From Sphingomonas sp. (lineage in GTDB: Bacteria > Pseudomonadota > Alphaproteobacteria > Sphingomonadales > Sphingomonadaceae), in contig NZ_JAPKNM010000019.1 in NCBI RefSeq assembly GCF_026460985.1, positions 1 through 64,000 of the forward strand: a DNA stretch of 64,000 nucleotides, given 5' to 3'. The notes below the pieces were generated by a model. The model saw only the letters and a program-made list of their open reading frames with translations. It was not told the origin of the DNA and ran no database searches. Both the position numbers and the translations under genes were made by a program. Of this stretch, positions 1 to 64,000 are shown one piece after another. Every line of letters starts with the position of its first letter. Position 1 is the stretch's first letter.

Positions 1-2
1 TC

Positions 3-434
3 CAGGGGCACGAGAAGGGCTTCTTCATCGGCCCCTCGCTGTTCGACCGGGTCACGCCCGACATGCAATCCTACAAGGAGGAGATCTTCGGCCCCGTCCT
101 CCAGATCGTCCGCGCGCCCGATTTCGAGACCGCGCTCAAGCTCCCCAGCGAGCACCAATACGGCAACGGCGTCGCGATCTTCACCCGCAACGGCCATGCC
201 GCGCGCGAGTTCGCCGCGCGCGTCAATGTCGGCATGGTGGGCATCAACGTGCCCATCCCGGTGCCGGTGGCGTACCATAGCTTCGGCGGGTGGAAGCGCA
301 GCGCGTTCGGCGACGTCAACCAGCACGGCATGGAAGGCGTCCGCTTCTGGACAAAGGTCAAGACCGTGACCCAGCGCTGGCCCGATGGCTCCCCGGATGG
401 GGGGAATGCCTTCGTCATCCCGACAATGGGATAG
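3..434 (+). CDS. mmsA: methylmalonate-semialdehyde dehydrogenase (acylating), C-terminal part, truncated by window start
   Basis: [21 protein letters not shown]...[28 protein letters not shown] is typical of the aldehyde dehydrogenase/MmsA C-terminus; valine-catabolic neighbours. Confidence 0.9.
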
Positions 435-497
435 TTGCGGATCGACCCGATGCCCGGCAGCGTTGGGCACGCGACCGAGATGACCCGAGGAGCGAAG

Positions 498-1004
498 ATG
501 CGCAACATCGTGACGATCGCCGCGATCCTGTCGCTGGCCGGCTGCGGCGGCGGCGAGCGGATGCCGGCCAACGATACCATCGCCGTGCCGGAGAACGGCA
601 CCGTGACGCTGCCCGCGCCGCCGGAGACGCCCGAGCCCGCGCCGTCCGCCGTCCCCTCGCCGACCGTATCGGCTTCGCCCGACGACGGCGCCGGCATCCC
701 CACCGCGCTGCACGGCCGCTGGGGCCTCGTCCCTGCCGACTGCACGTCGACCGGCGGCGACAATAAGGGGCTGCTGACGATTACCGGCGACACGCTGCGC
801 TTCTACGAATCGGTCGGCACGCTCGGCAAAGTGGTCGAGCGCGATCCGGCCCGGATCGTCGCCGATTTCGCGATGACCGGCGAAGGGCAGGAATGGACCC
901 GCCGGATGGTGCTCGATGCACAGGAGGGCGGGAAGGCGCTCGTCCGCCGCGAGCAGGGTCCCGATGCAATGCTGGGCCTGTTGCGCTACCAAAGGTGCGC
1001 ATGA
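498..1004 (+). CDS. putative lipoprotein
   Basis: MRNIVTIAAILSLAGCGGG lipobox from the internal ATG at 498; stop overlaps the next start (ATGA). Confidence 0.7.
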   Translation: MRNIVTIAAILSLAGCGGGERMPANDTIAVPENGTVTLPAPPETPEPAPSAVPSPTVSASPDDGAGIPTALHGRWGLVPADCTSTGGDNKGLLTITGDTLRFYESVGTLGKVVERDPARIVADFAMTGEGQEWTRRMVLDAQEGGKALVRREQGPDAMLGLLRYQRCA

Positions 1005-1930
1005 TCCGGATCCTCGCCACCACCCTCGCCGCGCTGACCCTCGCGCTCGCTCCCACGGCGAACGCGCAGAAGCGCATCGCCCTCACCTTCGACGATACGC
1101 CGCGCGGCGTCGGCGCCTTCTTCACCAAGGAGGAGCGCGCCAGGCGGCTGATCGCGGGCCTCAGGGAAGCGCGGGTCGAGCAGGCCGCCTTCTTCGTCAA
1201 TCCGGGCAAGGTGGAGAGCCCGGCCGATGCGGCGCTGGTCGACGGCTATGTCCGCGCCGGCCACGTCATCGCCAACCACAGCTTCAGCCACCCGCACCTG
1301 AACCGGCTGGCGGCCGCCGACTATCTCGCAGACCTCGACAAGGCCGAAGCCTGGCTCGCGCCGCGCCCGGGCCACCGCCCCTGGTTCCGCTTCCCGTTCC
1401 TCGACGAGGGCGGCAAGGACAAGGCCAAGCGCGACGAGATCCGCGCCGCGCTCGCGACGCGCGGGCTGACCAACGGCTATGTCACCGCCGAGGGCTCGGA
1501 CTGGAACATGGAGCAGCTCGCGATCGACGCGAAGAAGGCGGGCAAGGCGATCGACATGGCCGGGCTGCGCGACCTCTATGTCGAGACCCACGTCCAGGCC
1601 GCCGACTTCGCCGATGCGCTGATGATCAAGACGATCGGCCGCTCGCCGCCGCATGTCCTGCTTCTTCACGAGACCGATATCGCCGCGCTCTACGTCGCCG
1701 ACCTCGTCAAGGCCCTGCGGACGGATGGCTGGGAGATCGTCACCGCCGACACGGCCTATGCCGATCCGCTCAGGACCGCCGCCCCCGACGTCCCCAGCGC
1801 CAACGGCACGCTCACCGAGCTGCTCGCCTGGGAGAAGGGCCTGCCGGCGCCGCGCTGGTACGAACGCAACGAGATCACCCTCGCCAACCGGCTCTTCGCC
1901 GAGCGCGTGCTGCACGAGAAAGCCCAATGA
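1001..1930 (+). CDS. polysaccharide deacetylase family protein (NodB-like), secreted
   Basis: Signal peptide, RIALTFDDTPRG motif, HVIANHSFSHPHLNRL; ATGA overlap with the upstream gene. Confidence 0.85.
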   Translation: MIRILATTLAALTLALAPTANAQKRIALTFDDTPRGVGAFFTKEERARRLIAGLREARVEQAAFFVNPGKVESPADAALVDGYVRAGHVIANHSFSHPHLNRLAAADYLADLDKAEAWLAPRPGHRPWFRFPFLDEGGKDKAKRDEIRAALATRGLTNGYVTAEGSDWNMEQLAIDAKKAGKAIDMAGLRDLYVETHVQAADFADALMIKTIGRSPPHVLLLHETDIAALYVADLVKALRTDGWEIVTADTAYADPLRTAAPDVPSANGTLTELLAWEKGLPAPRWYERNEITLANRLFAERVLHEKAQ

Positions 1931-3072
1931 CCACCCAGTTCGAACTCACCGACGAGCAGCTCCAGATCCAGGAGATGGCGCGGGCATTCACTGCCGATCG
2001 CATCACCCCGCATGCGGCCGAGTGGGACGAGAAGCACATCTTCCCGCGCGAGACGATCAAGGCCGCGGCCGAGCTGGGCTTCGCGTCGATCTACGTCTCC
2101 GAGGAATCGGGAGGGATTGGGCTGGGGCGGCTCGAGGCGGCGCTGATCATGGAGGCGATGGCCTATGGCTGCCCGTCGACCAGCGCGTTCATCTCGATCC
2201 ACAATATGGGCTCGTGGATGATCGACCGGTTCGGCAGCCAGGCGGTCAAGGACAAGTATCTGCCCTCGCTGGTGACGATGGACCGGCTGGCGAGCTATTG
2301 CCTCACCGAGCCCTCGTCGGGCTCCGACGCGGCGGCGCTCAAGACGCGCGCGGTCAGGGACGGCGATCACTATGTTGTCACCGGCACCAAGCAGTTCATC
2401 TCGGGCGGCGGCGAGAACGAAGTCTATGTCACCATGGTCCGCACCGGGGAGGAGGGACCCAAGGGCATCTCGTGCCTCGTCATAGAGAAGGACATGGCGG
2501 GCGTCAGCTTCGGCGCGCAGGAGAAGAAGCTCGGCTGGCATTCGCAGCCGACCGCGCAGGTGATCCTGGAGGAGGTCCACGTACCGGTCGAGAACCTGGT
2601 CGGCGGCGAGGGCGAGGGCTTCCGCATCGCGATGATGGGCCTCGACGGCGGCCGGCTCAACATCGGCGCCTGCTCGCTGGGCGGCGCGCAGCGCTGCCTC
2701 GACGAGGCGATCCAGTATGCGAAGGACCGCCAGCAGTTCGGCAAGGCGATCGCCAATTTCCAGAACAGCCAGTTCACGCTCGCCGACATGGCGACCGAGC
2801 TGGAGGCCGCCCGCGCCCTGCTATATCTGGCCGCCGCCAAGGTCACCGCGGGCGCGCCCGACAAGACCAAGTTCGCCGCGATGGCCAAGCGCCTCGCCAC
2901 CGACACCGGTAGCTCGGTGGTCGACCGCGCGCTCCAGCTGCACGGCGGCTATGGCTATCTCCAGGACTATCCGATCGAGCGCTTCTGGCGCGACCTGCGT
3001 GTCCATTCGATCCTCGAAGGGACCAACCAGGTCATGCGCATGATCGTCGGCCGCGAGCTGACCCGCCAATGA
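1927..3072 (+). CDS. acyl-CoA dehydrogenase (isobutyryl-CoA dehydrogenase-like)
   Basis: Full-length acyl-CoA dehydrogenase signatures (YCLTEPSSGSDAAALKTRA, QLHGGYGYLQDYPIERFWRDLRVHSILEGTNQVMR). Confidence 0.93.
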   Translation: MTTQFELTDEQLQIQEMARAFTADRITPHAAEWDEKHIFPRETIKAAAELGFASIYVSEESGGIGLGRLEAALIMEAMAYGCPSTSAFISIHNMGSWMIDRFGSQAVKDKYLPSLVTMDRLASYCLTEPSSGSDAAALKTRAVRDGDHYVVTGTKQFISGGGENEVYVTMVRTGEEGPKGISCLVIEKDMAGVSFGAQEKKLGWHSQPTAQVILEEVHVPVENLVGGEGEGFRIAMMGLDGGRLNIGACSLGGAQRCLDEAIQYAKDRQQFGKAIANFQNSQFTLADMATELEAARALLYLAAAKVTAGAPDKTKFAAMAKRLATDTGSSVVDRALQLHGGYGYLQDYPIERFWRDLRVHSILEGTNQVMRMIVGRELTRQ

Positions 3073-3083
3073 TGCGCCTCGCG

Positions 3084-3287
3084 TCAGGCGATGACGACGT
3101 TCGCGGCCTGGGGCCCCTTTGGTCCCAGTATCACGTCGAACTCGACCTGGCACCCCTCCGGAAGGCTGCGGAAGCCCCGCGAATTGATGGCGGAGAAGTG
3201 CACGAACACCTCCTGACCGTCTTCCGCCGCGATGAAGCCGAAGCCCTTCGCGTCGTTGAACCATTTGACCGTGCCTGTGGTGCGCAT
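3084..3287 (-). CDS. cold-shock protein
   Basis: [15 protein letters not shown] ... VFVHFSAI, 67 aa, CspA family. Confidence 0.95.
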
Positions 3288-3352
3288 GGCTTTTCTCCCC
3301 TCTCCTCGCGGTATAGTCCGGAGCTATCGCCGCTACAATCTCGGGGGCCGGC

Positions 3353-4396
3353 ATGACCGACGACGTCCTCACCTTCGTCGAAGGCCGCATCGGCCGCATC
3401 CGGCTCAACCGGCCCAAGGCGCTGCACGCGCTCAACACCGATATGTGCGCCGCGATGCTGGAAGCGCTCGTCGCCTGGCGTGCCGACACCGCGATCGAGG
3501 CGGTGCTGATCGACCATAGCGAAGGCCGCGGCTTCTGCGCGGGCGGCGACATCCGGATGATCGCCGAGAGCGGCGCCGGCGATGGTGCCGCCGCGCGCGA
3601 CTTCTTCCGCACCGAATACCGGCTCAACCACGCGCTGTTCACCTACGCCAAGCCGGTGGTGGCGTTCATGGACGGCATCACCATGGGGGGCGGGGTCGGC
3701 ATCGCGATGCCGGCGCGGTATCGCGTGGCGACGGAGAATACCAAGTTCGCGATGCCCGAGACCGGCATCGGCCTGTTCCCCGACGTCGGCGGCGGCTGGT
3801 ATCTCGCGCGCCTGCCCGGCCATCTCGGCGAGTTCGTCGCGCTCACCGGCGCCCGGCTCGACGGCGCCGAATGCCTCGCGCTCGGCATCGCCACCCACTA
3901 TCTGCCCGCCGCGCGGCTGGGCGAGGCGAAGGAGCGCATCGCCGCCGATCCGCAGTCGATCCCCGTCATCCTCGAAGCGCTTGCCGAATCCGCGCCGGAA
4001 CCCAAGATCCTCGCGCACCGCCCCGCGATCGACCATCTGTTCGCCGGCGATACGGTGGAGAGGATCCTCGCCTCCCTCAAGGCCGATGGAAGCTTCTGGG
4101 CATTGGCACAGCTGGCAACGCTGCGCACCAAGTCGCCCCAGGCATGCAAGGTCTCGCTGCGGCTCGTCCGCAAGGGCCGGCACATGCCGAGCTTCGAGGA
4201 CGAGATGCGCCAGGAATTCGCGGTCGCCAGCCGCGTCGTCCAGCGCCCCGATTTCGCGGAAGGGGTACGCGCGGTGATCGTCGACAAGGACAACGCCCCA
4301 CGCTGGCAGCCCGCCATGCCGGAGGGCGTCACCGACCACGTCATCAACCAGATCTTCGCGCCCCTGCCCGCGGACGAGGAATGGACGCCCATCTAG
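3353..4396 (+). CDS. enoyl-CoA hydratase/isomerase family, probable 3-hydroxyisobutyryl-CoA hydrolase
   Basis: GRIRLNRPKALHALNTDM, GRGFCAGGDIRMI, MGGGVGIAMPARYRVATENTKFAMPETGIGLFPDVGG (HIBCH-like). Confidence 0.9.
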   Translation: MTDDVLTFVEGRIGRIRLNRPKALHALNTDMCAAMLEALVAWRADTAIEAVLIDHSEGRGFCAGGDIRMIAESGAGDGAAARDFFRTEYRLNHALFTYAKPVVAFMDGITMGGGVGIAMPARYRVATENTKFAMPETGIGLFPDVGGGWYLARLPGHLGEFVALTGARLDGAECLALGIATHYLPAARLGEAKERIAADPQSIPVILEALAESAPEPKILAHRPAIDHLFAGDTVERILASLKADGSFWALAQLATLRTKSPQACKVSLRLVRKGRHMPSFEDEMRQEFAVASRVVQRPDFAEGVRAVIVDKDNAPRWQPAMPEGVTDHVINQIFAPLPADEEWTPI

Positions 4397-4397
4397 C

Positions 4398-4476
4398 CGT
4401 CTTCCCGGCGGAAGCCGGGATCTCAGGCCGCGCGCACGGCCTGCGGCACGAGGTCCCGGCTTTCGCCGGGATGACG
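4398..4476. repeat. intergenic palindromic repeat, family E (GATCCCGGC..GCCGGGATGACG type)
   Basis: CCCGGCGGAAGCCGGGATC ... GGTCCCGGCTTTCGCCGGGATGACG; related copy at 27570-27630. Confidence 0.8.
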
Positions 4477-4489
4477 AATTGGAGGAATA

Positions 4490-5266
4490 ATGCCCGATTA
4501 CCAGACCATCCTCGTCGAGCAGCGCGGCGCCGTCACGCTCGTCACGCTCAACCGTCCCCAGGCCCTGAACGCGCTCAACAGCCAGGTGCTGTCCGAGTTG
4601 CTCGACGCGATGGCCGCGTTCGATAAGGATTCCTCACAGGGCTGCGCGGTGATCACTGGCAGCGAGAAGGCCTTCGCCGCGGGCGCCGACATCAAGGAGA
4701 TGCAGGCGCAGGGCTTCGCCGACATGTACGGCCATGACTTCTTCGCCGGCTGGGATGCCTTCACCCGCACGCGCAAGCCGGTCATCGCGGCGGTCGCCGG
4801 CTATGCTTTGGGCGGCGGCTGCGAGCTGGCGATGATGTGCGACTTCATCCTCGCCGCGGACAGCGCGAAGTTCGGCCAGCCCGAGATCAAGCTCGCGGTG
4901 TCGCCCGGCATGGGCGGCTCGCAGCGCCTCACCCGCGCCGTGGGCAAGGCCAAGGCGATGGAGATGTGCCTCACCGGCCGGATGATCGACGCCGCCGAGG
5001 CCGAGCGCGCCGGCCTCGTCGCGCGCATCGTCCCCGCCGCCGATCTGGTAGAGGATGCCGTGAAGACCGCCGCGACGATCGCCGGCATGGCGCCGCTCGC
5101 AGCGCTGGCCAACAAGGAGATGGTCAACGCGGCGTACGAGACGACCCTGGCGCAGGGCGTGGCGTTCGAGCGCCGCCTGTTCCACGCCTTGTTCGGTACC
5201 GCGGACCAGAAGGAGGGGATGACGGCGTTCGTCGAGAAACGGCCGGGCAATTGGACGGGGAAATAA
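4490..5266 (+). CDS. enoyl-CoA hydratase
   Basis: [45 protein letters not shown]. Confidence 0.93.
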
Positions 5267-5270
5267 GTAT

Positions 5271-5440
5271 CTTCCCTCTCCCGTCGGGAGAGGGTTGCGC
5301 AGACTTAGGTCGGCTTCTTCAGCCGGCCTTAGTCGGAGCTGGGTGAGGGGATCGCCCTATCGATAGCGTATCCCCTCATCCAACTGCGACTAGGCAGCAA
5401 GCTGCCAAGTCTCCGTATCCTTCTCCCTCTGGAGAAGGTT
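5271..5440. repeat. intergenic repeat, family D-like (CTTCCCTCTCCCGTCGGGAGAGGG ... CTTCTCCCTCTGGAGAAGG)
   Basis: Local hairpin CCCTCTCCCGTCGGGAGAGGG and weaker distal arm; resembles 12995-13134. Confidence 0.6.
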
Positions 5441-5459
5441 TATTGGAGAGGACAGGAAA

Positions 5460-6341
5460 GTGGCACGCATCGCATTCATCGGGCTCGGCAACATGGGCGG
5501 TGGGATGGCCGCCAACCTCGCGAAGAACGGCCACGACGTCCGCGCCTTCGACCTATCCGCCGAGGCGCTCGACAAGGCCAAGAAGGCCGGCTGCCTCCCT
5601 GCCGAGAATGCCAACGCAGCGATCGACGGCGCGGAGGCCGTCATTACGATGCTGCCCGCAGGCAAGCATGTCGAAGCGGTCTATACCGACAGCATCCTCC
5701 CCCATGCCGAGCCGCATGCGATCCTGATCGATTGCTCGACGATCGACGTCGCCACCGCGCGCCGCGTCGCCGAGGCGGCGGCCGCGCACGGCCTCGCCGC
5801 GGTCGACGCGCCGGTCTCGGGCGGGATCGCCGCGGCCAATGCGGGCACGCTCACCTTCATGGTCGGCGGCAGCGCGGCGGGATTCGAGCGCGCCGAGCCC
5901 TTCCTGTCGGACATGGGCAAGGCGGTGATCCATGCGGGCAGCAGCGGCGCGGGCCAGGCCGCCAAGATCTGCAACAACATGATGCTCGGCGCGACGATGG
6001 TCGCAACCTGCGAGAGCTTCGCGCTCGCCGAGAAGCTCGGGCTCGACCTCCAGAAGCTCTACGACATCGCCTCGGTGAGCTCGGGCCAGAGCTGGTCGAT
6101 CACCAGCTATTGCCCCGTCCCCGGCGTCGGCCCCGAGACACCCGCCGACCGCGATTACCAGGGCGGGTTCGCCGCCGCGCTGATGCTCAAGGACCTCAAG
6201 CTCGCGCTCGAGGCCGCCGCCAGCGTCGGCGCGCAGACGCCGATGGCCGCGCGCGCCGAGGAACTGTACGAACGCTTCGCCAATGGCGAAGGCGCGACGC
6301 TCGACTTCTCGGGGATCATCCGGATGCTCAAGCGCGGATAA
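5460..6341 (+). CDS. mmsB: 3-hydroxyisobutyrate dehydrogenase
   Basis: GTG start; IAFIGLGNMGGGMAANLAKNGH, DAPVSGGIAAANAGTLTFMVGG, AKICNNMMLGATM. Confidence 0.92.
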   Translation: MARIAFIGLGNMGGGMAANLAKNGHDVRAFDLSAEALDKAKKAGCLPAENANAAIDGAEAVITMLPAGKHVEAVYTDSILPHAEPHAILIDCSTIDVATARRVAEAAAAHGLAAVDAPVSGGIAAANAGTLTFMVGGSAAGFERAEPFLSDMGKAVIHAGSSGAGQAAKICNNMMLGATMVATCESFALAEKLGLDLQKLYDIASVSSGQSWSITSYCPVPGVGPETPADRDYQGGFAAALMLKDLKLALEAAASVGAQTPMAARAEELYERFANGEGATLDFSGIIRMLKRG

Positions 6342-6397
6342 GTGACGCACAGGATCGTCCGCCGCCACGGACATTCGCCAGCGCAGGAGCGTAAGAC

Positions 6398-7477
6398 ATG
6401 CCGATGACGCGAATCCTGCAGCACTGGACCTGGATCGTCCCCGTCGCCGCATGGCTCCTGATCCTGACGAGCAAGGGCGTCACCGTCTCCCCGTTCGTCC
6501 TCGCCGGCGCCTTGATCTTGACCGTCCTCGCCGCGGTCCATCACGCCGAGGTGGTGGCGCACCGCGTCGGCGAGCCCTTCGGCACTTTCCTGCTCGCGGT
6601 CGCGGTGACGATCATCGAGCTCGGGCTGATCCTCACGCTGATGAGCGCCGCCAGCGAGGGCGGCGCGACGCTGGCGCGCGACACCGTCTTCGCCGCGGTG
6701 ATGATCATCCTCAACGGCCTGCTCGGCATCTGCATCCTCGTCGGCGCGATCAAGCATCGCGAGCAGACCTTCCAGCAGACCGGCGTCAGCGCCTCGCTCG
6801 CCGCGCTCTGCGCGCTGACCGTGCTCACGCTCGTCCTGCCCAACTTCACCGTGACCAACCCGGGGCCCAGCTATTCGTCCGCCCAGCTCGGCTTCGTCGC
6901 GGTGGTCTCGTTCCTGCTCTATGCGACCTTCGTCGGCGTGCAGACGGTCCGCCACCGCGACTATTTCCTCCCCCCGCGCGCGGTGACGCTCGACGAGGAC
7001 ATGCACGCCGACCCGCCGACCAACGGGCAGGCCTTTCTCTCGGCGGCGTTGCTCGTCGCCTGCCTGGGCGGAGTCGTGCTGCTGGCCAAGACCCTGGCCT
7101 ATCCGATCGAGAAATGGGTGGTCGCCGCGGGCGCCCCGCTCGCGGTGGTCGGCGTCATCATCGCGGCCTTGGTGCTACTGCCCGAGAGCATCGCGGCGAT
7201 CCGCGCGGCGCTCGCCAACCGGCTCCAGACCAGCCTCAACCTGGGCCTCGGCTCCGCGCTCGCCACGATCGGCCTGACGATACCGGGCGTCGCCACACTG
7301 TCGCTGTTCGCGCACATGCCGATCGCCCTGGGGCTCAACCCGAAGGGCATCGTGCTGCTGTTCCTGACGCTCATCGTGTCGACGCTCTCGCTGGCGACCG
7401 GCCGCACGACGATCCTCCAGGGCGCGATGCACCTCGTCATCCTCGGCGTCTATCTGTTCACCACCGTGGTGCCCTGA
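6398..7477 (+). CDS. calcium:proton antiporter (ChaA/CaCA family)
   Basis: Multi-TM protein; VTIIELGLILTLM and LVLLPESIAAIRAALANRLQTSLNLGLGSALATIGLTIP. Confidence 0.85.
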   Translation: MPMTRILQHWTWIVPVAAWLLILTSKGVTVSPFVLAGALILTVLAAVHHAEVVAHRVGEPFGTFLLAVAVTIIELGLILTLMSAASEGGATLARDTVFAAVMIILNGLLGICILVGAIKHREQTFQQTGVSASLAALCALTVLTLVLPNFTVTNPGPSYSSAQLGFVAVVSFLLYATFVGVQTVRHRDYFLPPRAVTLDEDMHADPPTNGQAFLSAALLVACLGGVVLLAKTLAYPIEKWVVAAGAPLAVVGVIIAALVLLPESIAAIRAALANRLQTSLNLGLGSALATIGLTIPGVATLSLFAHMPIALGLNPKGIVLLFLTLIVSTLSLATGRTTILQGAMHLVILGVYLFTTVVP

Positions 7478-7523
7478 CCGCGGGTTAACCCCCTCTTTCC
7501 ACCCGCGCGCATAGGAAGGACAC

Positions 7524-8447
7524 ATGCGCGCAACGATCCTCCTCCTCGCCCTCGCCGCCCCTGCCGCCGCGCAGGAGCGAACCGCCCCCTTCGTCGTCGC
7601 CGAGACGGGACAGGGCTATGCCACGATCGACGAGGCGGTCACCGCGATCCGCGACGATAATGCGACGATCCTGATCGCCCCTGGCACCTATCGCCAGTGC
7701 ACCGTCCAGACCGGCGGCAAGATCGCCTTCAAGGCGCGCCAGCCGGGCACCGTGATCTTCGAGAAGGAAGTGTGCGAGGAAAAGGCCGGCTTCGTGCTGC
7801 GCGGGCGCGGCTCGGCGGTCGATGGCATCGTCTTCCGCGGCTATGCGGTCTCCGACGGCAACGGCGCGGGCATCCGCCATGAGATGGGCGACCTGACGAT
7901 CACCAATTCGATGTTCCTCGACAGCCAGGAAGGCATTCTCGGCGGCGGGCACGAGACGGTGCGCCGGGTCAGCATCGATCGCTCGACCTTCGCCGGGCTC
8001 GGCCAGTGTGAGACCGAGAATTGCAGCCATGCGATCTATCTCGCGGTCGACGGCGAGGTCTCGATCACCCGCTCGCGCTTCGAGCGCGGCACCGGCGGCC
8101 ATTACGTCAAGCTGCGCGCGCGGCGGGTCAACATCACCGATTCGAGCTTCGACGACAGCGCCGGCAGGAAGACCAACTACATGATCGACCTGTCCGAAGG
8201 CGGCACCGGCCTGATCGCGCGCAACACCTTCGTCCAGGGCCGGAGCAAGGACAATCATTCAGGGCTGATCGTGGTGGCGGCGGAGGGGCGGACCTATCCG
8301 TCCGGGGGCCTGCGCATCGAGGACAATGTGGCGAGCATGGCCCCCGGCGCGCCGCCCAACCCGGCGTTCGTGGCGGACCTGAGCGGGTCGACGATCGAGC
8401 TTTCCAACAACAGGCTTGCCGGCATGCGGGCATTCGAGCGGCGGTAA
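7524..8447 (+). CDS. secreted right-handed parallel beta-helix repeat protein
   Basis: Signal peptide MRATILLLALAAPAAAQ; repeated short beta-strand pattern. Confidence 0.7.
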   Translation: MRATILLLALAAPAAAQERTAPFVVAETGQGYATIDEAVTAIRDDNATILIAPGTYRQCTVQTGGKIAFKARQPGTVIFEKEVCEEKAGFVLRGRGSAVDGIVFRGYAVSDGNGAGIRHEMGDLTITNSMFLDSQEGILGGGHETVRRVSIDRSTFAGLGQCETENCSHAIYLAVDGEVSITRSRFERGTGGHYVKLRARRVNITDSSFDDSAGRKTNYMIDLSEGGTGLIARNTFVQGRSKDNHSGLIVVAAEGRTYPSGGLRIEDNVASMAPGAPPNPAFVADLSGSTIELSNNRLAGMRAFERR

Positions 8448-8451
8448 TATT

Positions 8452-8589
8452 CCCCTCCCTGCAAGGGAGGGGTTAGGGGTGGGTGAGAAAAGGTCGGGCT
8501 CGATGCCCGGCCTTTTCTGCTCTTCAGCGCATCTCGATGGGCTCGCTGCGCTCGCACCCACCCCCTACCCCTCCCTTGCAGGGAGGGGA
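8452..8589. repeat. intergenic palindromic repeat, family A copy 1, containing a bidirectional terminator-like hairpin
   Basis: CCCCTCCCTGCAAGGGAGGGGTTAGGGGTGGGTG ... CACCCACCCCCTACCCCTCCCTTGCAGGGAGGGG; inner AAAAGGTCGGGCTCGATGCCCGGCCTTTT. Confidence 0.9.
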
Positions 8590-8594
8590 GTTTG

Positions 8595-10238
8595 TTACCT
8601 GCACGTGCTCCCCGCCCCGGCATCCAGGTCCAGGCACCGCCCGTCGATCTGCACCGGCACCGGCACGCCGATCAGCGAGGCCAATGTCGGCGCGATGTCG
8701 ACCGTCTCGACCGACAAGGGCTGCTCGAACCCGGTCATGCCCTTGCGCCAGAACAGGATCGGCACGCGCCGGTCATAGTCCCAGATGCTGCCATGCGTCG
8801 CGACCGATCCCCCCTCGGTGCCCGCGATCGGCGTCACGCGCGGCTTGAGCACGAGGAGGAGGTCGCCCGAGCGGCCCTTGTCGTAGGAAGCGCGCGCGCG
8901 CTCGAGCAAGGTCCAGGTCTCGGGCGGGGTGTGGACCAGAGGCGTCGCCTCGATCTGGGCGCGCGTGAATACCGCCTCCACCTGCGGGTTGGCCGACCAG
9001 CGCTTGATCGCCTCGGCCTGCACGCGGGCGCGATCGGCCTTGCTCAGTCCGGGCGCGAGATAGACGTCGCCGAAATTGCCGCCGACCAGCACCGGCCCGG
9101 CGATACCCAGCGCCGCGCCGATCTCCTTGCCCATCGTCCCGGCATCGAGCCCACGCGCGACCCGCGCGGCCATCGGGGCGGCGTGCTCGCGATTGCGCTC
9201 GGGCATGTCGTGGCCGCCATGGTCGGCGGTGAGCGCCACGGCATAGTCGACGCCGCTCTGGTCGAGCACGGCGAACAGCTTGCCCAGGGTCTGGTCGAGC
9301 GACAGCAATTGGAGGCACATCTCGCTGCCCGCGGTGCCGCGGCTGTGGCCGACATAATCGGTCGCGGAGGCGCCGAGGATCAGCAGGTCGGTATGCGCGC
9401 CCTGCCCCAGCTTCATGTCGGTGGCGAGCCCGGCGCCAAGCGCGAGGATCGATTCGTCGAACTCGGGCGAAGCGCGGAACGCGCCGGCATCGCCCGCCGC
9501 ACGCGCGAAGCGGCCGTCGCCCACGCTGCGGTTCGGGTTGAGCTGGAAGGCGCGGCTGCGGGCCTGGCAGAAGGGCGTCAGCGCGAGCGGCTCCTGCGCC
9601 TCGGCGATGCGCGCGGTCACGCTCTCGTTCATCCGCGTGACCATCGTCGGCGCCGCACGCCCGGCATAGGAGACGAACGCCTTGCCGTCCCACCACCAGA
9701 GCTCGTCGACCTTGTGCCCACCCATCATCACCGCGGCGCGATCCTTGCCGGCGACCGAGACGACGCGGCTCGCGGGATCGGCGAGCTTCATCCACTCGCC
9801 GAGCGTCGGCACCTTCAGATGCTTGTCCGAGACGGTGTATTTGCTCGAAGTGCTTCCGGGGACGCTCTCGTCCTCGGCGCAATAGACGGTCTTGTCCTCG
9901 CGCGGCGCCGAGAAGTCGGTCCAGTCGTTCGCGATGATCCCGGTGCGCGCCGGGCGGGCGCCGGTGAGGATCGTCGAGTGACCCGGGCAGGTCTCGGTTG
10001 CGGCGTGGCTCTGATAGCCCGAGGGGAAGACCGCGCCCGACAGCAGGCGTGCGAAGCCGCCGGTGAACTGGGCGCGATATTCAGCGAACAGGTCCGCCGA
10101 GAACTGGTCGACCGAGATCACCACCAGCAGCTTGGGCGGCGTGACAGGCACAGGCGCGGCGGCGGGCGCCGGGGCCTGCTGGGCCATGGCGGGCGTGGCG
10201 GCGAGCAGCGCCAGCGCGGCAGGAAGGGCGAGCTTCAT
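8595..10238 (-). CDS. alkaline phosphatase family protein (nucleotide pyrophosphatase/PafA-like)
   Basis: Signal peptide; LLVVISVDQFSADLF, ETCPGHSTILTGARPARTGIIANDW, ALTADHGGHDMPER. Confidence 0.88.
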   Translation of the reverse strand: MKLALPAALALLAATPAMAQQAPAPAAAPVPVTPPKLLVVISVDQFSADLFAEYRAQFTGGFARLLSGAVFPSGYQSHAATETCPGHSTILTGARPARTGIIANDWTDFSAPREDKTVYCAEDESVPGSTSSKYTVSDKHLKVPTLGEWMKLADPASRVVSVAGKDRAAVMMGGHKVDELWWWDGKAFVSYAGRAAPTMVTRMNESVTARIAEAQEPLALTPFCQARSRAFQLNPNRSVGDGRFARAAGDAGAFRASPEFDESILALGAGLATDMKLGQGAHTDLLILGASATDYVGHSRGTAGSEMCLQLLSLDQTLGKLFAVLDQSGVDYAVALTADHGGHDMPERNREHAAPMAARVARGLDAGTMGKEIGAALGIAGPVLVGGNFGDVYLAPGLSKADRARVQAEAIKRWSANPQVEAVFTRAQIEATPLVHTPPETWTLLERARASYDKGRSGDLLLVLKPRVTPIAGTEGGSVATHGSIWDYDRRVPILFWRKGMTGFEQPLSVETVDIAPTLASLIGVPVPVQIDGRCLDLDAGAGSTCR

Positions 10239-10312
10239 TGCGGAGTCGACTCCAGTCAGGAATTGTACGCCCAGCTATTGTCGATCGGCCGATCCTGGGC
10301 AAGGACAGGGCC

Positions 10313-12364
10313 ATGGCGTGGATTCGTTTCGTGTTGATGTCGCTCGCGCTGCTGCTCGCGATCGCTCCCGCATCGGCGCAGGCGCCGGCCAAGGGCCCGC
10401 ATGTCCGCATCGAACTGATCGCCGAGACCGAGCGGCCCGCGCCGGGCAGCCAGGTCACCCTCGCCTTCGCCTCGACCCCCGAGCCCGGCTGGCATGCCTA
10501 TTGGGAGAATCCGGGCGATGCCGGCCTCCCCGCGCGGGCTGCATGGACATTGCCCGAGGGCGCAAGCGCGGGCCCCTTGCGCTTCCCGGTGCCGCAGCGG
10601 CTGATCATCGGCGGGCTGATGAACTATGTCTACGAGGCGCCGTTCGCGCCGCTGGTCACGCTCAGCATCCCGGCCTCGGCCCGGCCGGGCGACGCCTTCC
10701 CGGTCAGCGTGAAACTCGATTATCTCGTCTGCACCCACGAGATCTGCGTCCCCGAAAAGGCTGAGCTCTCGACCCAGCTGACGATCGGCGACGGCGCGGT
10801 CCCGGCCGATCGCCGCGCCCGCTTCGACGGCTGGCGCGCGGCGCTGCCCAAGCCGCTCGGCACGCAGGCAAGCTGGCAGCTCGACGGCAAGACCTTCCGG
10901 CTCGGCGTCCCCTTTCCCGCCGCGGCCTCGGTGTCGGGCGAAGGCTATTTCTTCCCGCTGACCGACGGCGCAATCGACTATGCCGCACCCCAGCGCGTCG
11001 TGCGCGACGGCGACCGGGTGCTGATCGAGGCGCCCGCCAAGCGCCCCGCCGGCGCGGTCCGCGGCGTGCTAGCCTTCGGCAGCCAGGGCTTCACGCTCGA
11101 GGCCGCCCCCGGCACCGTCCCGCCCGCTTCCGCAGCTGCGTCCGCGCCCGCGGCACCGGGCGGCTGGTGGTGGACCGCGCTGATCGCTTTCCTCGGCGCG
11201 GTGCTCGGCGGGTTGATCCTCAACATCATGCCCTGCGTCTTCCCGATTCTCAGCCTCAAGGCGCTGAGCCTCGCCAAGGCGGGCGACGATTCCGGCAATC
11301 CCCGCGGCGAGGCATTGGCCTATACCGCGGGCGTGGTGCTGACCTGCCTCGCGCTCGGCGGGGCGTTGCTGGCGGTGCGCGCGGGCGGAGTCGCGGTGGG
11401 CTGGGCGTTCCAGCTCCAGGATCCGCGCGTGATCCTCGTGCTGCTGCTGCTCGTCACCGCGATCGCGCTCAACCTCGCCGGGCTGTTCGAGATTCCCGCG
11501 CCCGGCTTCGTCAACCGCGCCTCGGCGCGCGGCCATGGCGGCGCGTTCATGACCGGCGCGCTCGCCGCCTTCGTCGCGACGCCGTGCACCGGCCCGTTCA
11601 TGGGTGCGGCGCTGGGCACCGCGCTGATCCTCCCCTGGCCCGCCGCGCTGGCGGTGTTCGGCGGGCTGGGGCTCGGCATCGCCTTGCCTTTCCTGCTGCT
11701 CGGCTTCGTCCCCGCGCTGCGCCGCCGCCTGCCCAGGCCGGGCGCCTGGATGGAGACGCTCCGCCGGATCCTGTCGGTGCCGATGTTCCTCACCGCGCTC
11801 GCGCTCGCCTGGGTGCTCGGGCGGCAGGCGGGCACCGACGGCATGGCATTGGGCCTCGGCGCGGCGCTGCTCGCTTCGTTCGGCTTCTGGTGGGCCGGCC
11901 GGCGCCAGGCACGCGGCGCGAGCCAGGCCTGGTTTCCCGCGGTGCCCCTGCTGCTGCTCGCGCTGGCGGCAGTCGCTTTGGTCCGCCCCGCGCCCGCAGG
12001 TGCCGAGCGCCCGGCCATCGCCGGTGCCGAGCCGTTCAGCGAGTCGCGCCTCGCCGCCCTGCGCGCCGAGAACCGCCCCGTCTTCGCCTATTTCACCGCC
12101 GACTGGTGCCTGACCTGCAAGGTCAACGAGAAGGGCGCGATCGAGACCGAGGCGGTCACCGCCGCCTTCGCCAAGGCCAAGGTCGCGGTGCTCGTCGGCG
12201 ACTGGACCAACGGCGATCCGGCGCTCGGCCGCTTCATCGAGCGGCACAATCGTGCAGGCGTTCCGCTCTATCTATGGTATAGGCCGGGCGCCGCAGAGCC
12301 CGAGGTGCTGCCGCAAGTGCTGACCCAGGCGATGCTGCAAGAGCTTGCGGGCGTAAACCGTTAA
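10313..12364 (+). CDS. protein-disulfide reductase DsbD family (thiol:disulfide interchange)
   Basis: DsbC-like N-domain, TM core LNIMPCVFPILSLKALSLAK and FVATPCTGPFMGAALG, C-terminal thioredoxin motif FTADWCLTCKVNE. Confidence 0.92.
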   Translation: MAWIRFVLMSLALLLAIAPASAQAPAKGPHVRIELIAETERPAPGSQVTLAFASTPEPGWHAYWENPGDAGLPARAAWTLPEGASAGPLRFPVPQRLIIGGLMNYVYEAPFAPLVTLSIPASARPGDAFPVSVKLDYLVCTHEICVPEKAELSTQLTIGDGAVPADRRARFDGWRAALPKPLGTQASWQLDGKTFRLGVPFPAAASVSGEGYFFPLTDGAIDYAAPQRVVRDGDRVLIEAPAKRPAGAVRGVLAFGSQGFTLEAAPGTVPPASAAASAPAAPGGWWWTALIAFLGAVLGGLILNIMPCVFPILSLKALSLAKAGDDSGNPRGEALAYTAGVVLTCLALGGALLAVRAGGVAVGWAFQLQDPRVILVLLLLVTAIALNLAGLFEIPAPGFVNRASARGHGGAFMTGALAAFVATPCTGPFMGAALGTALILPWPAALAVFGGLGLGIALPFLLLGFVPALRRRLPRPGAWMETLRRILSVPMFLTALALAWVLGRQAGTDGMALGLGAALLASFGFWWAGRRQARGASQAWFPAVPLLLLALAAVALVRPAPAGAERPAIAGAEPFSESRLAALRAENRPVFAYFTADWCLTCKVNEKGAIETEAVTAAFAKAKVAVLVGDWTNGDPALGRFIERHNRAGVPLYLWYRPGAAEPEVLPQVLTQAMLQELAGVNR

Positions 12365-12375
12365 GGGAGACGCAT

Positions 12376-12987
12376 ATGACCAGGTGGATCTTCGCGGGGA
12401 TCGCGGCGGCGTGCATCACGAGCGCGGCACCGATCGCCGCCGAACCCGGCGTCGGCGCCGCGGTGCCCAATTTCCGCGCCTATGACATGAACGGCAAGAT
12501 CGTCGATCTCAGCCAGTTCCGCGGCAAGACCGTGGTGCTCGAATGGAACAATCCCGGCTGCCCCTTCGTGAAGAAGCATTACGAGAGCGGCAACATGCAG
12601 AAGACCCAGGCCGCCGCGGTGGCGCAGGGCGCGGTGTGGCTGACGATCAACTCGGGCGCACCGGGCAAGCAGGGCCATATGTCCGGGCCCGAGGCGCAGC
12701 AGTTCGTCGCCGCGCAGCACGCCAAGCCGAGCGCCTATCTGCTCGATCCGCAGGGGCTGGTCGGCAAGGGCTATGGCGCCAAGACCACGCCGCACCTGTA
12801 CATCATCGATGGCAAGGGCCGGCTGGTCTATAATGGCGGCATCGACGACAAGCCCAGCGCCGACAAGGCCGACATCGCATCGGCGCGCAACCACGTCCTC
12901 GCCGCGCTCGGCGAGATGCGCGCGGGCAAGCCGGTGTCGGTGCCCGAGACGCGCCCCTATGGCTGCACCGTGAAATACGCGAGCTGA
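12376..12987 (+). CDS. redoxin/thioredoxin family protein, secreted
   Basis: Signal peptide; LSQFRGKTVVLEWNNPGCPFVKKHYESGNM. Confidence 0.85.
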   Translation: MTRWIFAGIAAACITSAAPIAAEPGVGAAVPNFRAYDMNGKIVDLSQFRGKTVVLEWNNPGCPFVKKHYESGNMQKTQAAAVAQGAVWLTINSGAPGKQGHMSGPEAQQFVAAQHAKPSAYLLDPQGLVGKGYGAKTTPHLYIIDGKGRLVYNGGIDDKPSADKADIASARNHVLAALGEMRAGKPVSVPETRPYGCTVKYAS

Positions 12988-12994
12988 GCCCTGA

Positions 12995-13134
12995 TCTCCC
13001 TCTCCCATCGGGAGAGGGAGGGAGCCGCGAAGCGGCGGAAGGGTGAGGGTGACGGGGCGACGTGAGGTCACCCTCACCCTTCCCACTCGGCTTCGCCGAG
13101 CGGGCCCCTTCCCTCTCCCAAAGGGAGAGGGAGA
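12995..13134. repeat. intergenic palindromic repeat, family D
   Basis: TCTCCCTCTCCCATCGGGAGAGGGAGGGAGCCGCGAAGCGGCGGAAGGGTGAGGGTGAC ... GTCACCCTCACCCTTCC ... TCCCTCTCCCAAAGGGAGAGGGAGAA. Confidence 0.85.
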
Positions 13135-13217
13135 ACGCGCACAAACACCCCCTTGTGCAACGCAGCAAGACATTGCAGCATGTGCCCCGCAGCCATTTGC
13201 TGCACTTGGGAGCGTTG

Positions 13218-14687
13218 ATGGCGGCAGGCGGGGCGTTCGACGAGATCTGGGGGCATGGCGGCCCTGAAGCGCCGCGGCCCGAATTCGCCGCGCTGTCCGA
13301 ATGGATCGCCGCCACGCCGCCCGCCGAGCTGCAGCGCCGCCAGCAATCCGCCGAGGCCGCGTTCCGCCAATTGGGCATCACCTTCGCGGTCTATGGCGAC
13401 AGCGAGGCCGCCGAGCGGATCATCCCCTTCGACATCGTGCCCCGCATCTTCCTCCAGCAGGAATGGACGCGATTGTGCGAAGGGCTGATCCAGCGCACGC
13501 AGGCGATCAATGCCTTTCTCGAGGACATTTACGGCGAGCGCCGGATCCTCAAGGAAGGGCTGATCCCGCCCGAATTGGTCTACCGCAACGAGCAGTTCCG
13601 CCCCGAGGTCGCGGGCATCCGCCCGCCGCACGGCGTCTGGGCGCATATCTGCGGGATCGATCTCGTCCGCACCGGCCCGGACCAGTTCTTCGTGCTCGAG
13701 GACAACGCCCGCACGCCATCGGGCGTCTCGTACATGCTCGAGAATCGCGAGGCGATGCTGCGCCTCTGTCCGGAACTATTCCGCGACTTCCGCGTCGCGC
13801 CGGTCGACAGCTATCCGGACATGCTGCTCGAGACGATGCGATCGGTGGCGCCGGGGGACAATCCGCATCCGGTCTGCGTCGTGCTCACCCCGGGCCATTT
13901 CAACTCGGCTTATTACGAGCACAGCTTCCTCGCCGATTCGATGGGGATCGAACTGGTCGAGGCGGCCGATCTGGTGGTCGACGACGACATTGTCTGGGTG
14001 CAGACGATCGCCGGCCGAGTGAAGGTCGACGTCATCTATCGCCGCATCGACGACGACTTCCTCGATCCGCTCACCTTCCGTCCGGACTCGCTGCTCGGCG
14101 TGCCCGGGCTGATCGCCGCCTATCGCGCCGGCAATGTCGCGCTGATCAACGCGCCGGGCAACGGCATCGCCGACGACAAGGCGATCTATTCGTACATGCC
14201 CGAGATCGTGAAATTCTATTCGGGCGGCGACGCGAAGCTGCCCAATGTCGAGACCTTCCGCTGCCGCGAGCCGCAGGCGCTGAAGTACGTGCTCGACAAT
14301 CTCGACGAGCTGGTGGTCAAGCTGGTCGACGGATCGGGCGGCTACGGCATGCTCGTCGGCCCCACCGCGACCAAGGCGCAGATCGCCGACTTCCGCGCCG
14401 CACTGGTCGCCGAGCCGCATCGCTACATCGCCCAGCCCACGCTCGCGCTGTCGACCGTGCCGACGATGAGCGACGCCGGCCTCGCGCCGCGGCATGTCGA
14501 CTTCCGCCCCTTCGTGCTGACCGGCAGCGACGGGGTGCGCGTAGTACCGGGCGGGCTCACCCGCGTGGCGCTGCGCGAAGGCTCGCTGGTGGTGAATTCG
14601 AGCCAGGGCGGCGGGACGAAGGACAGCTTCGTGCTGATGGGGGACGACGGGTCCTCGCAATCCCAGTCGCAGAGGCAGGAATCGTGA
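13218..14687 (+). CDS. circularly permuted type 2 ATP-grasp protein
   Basis: EQFRPEVAGIRPPHGVWAHICGIDLVRTGPDQFFVLEDNARTPSGVSYMLENR; KLVDGSGGYGMLVGP. Confidence 0.92.
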   Translation: MAAGGAFDEIWGHGGPEAPRPEFAALSEWIAATPPAELQRRQQSAEAAFRQLGITFAVYGDSEAAERIIPFDIVPRIFLQQEWTRLCEGLIQRTQAINAFLEDIYGERRILKEGLIPPELVYRNEQFRPEVAGIRPPHGVWAHICGIDLVRTGPDQFFVLEDNARTPSGVSYMLENREAMLRLCPELFRDFRVAPVDSYPDMLLETMRSVAPGDNPHPVCVVLTPGHFNSAYYEHSFLADSMGIELVEAADLVVDDDIVWVQTIAGRVKVDVIYRRIDDDFLDPLTFRPDSLLGVPGLIAAYRAGNVALINAPGNGIADDKAIYSYMPEIVKFYSGGDAKLPNVETFRCREPQALKYVLDNLDELVVKLVDGSGGYGMLVGPTATKAQIADFRAALVAEPHRYIAQPTLALSTVPTMSDAGLAPRHVDFRPFVLTGSDGVRVVPGGLTRVALREGSLVVNSSQGGGTKDSFVLMGDDGSSQSQSQRQES

Positions 14688-14702
14688 AGAGCTCGCATCA
14701 AC

Positions 14703-14841
14703 TCCTCCCCGGAACGGGGAGGGGGACCGCGCCCGCAGGGCGTGGTGGAGGGGGCCCCGCCCTCCTCCTTGCGCTGCACTCGCGGATAGCGGGCCCCCTC
14801 CACCATCCTTCGGATGGTCCCCCTCCCCGTTCCAGGGAGGA
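14703..14841. repeat. intergenic palindromic repeat, family F
   Basis: TCCTCCCCGGAACGGGGAGGGGGACC ... GGTCCCCCTCCCCGTTCCAGGGAGGA with inner GTGGAGGGGGCCCCGC ... GCGGGCCCCCTCCAC. Confidence 0.85.
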
Positions 14842-14847
14842 ATTCGG

Positions 14848-15789
14848 ATGCTGATGCTCTCCCGCACCGCGACGGCGCTCTACTGGCTGGGCCGCTATGT
14901 CGAGCGCGCCGACTTCATCGCGCGATTGGTCGAGGCAACCGTCCGGCTCGATGCGCTTTCCGCCCGGCCCGCGGGCGAGGCGGCGTGGCAGAGCGCGCTC
15001 GCGGTCACCTATACCGACGAGGCCTTCGCCGCGACCGGACAGAGCTTCACCCAGAGCCATGTCGCGCGCTTCCTGACGCTCGACGCGTCGCATCCTGGGT
15101 CGATCGTCCGCTGCCTCGAGATGGCGCGCAACAACGCCCGCGCGGTGCGCACCGCGCTCACCCGCGAGGCTTGGACCGCGATCAACCGCGCCTGGTGGCT
15201 GTTCCAGAACCGCGCCTCGACCGGCGGCGCCACCGCGACGCTCAACCTGGTCGAGCAGGTCAAGGGCGAGACCCGCGGCTTCGAGGGATCGATCCACCGG
15301 ATGATGCGCAACGAGGCGACCTGGCTGATCCAGCTCGGCGCCGCGGTCGAGCGCGCCGACAACACCGCGCGGCTGGTCGACGTCAAATATCACCTCCTGC
15401 TGCCCGAGGGCGAGGCGGTGGGCGGCGTCGTCGATCGCGACCAGTGGACGACCATCCTCCAGACCGTCTCGGCGGTCACCGCCTATCGCTGGCTCTACAG
15501 CGACGGGCTCCAGCCCGCCAACGTCATCGACCTGCTGATCAGCCGCTTCGAGCTGCCGCGCAGCCTCGCCGCCTGCGTCGAGGAGGCGGTGCAGCTGCTC
15601 AGCCAGCTCGCCAAGCGCACCGGATTGCAGGGCGAGGCCGACCGCATGGCCCGCGCGCGGATGGCGCGGATGCAGAAGACGCGCACGTCCGAAGCGATCG
15701 TCAGCGGCCTCCACGAATATCTCGAGGCATTCATCCACGAGAATGCGATGCTCGACGCGGCCGTCGCCCGGCAGTTCAGGTTCATATGA
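14848..15789 (+). CDS. alpha-E domain-containing protein
   Basis: MLMLSRTATALYWLGRYVERADFIARL, typical of alpha-E proteins next to ATP-grasp genes. Confidence 0.9.
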   Translation: MLMLSRTATALYWLGRYVERADFIARLVEATVRLDALSARPAGEAAWQSALAVTYTDEAFAATGQSFTQSHVARFLTLDASHPGSIVRCLEMARNNARAVRTALTREAWTAINRAWWLFQNRASTGGATATLNLVEQVKGETRGFEGSIHRMMRNEATWLIQLGAAVERADNTARLVDVKYHLLLPEGEAVGGVVDRDQWTTILQTVSAVTAYRWLYSDGLQPANVIDLLISRFELPRSLAACVEEAVQLLSQLAKRTGLQGEADRMARARMARMQKTRTSEAIVSGLHEYLEAFIHENAMLDAAVARQFRFI

Positions 15790-16586
15790 GGATCACGATC
15801 GATCACCGCACGCGCTACCGCTTCTCCGAGCCGCAGGCGCGGCTGGTGCAGATGCTGCGCCTCACGCCCTGCGACACGCGCGACCAGACCGTGGTGAGCT
15901 GGATGATCGGCGTCGATTGCGACGCGCGGATGCGCGACGCCACCGACGGCTTCGGCAACGCCGTGACCATGCTCTATGCCGAGGGGCGGATCGAGGCGAT
16001 CGACATCACCGTCACCGGCGAGGTGCTGACCGGCGACACCAACGGCGTGGTCCAGGGCTCGATCGAGCCGCTTCCGCCGATGCTCTACCTGCGCACCACC
16101 GCCCGCACCGCGCCCGGCGACGGCCTTGCCGCCTTCGCCGCCGAGAGCGCCTCCGGCACCGGCGACACGCTCGACCGCATGCACCGGCTCAACGCCGCGC
16201 TGCACGCGCGCTTCCCCTGCGCGCCCGATGCCCCCGACCAGGGCCTCACCGCCGCCGAGGCGTTCGTGCGCGGCGGGGCGACCTCGCGCGACGTCGCCCA
16301 GATGTTCATCGCCGCGGCGCGCAGCCTCGAAATCCCCGCACGCTACGTCTCGGGCTATCGCAGCGACGCGGGCGCGCATTGCGCACCGCACGCCTGGGCG
16401 GAGGCGCATGTCGACGGACTGGGCTGGATCGGCTTCGATCCGGTCACCGGCCTGTCCCCCGACGAAAGCTATGTCCGGGTAGCGGTGGGGCTCGACGCGC
16501 TCGGCGCCGCCTCGATCGCGGGCACGCGGATCGGCCACGGCGACGAGGAACTCGACGTCGCGCTCCGCGTGGTCAGCGAGGAATAG
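15786..16586 (+). CDS. transglutaminase-like family protein
   Basis: RITIDHRTRYRFSEPQ; EIPARYVSGYRSDAG..HAWAEAHVDGLGWIGFDPVTG catalytic C/H/D region. Confidence 0.92.
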   Translation: MRITIDHRTRYRFSEPQARLVQMLRLTPCDTRDQTVVSWMIGVDCDARMRDATDGFGNAVTMLYAEGRIEAIDITVTGEVLTGDTNGVVQGSIEPLPPMLYLRTTARTAPGDGLAAFAAESASGTGDTLDRMHRLNAALHARFPCAPDAPDQGLTAAEAFVRGGATSRDVAQMFIAAARSLEIPARYVSGYRSDAGAHCAPHAWAEAHVDGLGWIGFDPVTGLSPDESYVRVAVGLDALGAASIAGTRIGHGDEELDVALRVVSEE

Positions 16587-16603
16587 CCCCACCGGCAAAC
16601 ACG

Positions 16604-16749
16604 CCCCTCCCTGCAAGGGAGGGGTTGGGGGTGGGTGCGCGCGTCTGCGCGCCCAGAAAGACTCAATTGCCGAAGGGAAGAAGCATCGGGGGAGGCATCG
16701 AGCCTCCCCCGATGCTACCCACCCCTAACCCCTCCCTAGAAGGGAGGGG
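16604..16749. repeat. intergenic palindromic repeat, family A copy 2
   Basis: CCCCTCCCTGCAAGGGAGGGGTTGGGGGTGGGTGCGCGCGTCTGCGCGCCCA ... TACCCACCCCTAACCCCTCCCTAGAAGGGAGGGG; inner perfect 15-bp hairpin 16682-16716. Confidence 0.9.
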
Positions 16750-16806
16750 AATCTGAATGTCGATCCGTCCACTTCGGCTGGGCGACGAAGCTCAGCAAGA
16801 ACCCGA

Positions 16807-17592
16807 TCAGGCCAGTTCGCGCATCCGCGCCGGAGCCGGCATCGATACCGCCATGTCCTCGTCGGTGAGCAGCGACCAGCCATTGGGGCCGAGCACCTCG
16901 ATCGGGCGATAGCGGGTCTTGTACGCCATCCGCTCCGATCCCTTCACCCAATAGCCGAGATAGACATAGGGCAGGCTCGCCGAGCAGGCGCGCAGGATGT
17001 GATCCATGATGATGAAGTTGCCGAGGCCCGGCCGCTCCTCGCTGTCCGCCTCGAAGAAGCTGTAGATCATCGAGAGGCCGTCGGCCTGCTGGTCGGTGAT
17101 GCACGCGCCGACCAGCCGGCCACGCTCGCCGTTCACCGTGGGCTCGCGATATTCGATGACCCAGGAGCTGACCGGCGACTGCTCGACCATGTCGGCATAG
17201 TCGTTCTCGTCCATCGCCGCCATGCCGCCGCCGGGATGGCGCGTCTTGAGATAGCGGTGGAGCAGGTCGAACTGCTCCTCGGTCGCCCAGGGCTTGCACG
17301 CTGTGACCTCGAGGTCCGAGTGGCGCTTGAGCAGCTTGCGCTGGGTGGCGTTGGGGCGGAACTGCTCGGCGACGACGCGCACCGAGACGCAGGCGGTGCA
17401 GCCCGCGCAGCTCGGCCGGTACGCGACCGACTGGCTGCGGCGGAAGCCGATCCGGCCCAGCGCGTCGTTGAGCTCGCCGGCATGCTGGCCGGTCAGTTCG
17501 GTGAAGATCTTCCGCTCCTGGCGCCCCGGCAGATAGGGGCAGGGCGAGGGACTGGTCACGAAAAACCGCGGGAAACGGGAAAGTGCAGTCAC
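16807..17592 (-). CDS. arginyl-/leucyl-tRNA-protein transferase (Ate/Bpt family)
   Basis: [69 protein letters not shown]. Confidence 0.93.
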
Positions 17593-17905
17593 CGTTCGAG
17601 CCTTTGCTTCGGCCCGTTCACTGGGGCCTGTTGCAACGACTATGAAGCCGGAAATCGATGATGAAAAGCCGATTCACCAAGAAAGAGAGTTAACGATTAG
17701 GCATAGGGCCTATCGCGCCAAACCAAAGGCTTGCGCCGTGCCACGCCGGTACGCGCACGGGGATCGTTAACCATGGCAGGCGGCCCGTCGCGGGCCGGCG
17801 TCCTGCCGCTCAGGCCACCATAAGGATGCGGGAATCGCGCGGGAATCCCGCCGCGACTCGGTTCGCCGTGAAAGCGATTCGGTTGGTCGGAAAGGCAAAC
17901 GGAAA

Positions 17906-18011
17906 GCCCCTCCCCTTCAGGGGAGGGGTTGGGGGTGGGGCCTGTCCGTCTCACCGAGCCTAAAGCCCGAGGCACTGCCCCACCCCAACCCCTCCCCTGA
18001 AGGGGAGGGGC
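17906..18011. repeat. intergenic palindromic repeat, family B copy 1 (may terminate ilvA)
   Basis: GCCCCTCCCCTTCAGGGGAGGGGTTGGGGGTGGGGCCTGTCCGTCTCACCGAGCC ... GCCCCACCCCAACCCCTCCCCTGAAGGGGAGGGGC followed by T-run. Confidence 0.9.
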
Positions 18012-18018
18012 TTTTTTT

Positions 18019-19263
18019 TTACGCCAATTCCACCTGGCTCACCTCATATTGCGCACGGCGCAGCGCGACGATCAGCCGGTCGAGATGGTCGCGGTCGCGC
18101 GTCTCGCATTCGATGTCGGTGATCAGGCCCTTGGCCGGCAGCGTCGTGAAGACGCGCTGGTGATAGACCTCGATGATGTTGACGCCCTGCTCGTGGAAGA
18201 TGCGCGCGACATTGAACAATGCGCCGGGGCGGTCCTGCAGCCGGATGCGCAGCCGCGCGAGGCGGCCCGAGCGGGCGAGGTCGCGCAGCAGCACGTTGGC
18301 GAGCAGCCGGGTGTCGATATTGCCGCCGCACAGGATCGTGCCGACGGTCTTGCCGCGGAACCGCTCGGGCTCGGCGAGCAGGGCCGCGAGCCCCGCGGCG
18401 CCCGCGCCCTCGACCACGGTCTTCTCGATCTGGAGGAGCAGGCTCACCGCTTCCTCGAGCCGGCGCTCGCTGACGAGCACGATGTCGTCGACCAGCGCCT
18501 CGACCATCTTCGACGTGATCCCGCCGGGCTCCTTGACCGCGATGCCCTCGGCGAGCGTGTCGCCCTCGCACGGCATGTCGGTGTGGTGGATGCGGTTGTA
18601 CATCGACGGGTAGAGCTCGGCCTCGACGCCGACCACCTCGACCGCGCGGCCTTCCGACTTCGCCACGACCGCACAGCCCGAGACCAGCCCGCCACCGCCG
18701 ATCGGGATCACGAGCGTATCGATCGCCGGCACGTCCTCGAGCATCTCGAGTGCCGCCGTACCCTGCCCCGCGATGATCCGCGTGTCGTCGAACGGGTGGA
18801 CGAAGGTGAAGCCCTTCTCCGCCTCGAGCTCGCGCGAATGGGCATAGGCCGCGTCGAAGGTCTCGCCGTGGAGGATCACGGTCGCGCCGTGCCCCTCGGT
18901 CTGGGTGACCTTCACCGTCGGGGTGTTGAGCGGCATCACGATCGTGCTCGGGATGCCGAGCCGCGTCGCGTGATAGGCGAGGCCCTGCGCGTGATTGCCG
19001 GCCGACGCCGCGATCACGCCCTTGGCGCGCGCCGCCTCGTCGAGCTGGAGCAGGGTGTTGAGCGCGCCGCGCTCCTTGTACGCCGCGGTGAACTGGAGGT
19101 TCTCGAACTTGAGATAGACCGTCGCGCCGGTCAGCTCCGACAGCGTCTTGCTCACCAGGGTCGGCGTCCGCACCACCGATCCCATAATCCGCTGCGCGGC
19201 ATCGCGGACGTCGTGGATCGATACGGGAAGCGGCGTATCCGCCGGTGCTGCTTTGGTGGCCAT
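18019..19263 (-). CDS. ilvA: threonine ammonia-lyase
   Basis: LKFENLQFTAAYKERGALNTL PLP lysine motif, IIAGQGTAALEML, C-terminal ACT domain. Confidence 0.93.
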   Translation of the reverse strand: MATKAAPADTPLPVSIHDVRDAAQRIMGSVVRTPTLVSKTLSELTGATVYLKFENLQFTAAYKERGALNTLLQLDEAARAKGVIAASAGNHAQGLAYHATRLGIPSTIVMPLNTPTVKVTQTEGHGATVILHGETFDAAYAHSRELEAEKGFTFVHPFDDTRIIAGQGTAALEMLEDVPAIDTLVIPIGGGGLVSGCAVVAKSEGRAVEVVGVEAELYPSMYNRIHHTDMPCEGDTLAEGIAVKEPGGITSKMVEALVDDIVLVSERRLEEAVSLLLQIEKTVVEGAGAAGLAALLAEPERFRGKTVGTILCGGNIDTRLLANVLLRDLARSGRLARLRIRLQDRPGALFNVARIFHEQGVNIIEVYHQRVFTTLPAKGLITDIECETRDRDHLDRLIVALRRAQYEVSQVELA

Positions 19264-19323
19264 AGTCTGGCGGGCCTAGACCATCTGGCGCGGCGGGGGA
19301 ACAGGCCCTATGCGCAATCGTCT

Positions 19324-20985
19324 ATGCCAAAGCTGCACTTGCTCGCGCGCCTGCTGGCTCCGCTCCTCGCCCTCGCTGCCCCCATCGCCGCCCGCGCCGA
19401 CGCGCTGATCGACAACGTCAACGGCATGACGCTCGACGAGAAGGGCCAGGTCGTCCGTTTCACCGGGCTGATGATGAACCGCGAGGGCAGGATCACCCTG
19501 CTGCTCGCCCAAGGCCAGAAGCGCCCGAAGAAGATCGACTGGAAGCTCGACATGGGCGGCAAGACGCTGGTGCCGGGCATGATCGACGGGCACGGCCATG
19601 TCATGGGGCTCGGCGCGCAGTTGCTCCGGGTCGATCTGTCCGAGACCAATTCGCTCGACGAGGCACTGGCGAAGATCCGTGCCTATGCCACTGCCAACCC
19701 GACCAAGTGGATCCTCGGGGGGGGCTGGAACCAGGAACGCTGGAAGCTCGGCCGCTTCCCCACCGCCGCCGAGCTCGACTCCGCGGTCGGCGACCGCCCG
19801 GCCTGGCTCGAGCGCGTCGACGGCCATGCCGGCTGGGCCAACAGCCGCGCGATCGCAACCGCCGGCGTCGCCGCCGCGACCAGGGACCCCAATGGCGGAC
19901 GCATCGAACGCGAAGCCGGCGGCAAGCCCTCGGGCGTGTTCGTCGACGCGGCGATGGACCTGATCACCAAGTCGATCCCCGCGCCCACCCCACGCGAGCT
20001 CAACGCTGCCTTCCTCGCCGCGCAGGACCGGCTGCTCTCGCTCGGCGTCACCGCCGTCGCCGACATGGGCACCAGCCAAAGCGACTGGCTGACCTTCCGG
20101 CGGATGGCCGACATCAACCTGCTCAAGATGCGCATCCTGAGCTACGCGGCCGGCGTCGATGCCGCGCTCGCCGTCGCCGGTCAGGGGCCGACGCCGTGGC
20201 TATACGCCGACAGGCTCCGCATGGGCGGCATCAAGATCCTCGACGACGGCGCGCTCGGATCGCGCGGCGCCTGGCTCAAGGCCGATTATGCCGATGCGCC
20301 GGGCAACAGGGGACTGATCTTCCACTCAGACGACCAGTTGCTCAACCTGATGATCCGCGGCTCGATGGACGGCTTCCAGATCGCCGTCCACGCCATCGGC
20401 GACCGCGCCAACCAGCAGGTGCTCGACGCGATCGAAGTGCTCTCCCAGACCTATAAGGGCGATCGGCGCTGGCGGATCGAGCATGCCCAGATCGTCGATC
20501 CGAAGGACCTGCCGCGCTTCGGCAAGTTCGGCACGATCGCGTCGATGCAGCCGGTCCACCAGACCAGCGACATGCACATGGTCGAGGCCCGGCTGGGCGA
20601 GGCGCGGCTGGCGGGCGCCTATGCGTGGCGCTCGATGCTGCAGAACGGGTCGCGGCTCGCCTTCGGTTCGGACTTCCCGGTCGAGAGCCCCGATCCCTGG
20701 GCGGGCTGGGCGGCGAGCTTCACCCGCCAGGACGCGACGGGCCAGCCCTTTGGTGGCTGGCGACCGGAAGAAGCGGTGACGCGCGAGCAGGGCTGGGCCG
20801 GCTTCACCACCGGCGCGGCCTATGCCGGTTTCGCCGAGGACAAGATCGGCCGGATCGCGATCGGCATGCGCGCCGACTTCCTGATCCTCGATCGCGACCC
20901 CCTGCTCGCCTCGCCGAGCGACCTGCGCGCGACCAAGGTGATCGAGACCTGGGTCGGCGGCGACCGGGTCTGGCAGCGGAAATAG
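19324..20985 (+). CDS. amidohydrolase family protein (YtcJ-like), secreted
   Basis: Signal peptide; KTLVPGMIDGHGHVMGLG, ILDDGALGSRGAWLKADYAD, SDFPVESPDPWAGWAASF. Confidence 0.9.
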   Translation: MPKLHLLARLLAPLLALAAPIAARADALIDNVNGMTLDEKGQVVRFTGLMMNREGRITLLLAQGQKRPKKIDWKLDMGGKTLVPGMIDGHGHVMGLGAQLLRVDLSETNSLDEALAKIRAYATANPTKWILGGGWNQERWKLGRFPTAAELDSAVGDRPAWLERVDGHAGWANSRAIATAGVAAATRDPNGGRIEREAGGKPSGVFVDAAMDLITKSIPAPTPRELNAAFLAAQDRLLSLGVTAVADMGTSQSDWLTFRRMADINLLKMRILSYAAGVDAALAVAGQGPTPWLYADRLRMGGIKILDDGALGSRGAWLKADYADAPGNRGLIFHSDDQLLNLMIRGSMDGFQIAVHAIGDRANQQVLDAIEVLSQTYKGDRRWRIEHAQIVDPKDLPRFGKFGTIASMQPVHQTSDMHMVEARLGEARLAGAYAWRSMLQNGSRLAFGSDFPVESPDPWAGWAASFTRQDATGQPFGGWRPEEAVTREQGWAGFTTGAAYAGFAEDKIGRIAIGMRADFLILDRDPLLASPSDLRATKVIETWVGGDRVWQRK

Positions 20986-20987
20986 AC

Positions 20988-21665
20988 ATGGTACGCAGAT
21001 GGCTCGCGTTTCGGCCGGCGCTGCTGGCCGGAGCGAACTGGCGCGAACGCGTCATTGCCGCGGTGGGGGCGCTGATCGGCATCGCCGCCACGTCGCTGAT
21101 CGGCGGATGGCTGGACGCCTCGGCGCATATCGGGGTGTTGCTGGTGGCGTCGATGGGCGCGTCGGCGGTTCTGGTGTTCGTCGTGCCCAGCAGCCCGCTC
21201 GCTCAACCCTGGCCGGTCGCCGGCGGCCATCTGGTCTCCGCGCTGACCGGAGTCGCGGTTACCCGCCTGCTCGGCACCGGCCCGCTCGCCGCGGGCACCG
21301 CGGTGGCCGCCGCGATCCTCGCAATGTCGCTGCTCCGCTGCCTCCACCCGCCCGGCGGCGGCACCGCTTTGCTGCCGCTGGTCGGCGGACCGGCGGTCGC
21401 CGCGCAGGGCTTCGGCTTCGCCTTCCTTCCGGTCGAGTTCAACGCGCTGGTCCTGCTCGCGGTCGGCTTCGTCTTCCATCGTTTCTCGGGCCACAGCTAC
21501 CCGCACCGGGCGCTGCCGCTTCCCGACCATCCCCGCCTCGCGCCCCAGGACATCGACGCCGCGCTCGCCGAGACCGGCGAGACCTTCGACATCAGCCACG
21601 AGGACCTCGAGGCTTTGCTCGAACGCGCCGAGCGCCACGCGCGCGCCCGGCGCGTCCGGCGATAG
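20988..21665 (+). CDS. HPP family membrane protein
   Basis: MASMGASAVLVFVVPSSPLAQPWPVAGGHLVSA, CLHPPGGGTALLPLVGG. Confidence 0.88.
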   Translation: MVRRWLAFRPALLAGANWRERVIAAVGALIGIAATSLIGGWLDASAHIGVLLVASMGASAVLVFVVPSSPLAQPWPVAGGHLVSALTGVAVTRLLGTGPLAAGTAVAAAILAMSLLRCLHPPGGGTALLPLVGGPAVAAQGFGFAFLPVEFNALVLLAVGFVFHRFSGHSYPHRALPLPDHPRLAPQDIDAALAETGETFDISHEDLEALLERAERHARARRVRR

Positions 21666-21708
21666 ACGGCCGCGCCCCGGGGAAGAGAGACGCGGCCGCC
21701 CTCCCTTA

Positions 21709-22272
21709 TCAGCCGACGGCCAGCGTCCCGTTCATCCGGATCGGCCGCGCCAGGTTGAAGTAGTTGGGCGAGGTCGCCATCACCGCGCGGTGGATCTCCT
21801 CGAACTGCTCGGGCGTGCCGTTGCCGGCGATCCGCACATGATAGTCGAGCTCCTCATAACCCGGCGAGATGCTGGGATCGAGGCCGAGGAACCCGCGCAG
21901 GTCGAGCTGCCCGGTCGTCTCGATCTCGAGCCGCTCGAGCGTGATGCCCTGCATCGATGCACCCGCGACATAACCCACCGTCATGCACGCATTGAGTGCC
22001 GCCATCAGCAGCTCCTGCGGATTGGGCGCGGTGTTGGTGCCGAGCAGCTCCAGCGGTTCGTCCGCCGCGATCTCGAACTCGCGCGCGATCTGCTCGCCGC
22101 CGAGCGCATAGCCGCTCACCTTGCTGGTGCTCCGCGTCTGGCCGTCCCAGCGCGTGCGCACCGAGAAGCGTACCTGGCCCAGCACCGGATCCTCGGCGAT
22201 CGCCTGCACGGTCGCGCCGAGCGCGTCGAGGTCGAGGCCATTCACCACGTTACGCGTCATCACATCGTTCAT
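21709..22272 (-). CDS. OsmC family protein
   Basis: NPQELLMAALNACMTVGYVAGASMQGITLERLEIETTGQLDLRGFLGLD. Confidence 0.85.
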   Translation of the reverse strand: MNDVMTRNVVNGLDLDALGATVQAIAEDPVLGQVRFSVRTRWDGQTRSTSKVSGYALGGEQIAREFEIAADEPLELLGTNTAPNPQELLMAALNACMTVGYVAGASMQGITLERLEIETTGQLDLRGFLGLDPSISPGYEELDYHVRIAGNGTPEQFEEIHRAVMATSPNYFNLARPIRMNGTLAVG

Positions 22273-22297
22273 CGTTCACTCTCCTGTTGATCTGGTT

Positions 22298-23209
22298 TCA
22301 GCAAAAGGCCGGCGCGACGGCGTCGATGCGGTCGCGCGCGGCGGGTGAGATCGCGCCGAGCGTGGCGCGGAACTGCGGGTGGGTCATGCCGCTGCCGAGA
22401 TAGGTCCAGCGCAGCGCCTGGTGCTGGGCGGTGATGAAGCCCTCGCGGTCGGCATCCGCCAGCACGCGCCCCGCCGCCGCCTCGAAGGCGGCGAGATTGA
22501 GCGCGGTCTGGCCCTTGCACCCGCCGTCCAGGAACATCCCGATCTCGAGATACTCGTCGATCGCGCGGTCGATCGCCGCTTCGTCGCGCCCTTCCGCCAG
22601 CAGCTCGACCATCAGCGTATCGATCCTGGCGTGCTGCGCCTCCTCCATCCAGTGATGCCGGAGCAGGCTCTTGAACAGCGGATCGATCCCGGCATCGTCG
22701 CGGACGCTGTCGAGATAATGCGCCTGCGTCATCCACTCGATATGGAGCACCGCCAGCGCCACGCTCAGCGGATCGTGGCGCAGGATCTCGGCGGCGATCG
22801 CCTCGGCCGGCCCGATCATCCCGCACGTCACCGGGAAGCCGCGCACGAACGCGGCGTGGAAGCGCTTGAAAAGGTGGATGTGCTTGGCTTCCTCCGAAGC
22901 GAAGCCGAGCAAAGCGCGCACGCGCTCGTCGTCGCCCTCCAGCATCGGCCGGGCATGATCGAGCACGAAGGGCAGGATCATCTCCTCGATCAGCCCGAAC
23001 ATGCTCAGATATTCGTGCCCGCGGATCTGGTTGAGCAGGCGCCCGTCGCCCTCGCTTATGCCGGGCGTGTCCGCGACGCGTGCCAGCGCCTCGGGCATGA
23101 ACGGCCGGGTGAAGTCGAGGCCGGCGTCCTCGGGCATGACGTCGTCGAGCTGCCAGGCCGCACGGGCCGATGCCGCGAGCACGCCCTGCCAGGTGAATTG
23201 ATGGTACAT
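22298..23209 (-). CDS. ferritin-like / diiron-oxygenase-like protein of unknown function
   Basis: Two E..EExxH sets: GHEYLSMFGLIEEM...FASEEAKHIHLF and LHIEWMTQAHYLD...HHWMEEAQHARID. Confidence 0.65.
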   Translation of the reverse strand: MYHQFTWQGVLAASARAAWQLDDVMPEDAGLDFTRPFMPEALARVADTPGISEGDGRLLNQIRGHEYLSMFGLIEEMILPFVLDHARPMLEGDDERVRALLGFASEEAKHIHLFKRFHAAFVRGFPVTCGMIGPAEAIAAEILRHDPLSVALAVLHIEWMTQAHYLDSVRDDAGIDPLFKSLLRHHWMEEAQHARIDTLMVELLAEGRDEAAIDRAIDEYLEIGMFLDGGCKGQTALNLAAFEAAAGRVLADADREGFITAQHQALRWTYLGSGMTHPQFRATLGAISPAARDRIDAVAPAFC

Positions 23210-23237
23210 TATCGTTTCTCCTTGGGACCCTATGCCC

Positions 23238-23345
23238 TCAGGCAAAGGTCAGGGCGTGAAAGGTGAGGATGATCACGGTCAGGACGCCGGCGCCGAACAC
23301 GGCCGGAAGGCGTACGCAAAGCAACGAATCGGAATAGAAGTTCAC
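23238..23345 (-). CDS. small single-TM protein (35 aa), unannotated-type microprotein
   Basis: GTG start with GGGAG 7 nt upstream; (M)NFYSDSLLCVRLPAVFGAGVLTVIILTFHALTFA; collinear with 22298-23209. Confidence 0.5.
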   Translation of the reverse strand: MNFYSDSLLCVRLPAVFGAGVLTVIILTFHALTFA

Positions 23346-23587
23346 GAGTAATCTCCCATGGTTATCCAGCGCAGCTAAGGCACGTGGATTGACGATGTTC
23401 AGATTATTGATTGGCCGTTCGCGAGGGTCGCCCAGATCCTCCCGCAACTCGACTGCGACTCTATGCTGCCGAACTAGCCCCGGAGGCCGCAACGCGCTAT
23501 GATCCGGCGGACGGGAAAATTGATCGATCGACCGGATTGGCAGCCCGCATATTGGACCTTCGGGGCCAATTCTTCAGAGGATGTGGG

Positions 23588-24535
23588 ATGGACGTGCTCG
23601 GCGAAATGCTCGCGGCGCTGCGCCTTTCGGGTGGCGTATTCGTGGACGCGGAATTCAAGGCACCCTGGACGGTGCTGTCGGACTATACGCCCGAGGATTG
23701 CGCGCCGTTCTTCGCCGTGCCGAACCAGCTGATCGCCTATCACTACGTGCGGTCGGGATCGTTCACCTGCCGGATCCCCGACGGCCCCATGCGCGAAGTC
23801 CATGCCGGCGAGATCGTGATCCTGCCGCACGGCGTGCCGCACTATCTCCACGGGCCCGCCCCCTGGCCCGCTCCGATGGACACGCAGGACGTGCTGCGCA
23901 CGCTGGACAACGGCATCCTGCGCCTGCGCGGCGGCGGCGACGGCGAGGCCGTGACGATGTATTGCGGCTATCTGGGCACCACGACGCCCGACAATACCTT
24001 GCTCCAGAGCCTGCCGCCGATGATGGTGATCGGCATCGACGCGGCGCAGGGCGACTGGGTCGCGCGCTCGCTCGACTTCGCCGCGCACGGCGTCGCGACC
24101 AACTCGCCCGAGATGGTCGGCAAGCTCGCCGAGGGGCTCTTCGCCGAAGCGGTGCGGCGCTATGTCGACGAGCTGCCGGCGGACGAGCGCGGCTGGCTCG
24201 CGGGGCTGCGCGATCCCGCGGTCGGCCGGGCGCTCGCGCTGATCCATCACCGCTTCGCCGAAGGCTGGACGCTCGAGGCGCTCGCCCGCGAGGCCGCGGT
24301 CTCCAAGACGGTGCTCGCCGAGCGCTTCCGCGCGCTGCTGGGCGAATCGCCGATGCAATATTGCGCGCGCTGGCGGATGAAGGCCGCCGCCGAGATGCTG
24401 CGCGACAATCGCCAGAATGCGTGCAGCGTCGCTTATTCGGTCGGGTTCAATTCGGAAGCCGCGTTCAACCGCGCCTTCAAGCGCGAATTCGGCGCCCCGC
24501 CCGCGACCTGGGCACGCGAGGCGGTGGCGGCGTAG
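23588..24535 (+). CDS. AraC family transcriptional regulator with N-terminal cupin sensor
   Basis: Cupin region AYHYVRSGSFTCRIPDGPMREVHAGEIVILPHGVPHYLHG; HTH EALAREAAVSKTVLAERFRALLGESPMQYCARWRMKAA..AYSVGFNSEAAFNRAFKREFGAPPATW. Confidence 0.92.
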   Translation: MDVLGEMLAALRLSGGVFVDAEFKAPWTVLSDYTPEDCAPFFAVPNQLIAYHYVRSGSFTCRIPDGPMREVHAGEIVILPHGVPHYLHGPAPWPAPMDTQDVLRTLDNGILRLRGGGDGEAVTMYCGYLGTTTPDNTLLQSLPPMMVIGIDAAQGDWVARSLDFAAHGVATNSPEMVGKLAEGLFAEAVRRYVDELPADERGWLAGLRDPAVGRALALIHHRFAEGWTLEALAREAAVSKTVLAERFRALLGESPMQYCARWRMKAAAEMLRDNRQNACSVAYSVGFNSEAAFNRAFKREFGAPPATWAREAVAA

Positions 24536-24549
24536 TAGGCATTCTCACG

Positions 24550-24689
24550 TCAATCCTCCCCCGCCAGGGGGAGGTGGCGCCGAAGGCGACGGAGGGGGAG
24601 GTAAGCGGCGCACTCTCCAACTGAGCGCAGTGATTCCGCCCCCTCCGTCAGCCTGCGGCTGACACCTCCCCCTGGCGGGGGAGGATTGA
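24550..24689. repeat. intergenic palindromic repeat, family C copy 1
   Basis: Perfect 26-bp terminal inverted repeat TCAATCCTCCCCCGCCAGGGGGAGGT / ACCTCCCCCTGGCGGGGGAGGATTGA. Confidence 0.92.
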
Positions 24690-24800
24690 AGCCTATCCCC
24701 TCTAGCTTCTCCGACAGCCGCACGGTGGACCCCGGACCACGCCTGTCCTGAGCGCCTGCCCTGCAGGCAGTCGAAGGGGCCGGGGTGACGAAAGCACAAA

Positions 24801-24830
24801 AAAGCCGCGGCCCTTGCGGACCGCGGCTTT
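24801..24830 (-). terminator. rho-independent terminator for ctrA
   Basis: Perfect 10-bp stem AAAGCCGCGG/CCGCGGCTTT followed by T-run on the minus strand. Confidence 0.85.
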
Positions 24831-24850
24831 CTTAACCCCATGAAACTGGT

Positions 24851-25564
<714 letters not shown>

Positions 25565-25655
25565 CGTCGGTTCCCCTGTCCTCGCACGCGTTAGGGGCCC
25601 CGTGGCCGACGCGCTGGACGAATTCATTAACCTAAGCACCTCTGAAGGCAAAAGG

Positions 25656-25670
25656 TTAATTTCTAACTAA
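25656..25670. promoter_or_regulatory. possible CtrA-box-like site upstream of ctrA
   Basis: TTAA-N7-CTAA, one mismatch to TTAA-N7-TTAA, about 90 bp upstream of the ctrA start. Confidence 0.35.
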
Positions 25671-25736
25671 CCGGCCTTGTTCCACGAGTCGTAGGGAATC
25701 TACCTATTCGGGACTCAAACTCGTTTCGAAGTCGAG

Positions 25737-26651
25737 TCATAAAAGCGCCTGGGCGCAGAGTCGCTTGAGCCGATCGCTCAGGAAATCGATCAGCGCCTCG
25801 ACCCGCGCCGGCCGCAAGGTCCCGGGGGGCGTCAGCAGGTGCAAGCCCAGCGCGCCGCCGCTCCATTCGTCGAGCACGCTCTCCAGCCGCCCCGCCGCGA
25901 TCTCCTCGCTCACCAGGAAATCGGGCAGGCGCGCGATCCCCAGGCCAGCGCGCAGCGCGGGCAGCATCGCGTCGCCATTGTCGGTGCGGATCGGCCCGTC
26001 GACGCGGACGGCGGCCTCCTCGCCGCCGGCGCGGCGGAAGCGCCACACGTCGGGCATCGCGGTGTTGGTGTAGACGAAGCAGGCATGGGTCGCGAGGTCG
26101 GCCGGGTGGCGCGGGCGCCCGGCCCGGTCGAAATAGGCCGGCGCGCCGACCACATATCCCCTGACCGGCCCGATCCGGCGCGCGCGCAGCGAACTGTCGG
26201 GCAGTTCGGCGATGCGCAGCGCGATGTCGATCCCCTCGCCGACGATGTCGACGAACGCGTCGGAGAGCCGCAGGTCGATCTTGATCCCCGGGTGCAGCGT
26301 CATGAAGTCGGCGAGCACCGGCGCGAGATGGCTGATGCCGAAGGTGAGCGGCGCCGCGACGCGCACGATCCCCGCCGGCGCGCTCGCCGATTCGAACGCC
26401 GCTTCCTCCGCCGCCTCGCCTTCGGAGCGGATGCGCTGGGCATGCTCGGCGAGCGCGCGGCCGCTTTCGGTGAGCGTCAGCCGCCGCGAGGTGCGGTGGA
26501 ACAGCGACGTCCCCAGCCGCGCCTCGAGCCGCGTGATCGCCTTGGACACGGTCGCCTTGGACACCCCCAGCGCGTCCGCCGCGCCGCTGAACGAGCGATG
26601 CTCGACCACGCTGGCGAACACCGCCCAGGCCTCGAAATCGGGTAGCTTCAT
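25737..26651 (-). CDS. LysR family transcriptional regulator
   Basis: FASVVEHRSFSGAADALGVSKATVSKAITRLEARLGTSLFHRTSRRLTLTESG. Confidence 0.93.
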   Translation of the reverse strand: MKLPDFEAWAVFASVVEHRSFSGAADALGVSKATVSKAITRLEARLGTSLFHRTSRRLTLTESGRALAEHAQRIRSEGEAAEEAAFESASAPAGIVRVAAPLTFGISHLAPVLADFMTLHPGIKIDLRLSDAFVDIVGEGIDIALRIAELPDSSLRARRIGPVRGYVVGAPAYFDRAGRPRHPADLATHACFVYTNTAMPDVWRFRRAGGEEAAVRVDGPIRTDNGDAMLPALRAGLGIARLPDFLVSEEIAAGRLESVLDEWSGGALGLHLLTPPGTLRPARVEALIDFLSDRLKRLCAQALL

Positions 26652-26665
26652 GACTCAACTCCTAA

Positions 26666-26770
26666 GCCCCTCCCCTTCAGGGGAGGGGTTGGGGGTGGGG
26701 CCTGTCCGTCTCACCGAGCCTTCGCTTGGGGCACTGCCCCACCCCAACCCCTCCCCTGAAGGGGAGGGGC
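26666..26770. repeat. intergenic palindromic repeat, family B copy 2
   Basis: Near-identical to 17906-18011; 15 bp upstream of the LysR start. Confidence 0.9.
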
Positions 26771-26861
26771 TATAGCTGAGAAACAATCCGTTTCCAACGT
26801 TTCCATTTACCGCATGATCCTCCGCCCTATCTTGGCGCTCAAGAAACAAGGGAGATCAGCG

Positions 26862-27560
26862 ATGATCGACAAACGCTCCTTCGAAAGCCTCGGCCATGCC
26901 GACCATGGCTGGCTCAATGCGCGGCACCATTTCAGCTTCGCCGACTATCACGATCCGGCGCGCACCAGCTGGGGCTCGCTCCGCGTCTGGAACGACGACG
27001 AGATCGCCGCGAACAGCGGCTTCCCGCCGCATCCGCACCAGAACATGGAGATCATCACCTATGTCCGCTCGGGTGCGATCACCCACCAGGACTCGATGGG
27101 CAACAAGGGCCGCACCGAGGCCGGCGACGTCCAGGTGATGAGCGCGGGCAGCGGCGTGCGTCACGCCGAATATAATCTCGAGCCCGAGACCACGCGCATC
27201 TTCCAGATCTGGATCCTGCCGCGCGAACAGGGCGGCCAGCCGAGCTGGGGCGCCAAGCCTTTCCCCAAGGGCGATCGCTCGGGCAGGTTCGTGACGCTCG
27301 CCTCGGGGTTCGAGGGCGATGACGAGGCGCTGCCGATCCGGGCCAATGCCCGGGTGCTCGGCGCCACGCTCAAGGCCGGCGAGAGCGTCACCCACACGGT
27401 AGGCGACGGCCGCCACGCCTATCTCGTCCCCGCTATCGGCTCGGTCGAGATCGATAACGAACGCATCGACGCCCGCGACGGCGCCGCACTGAGCGGCGGC
27501 CAGACGGTCACGATCAAGGCACTCGAAGACGCCGAGATCGTCCTGGTCGACTCCGAATAA
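26862..27560 (+). CDS. pirin family protein
   Basis: HHFSFADYHDPARTSWGSLRVWNDDEIAANSGFPPHPHQNMEIITYVRSGAITHQDSMGNKG. Confidence 0.93.
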   Translation: MIDKRSFESLGHADHGWLNARHHFSFADYHDPARTSWGSLRVWNDDEIAANSGFPPHPHQNMEIITYVRSGAITHQDSMGNKGRTEAGDVQVMSAGSGVRHAEYNLEPETTRIFQIWILPREQGGQPSWGAKPFPKGDRSGRFVTLASGFEGDDEALPIRANARVLGATLKAGESVTHTVGDGRHAYLVPAIGSVEIDNERIDARDGAALSGGQTVTIKALEDAEIVLVDSE

Positions 27561-27569
27561 CCACCCAAC

Positions 27570-27630
27570 CGTCGCCCCGGCGAAAGCCGGGGCCTCAGGG
27601 CACGAGATCCCGGCTTCCGCCGGGATGACG
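27570..27630. repeat. intergenic palindromic repeat, family E copy 2
   Basis: CCGTCGCCCCGGCGAAAGCCGGGGCC ... ATCCCGGCTTCCGCCGGGATGACGG. Confidence 0.8.
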
Positions 27631-27655
27631 GCCCCGTTTTGAAGGGAGACATCGC

Positions 27656-28282
27656 ATGTCCAAGATTCTGGTTCTCTATTACTCGTCCTACGGCCACCTC
27701 GCGAAGATGGCCGACGCGGTCGCCGAAGGCGCGCGCAGCACCGGCGCCGAAGTCGATGTGCGCCGGGTCCCCGAGACCGCGCCCGCCGAAGTCGCGGCCG
27801 CCGCGGGCTTCGTCCCCGATCACAGCCATCCGGTGCTCGAGGACGTCAACGAACTCGCCGATTATGACGGCATCATCGTCGGCGCGCCGACGCGCTTCGG
27901 CCGGATGTCGAGCCAGATGGCGAGCTTCTGGGACCGCGCCGGCGGCCTCTGGTTCCAGGGCAAGCTCAACGGCAAGGTCGGCGGCGCCTTCACCTCCACG
28001 GCCACCCAGCATGGCGGGCAGGAAGCGACGCTCTTCTCGATCATCACCAACCTGCTCCATTTCGGCGTGACCATCGTCGGCCTCGACTATGGCTTCCAGG
28101 GCCAGATGGGCGTCGACGAGGTCAAGGGCGGCTCGCCCTATGGCGCGACCACGATCTCGGACGGCGACGGCAGCCGCCTGCCGAGCCAGGTCGAGCTCGA
28201 CGGCGCGCGCTATCAGGGCCGCCGGGTCGCCGAATTGGCCAACAGCATCGCGGCGCCTGCCCGCGAGCTCGAGACCGCGTAA
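27656..28282 (+). CDS. wrbA: NAD(P)H:quinone oxidoreductase, type IV (WrbA)
   Basis: [66 protein letters not shown]. Confidence 0.93.
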
Positions 28283-29007
28283 CCTCCCCCTTCCCCCGTG
28301 GTCTCGACGGAGCGGCGGCCTGGCGAAAGCCCGGCCGCCGTTTTCGTTTCGGGGCGCGCGACGGCGGGCTGCGCCGGCCAACTCGCCTGCGCCGCCGCGA
28401 AGCGGGCGCGCGCCGCCTGGGCCTGCGGTCCCGCGTCGCCGCTGCGGCCGACCCAGCGCCAATGCCAGGGCTCCCAGGCCACGCCCTGCTTGTTCCCCTG
28501 CGGGAAGGAGAGCTCGAAGCCGAAGTCCGGCCCGCGACGCATCAGCCATTTGCCGCCTGGGGTGAGCAGGAAGCATTGCTCGGTCACGCGGCAATCGGTG
28601 CCGCGCTGGACGAAGTCGACCGCATAGCCGGTAGCGTGCTCGCTATGCCCGGGCGGCCCGACGAACCGCGCGCGCAGTGCGGCGCCCGCGACTGTGTCGC
28701 AATTCTCGGCGCCCGCGCAGAAAACCTGACGCTGATGCGCGATCGAACGGAAGCACGATAAAGCGGTGAGCTCGATCCCTTCGGCGCGCGCGGCGGCACG
28801 CAGGCGCTCGAGATCGTCGGCGACCTCGCGCACCAGCGTGCAGCCCGCAAGACTGGGCACCGGCGCCAGCGAGGCCGGGTTCGCCTCGCCATAAGGCAGA
28901 TGCCCGAACAGGCGCGTTACCGCCGCGGGCGCGGCGGTCTGCGCATTCTCCTCGGCATGCGCCGCGATCGGTGCGAGCAGGATCAGGGCCAGGGCCGAAA
29001 GACGCAT
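28213..29007 (-). CDS. secreted M15-type (VanY/D-Ala-D-Ala carboxypeptidase-like) peptidase
   Basis: Signal peptide; [13 protein letters not shown] and [10 protein letters not shown] zinc-site motifs. Confidence 0.8.
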
Positions 29008-29131
29008 CGCGCACCCTCACGACGCTGCCGGGATGGCATCGCCCATGAAACGCCGCACGCGCGGAAAGGATCACGCCCTATCCATAATCGCCGCGCTGGC
29101 GCTCGCGCGCAGGCAATGGCATGGGCGGGGG

Positions 29132-29782
29132 ATGTTCCAGGACCGCGTACTCTTCATCGACGGCGAAGCGATCGTGATCGACAAGCCCGCGGGCCTGCCG
29201 GTCGATCGCCCGCGCGACCGCTCCGAAAGCCTCGAGGATTTGCTCGGCGAGCTCACCTTCGGCTTCCAGCGGCTCCCCCTCCCCGTCCACCGGCTCGACC
29301 GCGACACCAGCGGCTGCCTGCTGCTCGCGCGCAATCCCAAGGCGCACAAGCGCTTCGGCCAGGCGTTCGAGGCGGGGACGGTGGTCAAGCGCTACCTCGC
29401 CATCCTCGACGGCGAGCCTGCCGGGGACAGCGGCGAGATCGACCTGCCGCTCGCCAAGGTCTCGACCGCCGAGACCGGCTGGCGGATGACCGGCGACGCG
29501 AAGGGCAAGCCCGCCCGCACCCGCTGGGAAGTGGTCGAGCGCGCCCGCGGCAAGGCGATGCTCGCCTTCTTCCCCGAGACCGGCCGCACCCATCAGATCC
29601 GCGTCCACGCCGCCGAGGGCCTCGGCCTGCCGATCCTCGGCGATCCGGTCTACGGCAAGGGCGGCCCCGCGGTGATGCTCCACGCCGCCGCGCTCACCGT
29701 GCCCCGCGAGGGCAAGCCCGACATCCACGCCGAGGCGCCGCTGCCCGTGCGCTTCCACAATGCGGGTTTCGGCCGTGGCTGA
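29132..29782 (+). CDS. RluA-family pseudouridine synthase
   Basis: LPVHRLDRDTSGCLLLARN, PETGRTHQIRVHAAEGLGLPILGDPVYG; start could lie upstream (29033). Confidence 0.88.
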   Translation: MFQDRVLFIDGEAIVIDKPAGLPVDRPRDRSESLEDLLGELTFGFQRLPLPVHRLDRDTSGCLLLARNPKAHKRFGQAFEAGTVVKRYLAILDGEPAGDSGEIDLPLAKVSTAETGWRMTGDAKGKPARTRWEVVERARGKAMLAFFPETGRTHQIRVHAAEGLGLPILGDPVYGKGGPAVMLHAAALTVPREGKPDIHAEAPLPVRFHNAGFGRG

Positions 29783-30176
29783 GATCCCCGAGGAGGCGAT
29801 CGTCGAGGAGAAGTTCCTCGCCGCCTCGGGCCCCGGCGGGCAGAACGTCAACAAGGTCGCCACCGCGGTGCAACTGCGCATCGACGTGTTCAAGCTCGGC
29901 CTGCCCCCTCACGCCTATCAGCGGCTCAAGACCCTCGCGGGCACCAAGATGACCAGCGCCGGCGAGCTGGTGATCACCGCCCGGAAATTCCGCACCCAGG
30001 AAGCCAATCGCGCAGACGCCCGCGAACGCGTGCTCGAACTGCTGGAGAAGGCGCACGAACGCCAGGCGCGGCGGGTAAAGACCAAGCCGAGCAAGGCCGC
30101 CAAGGCGCGCCGCGTCGACGCCAAGAAGGGCCGCAGCGAAGTCAAGGCCGGGCGTGGGAAAGTGCGGCTGGATTAA
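29760..30176 (+). CDS. arfB: alternative ribosome-rescue peptidyl-tRNA hydrolase ArfB
   Basis: FLAASGPGGQNVNKVATAVQLRID GGQ motif; short basic C-terminus. Confidence 0.9.
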   Translation: MRVSAVAEIPEEAIVEEKFLAASGPGGQNVNKVATAVQLRIDVFKLGLPPHAYQRLKTLAGTKMTSAGELVITARKFRTQEANRADARERVLELLEKAHERQARRVKTKPSKAAKARRVDAKKGRSEVKAGRGKVRLD

Positions 30177-30181
30177 AATTA

Positions 30182-30287
30182 GCCCCTCCCCTTCAGGGGA
30201 GGGGTTGGGGGTGGAGCATGTAAGTCTCACCGAGCCCATCGCCTGCGGACAGGCCCCACCCCAACCCCACCCCTGAAGGGGAGGGGC
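30182..30287. repeat. intergenic palindromic repeat, family B copy 3
   Basis: GCCCCTCCCCTTCAGGGGAGGGGTTGGGGGTGG ... CCACCCCAACCCCACCCCTGAAGGGGAGGGGC. Confidence 0.9.
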
Positions 30288-30303
30288 TTGCTACATACCC
30301 CCC

Positions 30304-30789
30304 ATGTACACCTTCGACATCGCCGCCGGCTCCAAGTCCGAGCTCTATCGCGACCTTGCCGCCGCGCTCGATTCGCTCACCGCGGACGAGCCCGATTCCG
30401 TAGCCAACATGGCGAATGTCTCGGCGCTGATCGGCCAGTACCTCCCCGACCTCAACTGGGCGGGCTTCTATCGCAATGTCGGCGGCGAGCTCGTCCTCGG
30501 GCCGTTCCAGGGCAAGGCGGCGTGCATCCGCATCCCGTTCGGCAAGGGCGTGTGCGGCGCGGCCGCCGCCAGCCGCGAGACCCAATTGGTCGAGGACGTC
30601 CACGCCTTTCCCGGCCATATCGCCTGCGACGCCGCCAGCCGCTCGGAGCTGGTGGTGCCGATCGTCCACCAGGGCGCGCTGCTCGGCGTGCTCGATCTCG
30701 ACAGCCCGCTCCCCGCGCGCTTCGACGCCGGCGATGCCGCCGGCTGCGAAGCGCTGATGCGGATCCTCGCACCCAGGATCGCGGGCTGA
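30304..30789 (+). CDS. msrC: GAF-domain free methionine-(R)-sulfoxide reductase
   Basis: LNWAGFYRNVGGELVLGPFQGKAACIRIPFGKGVCGAAAA ... FPGHIACDAASRSELVVPI, fRMsr pattern. Confidence 0.88.
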   Translation: MYTFDIAAGSKSELYRDLAAALDSLTADEPDSVANMANVSALIGQYLPDLNWAGFYRNVGGELVLGPFQGKAACIRIPFGKGVCGAAAASRETQLVEDVHAFPGHIACDAASRSELVVPIVHQGALLGVLDLDSPLPARFDAGDAAGCEALMRILAPRIAG

Positions 30790-30899
30790 ATCTCAAGACG
30801 GGACGCTGCCCCGCATTGGGACAGGTACCCCACGCGGCATCATGGTTACTTCTTCCTGAAGCACGGGCAGAAAGGGCACCTGTACGAAGGGAGTAGAGT

Positions 30900-31676
30900 G
30901 TGCGCAGCTATTGGTTGGCAGCGGCGGCGGTGATCGCCGGACTTGCGGGTGCGACGCCCGCCGCGGCGCAGCGCGTCTGGCAGGACGGCCGCTGGGTGGT
31001 CATGCCGCGGCACGGCGCGCCGACCGTGATGCGCACCGACTCCCATCGCTGGACGATGCGCGACGGACGCTGGGACGCGGGCTATCGCGCGCCGGGCGGC
31101 TGGAACGCCTATCGCCGCCTCCATCGCGGGGCGACGCTCCCCGGCTATTGGATGGGCAATGATTTCCGCGTCCCCGACTATCTGGGCTTCGGCCTCGCCG
31201 CACCGCCGCGCGGCTATTCCTGGGTCCGCTATTATGACGACGCGGTGCTCGTCGATGATGACGGCCGCGTCTGGGATTCGATCGACGGGATCGCCTGGGG
31301 CGGCGTCGTGGTCGCAGCCAATGCGAGTGCAGGCTATGCCGCCGCGGACAGCCGGACCGCCGGCGCCGGCTATCCGCCCCCGCGGATCGAGCCGGTCGAT
31401 CCCGACGACTATTATTACGACGACGCGCCCATCTATGACGAGCGCGAACCCTATCGCGGTCCCTATCCCGGCGGCGAGCCCGAGCCCCTGCTCCCGCCGC
31501 CGCCTCCGCCGGTGGTGCGCTACGGCCAGGCCTATCAGGGCGGCACCTGGTACGGCGCCTATCCCCCGGGCACGACCGTCATCATCATCCCGGCGCCGGT
31601 CACCAAGACCGTAGTGACCGAATATGTGGTGCGAACCTATCCCAGCCGGCCGGCGAAGCGCACCCGGCGCCGCTGA
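30900..31676 (+). CDS. RcnB family secreted protein
   Basis: GTG start, signal peptide; GATLPGYWMGNDFRVPDYLGFGLAAPPRGYSWVRYYDDAVLVD. Confidence 0.8.
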   Translation: MRSYWLAAAAVIAGLAGATPAAAQRVWQDGRWVVMPRHGAPTVMRTDSHRWTMRDGRWDAGYRAPGGWNAYRRLHRGATLPGYWMGNDFRVPDYLGFGLAAPPRGYSWVRYYDDAVLVDDDGRVWDSIDGIAWGGVVVAANASAGYAAADSRTAGAGYPPPRIEPVDPDDYYYDDAPIYDEREPYRGPYPGGEPEPLLPPPPPPVVRYGQAYQGGTWYGAYPPGTTVIIIPAPVTKTVVTEYVVRTYPSRPAKRTRRR

Positions 31677-31708
31677 GGGCGGTCCGGAGTCGACATCAAC
31701 ATCGCACG

Positions 31709-31854
31709 CCCCTCCCTCCTAGGGAGGGGATGGGGGTGGGTGCGCGCGTCTGCGCGCCCAAAGACTCTCTCGCCTCCCGTGAAACAGCAATGGGCGAGGC
31801 ATCGAGCCTCGCCCATTGCTAACCCACCCCTCGCCCCTCCCTTGCAGGGAGGGG
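31709..31854. repeat. intergenic palindromic repeat, family A copy 3
   Basis: Shares TGCGCGCGTCTGCGCGCCCA module with copy 2; inner perfect 15-bp hairpin 31786-31820. Confidence 0.9.
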
Positions 31855-31871
31855 AATTCAAGTAGCGCCAT

Positions 31872-33164
31872 CTACCGCCGCCGCCCGCCGAAGGTCACCA
31901 AACTCTCCGAGCCATCCGCGCCCAATGCCGATACGCCAACGAAATTGTCGTCGACGATCACGCCCTTGAGCGTCGCCTGGTTGGCCTTGACGTCGACATG
32001 ATGCTGCCAGTCCTGCGCGTCGGCGCGGCGCCAGTGGACGCGGTAGCCCAGCGCGCCCGGCACCGCCTCCCACTCGACCGACGTATCGGTCGCCAGCGCG
32101 CCGCCGATCGTCACGCGCGCGGGCGCGGCCGGCGCCTTGGCGAGCCGCCGGATCGTCGCGACGTTGATCGCGGTCACTTTGGCGAGATAGGCGAAGTCCA
32201 TCCGGTCCACCGTGTCGCCATAGGCCCGGCCCGCCTCCGTGCGCAGGTCCTGGTGCTGCGCGTCGTAATTCTCGACGCCCACGGTGAAGCGCACCGCCGG
32301 ATAGCCGAGCTTGAGGAAGGGCGTATGATCGCCGCCGCGTCCGAACCGGTCCGGGCGCCGCACCAGCACCACGTCGAGCCCCCTGGGCAGCCCGCCCGCC
32401 ACGCCGTCCACCGCCTTGGCGAGCGCTCGCGAAAGCCCGTCGTCCTCGCCCCCGTCGCCGCGCCGCGCGAGCTGCTCGTCGAGCGACTCGACCTGCCTTA
32501 TCCCTTCCGAGAACAGCCGCACCCGGTCCGCGACGCGCGTCCCGCCCTGGCCGATCGTGTTGCCGACGATGTCGTTGTTGAGCACCGCGCTGACCGTCCA
32601 GCCGCGCTCCTTCGCGGTCTCGGCGAGCAACTGCCCGCCGAACAGCCCCTGCTCCTCGCCCGATAGCGCGGCATAGACGATCGTCGCGTCGAACTTCTCC
32701 TTCGACAGGATGCGCGCCGCCTCGAGCACCAGCGCCACGCCCGAGGCATCGTCGTTGGCGCCGGGCGCATCCGAAGTCGCGTCCATCGGATCGGTCACGC
32801 GGCTGTCGATATGGCCCATCACGATGACGACGCGCTTGGGATCCCTGCCCGGCTGGAAGCCGAGCACGTCGACCACCTCGACGCCCTTGGGCGCGCGATC
32901 GTTGCTGAAGGTCCGCGCGAGATTCGCCACTTCGATACAGTCTCCGCACCCCTCGCCGATCCGCGCCAGCGCGGTCGCGAACCAGCGCCGCGCCGCACCG
33001 ATGCCGCGGGTGGGATGATCGGGATCGGAAAGCGTGTGGCGGGTACCGAAGCTCACGAGCTTCTCGACATCGGCCCTGAGCCGCACGGGATCGGGCTGGG
33101 TCTGGGCGGTCGCGGGTGTGGCGAAAGCGATCAGGGCGAGCGGAGCGAAGGCAGAGACGCGCAT
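31872..33164 (-). CDS. M28 family zinc aminopeptidase, secreted
   Basis: VVIVMGHIDSRVTDPMDATSDAPGANDDASGVALVLEAARIL; YAALSGEEQGLFGGQLLAE. Confidence 0.9.
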   Translation of the reverse strand: MRVSAFAPLALIAFATPATAQTQPDPVRLRADVEKLVSFGTRHTLSDPDHPTRGIGAARRWFATALARIGEGCGDCIEVANLARTFSNDRAPKGVEVVDVLGFQPGRDPKRVVIVMGHIDSRVTDPMDATSDAPGANDDASGVALVLEAARILSKEKFDATIVYAALSGEEQGLFGGQLLAETAKERGWTVSAVLNNDIVGNTIGQGGTRVADRVRLFSEGIRQVESLDEQLARRGDGGEDDGLSRALAKAVDGVAGGLPRGLDVVLVRRPDRFGRGGDHTPFLKLGYPAVRFTVGVENYDAQHQDLRTEAGRAYGDTVDRMDFAYLAKVTAINVATIRRLAKAPAAPARVTIGGALATDTSVEWEAVPGALGYRVHWRRADAQDWQHHVDVKANQATLKGVIVDDNFVGVSALGADGSESLVTFGGRRR

Positions 33165-33183
33165 TGATGGAAGCCCTTCTTAT

Positions 33184-33291
33184 CGTCACCCCGGCCTTGG
33201 GCCGGGGTCCACCGGGCGGCAAGCACCGGACAAGAGGTTCGAAGACTTTTGTATGCGGCACCGTGGACCCCGGCCCAAGGCCGGGGTGACG
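33184..33291. repeat. intergenic palindromic repeat with perfect 29-bp arms (family E-like)
   Basis: CGTCACCCCGGCCTTGGGCCGGGGTCCAC / GTGGACCCCGGCCCAAGGCCGGGGTGACG. Confidence 0.92.
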
Positions 33292-33310
33292 TGTGAATAT
33301 ACTCGGCCCC

Positions 33311-33766
33311 TCAACTCAACCGATCGATCGCCGCCACGTCCAGCGAGCCCGGGATGATCATCACCGGCACGCTGAGCGACCCCGCATCCGCGCCGGTGAA
33401 ATGCGTCACCAGCGTTCCCGGCGGACCGCTCGCCGCGGCGCCCAGCACCAGGGCGGCGATGTCGCCGTTCGCCCCGATCATCTCGCGCACCACCTTGGCG
33501 CCGTCGCCCTCGCGCACGGTGATCGAGGGCTTGAGCCCCGATTCGGTGAGCAGGGTCCCCGCCGCGCGCGTCACCAGCGCCTCGACGCGCTGGCGCGCTT
33601 CCTCCTCGATCGTCGCCATCACGCCGCCCCATTGGACGAACTCCTGCTTGGGGAGGAGCGCGAGGATCTCGACGCTGCCGCCGGTCTTCACGGCGCGCCG
33701 GGCGGCGAAGCGCAATGCGATCTCCGATTCCGGCGTTTCGTCGATCACGACCAGATAGGTGCGCAT
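33311..33766 (-). CDS. universal stress protein family
   Basis: [37 protein letters not shown] ... VPVMIIPG. Confidence 0.88.
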
Positions 33767-33911
33767 GGATGCATTCCCCGTTCCACGCGTTGACTGCCCG
33801 CTCATTCTGCGCCGCGCAAGCCCAAGGTCTTGCCCCCAACCCCTTGACCGGCGCCGTAGCGGCGGCAAAGGGGGGACGAGCCACCCCCCAGGGACAACGA
33901 CGGGAACCTCC

Positions 33912-35204
33912 ATGTCGATCGAAATCAAGATGCCTGCGCTTTCCCCCACGATGGAGGAGGGCACCCTCGCCAAATGGCTGGTGAAGGAAGGCGACACGGT
34001 GAAGTCGGGCGACCTCCTCGCCGAGATCGAGACCGACAAGGCGACGATGGAGTTCGAAGCCGTCGACGAGGGCACGATCGGCAAGATCCTCGTCGCCGAG
34101 GGCACCGACAATGTGAAGGTGGGCACGGTGATCGCAGTGATCGCCGGCGAAGGCGAGGACGTCTCCGCCGCGGCCGCGCCCGCGCCGACTCCGGCCCCCG
34201 CGGCGAAGGCCGAGGCCGCACCCGCGCCGGCTCCCACGCCCGCTCCCGCCCCTGCGCCCGCCAAGGCGAACGGCGCCGCCCCGTCCGGCAGCCGCGTCAA
34301 GGCAAGCCCGCTGGCCAAGCGCATCGCCGCCGAGAAGGGCCTCGATCTGGCCAGCCTGACCGGCTCGGGCCCGAACGGCCGCATCGTCAAGGCCGACCTC
34401 GAAGGCGCCAAGCCCGGCGCCGCGCCTGCCGCCCAACCTGCCGCAGCTCCCGCGACCGCTCCGGCACCAGCCGCCGCACCCGCCGAGCACAAGCCGGTCT
34501 GGTACGACGAGAGCATCCCGCACGAGGAAGAGAAGCTCTCCAACATCCGCAAGACGATCGCGCGCCGCCTCACCGAGTCGAAGCAGACGATCCCGCACAT
34601 CTACCTGACCGTCGACATCCGCCTCGACGCGCTGCTCAAGCTCCGCTCGGAGCTCAACAAGGCGCTCGAGCCGCGCGGGGTGAAGCTCTCGGTCAACGAC
34701 CTGCTGATCAAGGCGCTCGGCGTCGCGCTGATCCAGACGCCCAAATGCAACGTCACCTACACCGGCGACAAGTTGATCAAGTACAGCCGCGCCGACGTCT
34801 CAGTCGCGGTGTCGACCCCCACCGGCCTGATCACCCCGATCATCCGCGACGCGGCGGGGATCAGCGTCTCGGCGATCTCGACCCAGATGAAGGACCTCGC
34901 GGGGCGCGCCAAGGAAGGCAAGCTCCAGCCGCAGGAATATCAGGGCGGCACCGCGTCGCTCTCGAACATGGGCATGTTCGGGATCAAGCAGTTCGAGGCG
35001 GTGATCAATCCGCCGCAGGGCATGATCATGGCGATCGGCGCGGGCGAGAAGCGGCCCTATGTGATCGACGACGCGCTCCAGGTCGCCACCGTGATGTCGG
35101 CAACCGGCAGCTTCGATCACCGCGCGATCGACGGGGCCGACGGCGCCGAGCTGATGAAGGTCTTCAAGGAACTGGTCGAAGCCCCGATGGGCATGATCGC
35201 CTGA
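33912..35204 (+). CDS. pyruvate dehydrogenase complex dihydrolipoamide acetyltransferase (E2)
   Basis: Lipoyl domain [59 protein letters not shown]-type C-terminus. Confidence 0.95.
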
Positions 35205-35220
35205 CAAGGAGGCCGCGGCG

Positions 35221-35448
35221 ATGCGCGTCCTGATCGAAGTCGCGTTCCTGATGAGCGGCCTCATCGCCGCCTATGTGATCGCATGGCTGGCGGCCTGGTC
35301 CTATCCGCGCGCCACCGACGACATCTGGCTGGTCGCCTATGTCGCGATGGCGGCGGTGGTGCTGATGGGCATCGGCCCGATGCGCAACGCCCTGGCGGCC
35401 GATCGCGCCAAGCTCAACCGTTCGGGGAACCAGACCAACCATGACTGA
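35221..35448 (+). CDS. small membrane protein of unknown function
   Basis: 75 aa, two hydrophobic segments, tightly packed between E2 and thioesterase genes (8-bp overlap with the next). Confidence 0.6.
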   Translation: MRVLIEVAFLMSGLIAAYVIAWLAAWSYPRATDDIWLVAYVAMAAVVLMGIGPMRNALAADRAKLNRSGNQTNHD

Positions 35449-35842
35449 GTCGAAGCCGCCGGCGGCGCAGCCCGCGATCCGCGTGACCACCATGCCCGCC
35501 GACGCCAATCCCTATGGCGACATCTTCGGCGGCTGGCTGATGAGCCAGATGGACATGGCCGCGGGGCTCGTCGCCTCGCGCCACGCCCGCGGTCGCGCGG
35601 TGACGATCGCGGTCGAGGGGATGAAGTTCCACGCCCCCGTCGCGGTCGGCGACGAGGTTTCGGTCTATGCCGATCTGGTCAAGGTCGGCCGCACTTCGAT
35701 GACGATCGACGTCGCCGCCTGGCGCCGCGCGCGCCATGCCGAGGAAAGCTGCCTCGTCACCCAGGCGCAGTTCGTCTTCGTCGCGATCGACGAGCACCGC
35801 CAGCCGCGCCCCGTGGCGCCGCCGGCTGGACCTGCGTCCTGA
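35441..35842 (+). CDS. acyl-CoA thioesterase (hotdog fold)
   Basis: DANPYGDIFGGWLMSQMDMAAGLVASRHARGRAVTIAVEGMKFHAPV. Confidence 0.9.
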   Translation: MTESKPPAAQPAIRVTTMPADANPYGDIFGGWLMSQMDMAAGLVASRHARGRAVTIAVEGMKFHAPVAVGDEVSVYADLVKVGRTSMTIDVAAWRRARHAEESCLVTQAQFVFVAIDEHRQPRPVAPPAGPAS

Positions 35843-35894
35843 ACATCCTATCTCGCCAACGAACCAAGCCCAACGAACCAGCAAGGCGCACCAA

Positions 35895-37295
35895 ATGGCT
35901 GAATCCTACGACCTCATCGTCCTCGGCTCGGGACCCGGCGGCTATGTCGCCGCGATCCGCGGCGCGCAGCTCGGCCTCAAGGTGGCCATCGTCGAGCGCG
36001 AATTGCTCGGCGGCATCTGCCTCAACTGGGGGTGCATCCCCACCAAGGCGCTGCTCCGCTCGGCCGAGATCTTCCACTATATGCAGCACGCCAAGGATTA
36101 CGGCCTCGCCGCGGAGAAGATCAGCGCGGACATCGAGGCGGTGGTCAAACGCTCGCGCGGCGTCGCCAAGCAGCTCAATCAGGGCGTCACGCACCTGATG
36201 AAGAAGAACAAGATCGCGGTGCATTTCGGCGAGGGCAGGCTCACCGGCAAGGGCAAGCTCGCGGTCACCGACAAGGACGGCAAGAAGACCGATCTCGAGG
36301 CCAAGAACATCATCCTCGCGACCGGTGCGCGCGCCCGCGATCTTCCCAATCTTCCCGCCGACGGCAAGCGGGTGTGGACCTATCGCCACGCAATGACCCC
36401 GCCCGAGATGCCGACCAAGCTCCTGGTCATCGGCTCGGGCGCGATCGGGATCGAATTTGCTAGCTTTTACAACGACATGGGCGCCGAGGTGACCGTGGTC
36501 GAGATGCTCGACCGCATCGTCCCCGTCGAGGATGCCGACGTCTCGGCCTTCCTGGAGAAGGCCCTGAAGAAGCAGGGCATGAACATCCTCACAAGCGCGA
36601 AGATCGAGAAGATCGAAGCCGGCGCTACGGCCGTGAAGGCGACGATCACCGCCAAGGACGGCAAGGCGGTGAGCGGCGAGTACAGCCATGTCATCGTCGC
36701 GATCGGCATCGTGCCCAACACCGAGAATATCGGCCTCAAGGAGCTCGGCGTCGCGATGGACGACCGCGGCTTCCTGAAGACCGATCCGGCCTGCAAGACC
36801 AATGTGGACGGCCTCTACGCGATCGGCGACATCACCGCGCCGCCCTGGCTCGCGCACAAGGCCAGCCACGAGGGCGTGATCGCCGCCGAGGCGATCGCCG
36901 GCAAGCATCCGCACGCCATGGATCCGCGCAACATCCCGGGCTGCACCTATTGCCACCCGCAGATCGCGTCGGTCGGCCTCACCGAGGCCAAGGCGAAGGA
37001 AGCCGGCTACGAAGTGAAGGTCGGCAACTTCCCCTTCATCGGCAACGGCAAGGCGATCGCGCTCGGCGAGGCCGAAGGCTTCGTGAAGACCGTGTTCGAC
37101 GCGAAGACCGGCGAACTGCTCGGCGCGCACATGATCGGCGCCGAGGTCACCGAGCTGATCCAGGGCTATACGATCGGCAAGACGCTCGAGACCACCGAGG
37201 CCGAGCTGATGGAGACGGTCTTCCCGCACCCGACGCTGAGCGAGATGATGCACGAGAGCGTGCTCGGCGCCTATGGACGCGCGCTCCACATCTGA
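35895..37295 (+). CDS. lpdA: dihydrolipoyl dehydrogenase
   Basis: YDLIVLGSGPGGYVAAIRGAQLGLKVAIVERELLGGICLNWGCIPTKALLRSAE; HPTLSEMMHES. Confidence 0.97.
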   Translation: MAESYDLIVLGSGPGGYVAAIRGAQLGLKVAIVERELLGGICLNWGCIPTKALLRSAEIFHYMQHAKDYGLAAEKISADIEAVVKRSRGVAKQLNQGVTHLMKKNKIAVHFGEGRLTGKGKLAVTDKDGKKTDLEAKNIILATGARARDLPNLPADGKRVWTYRHAMTPPEMPTKLLVIGSGAIGIEFASFYNDMGAEVTVVEMLDRIVPVEDADVSAFLEKALKKQGMNILTSAKIEKIEAGATAVKATITAKDGKAVSGEYSHVIVAIGIVPNTENIGLKELGVAMDDRGFLKTDPACKTNVDGLYAIGDITAPPWLAHKASHEGVIAAEAIAGKHPHAMDPRNIPGCTYCHPQIASVGLTEAKAKEAGYEVKVGNFPFIGNGKAIALGEAEGFVKTVFDAKTGELLGAHMIGAEVTELIQGYTIGKTLETTEAELMETVFPHPTLSEMMHESVLGAYGRALHI

Positions 37296-37370
37296 GGCGA
37301 CGCGCGTTCAGCCTTTCTTGGTGAATTTCGGGTAAAGCCGAGCCTTCATCCATTGCGGGGTAGGTTGAAC

Positions 37371-37757
37371 ATGCGATCGGTGAAGTTGGCGATCGGCATC
37401 GCCTTCGCGCTTATGCCGCTCGTCTATTGTGGGGCGCTCTTCTTCTACTTCCTCGACACCGCCGGCTCGGTGCAGGATGCGGTCGGCATCGGGCTCGGCC
37501 CGACCCTGTTCGGGGTGGGCGCGATCGGCGTGCTCTTCTGCGTGCCCGTGGCCTGGAAGATCCTCCGCGCCCTGCACACGCCCCGCGTGCGCGCGACGAA
37601 CCCCGAAGCGCCCGCGCCGGACGACTCGTCGTTCGACGCCGATGCGGCACTGGCCCGCTATCTCGCGCGCAAATCCGCCGAAGCCGAGGGCGACGCAGTG
37701 TCGCCGCGCACCGGCCCCGCGGCCCCGCGTCCGGGCTTCGGCCGGAAGGGCATCTGA
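37371..37757 (+). CDS. hypothetical two-TM protein
   Basis: Hydrophobic N-terminus, charged C-terminal DDSSFDADAALARYLARKSAEAE. Confidence 0.6.
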   Translation: MRSVKLAIGIAFALMPLVYCGALFFYFLDTAGSVQDAVGIGLGPTLFGVGAIGVLFCVPVAWKILRALHTPRVRATNPEAPAPDDSSFDADAALARYLARKSAEAEGDAVSPRTGPAAPRPGFGRKGI

Positions 37758-37869
37758 TCGCGCGCACCGATCGCCGCAACAATGCTGCGATCCGGCGCAA
37801 GGCTTATTGCCCACTAAACTAGTAGGATATATATCGGCGTTCCGGCCTCCCCTCCATTGGAGCGGAACA

Positions 37870-38547
37870 ATGTCCATTTTCTCACCACTCGACGACAGTT
37901 CGCCGATCATCCTCACCGTCCCCGGGCTCGGCGGCTCGGGGCCCTCGCACTGGCAGACCCTGTGGGAGCAATCGCGCCCCGACACGCACCGAGTCGAGCT
38001 CGGCATGTGGGATACGCCGCATCGCAACACCTGGGTCACCAAGCTCGACCAGGCGATTCGCAATGCCCAAGCACCGGTGGTGCTCGCCGCGCACAGCCTG
38101 GGCTGCCTCGCCGTGGCCTGGTGGGCCGAGCTTTCGGGGCAGCCCTTCGGCTGGCCGGTAGCCGGCGCATTGCTGGTCGCCCCGGCCGATGTCGACCGCC
38201 AAGACGTGCGCCCCGAGCTCGCGGCCTTCCAGCCCACCCCGACCAAACCCCTGCCCTTCCCCTCGATCGTGGTGGCGAGCAGCGACGATCCCTGGGTGGC
38301 GCCCGAAAAGGCGTGCGCGCTCGCCGGCGCCTGGGGCAGCTTCTATGTCGACGCCGGCCCGCAGGGGCATCTCAACGCCGCCAGCGGGATCGGCTGGTGG
38401 GAGGAAGGCCAGACGCTGCTCGACCGCGTGCTCGACGCCGCGTCGGATCGCACCGGCAAGGTACGCTCGGCCAGTGACGCGCGCACTTTGCTCGCGATCA
38501 GCGCAACCGAAGCGGCGCAGGCGCATTATTATGGCGAGCGCGCATGA
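37870..38547 (+). CDS. RBBP9/YdeN-type alpha/beta hydrolase
   Basis: ILTVPGLGGSGPSHWQTLWEQSRPDTHRVE, VVLAAHSLGCLAVAWWA, DAGPQGHLNAASGIGWWEEG. Confidence 0.88.
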   Translation: MSIFSPLDDSSPIILTVPGLGGSGPSHWQTLWEQSRPDTHRVELGMWDTPHRNTWVTKLDQAIRNAQAPVVLAAHSLGCLAVAWWAELSGQPFGWPVAGALLVAPADVDRQDVRPELAAFQPTPTKPLPFPSIVVASSDDPWVAPEKACALAGAWGSFYVDAGPQGHLNAASGIGWWEEGQTLLDRVLDAASDRTGKVRSASDARTLLAISATEAAQAHYYGERA

Positions 38548-38796
38548 TCGCGACTCCGATTGACCTACGGAAAGTCCGCACCGGCGCAGCCGGGGTGGAA
38601 AACGCACCGCGACTTACTACATAGTCAGGTAGCGGGCGTGGCCGGGTGACGTGCCCTAGAGCGTCACTCGGCCTACGTCCCAATCGCCGGGCCGCCGGCC
38701 CGCTTCCCCCTCCACTCGCGATCGGCCGGCAATGCGGCAAACAACTCGCCGCATGATATGTTGTACCTTTACCTGTTCGGGTCTATATGCCCGTCC

Positions 38797-39183
38797 ATGC
38801 CGGTGAGTCTCCCGCTATCCCGCTATTGGGGCGGTATCGACGCACGCTTCGATCGCATCGCGATCGGGCTCAGCGGCCTGTGCCTCGTGCACTGCGTCGC
38901 GACCACGGTGCTGCTGACGATCCTCTCCTCGGCGGGCGCTTTGCTCCACCCGGCGATCCACGAGATCGGCCTCACCCTGGCGATCGGCTTCGGCATCATC
39001 GCGCTCGGCAAGGGCGTGCTCTCGCACGGCTACATGGCCCCGGCTTTGGTCGGCGCCTTCGGGATCGGCATCATGGCGGGCGCGCTGTCGCTCCCGCATG
39101 GCGGCTTCGAGATCTTCTGGACGCTGATCGGCGTGAGCCTCGTCGCGCTCGGCCACGACCTCAACCGCCGCGCGACTTACTGA
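38797..39183 (+). CDS. MerC-domain membrane protein
   Basis: DRIAIGLSGLCLVHCVATTVLLTIL, MerC-like paired Cys/His in a TM helix; adjacent to Zur; start could be 38758. Confidence 0.8.
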   Translation: MPVSLPLSRYWGGIDARFDRIAIGLSGLCLVHCVATTVLLTILSSAGALLHPAIHEIGLTLAIGFGIIALGKGVLSHGYMAPALVGAFGIGIMAGALSLPHGGFEIFWTLIGVSLVALGHDLNRRATY

Positions 39184-39233
39184 GCCAGCCGAGCCAGCTT
39201 GCCGCGGGGCCCCCGGCTCCCTAAATTCACGCC

Positions 39234-39695
39234 ATGCACGCGCACGATCATCACGAGCATCACGGCAGCGATCTGACGCGCGCCGCGCAGACCACGCTCG
39301 AGAAATCGGGCGAGCAATGGACGGCGATGCGCGAGCGCGTGTTCGAGGCGCTGGCCGGGTTCGACAAGCCCGCCTCGGCCTATGACATCGCCGAGGCCGT
39401 CTCCAAGGCGGAGGGGCGCCGCGTCGCCGCCAACAGCGTCTATCGCATCCTCGACCTGTTCGTCGGTTCGAACCTCGCCCGCCGAGTCGAGAGCGCCAAC
39501 GCCTATGTCGCGAACGCGCATCCGGACTGCCTGCACGACTGCATCTTCCTCGTCTGCGACAGCTGCGGCCAGACCACGCACATCGACGACGATTCGATCA
39601 CCAAGACGGTGCGCACCGCGGCCAAGAGCGCGGGCTTCTCGCCCGTCCGGCCGGTGATCGAGGTGCGCGGCAAGTGTTCCGACTGCGAAGACTGA
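39234..39695 (+). CDS. zur: Fur-family regulator, probable Zur, with His-rich N-terminus
   Basis: MHAHDHHEHHGSD N-terminus; SAYDIAEAVSKAEGRRVAANSVYRILDLF; HDCIFLVCDSCGQTTHIDD; CSDCED metal site. Confidence 0.85.
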   Translation: MHAHDHHEHHGSDLTRAAQTTLEKSGEQWTAMRERVFEALAGFDKPASAYDIAEAVSKAEGRRVAANSVYRILDLFVGSNLARRVESANAYVANAHPDCLHDCIFLVCDSCGQTTHIDDDSITKTVRTAAKSAGFSPVRPVIEVRGKCSDCED

Positions 39696-39824
39696 CCGCC
39701 GCTCAGCCAAATCTCATCTTTCGCTCATGACAGGCCGGGGCCGCCGCGGGCAAGGGGCGGGCGGCGTGTGCAACGTGGCACGCTAGCAATCGACACCGCC
39801 AAGGTGCTGGAGTAAGTGCCCATA

Positions 39825-41750
39825 ATGGCTGATCTTCCGAATACGCCGCTGCTCGACACCGTCGACACGCCCCACGACCTCCGCAAGCTCAAGCCCGCCG
39901 ATCTCCGCCAGCTTGCCGACGAGCTGCGCGCCGAGACGATCAGCGCGGTGGGCAGCACGGGCGGCCATCTCGGCTCGGGACTCGGCGTGGTCGAGCTCAC
40001 CACTGCGATCCATTATGTGTTCGACACTCCACGCGATCGCCTGATCTGGGACGTCGGGCACCAATGCTATCCGCACAAGATCCTCACCGGGCGCCGCGAC
40101 CGCATCCGCACGCTGCGTATGGGCGGCGGCCTTTCGGGTTTCACCAAGCGCAGCGAGAGCGAATACGATCCGTTCGGCGCGGCGCACTCGTCGACGTCGA
40201 TCTCGGCCGCGATCGGCTTCGCGATCGCCAACAAGCTCAAGGACCAGCCCGGCAAGGGGATCGCCGTGATCGGCGACGGCGCGATGAGCGCGGGCATGGC
40301 CTATGAGGCGATGAACAACGCCGCGGCCGCGGGCAACCGGCTGGTGGTGATCCTCAACGACAACGACATGTCGATCGCGCCGCCGGTGGGCGGGCTCTCG
40401 GCCTATCTCGCGCGGACGGTTTCCTCGTCCAACTATCTGGGCCTCCGGAGCTTCGCCAAGCGCGCGATCCGCCGCATCTCGAAGCGTGTCCACAACGCCG
40501 CCGAAAAGGCCGAGGAATTCGCCCGCGGCCTCGCGACCGGCGGCACGCTCTTCGAGGAACTGGGCTTCTATTATGTCGGCCCGATCGACGGCCACAATCT
40601 CGACCATCTGATCCCGGTGCTCGAGAATGTCCGCGACAGCGAGCATGGCCCGATCCTCGTCCATGTCGTCACCAAGAAGGGCAAGGGCTATGCCCCGGCC
40701 GAGGCCTCGGCGGACAAATATCACGGCGTCCAGAAGTTCGACGTGATCACCGGCGCGCAGGCGAAGGCGCCGCCGGGCCCGCCCGCCTATCAGAACGTCT
40801 TCGCCGACCAGCTGATCAAGGACGCGGAAAGCGATCCGCGGATCGTCGCGATCACCGCGGCGATGCCGTCGGGCACCGGGCTCGATCGCTTCGGCAAGGC
40901 GTTCCCGGACCGCACCTTCGACGTCGGCATCGCCGAGCAGCACGCCGTCACCTTCGCCGCCGGCCTCGCCGCGCAGGGCATGCGGCCGTTCTGCGCGATC
41001 TATTCGACCTTCCTCCAGCGCGCCTACGACCAGGTCGTCCACGACGTGGCGATCCAGAACCTGCCCGTTCGCTTCGCGATCGATCGCGCCGGGCTCGTCG
41101 GCGCCGACGGCGCGACGCATGCCGGCAGCTTCGACATCGCCTATCTCGCGACGCTTCCCAATTTTATCGTGATGGCCGCCGCCGACGAGGCCGAGCTAGT
41201 GCATATGACGCACACCGCGGCGCTCCACGACGACGGCCCGATCGCGGTGCGCTATCCGCGCGGGAACGGGGTGGGCGTCGCACTTCCCGCGGTTCCGCAG
41301 CGGCTCGAGATCGGCAAGGGCCGCATCGTGCGCGAGGGCAAGACCGTGGCGATCCTGTCGCTGGGAACAAGGCTGGCGGAGGCGCTCAAGGCGGCCGACA
41401 TGCTCGAGGCCAAGGGGCTCTCGACCAGCGTGGCGGACCTGCGCTTCGCCAAGCCGCTCGACGAGGAGCTGATCCGCAAGCTGCTCACCACGCACGAAGT
41501 GGCCGTGACGGTCGAGGAAGGCGCGGTCGGCGGCCTCGGCGCGCATGTCCTGACCATGGCGAGCGACCAGGGGCTGATCGACGCGGGCCTCAAGCTGCGC
41601 ACGATGCGCCTGCCCGACGTCTTCCAGGACCAGGACAAGCCCGAGCTCCAATATGCCGAGGCAGGCCTCAACGCCGAGCATATCGTGGACACGGTGCTGA
41701 AGGCGCTCAGGTACAACGAAGCCGTCGTCACCGACGGGGCGCGTGCCTAG
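39825..41750 (+). CDS. dxs: 1-deoxy-D-xylulose-5-phosphate synthase
   Basis: [67 protein letters not shown]. Confidence 0.97.
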
Positions 41751-41838
41751 GCTCCGATCGGCCTGCAGCGCGCTTGCAATGTAGGATTTTGAATGTTCTC
41801 CGTTCGTTCTCTTCAATGAGAAACGATGGAGAACAGGA

Positions 41839-43530
41839 ATGGCGTTTGTAGATCAGGCAGACCTTGCCTCGACGGCTCCCGGCAAGGGTGCCGACATGGT
41901 GGGATTCCAGCAGCTTGGAACCGGTGCCAGCGCACGCACCGTCAGCGACAAACTACGCGAGGCTGTCAGCATCAGGGATTTCGGTGCGGTGGGCGACGGC
42001 GTCACCAACGACACACCGGCGTTGCTAGCCGCACTCGCGGTTTCGAACAGCATCTACTTCCCGGAAGGGGAATATGCCCTGGGCGCATCCAACTCCTCCG
42101 GGGCTCGGATCACCTCGGGCACTGGCTATTATTTCTACGGCGAGGGCGAACGCAGCGTCATTCGGCGCGCGGGTTACAATCCGGACTCGTGCTGCCTCAT
42201 GTTCGACAGCGGGAGCGCCACAGCCTGGATCGAAGGCATCACCTTCAAGGACCTCAAGTTCCTCGGCGATGTAGCGACGCTCCATCACGAGGAGATATTC
42301 GGCCACTTGCTGGTTCTCCATGGCGTGAAGCGGGTCCGGTTGGATTCCTGCTATTTCGAGGGGCCGCGCTCCGACGCAGTTCTGATCGGTTCGGGCCCGG
42401 GGGGTGGAACAGAGCGGCATAATTTCGACGTCACCGTCACCAATTGCGTCTTCGACGGTGTCGTGCACGGGACCGATGGCGGGCGCAACGCGATCAGCTT
42501 CATCGACATCGACGGCGCAAGCATCACCGGGTGTACGTTCCGCCGGTGGTCGAAGAACAACATGCCTGGAAGCCTGTGCTTCGAACCGGACGAATCCTTC
42601 GGCATCATTCGCAACGTCACGATCAGCGACAATCATTTCACGGAATGCAGCGGCAATCGGGGCCATATCGCCTTGAGCGTGGACAACATTCCCAACGACA
42701 ATTGGGGAAACATCGTCATCTCGAGCAACGTCATTTCCGACAACAATGCCGTCTGCATCTATAGCAATCCGACGCTCGGCGGGACCGGCAACGGCCTTGT
42801 CGTCGCGAACAACATGATGCGCGGCTGCGAATATGGCCTACTCAAACCCAGCGGTTCTCTCGCCGGCCTAATCTTCTCGGACAACATCATCGTCTCGATG
42901 GCGAGCGGCACGGGGCGCATCCTGCTCGGCAACGGTTCCGCCACGACATGGACCGTGCGCGACGTGCAGATCAGCGGCAACCAGATCAACTGCAACGTCG
43001 CCGCCCCCCTAGTGATCACGGACAATGGCGAGAATGTCGTTGTCAAGGGCAATATCGTGCGCGGGTCGACCCAGGCACATATGATCCTCGGCATCGCCGG
43101 AACGGCGACGACCAACTACATCATCCGCGACAATATCCTGCTTGGAACGCCGTCCAACGGTCTGTGCCAGCATGACGCGGGCACGCACAACGCCGTGTCG
43201 AACATGTGGCTCGACAATTGGTCACCGCCGGGGCTTTCGCACGGCTTCCGCGCGGTCAAGACGGACTTTGCAGGCAACGTGTACAACCACGTCGGGGCGG
43301 ATGAAGCCACCGCGCCGGGCAGCCTTCCCTCGGGCAACTCGTCGGTGCGTCTGAAGAACCGGACGATCAACGGGGCCAACCAGACCGGGATCCTCTATTC
43401 TCACCGATTGAGCACCGAAGCGATCACCTCGGTATGGCAGGAGTTCGTCCCCGACTACGCCGCCGGCCACGTCTTCGATCGCATCGTGCGCAAGGCCGTC
43501 AGCGCCTCGACCTGGGGTGCGTGGGGCTAG
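41839..43530 (+). CDS. tailspike-like right-handed beta-helix protein (pectate-lyase-3/GH28-like fold)
   Basis: No signal peptide; SDKLREAVSIRDFGAVGDGVTNDTPALLAAL typical tailspike entry motif, beta-helix repeats. Confidence 0.75.
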   Translation: MAFVDQADLASTAPGKGADMVGFQQLGTGASARTVSDKLREAVSIRDFGAVGDGVTNDTPALLAALAVSNSIYFPEGEYALGASNSSGARITSGTGYYFYGEGERSVIRRAGYNPDSCCLMFDSGSATAWIEGITFKDLKFLGDVATLHHEEIFGHLLVLHGVKRVRLDSCYFEGPRSDAVLIGSGPGGGTERHNFDVTVTNCVFDGVVHGTDGGRNAISFIDIDGASITGCTFRRWSKNNMPGSLCFEPDESFGIIRNVTISDNHFTECSGNRGHIALSVDNIPNDNWGNIVISSNVISDNNAVCIYSNPTLGGTGNGLVVANNMMRGCEYGLLKPSGSLAGLIFSDNIIVSMASGTGRILLGNGSATTWTVRDVQISGNQINCNVAAPLVITDNGENVVVKGNIVRGSTQAHMILGIAGTATTNYIIRDNILLGTPSNGLCQHDAGTHNAVSNMWLDNWSPPGLSHGFRAVKTDFAGNVYNHVGADEATAPGSLPSGNSSVRLKNRTINGANQTGILYSHRLSTEAITSVWQEFVPDYAAGHVFDRIVRKAVSASTWGAWG

Positions 43531-43663
43531 TCACCCGCAAAGCATCCACCGGGATGAGATCCTTGCGCTAAACTAGCGCTCGGCAACAAATTGTCCGGCG
43601 GTCGACGCTGCGAAGCGCGATCGCCGGACTCGCCTTTCCCCGGCCGCGGGACTAGACAAACCC

Positions 43664-44689
43664 GTGCTCCAGATGACCTCCGCCACCACCCGCCCCCGCG
43701 CGCTCGCCAATTGGCTGTTCTTCGTGGCGGCACTGATCGTGCTGATGGTCGTCATCGGCGGGATCACCCGCCTCACCGAATCCGGGCTGTCGATCACGCA
43801 GTGGAAGCCGATCTCTGGAATCGTCCCGCCGCTCAATGAAGCGCAGTGGCAGGCCGAGTTCGAGAACTACAAGCGCATCCCCGAATATCAGCAGCTCAAC
43901 CAGGGCATGACGCTCGCCGGGTTCAAGGCGATCTTCTTCTGGGAATATCTCCACCGGCTGCTCGGCCGGCTGATCGGCATCGCCTTCGCGCTGCCTCTGC
44001 TTTGGTTCGCGGTGCGCCGCCGGATCCCGCGCGGCTATGGCTGGCGGCTGGTGGCGCTGCTCGCATTGGGCGGGCTGCAGGGCGCGATCGGCTGGTGGAT
44101 GGTCAAGTCCGGGCTCAGCGTGCGCACCGACGTCAGCCATGTCCGGCTCGCCGTGCACCTGTTGGTCGCCTTGTTCACGCTCGCGGGGGTCGTCTGGACC
44201 GCGTTCGACCTGCGCGCGCTTGCCCGCAACCCGCAGGCGCGCCCGGCGCGGCTGACCGGCCTCGCCGCCCTCACCGGCGCGATCCTGTTCGTCCAATTGC
44301 TGTTCGGCGCGCTCGTCGCCGGGCTGAACGCGGGACTGGTGACCGACCAGTGGCCGCTGATGAACGGCCGCTTCTTCCCCGGCGCGACGGTCGAGGGCCG
44401 GCCCTTCCTCGACGCCCTGTTCAACGATCCGGCGATCGTCCATTTCGTCCATCGCTGGTGGGCCTGGGTCGCGGTCGCCGCCTTGATCGTCCTCGCGCGC
44501 ACCACGCGCGGCATCGATCGCCGCGCCTCGATCGCGATCCACAGCGCGTTCGGGCTGCAGATCCTGCTCGGCATCGCCACGGTGATGAGCGGGATGGACA
44601 TCACGCTGGCGGCGCTCCACCAGCTGACCGGCGCGCTGCTCGTCATCGCCACCGCCTGGGGCGCGCACGCCGTCGGCCGGCGCGGATGA
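43664..44689 (+). CDS. ctaA: heme A synthase (COX15/CtaA)
   Basis: ANWLFFVAALIVLMVVIGGITRLTESGLSITQWKPISGIVPPLNEAQWQAEFENYKRIPEY. Confidence 0.96.
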   Translation: MLQMTSATTRPRALANWLFFVAALIVLMVVIGGITRLTESGLSITQWKPISGIVPPLNEAQWQAEFENYKRIPEYQQLNQGMTLAGFKAIFFWEYLHRLLGRLIGIAFALPLLWFAVRRRIPRGYGWRLVALLALGGLQGAIGWWMVKSGLSVRTDVSHVRLAVHLLVALFTLAGVVWTAFDLRALARNPQARPARLTGLAALTGAILFVQLLFGALVAGLNAGLVTDQWPLMNGRFFPGATVEGRPFLDALFNDPAIVHFVHRWWAWVAVAALIVLARTTRGIDRRASIAIHSAFGLQILLGIATVMSGMDITLAALHQLTGALLVIATAWGAHAVGRRG

Positions 44690-45000
44690 GCGACGTCGCG
44701 CTCCTCTACGCCACTTTTCCCAGCCGCGGCGATGCCGAGACCATCGCCGAAACCGTCCTCGCCGAGCGCCTCGCCGCCTGCGTGAACATCCTCGCCCCCT
44801 GCACCTCGATCTATCGCTGGCAGGGCAAGGTGGAGCGCGGCGAGGAAGTCCCGGCGCTGTTCAAGACCATGCCGCGGCACGCCGGGCCGCTCCGCGCGCG
44901 CATCGAGGCGCTGCATCCCTATGACCTGCCTGTGGTCGAGGCCTGGCCGGCCGGCGTGGGCGACAAGGTCGGCGACTGGATCGCCGCGGAGACCGGCTGA
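44686..45000 (+). CDS. cutA: divalent-cation tolerance protein CutA
   Basis: AETIAETVLAERLAACVNILAPCTSIYRWQGKVERGEEVPALFKT; ATGA overlap with ctaA. Confidence 0.95.
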   Translation: MSDVALLYATFPSRGDAETIAETVLAERLAACVNILAPCTSIYRWQGKVERGEEVPALFKTMPRHAGPLRARIEALHPYDLPVVEAWPAGVGDKVGDWIAAETG

Positions 45001-45848
45001 TGCTGCTCGCCGCCGTCATGCTCCAGGCCGGCATCGCGGCCCCGGCCTTCGCGCCGCCGCTCGGCGCGCCGCTCCGCATCGTCACCGAACGCACCGAGAC
45101 CTCGCCCGATGTGCGGCAATACAGGCTCGAGCGGCTGGTCCGCTTTGCCCGGGAGGACAAGGGCTATCGCGCCGAGGCCGTGCTGCTCCGCCAGAGTGCC
45201 GCAGCGCCCGAGGCCTTGGCCAACCTCGTCGAGCGCGGGCTTGCCGCGCTGGCGGGCCGCACGATCGTGGTGCACCTCGACGACAAGGGCCATGTCCTCG
45301 CGGTCGAGGACATGGCTGCTCTGTGGGACCAGGTCTGCCAGGGCGTGGCCCAGGCCGCCGCGAGCCGGCGCAGCCTTCCGCCGGGCGAGGCGGATGCGCT
45401 CGCGGCCAAATTGGTCACGCCGCTCCGCGCCCTCCCCGCCGAGCGCCAGCGCGCGCTGCTCGCCACCTTGGTCACCGCGGCGATCATGACCGATCCCTGG
45501 GATCCGGTCGGCAGCTCCGCGCCGGTCCGGCTCCCCGGCGTCTCGCCCTTCGGCACGCCGGTAACGCTGGAAGGCACCCGTAGCACCGCCGCAGCGCAGG
45601 GTGGCCTTTTCGAGGCGATCAGCCTGGCCTCGGCCACCGTAACGCTTCCCGCCCAGGGCACCGCCCCGGCCCGCGACGGCGCGGTCTCGCTCGAACGCCG
45701 CCGCACCTTCGATCCCCGGACCGGCATGCTCGCCGCCGCGATCGACACCGTGCGCAACACCAGCGGCACCGGCTCCACGGCGCGCGAAGTCCTACTGGTG
45801 ACGAAGGTCCGCATCGAGCCCGCGAGCCCGGACAACTGGCCGCGCTGA
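45000..45848 (+). CDS. hypothetical protein, probably secreted
   Basis: N-terminal hydrophobic segment, TGATG coupling with cutA. Confidence 0.65.
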
Positions 45849-45984
45849 CCGACAGGTATCATATTACCCGTCAGCAAAGCCCCCGATTTGCTTGACTTTC
45901 ACGGGCACCTCAGCCAAATGCCCGCCAACCGCGCTGGCCGCAAGGCTGGCGCGCTCGCGTTTCATACTCGAAAGGTCACAGGCC

Positions 45985-46464
45985 ATGAAGGCGCTGATGA
46001 AGACCACCAAGTCGGCCAAGCCGCACGAGGTGGAGAAGAAGTGGCATCTCGTCGATGCCGAGGGTCTGGTGGTCGGTCGCGCGGCGACGATCATCGCCAA
46101 CGTCCTGCGCGGCAAGCACAAGACCAGCTTCACCCCGCACGTCGATTGCGGCGACAATGTCGTCGTCATCAACGCCGACAAGATCCGCTTCACCGGCAAG
46201 AAGCTGGGGCAGAAGGTCTATTACAAGCACACCGGCTATGCCGGCGGCATCAAGGAAATCACCGCGGCCAAGGTGCTCGAGGGTCGTTTCCCGGAGCGCG
46301 TGCTCGAAAAGGCCGTTGAGCGCATGATCCCGCGCGGTCCGCTCGGTCGCCAGCAGATGCGCAACCTGCGCATCTTCGCCGGCTCGGAGCATCCGCACGC
46401 CGCGCAGAACCCCGAAGTCCTCGACATCGCGTCGATGAACCGCAAGAACAAGGTGGGCGCATAA
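45985..46464 (+). CDS. rplM: 50S ribosomal protein L13
   Basis: [50 protein letters not shown]. Confidence 0.97.
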
Positions 46465-47003
46465 TGTCCGACAACCGCCAGTCCCTCTCCGATCTCGGCG
46501 CCATCGCCGCCGGTGAAGCGCCCGCGGGCGTTCCGGCCAGCGCCGACGAGTATCTGAACGCCCCCGCCGCGCCGGCAGTGTCGAACACGCCGCTCCGCGC
46601 GCAGGAGATCGACAAGTACGGCCGCGCCTATGCGACCGGCCGCCGCAAGGATGCCGTCGCCCGCGTCTGGCTCAAGCCCGGCACCGGCAAGATCACGATC
46701 AACGGCCGCGACCAGGAAGTCTATTTCGCGCGTCCGACGCTGCGTCTCGTCATCAACCAGCCGTTCGGCGTCGCCGAGCGCGAGGGCCAGTATGACGTGG
46801 TCTGCACCGTCAAGGGCGGCGGGCTTTCGGGCCAGGCCGGCGCGGTCAAGCACGGCATCAGCCAGGCGCTGACCCGCTTCGAGCCGGTGCTCCGCGCGCC
46901 GGTCAAGGCGGCAGGCTTCCTGACCCGCGACAGCCGCACCGTCGAGCGCAAGAAGTACGGCAAGGCCAAGGCCCGCCGCAGCTTCCAGTTCTCGAAGCGC
47001 TAA
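46464..47003 (+). CDS. rpsI: 30S ribosomal protein S9
   Basis: [28 protein letters not shown] ... [23 protein letters not shown]. Confidence 0.97.
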
Positions 47004-47503
47004 GCATCGGCCTTTCGGCCAGAGACAGAGGGGCGGTCCGGCAACGGGCCGCCCTTTCTCTTTGCTCGCTCGCCAAGGGCGAGAACCGCGTTGAAGACCA
47101 GACCGGCCACGGCGCCATAGACACCGGCATAACCGGCGAGCCGGGCGATCTCCCGGATGTCGTCGGCATTCTCGGCAGTGGCGATCGTGAAGCCACCAAA
47201 TAGCAGCGCAAACGGCGTTGCTCCTATCAAGAACCCCCATATAATCGCGCTTATCCAGCCAACGCGCCAATGCGGTGCAAGCGCCAGATACAAAGGCACG
47301 CCCAAAAAAAGCATATGGGCGAACGCAATCGGAAGAGCGAACACGGCGACCAGCAGGAACATGGCGGGATTGAGTGGCAAAGGCGACGCGCCACCCGTGA
47401 GCGCCACCGCGACCACTACCGAACCGAGGAGCCCCGATACGAGGGGCGCCAACACGAACGCCCTCCAAAGATAGCGCGGAGACTTGGTATCCGAATCCGT
47501 CAT
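47000..47503 (-). CDS. hypothetical multi-TM membrane protein
   Basis: Four hydrophobic segments; ATGA overlap with the upstream gene of the DUF4166 operon. Confidence 0.6.
47031..47058 (+). terminator. possible terminator after rpsI
   Basis: GGGCGGTCCGGCAACGGGCCGCCCTTTCTCTTT. Confidence 0.55.
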
Positions 47504-49128
47504 GCAAGGGGCTCCAGCCAGCCGGTGTAATCGATGACGCGCCCGATCAGCGGCAGCGCGACCCCGACTTCGAAGCGGAAACGCCCCTCCTCCTCCTCCC
47601 ACTCGCGCGCCGCGATGCGGGGGCCGAGCACACGCGGCATCGGGATGCCGAAGACCGTCCAGCGCCGCAGCGCCATCCCCAGCCCGGCCCCGTCCGCGGG
47701 CAGATCGAATGCGAAGCGCAGCGGACCGAAGCGCTCGGCGACGCCGCTCCCCGCTTGCGAGAGTTCGCTCGCGAAGCGGTGTCCGCCAAAGTCGCGCGTC
47801 CATCGCTCCTTGCCGCCCTCTTCCGCGAACATGACGTGGAGCGGATAGTCGCCGCTCGGCGGAAAGCGCATGATGTCGCCGATCAGCCGCGCAAGCGGGT
47901 GGCTGCCACGCTTCACGCTCCCCTCGCCCGCCGCGCCGCCATCGCCGTTCAGCTCGTGCATCGCGCGGACCGCCATCGGCAGCGCCTCGAAGCGCGTGCC
48001 CATGGCGCGGGCATAGAGCGGGATCACTTCACACTCGCGCGCCTCATGGCCGATCGCGAGCGGCGCTAAGAGCGGCTCGAACTGGTCGAGCGTCAGCAGC
48101 CCCGCCGCGTCGCGGGCGCCGGGCGCGATGCGCCCCGCCAGCATCTCCCCGGCGAGGATCGCGGCGGCTAGGGTCGGGATCTCGGGCCCGTCGCCATGGC
48201 TGGCGACCAGCGTCCAGCGCCGCTCGACTCGCCCGCCGCGCAAGACGACCGCCATCGCCGAACGATCGCTGCCGATTCGCCGCGTCAGCCGCTGGAGCGG
48301 GATCAGCCAGCGCGCCGCGCTCTCGAGCGAACCGATCCACCCCCAGCGCACCGGCCAGCTCGCCAGCCACAGGCTCAGCATCTGGAAGCCCAACTCGGTA
48401 CCGGCACGAAAGGTCACCGCCGGGCGTCCGGGCAGCATCGCCGGCAGCAGGTCGTGCGCCGGCACATCGGCCAACGCGACCCAGCGGCGCAGCGCCGGCC
48501 GCCCGGTCACCGCCAGGCGTACGCGGCGCAGTTCCTGCCAGCCATGCCCCATGCCCCAGCGTCGTCCGCGCCACAGCCGCAGCGGCTTGCCGACATAGCT
48601 CAGGATCGCGCGCGCCACCGATGCGCCGCCGACCGCCCGATTGGACGCGCTGATCACGATCTCGACCTGCGCGACGGCCTCCATGCCCTCCGCGAGCTTT
48701 CGCGCCACCGCGCCGGACAGCGCAGGCTCGCTCGACGCGCCCGTCACCACCGCCACCCCGGCCGCGCGCGCCGCCTTGTCGAGGCCGCCGATGCCGGTGA
48801 CGAAATCGCGCGCATCGGCGAGATCGAGATAGGGTATCCGCATCGCGATACAGGCTTCGGGCACCGTATAGCCGCTCGCCTGGAACGGCCCCGCGGCATC
48901 GATCACCAGATCCGGCCGGACGCGCGCCATGACCATGCCGATCCCGTTGGTACGATCGGCGACCACCGCCTCGCATCCCCCGAGCCCCGCGCAGAACGCC
49001 GCGCCCTTGTCGGCGCTGCGCCCGGCAACGATCACTTCGTGCCCCGCCGCGAGCAATCGTCGCGTGAGTCGCGCGCCGAAGCCGCCATAGCCGCCGATCA
49101 CCAGGATGCGGCTCATCGGACGCGTCAT
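47500..49128 (-). CDS. saccharopine dehydrogenase-like NADP-binding domain fused to DUF4166-like domain
   Basis: SRILVIGGYGGFGARLTRRLLAAGHEVIVAGRSADKG Rossmann motif; C-terminal similarity in style to 49125-49811. Confidence 0.78.
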   Translation of the reverse strand: MTRPMSRILVIGGYGGFGARLTRRLLAAGHEVIVAGRSADKGAAFCAGLGGCEAVVADRTNGIGMVMARVRPDLVIDAAGPFQASGYTVPEACIAMRIPYLDLADARDFVTGIGGLDKAARAAGVAVVTGASSEPALSGAVARKLAEGMEAVAQVEIVISASNRAVGGASVARAILSYVGKPLRLWRGRRWGMGHGWQELRRVRLAVTGRPALRRWVALADVPAHDLLPAMLPGRPAVTFRAGTELGFQMLSLWLASWPVRWGWIGSLESAARWLIPLQRLTRRIGSDRSAMAVVLRGGRVERRWTLVASHGDGPEIPTLAAAILAGEMLAGRIAPGARDAAGLLTLDQFEPLLAPLAIGHEARECEVIPLYARAMGTRFEALPMAVRAMHELNGDGGAAGEGSVKRGSHPLARLIGDIMRFPPSGDYPLHVMFAEEGGKERWTRDFGGHRFASELSQAGSGVAERFGPLRFAFDLPADGAGLGMALRRWTVFGIPMPRVLGPRIAAREWEEEEGRFRFEVGVALPLIGRVIDYTGWLEPLA

Positions 49129-49811
49129 GCCGCGCCGTCCCGCGGATCGGCGAACACCGCGAGCTGGTGGACCAGCTCGCCCAGCCACGGATGGACGAGA
49201 TCGAGCGTGAAGGCGAAATGGCCGCGCCCCAGATCGGTATGGCCGACGACGAGGTGGCCGAGCAATGCATTCGGGATGCGCAGCCGCAGCGGACCGGCCC
49301 GCACGAAATAGTGATCGCTGACGAAGAGCAGCGCGCCGCCCGCCTCTTCGAGCCGCAGCGCGATGCCCAACCCCAGCCCGAGATACTCCTCGAGCCCCGT
49401 CGGCCCGGCGAAACGCTTCGCGCTGTGGATAACCTGTGGAAAACCGTGGCGACGGCCATATTGGCGCGTCCAATATTGGTTCCAGCCGCCCTCGTCCGCC
49501 GTCACGCTGACGCTCGCGGCGACGCCGGTATCGGTGCCCAATGGCAGCGGCGCCCCCACCAGCCGCGCGAGCTGCGCGAACAGCCAGCCCGCCCGGCTCA
49601 TCCGGCATTCGGCGACCTCGCCGACATAAGTGACGCACGCGCCCTCGCCGATCTTGCGCAGGAAGCGCCGGCGCACGGCGGGCGGGAGGAACAGCCAGCG
49701 CGCGCCCAGCAAGCGCGCGAACGGGCTTTCGCCCTCCGTCCGCACCGGCGCCACTCGCGGATCCCACGCCGCGTAGCGCTCCAGCCCCGCCGCTTCGACT
49801 GCAATCCCCAT
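49125..49811 (-). CDS. DUF4166 domain-containing protein
   Basis: SPFARLLGARWLFLPPAVRRRF ... ECRMSRAGWLFAQLARLVGAPLPLGTDTGVAASVSVT; ATGA overlap with 47500-49128. Confidence 0.75.
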   Translation of the reverse strand: MGIAVEAAGLERYAAWDPRVAPVRTEGESPFARLLGARWLFLPPAVRRRFLRKIGEGACVTYVGEVAECRMSRAGWLFAQLARLVGAPLPLGTDTGVAASVSVTADEGGWNQYWTRQYGRRHGFPQVIHSAKRFAGPTGLEEYLGLGLGIALRLEEAGGALLFVSDHYFVRAGPLRLRIPNALLGHLVVGHTDLGRGHFAFTLDLVHPWLGELVHQLAVFADPRDGAA

Positions 49812-49819
49812 TGTCAGCT

Positions 49820-49839
49820 CTTTCTGTAAAGACCGAAAT
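49820..49839. promoter_or_regulatory. imperfect copy of the GbsR/MarR operator palindrome
   Basis: CTTTCTGTAAAGACCGAAAT, 16/20 identical to 50431-50450; ends 9 bp upstream of the DUF4166 start codon. Confidence 0.6.
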
Positions 49840-49874
49840 CCACTGGCACGGCGACGCCGCACCCGCCCCTCGCC

Positions 49875-50441
49875 TCAGCTCTCCTTGGAACGCCCTCCCG
49901 GCAGGAAGGACAGCACGCGCTTGCCCATCTTGATCAGCAGCATCAGCCGGTTCGGCGGAATCGCGATCATCTGCTGGTACCAATCGTCGATCGTCACGAC
50001 GAAGCCGTGCATCGCCTCGATACGCTCGCGCGCGACGCGGCCGATGCGGGGGTCGTCCTTCGCCTCGTCGGCACACACGCGAAGCGCGGCGACCGCGGGA
50101 TCGATCTCGCGCTCCTTGCGGCCCTGCGCGATCCGCGTGAGCATCTGCATCAGGTCGACCTCGGCCTCATAATGGTCGCGACGCTCGCCCATCACCGGCA
50201 CGCGCCGGATCAGCTTCCAGCCGAGCAGTTCCTTGAGGCTGTTGGAGGTGTTGCTCCGCGCGATCCGCAGCGTGTCGCTGATCTCCTCCGCATTGAGCGG
50301 GCGGTCGCTGAGATAGAGCAAGGCATGGATCTGCGCGACCGAGCGGTTGACGCCCCATTGCCCACCCATCTCGCCCCAGTGCAGCACGAACTGCTGGACG
50401 GCGGCGGGGAGCATTGCGCTACTGTCTGCCATTTCTGTCAT
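49875..50441 (-). CDS. GbsR/MarR family transcriptional regulator
   Basis: GGQWGVNRSVAQIHALLYLSDRPLNAEEISDTLRIARSNTSNSLKELLGWKLIRRVPVMGERRDHYEAE. Confidence 0.9.
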   Translation of the reverse strand: MTEMADSSAMLPAAVQQFVLHWGEMGGQWGVNRSVAQIHALLYLSDRPLNAEEISDTLRIARSNTSNSLKELLGWKLIRRVPVMGERRDHYEAEVDLMQMLTRIAQGRKEREIDPAVAALRVCADEAKDDPRIGRVARERIEAMHGFVVTIDDWYQQMIAIPPNRLMLLIKMGKRVLSFLPGGRSKES

Positions 50442-50450
50442 GACAGAAAT
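50431..50450. promoter_or_regulatory. perfect 20-bp palindrome centred on the GbsR/MarR start codon (probable autorepressor operator)
   Basis: ATTTCTGTCATGACAGAAAT, perfect dyad. Confidence 0.75.
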
Positions 50451-50595
50451 ATATGTCGAACCAGCGAGGGAGTCAACGCGTCGACAGATCGCGCCCGCGC
50501 GCGATCGTGGGGAGCCGCCCAGCATCGCAAGGAGAAGATCTGGATAAAATTTTCTTAGTCATTCCTGCACGTTGCTGGATTGACCCTCTAAATTT

Positions 50596-52317
50596 ATGCA
50601 TAAGAGTGCAGGTTGCGCGCGCGCAGCGGGGGATCATCCAGTGTTCAGGCCATGCGTATCGGCTGCGCTCGGCGTAGCTTTTCTCTCGGTGCTGTCCGGC
50701 TGTGACGGCGGCGGCAGCAGCAGCGGTGGCTCCAGCGGCGGCGTCGTCTCGGTCACGCCCGCACCCACCCCTACTCCGACCTTCACCGAGGGTGACGCCG
50801 CGCGGCTCGCCAAGCAGGCAAGCTTCGGCCCGACGCCAGCGCTCGTCGCGCGGATCAAGGAGTTGGGCGCGAATGCCTGGCTCGACGAACAGTTCGCCGC
50901 GACCGGAAGCACCTATTCCGACCTTGCCGCGCCGGTGCGCCGAGACTTCTGCACCAGCGGCGACGCGGTCTGCTCGCGCCAGCATTTCTCGCGCGTGCCG
51001 GCGGCGATGCGCTTCTATGCCGACGCCGTGATGGCGCCCGACCAGCTGCGCCAGCGCGTCGCCTTCGCACTCGGCCAGATGATCGTCGCCTCCGAGGCCG
51101 AAGTGAACGCGGCCGCGGGCATCGCGGCGTTCAACCAGATCTTCCTCGACAACGCCTTCGGCAATTTCCGCGACGTGCTCGCCCGCGTGACGATGCTCGG
51201 GTACATGGGCGACTATCTCGACATGGCCGACAGCAACAAGTCGGCACCGTCGGAGAATTATGCCCGCGAGCTGCTTCAGCTCTTTTCGATGGGCCCCGAC
51301 CAGCTCAACATCGATGGCACGCCCAAGCTCGACGGCACCGGCGCGCGCCAGCCCAACTACACGCCCGACGATATTCGCGGCGTCGCCCGCGCGCTCACCG
51401 GCTGGACCTATGCCCGCATCGGCGGCGCCCCGATCACCGACGGCGGCGCGCGCGACTATTCGCAGCCGATGATCGCGGTGCCGGCGCGCTATGACGGCAC
51501 CGCCAAGTCCTTCCTCGGCACCGATGTCGCCGCCGGCGCGACGCAGGAGGCGAGCGTCGCCGCGGTGATCGACGCGGCGTTCAACAACCCTTCCACCCCG
51601 CCCTTCGTGTCGAAGTTCCTGATCGCGCACCTCGTCACGCCCAACCCGACGCCGGCCTATGTCGGCCGGGTCGCGGCGGTGTTCGTGAACAACGGCAGCG
51701 GCGTCCGCGGCGACCTCAAGGCCGTGGTCCGCGCGATCCTGACCGATGCCGAGGCCCGCAATGCGCCGGGCGCCGCCGCGGGCAAGGTCAAGGAGCCGAT
51801 CCTGCTGATGACCGGCCTCGCCCGCGTCATCGGCTTCACCACCGACGGCTATGCCTTCGTCAACCGCGACGGCGCTATGGCCCAGCCGGTGATGCGCGCA
51901 CCCTCGGTGTTCAACTTCTATCCGCAGGACTTTCCGCTCCCCGGCAGCACCATGCTCAGGAGCCCGGCCTCCAAACTGCTCAACACCTCGACCGTGCTGC
52001 GCTGGCACAATTTCGTCTATGACTGGACGGTCGGCGGCGACGCCACCCGCGCCGAATTCTCGGTCAGTTCCGGCCTGCCCGGCTCGTCGCTCACCCAGCC
52101 GGTGTGGAGCAATTGGGAAGCACTCGATGTCGACGCGATGGCCACGCGGATCGACCTGCTGATGTTCGCGAACACGCTGACCCAGCCGCAGAAGGACGCG
52201 CTCAAGGCCGCCGGCAACGCGATCACCCATGTCGATCCGGCGACCCAGGCCCGCAAGCGCGCCCAGATGATGCTCTACGTCGCGGCCTCGAGCCCGCTCT
52301 TCCTGGTCGATCGGTAA
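50596..52317 (+). CDS. DUF1800 domain-containing lipoprotein
   Basis: AALGVAFLSVLSGCDGGG lipobox; DUF1800-type HLLRRASFG-like opening ARLAKQASFGPT, SENYARELLQLFSMG; alternative start GTG 50641. Confidence 0.88.
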   Translation: MHKSAGCARAAGDHPVFRPCVSAALGVAFLSVLSGCDGGGSSSGGSSGGVVSVTPAPTPTPTFTEGDAARLAKQASFGPTPALVARIKELGANAWLDEQFAATGSTYSDLAAPVRRDFCTSGDAVCSRQHFSRVPAAMRFYADAVMAPDQLRQRVAFALGQMIVASEAEVNAAAGIAAFNQIFLDNAFGNFRDVLARVTMLGYMGDYLDMADSNKSAPSENYARELLQLFSMGPDQLNIDGTPKLDGTGARQPNYTPDDIRGVARALTGWTYARIGGAPITDGGARDYSQPMIAVPARYDGTAKSFLGTDVAAGATQEASVAAVIDAAFNNPSTPPFVSKFLIAHLVTPNPTPAYVGRVAAVFVNNGSGVRGDLKAVVRAILTDAEARNAPGAAAGKVKEPILLMTGLARVIGFTTDGYAFVNRDGAMAQPVMRAPSVFNFYPQDFPLPGSTMLRSPASKLLNTSTVLRWHNFVYDWTVGGDATRAEFSVSSGLPGSSLTQPVWSNWEALDVDAMATRIDLLMFANTLTQPQKDALKAAGNAITHVDPATQARKRAQMMLYVAASSPLFLVDR

Positions 52318-52328
52318 GGGGAACCCAG

Positions 52329-53708
52329 ATGACCTTGTCCCGCCGCGATTTCGTCCGCCTCGTCGCCGGTACCGGCGCCGTGGCCGCTCTGGGCCAGCTC
52401 GGCCGCACCAGCGCGATGGCCGCGCCCAACGGCAGCTACCGCGCAATGGTCGGCGTGTTCCTCTTCGGAGGCAACGACGGCTGGAACATGGTGATCCCCA
52501 CCGACGCCCGGCATGCCGCCTATCTCGCCGCGCGCGGCTCGGTGGGCATCAAGGCGCCGGCGCTGACCCCGCTGACCAACGCCAGCTACGCGCTCCACCC
52601 GTCGATGTCGGCACTGCGCCCGCTCTGGGACGAAGGCAGCCTCGCGCTGGTGCTCAACGCGGGGACCTTGTTCGCGCCGCTCACCAAGTCGACCTATCAG
52701 TCGCGCCCCGATCTCCGACCCACCAACCTGATGAGCCATTCCGACGAGCAGGCGCACTGGCAGGGCCTTCGCGCGCGCGACGTCAGCGTCGACGGCTTCA
52801 TGGGCCGGATGACCGATCGCATGACAGCGGCGGCCACGCCCTCGATGATCTCGCTCGCAGGCTCGAACCTCGCGACGATCGGCCGGGCCAGCGCGGCGCT
52901 GGTGCTGCCCTCGACCGGAACGCTCGGCCGCAGCGGCTACAGCGCCGGCGGCAATGCCGCCAACCAGGCCAAGAACGCCGCGATCGACGTCTTCGCCAAC
53001 GGCGCCGGCTATGGTGCGATGACCGAGGCGACCGCCGGTGCCATCACCGGCGCCTATGGCCAGGCGGTGACCGCCAATGCGATCATCGGCGCGACCAGCG
53101 CGCTCGACGGCTATTTCGTCAACCCGGCCACCGGCGCCGCGCTCACCAGCGACATCGCGCGCCAGCTGATGCGCGTCGCGCGCATGGTCGAGGCACGCTC
53201 GACGCTCGGCCATGACCGCCAGACCTTCTTCGCCAGCCAGGGCGGCTATGACAATCACTCGGGCCAGGTGGCGGGCGGTAACAACGATACCGGCACCCAC
53301 GCCAATCTACTCGGCGACCTCGCCATGGCGCTCGCCGGCTTCCACCGCGCGATGCAGTCGATCGGCATGGCCGAGAACGTCACAGCCTTCACGATGAGCG
53401 ACTTCGGCCGCACCTTCAAAGGCAATGCCCAGAACGGCACCGATCACGCCTGGGGCAGCAACCACCTCGTCGTCGGCGGCAACGTGGCGCCGGGCGGCAT
53501 CTTCGGCGCCTATCCCGATCCGGTGATCGGCGGCGCGCACGACATCAGCAACGAGGGCCGCTTCGTCCCCGCCGTCGCGCAGGAGGAATATATCGGTGCG
53601 ATCGCCCGCTGGCACGGCGTGAGCGATGCCGACATGCCCTATGTCTTCCCCAACTGGTCGACCTGGAGCACCGGCGGCCGCGGCCCCTTAGGGTTGTTCC
53701 GCGCTTAA
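52329..53708 (+). CDS. DUF1501 domain-containing protein, Tat signal
   Basis: SRRDFVRLVAGTGAVAAL Tat motif; FLFGGNDGWNMVIP; SDFGRTFKGNAQNGTDHAWGSNHLVVGG. Confidence 0.92.
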   Translation: MTLSRRDFVRLVAGTGAVAALGQLGRTSAMAAPNGSYRAMVGVFLFGGNDGWNMVIPTDARHAAYLAARGSVGIKAPALTPLTNASYALHPSMSALRPLWDEGSLALVLNAGTLFAPLTKSTYQSRPDLRPTNLMSHSDEQAHWQGLRARDVSVDGFMGRMTDRMTAAATPSMISLAGSNLATIGRASAALVLPSTGTLGRSGYSAGGNAANQAKNAAIDVFANGAGYGAMTEATAGAITGAYGQAVTANAIIGATSALDGYFVNPATGAALTSDIARQLMRVARMVEARSTLGHDRQTFFASQGGYDNHSGQVAGGNNDTGTHANLLGDLAMALAGFHRAMQSIGMAENVTAFTMSDFGRTFKGNAQNGTDHAWGSNHLVVGGNVAPGGIFGAYPDPVIGGAHDISNEGRFVPAVAQEEYIGAIARWHGVSDADMPYVFPNWSTWSTGGRGPLGLFRA

Positions 53709-53768
53709 CGCCGTTCTTCCATTCTCCTTCCATTCGGCGCAGCTATCGCACGCGGGAAGGAGCGTGGA

Positions 53769-54215
53769 ATGGAACTTCACTACCGCGGGATGGACGGGTC
53801 GGATATCGTGGACGCGGGAGGAGTAGCCGTGTCGAATCTCTTTCGCGTCACCCCCTTCATGCACGTGCCCGACATCGAGGCCGCGATCCATTTCTTCACC
53901 CAGATCCTCGGCTTCGAGTGCCGCTTCCGCCTGGGCAACTACGCCTATGTCCAGCGCGAGGCAGCGGCGTTCCGGCTGAAGGAGAATGTCGGCGACGACG
54001 GCGCCCCGCCGGGCAATCGTCGCTTCTGCTATTATGTCGACGTGAACGACGTCGACGCGATCGCCGCGGAGATCCTCCCCAAGGCCACGCTCCTCAACGA
54101 TGGCGACATCCATGGCCCGGTCGACCAGATCTACGGCCAGCGCGAGCTGATGGTGGTGGCGCCCGACGGCAATCTGCTCGTCTTCGGCCAGGACGTCGCG
54201 CTGAAGCGCGATTAG
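53769..54215 (+). CDS. VOC/glyoxalase-bleomycin resistance superfamily protein
   Basis: VTPFMHVPDIEAAIHFFTQILGFECRFRLGNYAYVQRE ... LMVVAPDGNLLVFGQ. Confidence 0.88.
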   Translation: MELHYRGMDGSDIVDAGGVAVSNLFRVTPFMHVPDIEAAIHFFTQILGFECRFRLGNYAYVQREAAAFRLKENVGDDGAPPGNRRFCYYVDVNDVDAIAAEILPKATLLNDGDIHGPVDQIYGQRELMVVAPDGNLLVFGQDVALKRD

Positions 54216-54218
54216 GTC

Positions 54219-54456
54219 GTATCGACATTCAAATCCTCCCCGCCAGGGAGTGTTGGGTTGGATTGCCCCCGGCAATCCAAGCCCGTGCCGGGGGCACGGG
54301 CGACCCAACACTGTGGCGCCGAAGGCGTCGGAGGGGGAGGTAGGCAGCGCACTCTCCAATTGAGCATGGTGCTTCCGCCCCCTCCGTCAGCCTGTGGCTG
54401 ACACCTCCCCCTGGCGGGGGAGGATTGAAAGGCCTCGCTCGCCCGAATGTCGATAC
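54219..54456. repeat. nested palindromic repeat: family C copy 2 interrupted by a 64-bp palindromic element (54249-54312) and flanked by a 12-bp inverted repeat
   Basis: GTATCGACATTC ... GAATGTCGATAC outer arms; AATCCTCCCC ... GGGGAGGATT family C arms; inner AGTGTTGGGT ... ACCCAACACT. Confidence 0.88.
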
Positions 54457-54469
54457 ATCCTAGGCTCGG

Positions 54470-55216
54470 CTAGAGCGGCACGCTTGCCTCCCCCTTGAAC
54501 CGCGCCACCGTCTCGAAGCTGGCGCCCTCGACTCGGATCTCGTTGAACGAGGGCGGCTTGCTGCGCACGCGTTCGGACAGCGTCCCCGCCCCGATCAGCC
54601 GCACCGTTCGCCCGTTCACTTCATGCACCACGTCGAACGGATCGTGGACATGCCCCGTCAGCACCGCGTGCGCGCCCGCGGTGGCGAGCGCCTCGAGCGC
54701 CACGCGCCCGCGCCAGGTCTTCGACGTCGCCGCCGTCCCGACCTCGATCAGCGGATGATGCGCGGCGACGAAGATCAGGTCGCCTCCGGGAGCAGCCTCG
54801 ACCAAAGCGAGCGATTCCTGCAGCGAGCGCGTGCTGACATGGCCCTTCGACCAGTTGAGCCGCCACTGGAAGCGCGCGGTGGTCTTGAGCGGCACGATCG
54901 CGATTCCCTTCACGTCGAGCGGCCTCTCGATCATGTGCTCGAGCGCCTCGTAGCGCTTGTACGGCGTGACGAAACGTGCCCAGAGGTTGAAATAGGGCAG
55001 GTCGTGATTGCCCACCTCGACCGTCACCGGCCGACCCAGGCTCTCGAGCCATTTCGCCGCGGCCGAGAATTCGCGCGGGCGGGCGCGCATGGTGAGGTCG
55101 CCGGTCATGATCACCGCGTCGGGCTGCTCCTCCCGCACCTTGCGGCCGAACCAGTCGATCGCCTCTAGATCCTCGCGGCCGAAATGGACGTCGCTGACAT
55201 GGAACAGGCGAGTCAT
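54470..55216 (-). CDS. metallophosphoesterase
   Basis: LFHVSDVHFGREDLEAIDWF, MTGDLTMRARPREF, VGNHDLPYF, AVLTGHVHDPF. Confidence 0.93.
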   Translation of the reverse strand: MTRLFHVSDVHFGREDLEAIDWFGRKVREEQPDAVIMTGDLTMRARPREFSAAAKWLESLGRPVTVEVGNHDLPYFNLWARFVTPYKRYEALEHMIERPLDVKGIAIVPLKTTARFQWRLNWSKGHVSTRSLQESLALVEAAPGGDLIFVAAHHPLIEVGTAATSKTWRGRVALEALATAGAHAVLTGHVHDPFDVVHEVNGRTVRLIGAGTLSERVRSKPPSFNEIRVEGASFETVARFKGEASVPL

Positions 55217-56058
55217 GGCGCGGGCACCGCGTCCGCGCGGGTGGCGATGAACGTCTCGAGGCTCCTGCCCGCCCTGATCGGCGCGCGCGGATCGAGCCGC
55301 ACGGGCTCGCCGTCGAACAGCGCCAGTACCGGCCTGTGGCCCCGTACGCGCAACTCCTTGGTCCAGGCTTCGCTCACCGCGTGCGCGGCGACCCAGTCTC
55401 CGTTCAGCCAGTCCCAGCCGAGCTGGACGATCGCCTTCCAGTCGCGGACATCGACCGCGGCGACCTCGAGCCCGTGCAGGTCGGGCGTGACGAACACCGC
55501 CTGATAGTGATCGCCCAGCCCCTTCGCGCCCTCGACGCGGATGCCGCGCTCGCCGAAGGTCTTGCGCCACGCCCCGCGCGCCGCGGCGAGCAGTCGCCCG
55601 ATCTTGCCCTTGCGCACTGCCTCGCGGGCGCGGAACCACGCCGCCGCCGGCCCGAGGATCAGCCCCACGAAGGCGCGATGGTTCCCCGCGATCACATAGG
55701 GCAGCGCGACGCGCCGGTCGCATTGGCGCGCCGCATGGACGATCCTGTGCGGATCGGTCTCGCTGTGCAGCCCCTTGGCGAGAAGGTTCATCGTGCCCCC
55801 GGGCAGGATCAGGAACGCCCCTTCCCAATGTTCCAGCGCGCAGAGCGCCGCGTTGATCGTCCCATCGCCTGCGAACAGCACCACGGTGTCAACATCGGCA
55901 GCGACAAGTTCCACGCCGGTCGGCAATTTCTGCTGGGGAAATTCGGTCCTACCCGCCAGCACGAGTCCACTCTCGGCGAACACCGCCTCGAGCGCCTCGC
56001 ACTTGGCGCGGGTGGCGGTGCCGGAATTGGGATTGGTGATGAACCAGAGCGTCTTCAT
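55213..56058 (-). CDS. diacylglycerol kinase-family lipid kinase
   Basis: LWFITNPNSGTAT, VVLFAGDGTINAALCALEHWEGAFLILPGGTMNLLAKGL; ATGA overlap with the metallophosphoesterase. Confidence 0.9.
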   Translation of the reverse strand: MKTLWFITNPNSGTATRAKCEALEAVFAESGLVLAGRTEFPQQKLPTGVELVAADVDTVVLFAGDGTINAALCALEHWEGAFLILPGGTMNLLAKGLHSETDPHRIVHAARQCDRRVALPYVIAGNHRAFVGLILGPAAAWFRAREAVRKGKIGRLLAAARGAWRKTFGERGIRVEGAKGLGDHYQAVFVTPDLHGLEVAAVDVRDWKAIVQLGWDWLNGDWVAAHAVSEAWTKELRVRGHRPVLALFDGEPVRLDPRAPIRAGRSLETFIATRADAVPAP

Positions 56059-56168
56059 GCCCCGCGCAACGCGCGAGCCTGGTTTTGGTCGCTTCCCACC
56101 CGTAACGACCACCGCTCGATATTCGCGGATTGACCGCTGGCCCTGCGCTGTGGCAACCGGGCTGCCGC

Positions 56169-56242
56169 GCGGGTGTAGCTCAATGGTAGAGCAGAAGCTT
56201 CCCAAGCTTACGACGAGGGTTCGATTCCCTTCACCCGCTCCA
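56169..56242 (+). tRNA. tRNA-Gly (anticodon CCC)
   Basis: GCGGGTG TA GCTC AATGGTA GAGC A GAAGC TTCCCAA GCTTA CGACG AGGGTTCGATTCCCT T CACCCGC T CCA; encoded CCA; manual fold. Confidence 0.93.
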
Positions 56243-56266
56243 GCCTTCTGATCGGAGCCTCAGCCC

Positions 56267-57652
56267 ATGCGCCACTTCGCGGTCCTCCTCGCAGTGGCGC
56301 TCGCCGCCGTTCCGGCGCAGGCCCAGACCAACGCCGAGGCCGAGGCGCAGGCGCTCGACCTGCTCAAGCGCGGGATCGCGTTCCGCACCGTCGCGGGGCC
56401 GGGCAACCAGACCTTCGACTATGCGACCTATCTCAAGTCGGTGCTCGTCGCCGGCGGGTTCGCCGACGCCGATGTCCGCGTCGAGAAGCTCGGCGACACG
56501 GCGTACCTGATCGCGCGCTATCGCGGCACCGGCAAGGCGGGCGCGAAGCCGATCCTGATCTCGGGGCACATGGACGTGGTCGAGGCCAAGCCCGCGGACT
56601 GGGCGCGCGATCCGTTCACCCCGGTGGTCGAGAACGGCTTCCTGTTCGGGCGCGGCTCGAGCGACAACAAGTTCGACGTCTCGACCTTCGTCGCGTCGAT
56701 GGTCCAATTGAAGCGCGAGGGCTTCAAGCCCGGCCGCGATGTTGTGCTGCTCTTCTCGGGCGACGAGGAGACGGGGATGAAGACCACCGCCGCGCTCGCC
56801 GAGCAGTTCCACGATGCCGAATTGCTGCTCAACATCGACGGCGGCGGCGGCGACATGGACGAAGCGGGCAAGCCGGTGATGTTCGGCGTGCAGGGCGCCG
56901 AGAAGAGCTATGCCGATTTCGAGCTGAGCGTCACCAATCCCGGCGGCCATTCGAGCGCGCCGCGCAAGCCGAATGCGATCTACCAGCTCGCCGCCGCGCT
57001 CCAGAAGATCGAGGCCTATCAGTTCCCCGGCCAGGTCAACGAGATCACCAAGGCGAGCTGGGCGGCGACCGCGGCGCGCACGCAGGACCCGAAGCTCGCC
57101 GATGCGATGCGCCGCTTCGCCGCCAATCCCGCCGATGCCGAGGCGCTGGCCACGCTGCGCGCCGATCCGGGCTATGTCGGGCAGACGGGAACGACCTGCG
57201 TCGCGACGATGGTCAATGCCGGCCACGCGACCAATGCGCTGCCGCAGCGCGCGACCGCCAACATCAATTGCCGGATCTTCCCCGGTACGCCGATCACCCA
57301 GGTGCAGGCCAAGATCGCCGAGCTGATCGGCGATCCCGCGGTCCAGGTGACCAAGGTCGAGAGCGGCTCGGTGCCGAGCGACGCCTCGCCGCTGCGTCCC
57401 GATCTGATGAAGGTGATCACCAAGGCCGTCCACGCGCGCTTCCCCGAAGTGTCGGTGGTCCCGGTGATGTCGTCGGGCGCGACCGACAGCATGTGGTTCC
57501 GGGGCAAGGGCGTGCCGAGCTACGGTGTGAGCCCGCTGTTCATGAAGTCGAGCGACAGCTTCGCGCACGGCCTGAACGAACGCATCCCGGTGAGCGAGAT
57601 CGCGCCGGCGATCACCTTCTACAAGGCGGTCATCAGAGACCTCGCCAAGTAA
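56267..57652 (+). CDS. M20 family zinc carboxypeptidase, secreted
   Basis: Signal peptide; ILISGHMDVVEAKPADWARDPFTPVVENGFLFGRGSSDNKFD, LLFSGDEETGM. Confidence 0.92.
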   Translation: MRHFAVLLAVALAAVPAQAQTNAEAEAQALDLLKRGIAFRTVAGPGNQTFDYATYLKSVLVAGGFADADVRVEKLGDTAYLIARYRGTGKAGAKPILISGHMDVVEAKPADWARDPFTPVVENGFLFGRGSSDNKFDVSTFVASMVQLKREGFKPGRDVVLLFSGDEETGMKTTAALAEQFHDAELLLNIDGGGGDMDEAGKPVMFGVQGAEKSYADFELSVTNPGGHSSAPRKPNAIYQLAAALQKIEAYQFPGQVNEITKASWAATAARTQDPKLADAMRRFAANPADAEALATLRADPGYVGQTGTTCVATMVNAGHATNALPQRATANINCRIFPGTPITQVQAKIAELIGDPAVQVTKVESGSVPSDASPLRPDLMKVITKAVHARFPEVSVVPVMSSGATDSMWFRGKGVPSYGVSPLFMKSSDSFAHGLNERIPVSEIAPAITFYKAVIRDLAK

Positions 57653-57704
57653 GGCCTTATGCGAACGATTCGCAACAAAATTGCGATCGATTAGCAATAG
57701 CCTG

Positions 57705-58460
57705 CTAGATCCCGCCTTCCACCGGCTCCAGGCCCGATGCCCTGAGGCCGTGGATCAACGCGTCCACCGTCCGGTCGACTAGTGCCTGCTCGGTCGCGCG
57801 CACGACGAAGTTCGCTCCCACCCGCCCCTCGCGGAAAAAGGGATAGCTGCCGATCGCCACGCCCGGATGCGCGTGCTCGGTCTCGCCGAGCAGGTCCGCG
57901 ATCTCGCTCTCGGCGACCCAGGCGCCGACGGTGCGCGACAGCACGGGCAAGCCGCCTTCGAGCGTGCCGGTCAGCGCGTCGAGCATCCCCGCGGTGATGT
58001 GCGGCACGCCCGCGAGGATGAAGAGATTGCCGATGCGGATGCCCGGTGCGCCCGACATGCGGTTGGCGATCAACTCGGCGCCCTCGGGCACGCGCGCCAT
58101 GCGCAGCCGCGCCTCGGTCAGCCCGCCGCGCGTCTCGTAGTAGCGATCGAGCACCGCGCGCGCGTCGGGGTGCACCACCACCGGGACGCCGAGCGCGGCA
58201 GCGATCGCGTCGACCGTGATGTCGTCATGCGTCGGCCCGATACCGCCGGTGGTGAACAGATAGTCGTTGCGCGCCCTGAGCGCGTTGACCGCCTCGACGA
58301 TCGCGCTCTCGACATCGGACACGATCCGCACCTCGGCGAGTCGGATGCCCTGCACGTTGAGCCAGGAGGCGATCTGCGCGACATTCTTGTCCTGGGTGCG
58401 GCCGGACAGGATCTCGTCGCCGATCACCACACATGCCGCGGTCCAGATGCGCTCGCTCAT
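57705..58460 (-). CDS. molybdopterin-binding / CinA N-terminal-like protein
   Basis: ACVVIGDEILSGRTQDKNVAQIASWLNVQGIRLAEVRIVSD, LFTTGGIGPTHDDITVDAIAAALG. Confidence 0.92.
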   Translation of the reverse strand: MSERIWTAACVVIGDEILSGRTQDKNVAQIASWLNVQGIRLAEVRIVSDVESAIVEAVNALRARNDYLFTTGGIGPTHDDITVDAIAAALGVPVVVHPDARAVLDRYYETRGGLTEARLRMARVPEGAELIANRMSGAPGIRIGNLFILAGVPHITAGMLDALTGTLEGGLPVLSRTVGAWVAESEIADLLGETEHAHPGVAIGSYPFFREGRVGANFVVRATEQALVDRTVDALIHGLRASGLEPVEGGI

Positions 58461-58513
58461 GGCAGTGGCGTAGAGCCTCGCAAACTTCCGCGCAAACGCC
58501 TATATCGCGCGGC

Positions 58514-59338
58514 ATGACCGAATATGTCACCGTCACCGAAGACATGCCGCAGACGCGCGACGGCGCGATCAAGCTCCACGGGCCCGCGGGTTTCGAAGGC
58601 ATGCGCAAGGCCGGCCGCCTCGCCGCCGAGATCCTCGACGCGCTGGTGCCGCACGTCGTCCCGGGCGTCTCCACCGAGGAACTCGACGACATCGTCCGCA
58701 ACATGACGATCGCCGGCGGCGGCGTGCCCGCGACGCTCGGCTATCGCGGCTACACGCATAGCTGCTGCATCTCGATCAACCATGTCGTGTGCCACGGCAT
58801 CCCGTCCGATCGCACGCTCAGGGATGGCGACATCGTCAACATCGACGTGACGCCGATGCTGGGCGGCTGGCACGGCGACACCAGCCGCATGTACCTGGTC
58901 GGCGATGTGCCGATCAAGGCGCGCCGGCTGGTCGACGTGACCTATGAATGCCTGATGCTCGGGCTCGAGCAGGCGAAGCCGGGCAACCATCTCGGCGACA
59001 TCAGCCACGCGATCCAGCGGCATGCCGAGAAGCATCGCTACGGCGTCGTCCGCGATTTCTGCGGGCACGGGCTCGGCCAGGTGTTCCACGACGCGCCCGA
59101 AGTGGTCCATGTCGGCCGCCCCGGCACCGGCCCGGAGCTGCGCCCGGGCATGTTCTTCACCGTCGAGCCGATGATCAACATCGGCCGCCCCGACGTGAAG
59201 CTGCTCGACGACGGCTGGACCGCGGTCACCCGCGACCGCTCGCTCTCGGCGCAGTTCGAACATTCGATCGGCATCACCGAAACCGGCTGCGAGATCTTCA
59301 CCGAAAGCCCCAAGGGGCTGCACAACCCGCCTTATTGA
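58514..59338 (+). CDS. map: type I methionine aminopeptidase
   Basis: GFEGMRKAGRLAAEILDAL, NHVVCHGIPSDRTLRDGDIVNIDVTPMLGGWHGDTSRMY, VVRDFCGHGLGQVFHDAPEVVH. Confidence 0.96.
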   Translation: MTEYVTVTEDMPQTRDGAIKLHGPAGFEGMRKAGRLAAEILDALVPHVVPGVSTEELDDIVRNMTIAGGGVPATLGYRGYTHSCCISINHVVCHGIPSDRTLRDGDIVNIDVTPMLGGWHGDTSRMYLVGDVPIKARRLVDVTYECLMLGLEQAKPGNHLGDISHAIQRHAEKHRYGVVRDFCGHGLGQVFHDAPEVVHVGRPGTGPELRPGMFFTVEPMINIGRPDVKLLDDGWTAVTRDRSLSAQFEHSIGITETGCEIFTESPKGLHNPPY

Positions 59339-59350
59339 GCGCGCAATCAT

Positions 59351-59489
59351 CCCCCTCCCTTTAGGGAGGGGTCAGGGGTGGGTAAGGAAAGGTCGGGCTC
59401 GATGCCCGGCCTTTTCTTTTTGTCGAGAGCATCTCGATGGGCTCGCTCCGCTCGCACCCACCCCCAGCCCCTCCCTTGCAGGGAGGGGA
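59351..59489. repeat. intergenic palindromic repeat, family A copy 4, containing terminator-like hairpin
   Basis: Near-identical to 8452-8589 including AAAGGTCGGGCTCGATGCCCGGCCTTTT. Confidence 0.9.
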
Positions 59490-59498
59490 GTAGATGTC

Positions 59499-60446
59499 TC
59501 AATGCGACTGATACGCCCGGCCCGACTGGATCAGGCGCTGGCGGCTGGTGTTGCCCGGCACCGCGATGTGCGTCGCCGGATCATATTCCTTGCCCACCGC
59601 CGGGCTGCCCTGCGGCACCCAGATGCCGACCACGGTGTGGCTGTAACCCTGCGGCACGTAGCGGATGTAATAGCCGTCCGGATGGAGGCTCCAGCGGCCC
59701 TCGGGGATGTCCTGGCTGCCCGGCCCCATCGGCGCCGCGCCGGCGAGCACCGCGACGCGCTCCATCTCGGCGAAGCTCGCACCCGGCGTCGTCAGCATCC
59801 GGCGCAGATCGGCCTCGGCTTGGAGCACGGTCCGGATCGGCCCCGGCAGATTGTCCGCGAGCGGCCCGGTGGTCAGCATGTCGAGCGCATTGCGGTTGAG
59901 CGAAGCGAGCTGGCGCGGCGTGAGCAGCAGTGCCGCCGTCGCCTTGAGGTCGCTCGACAGATCCTCGAACTTGGCGCGCGCGATGATCGCCCAGAGCAAT
60001 TGCTGGATCTTCTGCTGCTGGATCTCGGGGTGATTCACCGAATTGCGGACGATCGTCATCACCGCGTCTTCGGCAGGGCCCTTGGGCGGTGCGAAGAGAT
60101 AGCCGTCGCCGCCGCCGGGGCCGTGCGTGCCGGCCTTGAGGCAATAGCTCTGGTCGTGGAACTCGTAGAAGCCGGTCTGGAGCACGAAGCCGCCGTTCGG
60201 CGTGCGCTGCAGCGTCATCAGCGAGCGCACGGGCTCGCGCGGCGTGAAGCCGTCCCTGCTCTCGTCACCCCATTTGGCATCGGACAGGCTGGTCGTGATC
60301 GGCTGCCTGTCGCCGAGCACATTGGGAATCTTCTTCTTCAACTTGTCGCCCAGGCCGCCCAGCCCGCCGAACTGCGCCTGGGCGGGCGCCGCACTGACCA
60401 CCATCGTGGCCGCGGCAAGCGCCATAAAAAACATACGGATTTTCAT
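59499..60446 (-). CDS. secreted protein of unknown function
   Basis: Signal peptide MKIRMFFMALAAATMVVSAAPAQAQ; uninterrupted ORF next to repeat. Confidence 0.72.
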   Translation of the reverse strand: MKIRMFFMALAAATMVVSAAPAQAQFGGLGGLGDKLKKKIPNVLGDRQPITTSLSDAKWGDESRDGFTPREPVRSLMTLQRTPNGGFVLQTGFYEFHDQSYCLKAGTHGPGGGDGYLFAPPKGPAEDAVMTIVRNSVNHPEIQQQKIQQLLWAIIARAKFEDLSSDLKATAALLLTPRQLASLNRNALDMLTTGPLADNLPGPIRTVLQAEADLRRMLTTPGASFAEMERVAVLAGAAPMGPGSQDIPEGRWSLHPDGYYIRYVPQGYSHTVVGIWVPQGSPAVGKEYDPATHIAVPGNTSRQRLIQSGRAYQSH

Positions 60447-60653
60447 AGCGGTCTCCCCGACGCTTTATGAAATACCGCGACTCCTCGATGTCGCGACGCG
60501 GCCCCTAATACAGATCTTTAGACTTTGCGAGCACCGGATCGCGCAAAGGGCATGCCCTCGGGTTCATCCGGAAGACTTGTCGCCTCCCGCGATTTTCATG
60601 CGCGGACTGCCTGCCCTGCCGATGATTTCATCGTCGCGGGTAAAATGCGGCGA

Positions 60654-60971
60654 TCAGTCGTTCGCCGTCGCCGGGACGGTCCAACGCCGGAGCACTTCTT
60701 CGACCTGTTCCGCGTTGAGTTCGCCCAAGGGGCTCCGGATCATGAAGCCGGCACGCCGCCCGGCATCGATCGACATCAGCCCGTGCGCCATGATGATCAG
60801 CGGTCCGCGCGCCACCCTGCTGCAATCGCCGGACCCATCGCCCACGCGATGGATCTCGGCCGGCAGGTTCATGGGCAGAAGCTGCATTGGATCCCCCGGC
60901 CACCCGGTCATACGCACACTCGAATATAGAACGCTTGTCCCATTTATAGTATTATAGTCTCGCGACCGCAA
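60654..60971 (-). CDS. hypothetical protein (start uncertain)
   Basis: MQLLPMNLPAEIHRVGDGSGDCSRVARGPLIIMAHGLMSIDAGRRAGFMIRSPLGELNAEQVEEVLRRW; plausible composition, no recognised family. Confidence 0.4.
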   Translation of the reverse strand: MRSRDYNTINGTSVLYSSVRMTGWPGDPMQLLPMNLPAEIHRVGDGSGDCSRVARGPLIIMAHGLMSIDAGRRAGFMIRSPLGELNAEQVEEVLRRWTVPATAND

Positions 60972-61035
60972 AAAGGGCCGTGCCGCCGAATAAGGCAGGC
61001 GCGGCAGCGCTGCTCATTTGGTAGGCACTTGTTAA

Positions 61036-61479
<444 letters not shown>

Positions 61480-61571
61480 CGCGACGCAGCACTGTAATAT
61501 TGCGACACGCGCACAGGTAATTTTATTGCCCGATTCGGCGGGCAGACGAAAGAGAGCGAAAGGGTTCTACG

Positions 61572-62984
61572 ATGGCGAATTCGGCCAGTGATGTTCTGAA
61601 GATGGTGAAGGAGAACGAGATCGAGTGGATCGATCTGCGTTTCACCGATCCCAAGGGCAAGTGGCAGCACCTCACGATGGTCGCGAAGGTGATCGGCGAG
61701 GACGAGCTGACCGACGGCCTGATGTTCGACGGTTCGTCGATCGAAGGCTGGAAGGCGATCAACGAGTCGGACATGATCCTGAAGCCCGACCTCGACGCGG
61801 TCTGGGTCGACCCCTTCTCGGCGACGCCGATGCTGATCCTGGTCTGCGACATCGTCGAGCCCTCGACCGGCGAGCTCTATGCCCGCGATCCGCGCTCGAC
61901 CGCGAAGCGCTCGGAGGCCTACCTCAAGACCTTGGGCATCGGCGACACCGTCTATGTCGGCCCCGAGGCCGAGTTCTTCATGTTCGACGACGTCCGCTTC
62001 GAGAACAGCTACTCGACCAGCTATTACGCGATCGACGACATCGAGCTGCCGGGCAATTCGGGCAAGGAATATGAAGCCGGCAATCTCGGCCACCGTCCGC
62101 GCGCCAAGGGCGGCTACTTCCCCGTCGCGCCGGTCGACTCGGCCGTCGACATCCGCGGCGAGATGGTCGCGACGATGCTCGAGATGGGCCTGCCCTGCGA
62201 CAAGCACCACCACGAAGTCGCCGCCGCGCAGCACGAGCTCGGCCTGACCTTCGGCACGCTGGTCCAGACCGCCGACCGCATGCAGATCTACAAGTATGTC
62301 GTGCACCAGGTCGCGCAGGCCTATGGCAAGACCGCGACCTTCATGCCCAAGCCGATCAAGGAAGATAACGGCTCGGGCATGCACACCCACATTTCGATCT
62401 GGGACAAGGGCAACCCGCTCTTCGCCGGCAACGGCTATGCCGGCCTCAGCGACATGTGCCTCTACTTCATCGGCGGCGTGATCAAGCACGCCAAGGCGCT
62501 CAATGCCTTCACCAACCCGACCACCAACAGCTACAAGCGCCTGGTGCCGGGCTATGAGGCGCCGGTGCTGCTCGCTTATTCGAGCCGCAACCGCTCGGCT
62601 TCGTGCCGCATCCCTTACGGCGCGGGCAGCAAGGCGAAGCGCGTCGAGTTCCGTTTCCCCGACGCGCTGGCCAATCCGTACCTCGCTTATGCGGCGCTGC
62701 TGATGGCGGGCCTCGACGGCATCCAGAACAAGATCCATCCGGGCGACCCGATGGACAAGAACCTGTACGACCTGCCGCCGGCCGAGCTCGAGCAGGTTCC
62801 CACGGTGTGCGCATCGCTGCGCGAAGCGCTCGAGAGCCTCGAGGCGGATCAGGACTTCCTGCTCAAGGGCGACGTGTTCAGCCGCGACCAGATCGAGGCC
62901 TATATCGAGCTCAAGTACCAGGAGGTCGAGCGCTGGGAGATGACTCCGAGCCCGGTCGAATACGACATGTATTACAGCGCCTGA
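61572..62984 (+). CDS. glnA: type I glutamine synthetase
   Basis: [63 protein letters not shown]. Confidence 0.98.
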
Positions 62985-63014
62985 TCCCTCGGGTCGCAAA
63001 AGGGACAGACGGAG

Positions 63015-63040
63015 CGCCCGGACCGAAAGGTCCGGGCGTT
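63015..63040 (+). terminator. rho-independent terminator after glnA
   Basis: CGCCCGGACC GAAA GGTCCGGGCG TTTC, perfect 10-bp stem with GAAA loop. Confidence 0.85.
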
Positions 63041-63059
63041 TCGCTTTATGGGGCCATGG

Positions 63060-63926
<867 letters not shown>

Positions 63927-63949
63927 GACTATTCTCCAGTCTTCCGATA

Positions 63950-63979
63950 TTGACATGGTCTCATTTAGAGACCGATAAT
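63950..63979 (+). promoter_or_regulatory. sigma70-like promoter with embedded inverted repeat operator
   Basis: TTGACA-N18-GATAAT; spacer contains GGTCTC-ATTTA-GAGACC (63957-63973). Confidence 0.6.
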
Positions 63980-64000
63980 CGGACCCGGAAGACGGCACTT

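Follow-up and report, generated by a model that had tools for sequence, protein, structure and literature searches.

A 64-bp palindromic element that takes the place of four bases inside other palindromic repeats of Sphingomonas genomes

Introduction

Among small palindromes described in bacteria, the heterodimers of CGTC REPs (PMC3733652) are nearest to the element examined here in size, stem length and taxonomic range. As described there, a CGTC REP consists of an unpaired tag (CGTC, TGTC or CCTC), a stem of 8–9 bp, a loop of 4–5 nt and an unpaired CCA tail; these REPs occur mostly in alphaproteobacteria, including sphingomonads, are unlinked to transposase genes, and in a few cases form dimers that lie inside other palindromes. 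REPINs, which are mobilised by RAYT transposases (PMC3116915, PMC8266576), are short, structured, gene-less, intergenic and dispersed. Bacterial MITEs (PMC2229807) are the nearest systems in concept; they measure ~70–300 bp, have terminal inverted repeats but no coding capacity, and are presumed to move in trans. Palindromic repeats can also be targets, as for the IS elements that insert into REPs (PMC1525189), and palindromes can be compatible with a reading frame, as for the Rickettsia palindromic elements (RPEs) cited in PMC3733652.

The 64-bp element shares some features with each of these systems and differs from each in others. Like the head-to-head CGTC heterodimers of PMC3733652, it has two hairpins of this size class (8–9 bp) with different stems, arranged with the tag side outwards. 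Its 9-bp stems agree with that definition; its 3-nt loops do not, and neither the tag nor the unpaired tail is present. Instead, it has a paired 10-bp end stem and a fixed length, and it replaces 4 bp. The family may nevertheless be distantly related to one sphingomonad family of that paper. The general description of REPINs also applies to the element, but it lacks the GTAG tag (its invariant bases, GGT/ACC, lie within the paired stem), has two different hairpins rather than inverted copies of one, and needs no Y1 gene in the genome. Like MITEs, it has terminal inverted repeats (10 bp) and no coding capacity, its movement in trans is presumed, and identical dispersed copies with empty and filled sites are found; unlike them, it is only 64 bp long, has variable ends, and shows, instead of a target-site duplication, the replacement of 4 bp (hosts C, D1, E and E2). 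A search of this genome found no related IS. REP-targeting IS elements share its preference for palindromic repeats, but are full IS with their own transposase gene. RPEs resemble a plasmid copy of the element within cobN in being palindromic and frame-compatible, whereas the element lies overwhelmingly inside other repeats, this copy included. A literature search that covered subscription journals thinly found no earlier description of the family.

A nested palindrome in the window

The window is a stretch of 64,000 nucleotides that forms part of contig 19 of a Sphingomonas sp. genome (123 contigs, 4.38 Mb). It contains two copies of a palindromic host repeat, termed C. The first, of 140 bp (24550–24689, plus strand), is uninterrupted. 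In the second, a left part ending in CCAGGG (54232–54248, plus) is separated by the 64-bp element (54249–54312) from a right part beginning with GTGGCGCC (54313–54429, plus), which has 92% identity to 24574–24690 (family D4). In the opposite arm of this interrupted repeat, the target tetranucleotide is still unfilled (54405–54408; GGAG when read on the minus strand).

On the plus strand, the element is bounded by the inverted repeats AGTGTTGGGT (54249–54258) and ACCCAACACT (54303–54312), which pair at 10 of 10 positions. Between them lie hairpin B (54259–54279; stem TGGATTGCC/GGCAATCCA, loop CCC) and hairpin A (54281–54301; stem GCCCGTGCC/GGCACGGGC, loop GGG), each with a 9-bp stem. Arm A comes first on the minus strand, which is the canonical orientation; the covariance model described below scores 90.3 bits on this strand against 62.1 bits on the plus strand. 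As single-stranded DNA, the unit is predicted to fold into a stem that closes the two hairpins, with −30.8 kcal/mol compared with −13.1 ± 2.2 kcal/mol for shuffled versions (z = −7.9), and both strands give the equivalent fold of a 10-bp stem and two 9-bp hairpins. The sequence-only reading had thus placed and delimited the insert correctly, along with its perfect ends and cloverleaf fold; both of its perfect internal hairpins are present, but it gave the TGGATTGCC/GGCAATCCA stem 8 bp rather than 9.

A third layer encloses the interrupted repeat. The 12-bp inverted repeat that the same reading had noticed (54219–54230 and 54445–54456) is real; at 89% it can be lengthened to 18 nt, with the left arm TAGGTCGTATCGACATTC at 54213–54230 and the right arm GAATGTCGATACATCCTA at 54445–54462 (both given on the plus strand). 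Inverted repeats of this kind, around TATCGACATTC, bracket various palindromic repeats (C, D5 and others) and also occur at loci L252, L259, L355, L370 and L371. Among distinct TCGACATTC sites at loci of this genome, 26 of 31 are within 40 bp of a palindromic repeat such as C or D5.

The window contains other repeats too. Those of the type CCCCTCCCC-TTCA-GGGGAGGGG-TT-GGGGTGGGG are found at 17905–18013, 26665–26773, 30181–30289 and 31705–31857; the layout of these host repeats (D1/D5) suggests, by analogy, a hairpin with a third G-rich strand, resembling intrastrand triplex motifs (PMC4666352). Two regions ~51 kb apart, 8446–8591 and 59345–59491, have in common long nested palindromic units (families D2 and D3) around AAAGGTCGGGCTCGATGCCCGGCCTTTTCT.

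Distribution and layout of the family

A genome-wide search by the ends of the unit, as the sequence-only reading had proposed, reveals that it is far from unique. In the 4.38-Mb genome, AGTGTTGGGT occurs 16 times, in all cases as a member of one of 8 facing pairs; the reversed control pattern is absent. Four of the 8 places are ends of contigs that share an overlap of 113 bp and probably represent two physical copies, which leaves about six, five in C repeats and one in another repeat. Eight distinct 64-mers, from this genome and others of the genus, were aligned without gaps and used to build a covariance model. This model finds ~39 places in the genome (E < 0.004; strands merged per place, contig-end duplicates included), copy numbers being those obtained by searching the contigs. 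Matches are present in 216 of 295 Sphingomonas genomes and are full-length (64/64); in an order-wide sample, 30 of 251 genomes have matches, spanning 7 genera, all in the Sphingomonadaceae.

The length of the element is nearly always 64, and its canonical layout is IR10 – Y – arm A9 – CCC – A9′ – T – arm B9 – GGG – B9′ – IR10. On either strand, the CCC loop comes first and the GGG loop second, although loops belonged to the selection filter for the collected copies and their conservation is to be read accordingly. The fixed bases are mainly C11-G12, the T that separates the two hairpins and, where the outer stem ends on its inner side, GGT and ACC. The original definition of the unit by its end sequence therefore holds in part: AGTGTTGGGT ends are indeed dispersed, but what is conserved is the fold with a few bases and not AGTGTTGGGT itself, since most end positions vary in compensated pairs. 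Variant ends go with particular hosts, namely ATGATC in D5 and ATGGGC in the CGCGAAAGCG repeat. There is also a longer variant of 66–68 bp, with a 10-bp arm B and ends ATCAAT (L247:300-367 and L248:300-367, contig 96 of this genome; host D1b), which sits at a different position of the same host repeat type, in place of GGTT.

Four plasmid records contain the element, all from Sphingomonas parapaucimobilis. One of these copies lies in frame within an annotated cobN (L408:596-659, plasmid NZ_CP155756.1), where the net gain of 60 bp corresponds to 20 codons; it is itself inside a host repeat. The phage records searched gave no match, and a scan of viral contigs with the end pattern gave 9 matches, 0 of which had the two-hairpin core. 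A scan of the collection for GTGTTGGGT...ACCCAACAC mostly returned, among the matches listed, GTGTTGG heptamer arrays from Hymenobacter, Acidobacteriota and Prevotella; these have no two-hairpin core and are unrelated. Such arrays often form inverted repeats (among the matches listed, L063–L178, e.g. L097 and L123).

Exchange of 64 bp for 4 bp

Comparison of filled and empty copies of the same hosts, in the sequences extracted for this purpose, reveals an exchange: 64 bp stand in place of GGAG in hosts C, C2 and D1, of GAAG in E, and of AGAG in E2. No duplication of target bases was seen between filled and empty hosts. In the window, the two C copies do provide the empty and the filled site that the sequence-only reading recognised, but plain insertion does not describe the difference, since the 64 bp replace the GGAG found at 24570–24573 (plus) in copy 1. 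These four bases are GGAG in 60 of 61 empty C arms. Host D5 deviates; in most copies, five bases are lost, not four.

The target has a consistent context. The element is placed at GG-N4-GG: of 97 distinct sites, oriented by their G-rich strand, 95 have G immediately before the element and 91 have G immediately after it. Both orientations of the element are used (59 vs 38 sites). When the flanks are joined across the element, 34% of them fold below the 5th percentile of random 80-mers.

Evidence for movement

The C-repeat inserts of this genome are identical, except that one lacks a single loop C. Their hosts are less alike; the four filled C repeats with a full right flank are 85–96% alike, and for two of them the most similar repeat is an empty one. 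Outside the genome, a second species (genome G672, locus L200) has the exact 64-mer of the window within a host repeat of another type, and genome G630 holds three identical copies with three different flanks. The element has thus moved, given that identical 64-mers occur in hosts only 85–96% alike, in different hosts of one genome and in another species, and it has spread independently of its host repeat. The claim of a mobile unit, or one mobilised in trans, is upheld to the extent that a dispersed unit has entered pre-existing repeats; the trans part is presumed, because 64 bp are too few to encode anything.

Nor is the unit a constant feature of its present location. The nest is flanked on one side by a glyoxalase-family gene (53769–54215, plus) and on the other by a minus-strand gene for a calcineurin-like phosphoesterase, which ends at 54470. 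Where both flanks could be aligned in relatives, the orthologous interval holds other palindromes or very little, and in close relatives with both flanking genes alignable neither a C repeat nor the 64-mer was found at this position. Of the lineages compared, only this one thus has the nest as a whole, contrary to a unit present here in all relatives; in a genome set with one genome per species, no strain-level event was observed.

The main rival to an enzyme acting on the element is spread by recombination between host repeats. What moves or recombines would then be the hosts (C, D1, D5 and others), and the insert would be copied from a filled to an empty host by gene conversion over short tracts or by template switching, without any dedicated enzyme. 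The host repeats are indeed abundant, with at least 40 C copies scored, and element variants tend to accompany particular host families, as with ATGATC and ATGGGC above; this association counts against an enzyme and is also what recombination between hosts would produce. Passive copying is difficult to reconcile with the short extent of flanking similarity, since the flanks of identical inserts differ within ~16–40 bp on both sides, and in one C repeat (C74) the copy occupies the opposite arm, with only GTG in common on the right. It also fits poorly with identical 64-mers in different host types and with a net exchange that is precise in unrelated hosts. On balance, passive spread is rather unlikely.

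Covariation and constraint on DNA

Across 68 distinct copies, pairing is kept in 99.2% of the 1904 pair cells, a percentage somewhat favoured by the fact that copies were found and aligned with the structure model. There are 322 two-sided changes, distributed over 24 of the 28 pairs; all three stems vary and yet stay paired. None of 500 shuffles reached these pairing and covariation values. Such changes are prominent even among the eight 64-mers from which the model was built, and most of those had been identified solely by their end sequence.

A compact fold of 64 nt with covariation this strong is also what a small structured RNA gene or an RNA regulatory element would show. Stems maintained as RNA should, however, tolerate G-U far above A-C, and the mismatches observed in the stems are 13 G-T and 17 A-C. 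As G-T is no commoner than A-C, the constraint acts on DNA and not on RNA. The equivalent fold of both strands and the use of either orientation within host repeats point the same way, and a search of Rfam with the element gave no match; an RNA function is accordingly improbable.

Between nearest-neighbour copies with at most 4 differences, 41 changes are two-sided and 22 one-sided. Template switching between the arms of a palindrome yields such two-sided changes (PMC8794818, PMC7202029) and may be what keeps the arms matched; selection for a foldable element would push in the same direction.

Candidate enzymes

The sequence-only reading had suggested looking for an associated RAYT or transposase with matching ends. 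A REP- or REPIN-like element moved by a RAYT or another Y1 (HUH) transposase acting on single-stranded hairpins would account for a substrate that appears to be structured DNA, and two hairpins with outward-facing conserved bases do resemble a head-to-head REP dimer. Moreover, the element is present in 29 of the 33 Y1-positive genomes. It is also present in 187 of 262 Y1-negative genomes, so that the association with Y1 is not significant (p = 0.059), and it has no GTAG tag. A search for Y1 transposases (PF01797; RAYT/IS200) found none in this genome; within the genus, just 33 of 295 genomes have one, and 125 kb of sequence around 20 Y1 loci, within ~3 kb of the genes, gave 0 model matches. 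The RAYT link is thus not supported, and movement by a Y1 enzyme is improbable.

An IS110/IS1111-type recombinase is another candidate, as this family is known to insert into REP sequences and one IS110-family gene is present in the genome; IS elements that target REPs are documented (PMC1525189). Of 14 genomes with the element, 6 yielded no such recombinase (G216, G545, G549, G010, G115 and G630), and all of these 6 have several to many copies; the three identical copies in G630 even look recent. This candidate is therefore very improbable indeed. No autonomous partner, half-element or solo hairpin-A end was found in this genome beyond chance-like matches, AGTGTTGGGT being present only as facing pairs. 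Integron attC sites are defined by a 5′ RYYYAAC and a 3′ GTTRRRY; a relationship with them was rejected, as the motif order is reversed here (GTTGGGT first) and those positions vary in the family.

Proposed mode of action

The most likely explanation is a structure-reading enzyme that acts in trans. Specifically, the 64-bp unit would be a mobile element of the non-autonomous kind: a trans-acting enzyme would recognise the shape of its folded DNA and exchange it for 4 bp; we assign this reading a probability of roughly 0.6. Points against it are that the search for an enzyme yielded none, that most D5 copies have lost five bases, and that host D1b has the 66–68-bp variant. The form recognised would be folded DNA, either a single strand or a cruciform, with the 10-bp stem, the two 9-bp hairpins and the CCC/GGG triloops, and recognition may also use the few fixed bases (GGT...C, T and ACC). 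The putative recombinase or transposase would place the element, facing either way, at GG-N4-GG in the G-rich arm of palindromic repeats that are abundant between genes, with removal of the four central target bases, a net gain of 60 bp and no target duplication. Diverging copies would keep their arms complementary at the DNA level, most likely through template switching at quasipalindromes, combined with selection that favours a foldable substrate. Tentatively, and with the odds against it, the family could even stand for a separate class of mobile DNA: a three-way junction of fixed size, whose shape rather than sequence would be read by the enzyme and which would be swapped for four bases inside other palindromes.

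Implications

Small bacterial palindromes have mostly been explained by RAYT transposases or as decayed IS ends. The 64-bp family occurs in most genomes of a large genus with no evident need for either. It also cautions that covariation alone is no proof of a structured RNA. The exchange of 64 bp for 4 bp sets a sharp constraint that any proposed enzyme would have to reproduce, and the compensated evolution of three stems at the DNA level makes the family a clean system in which to test ideas on the movement of palindromes and the matching of their arms.
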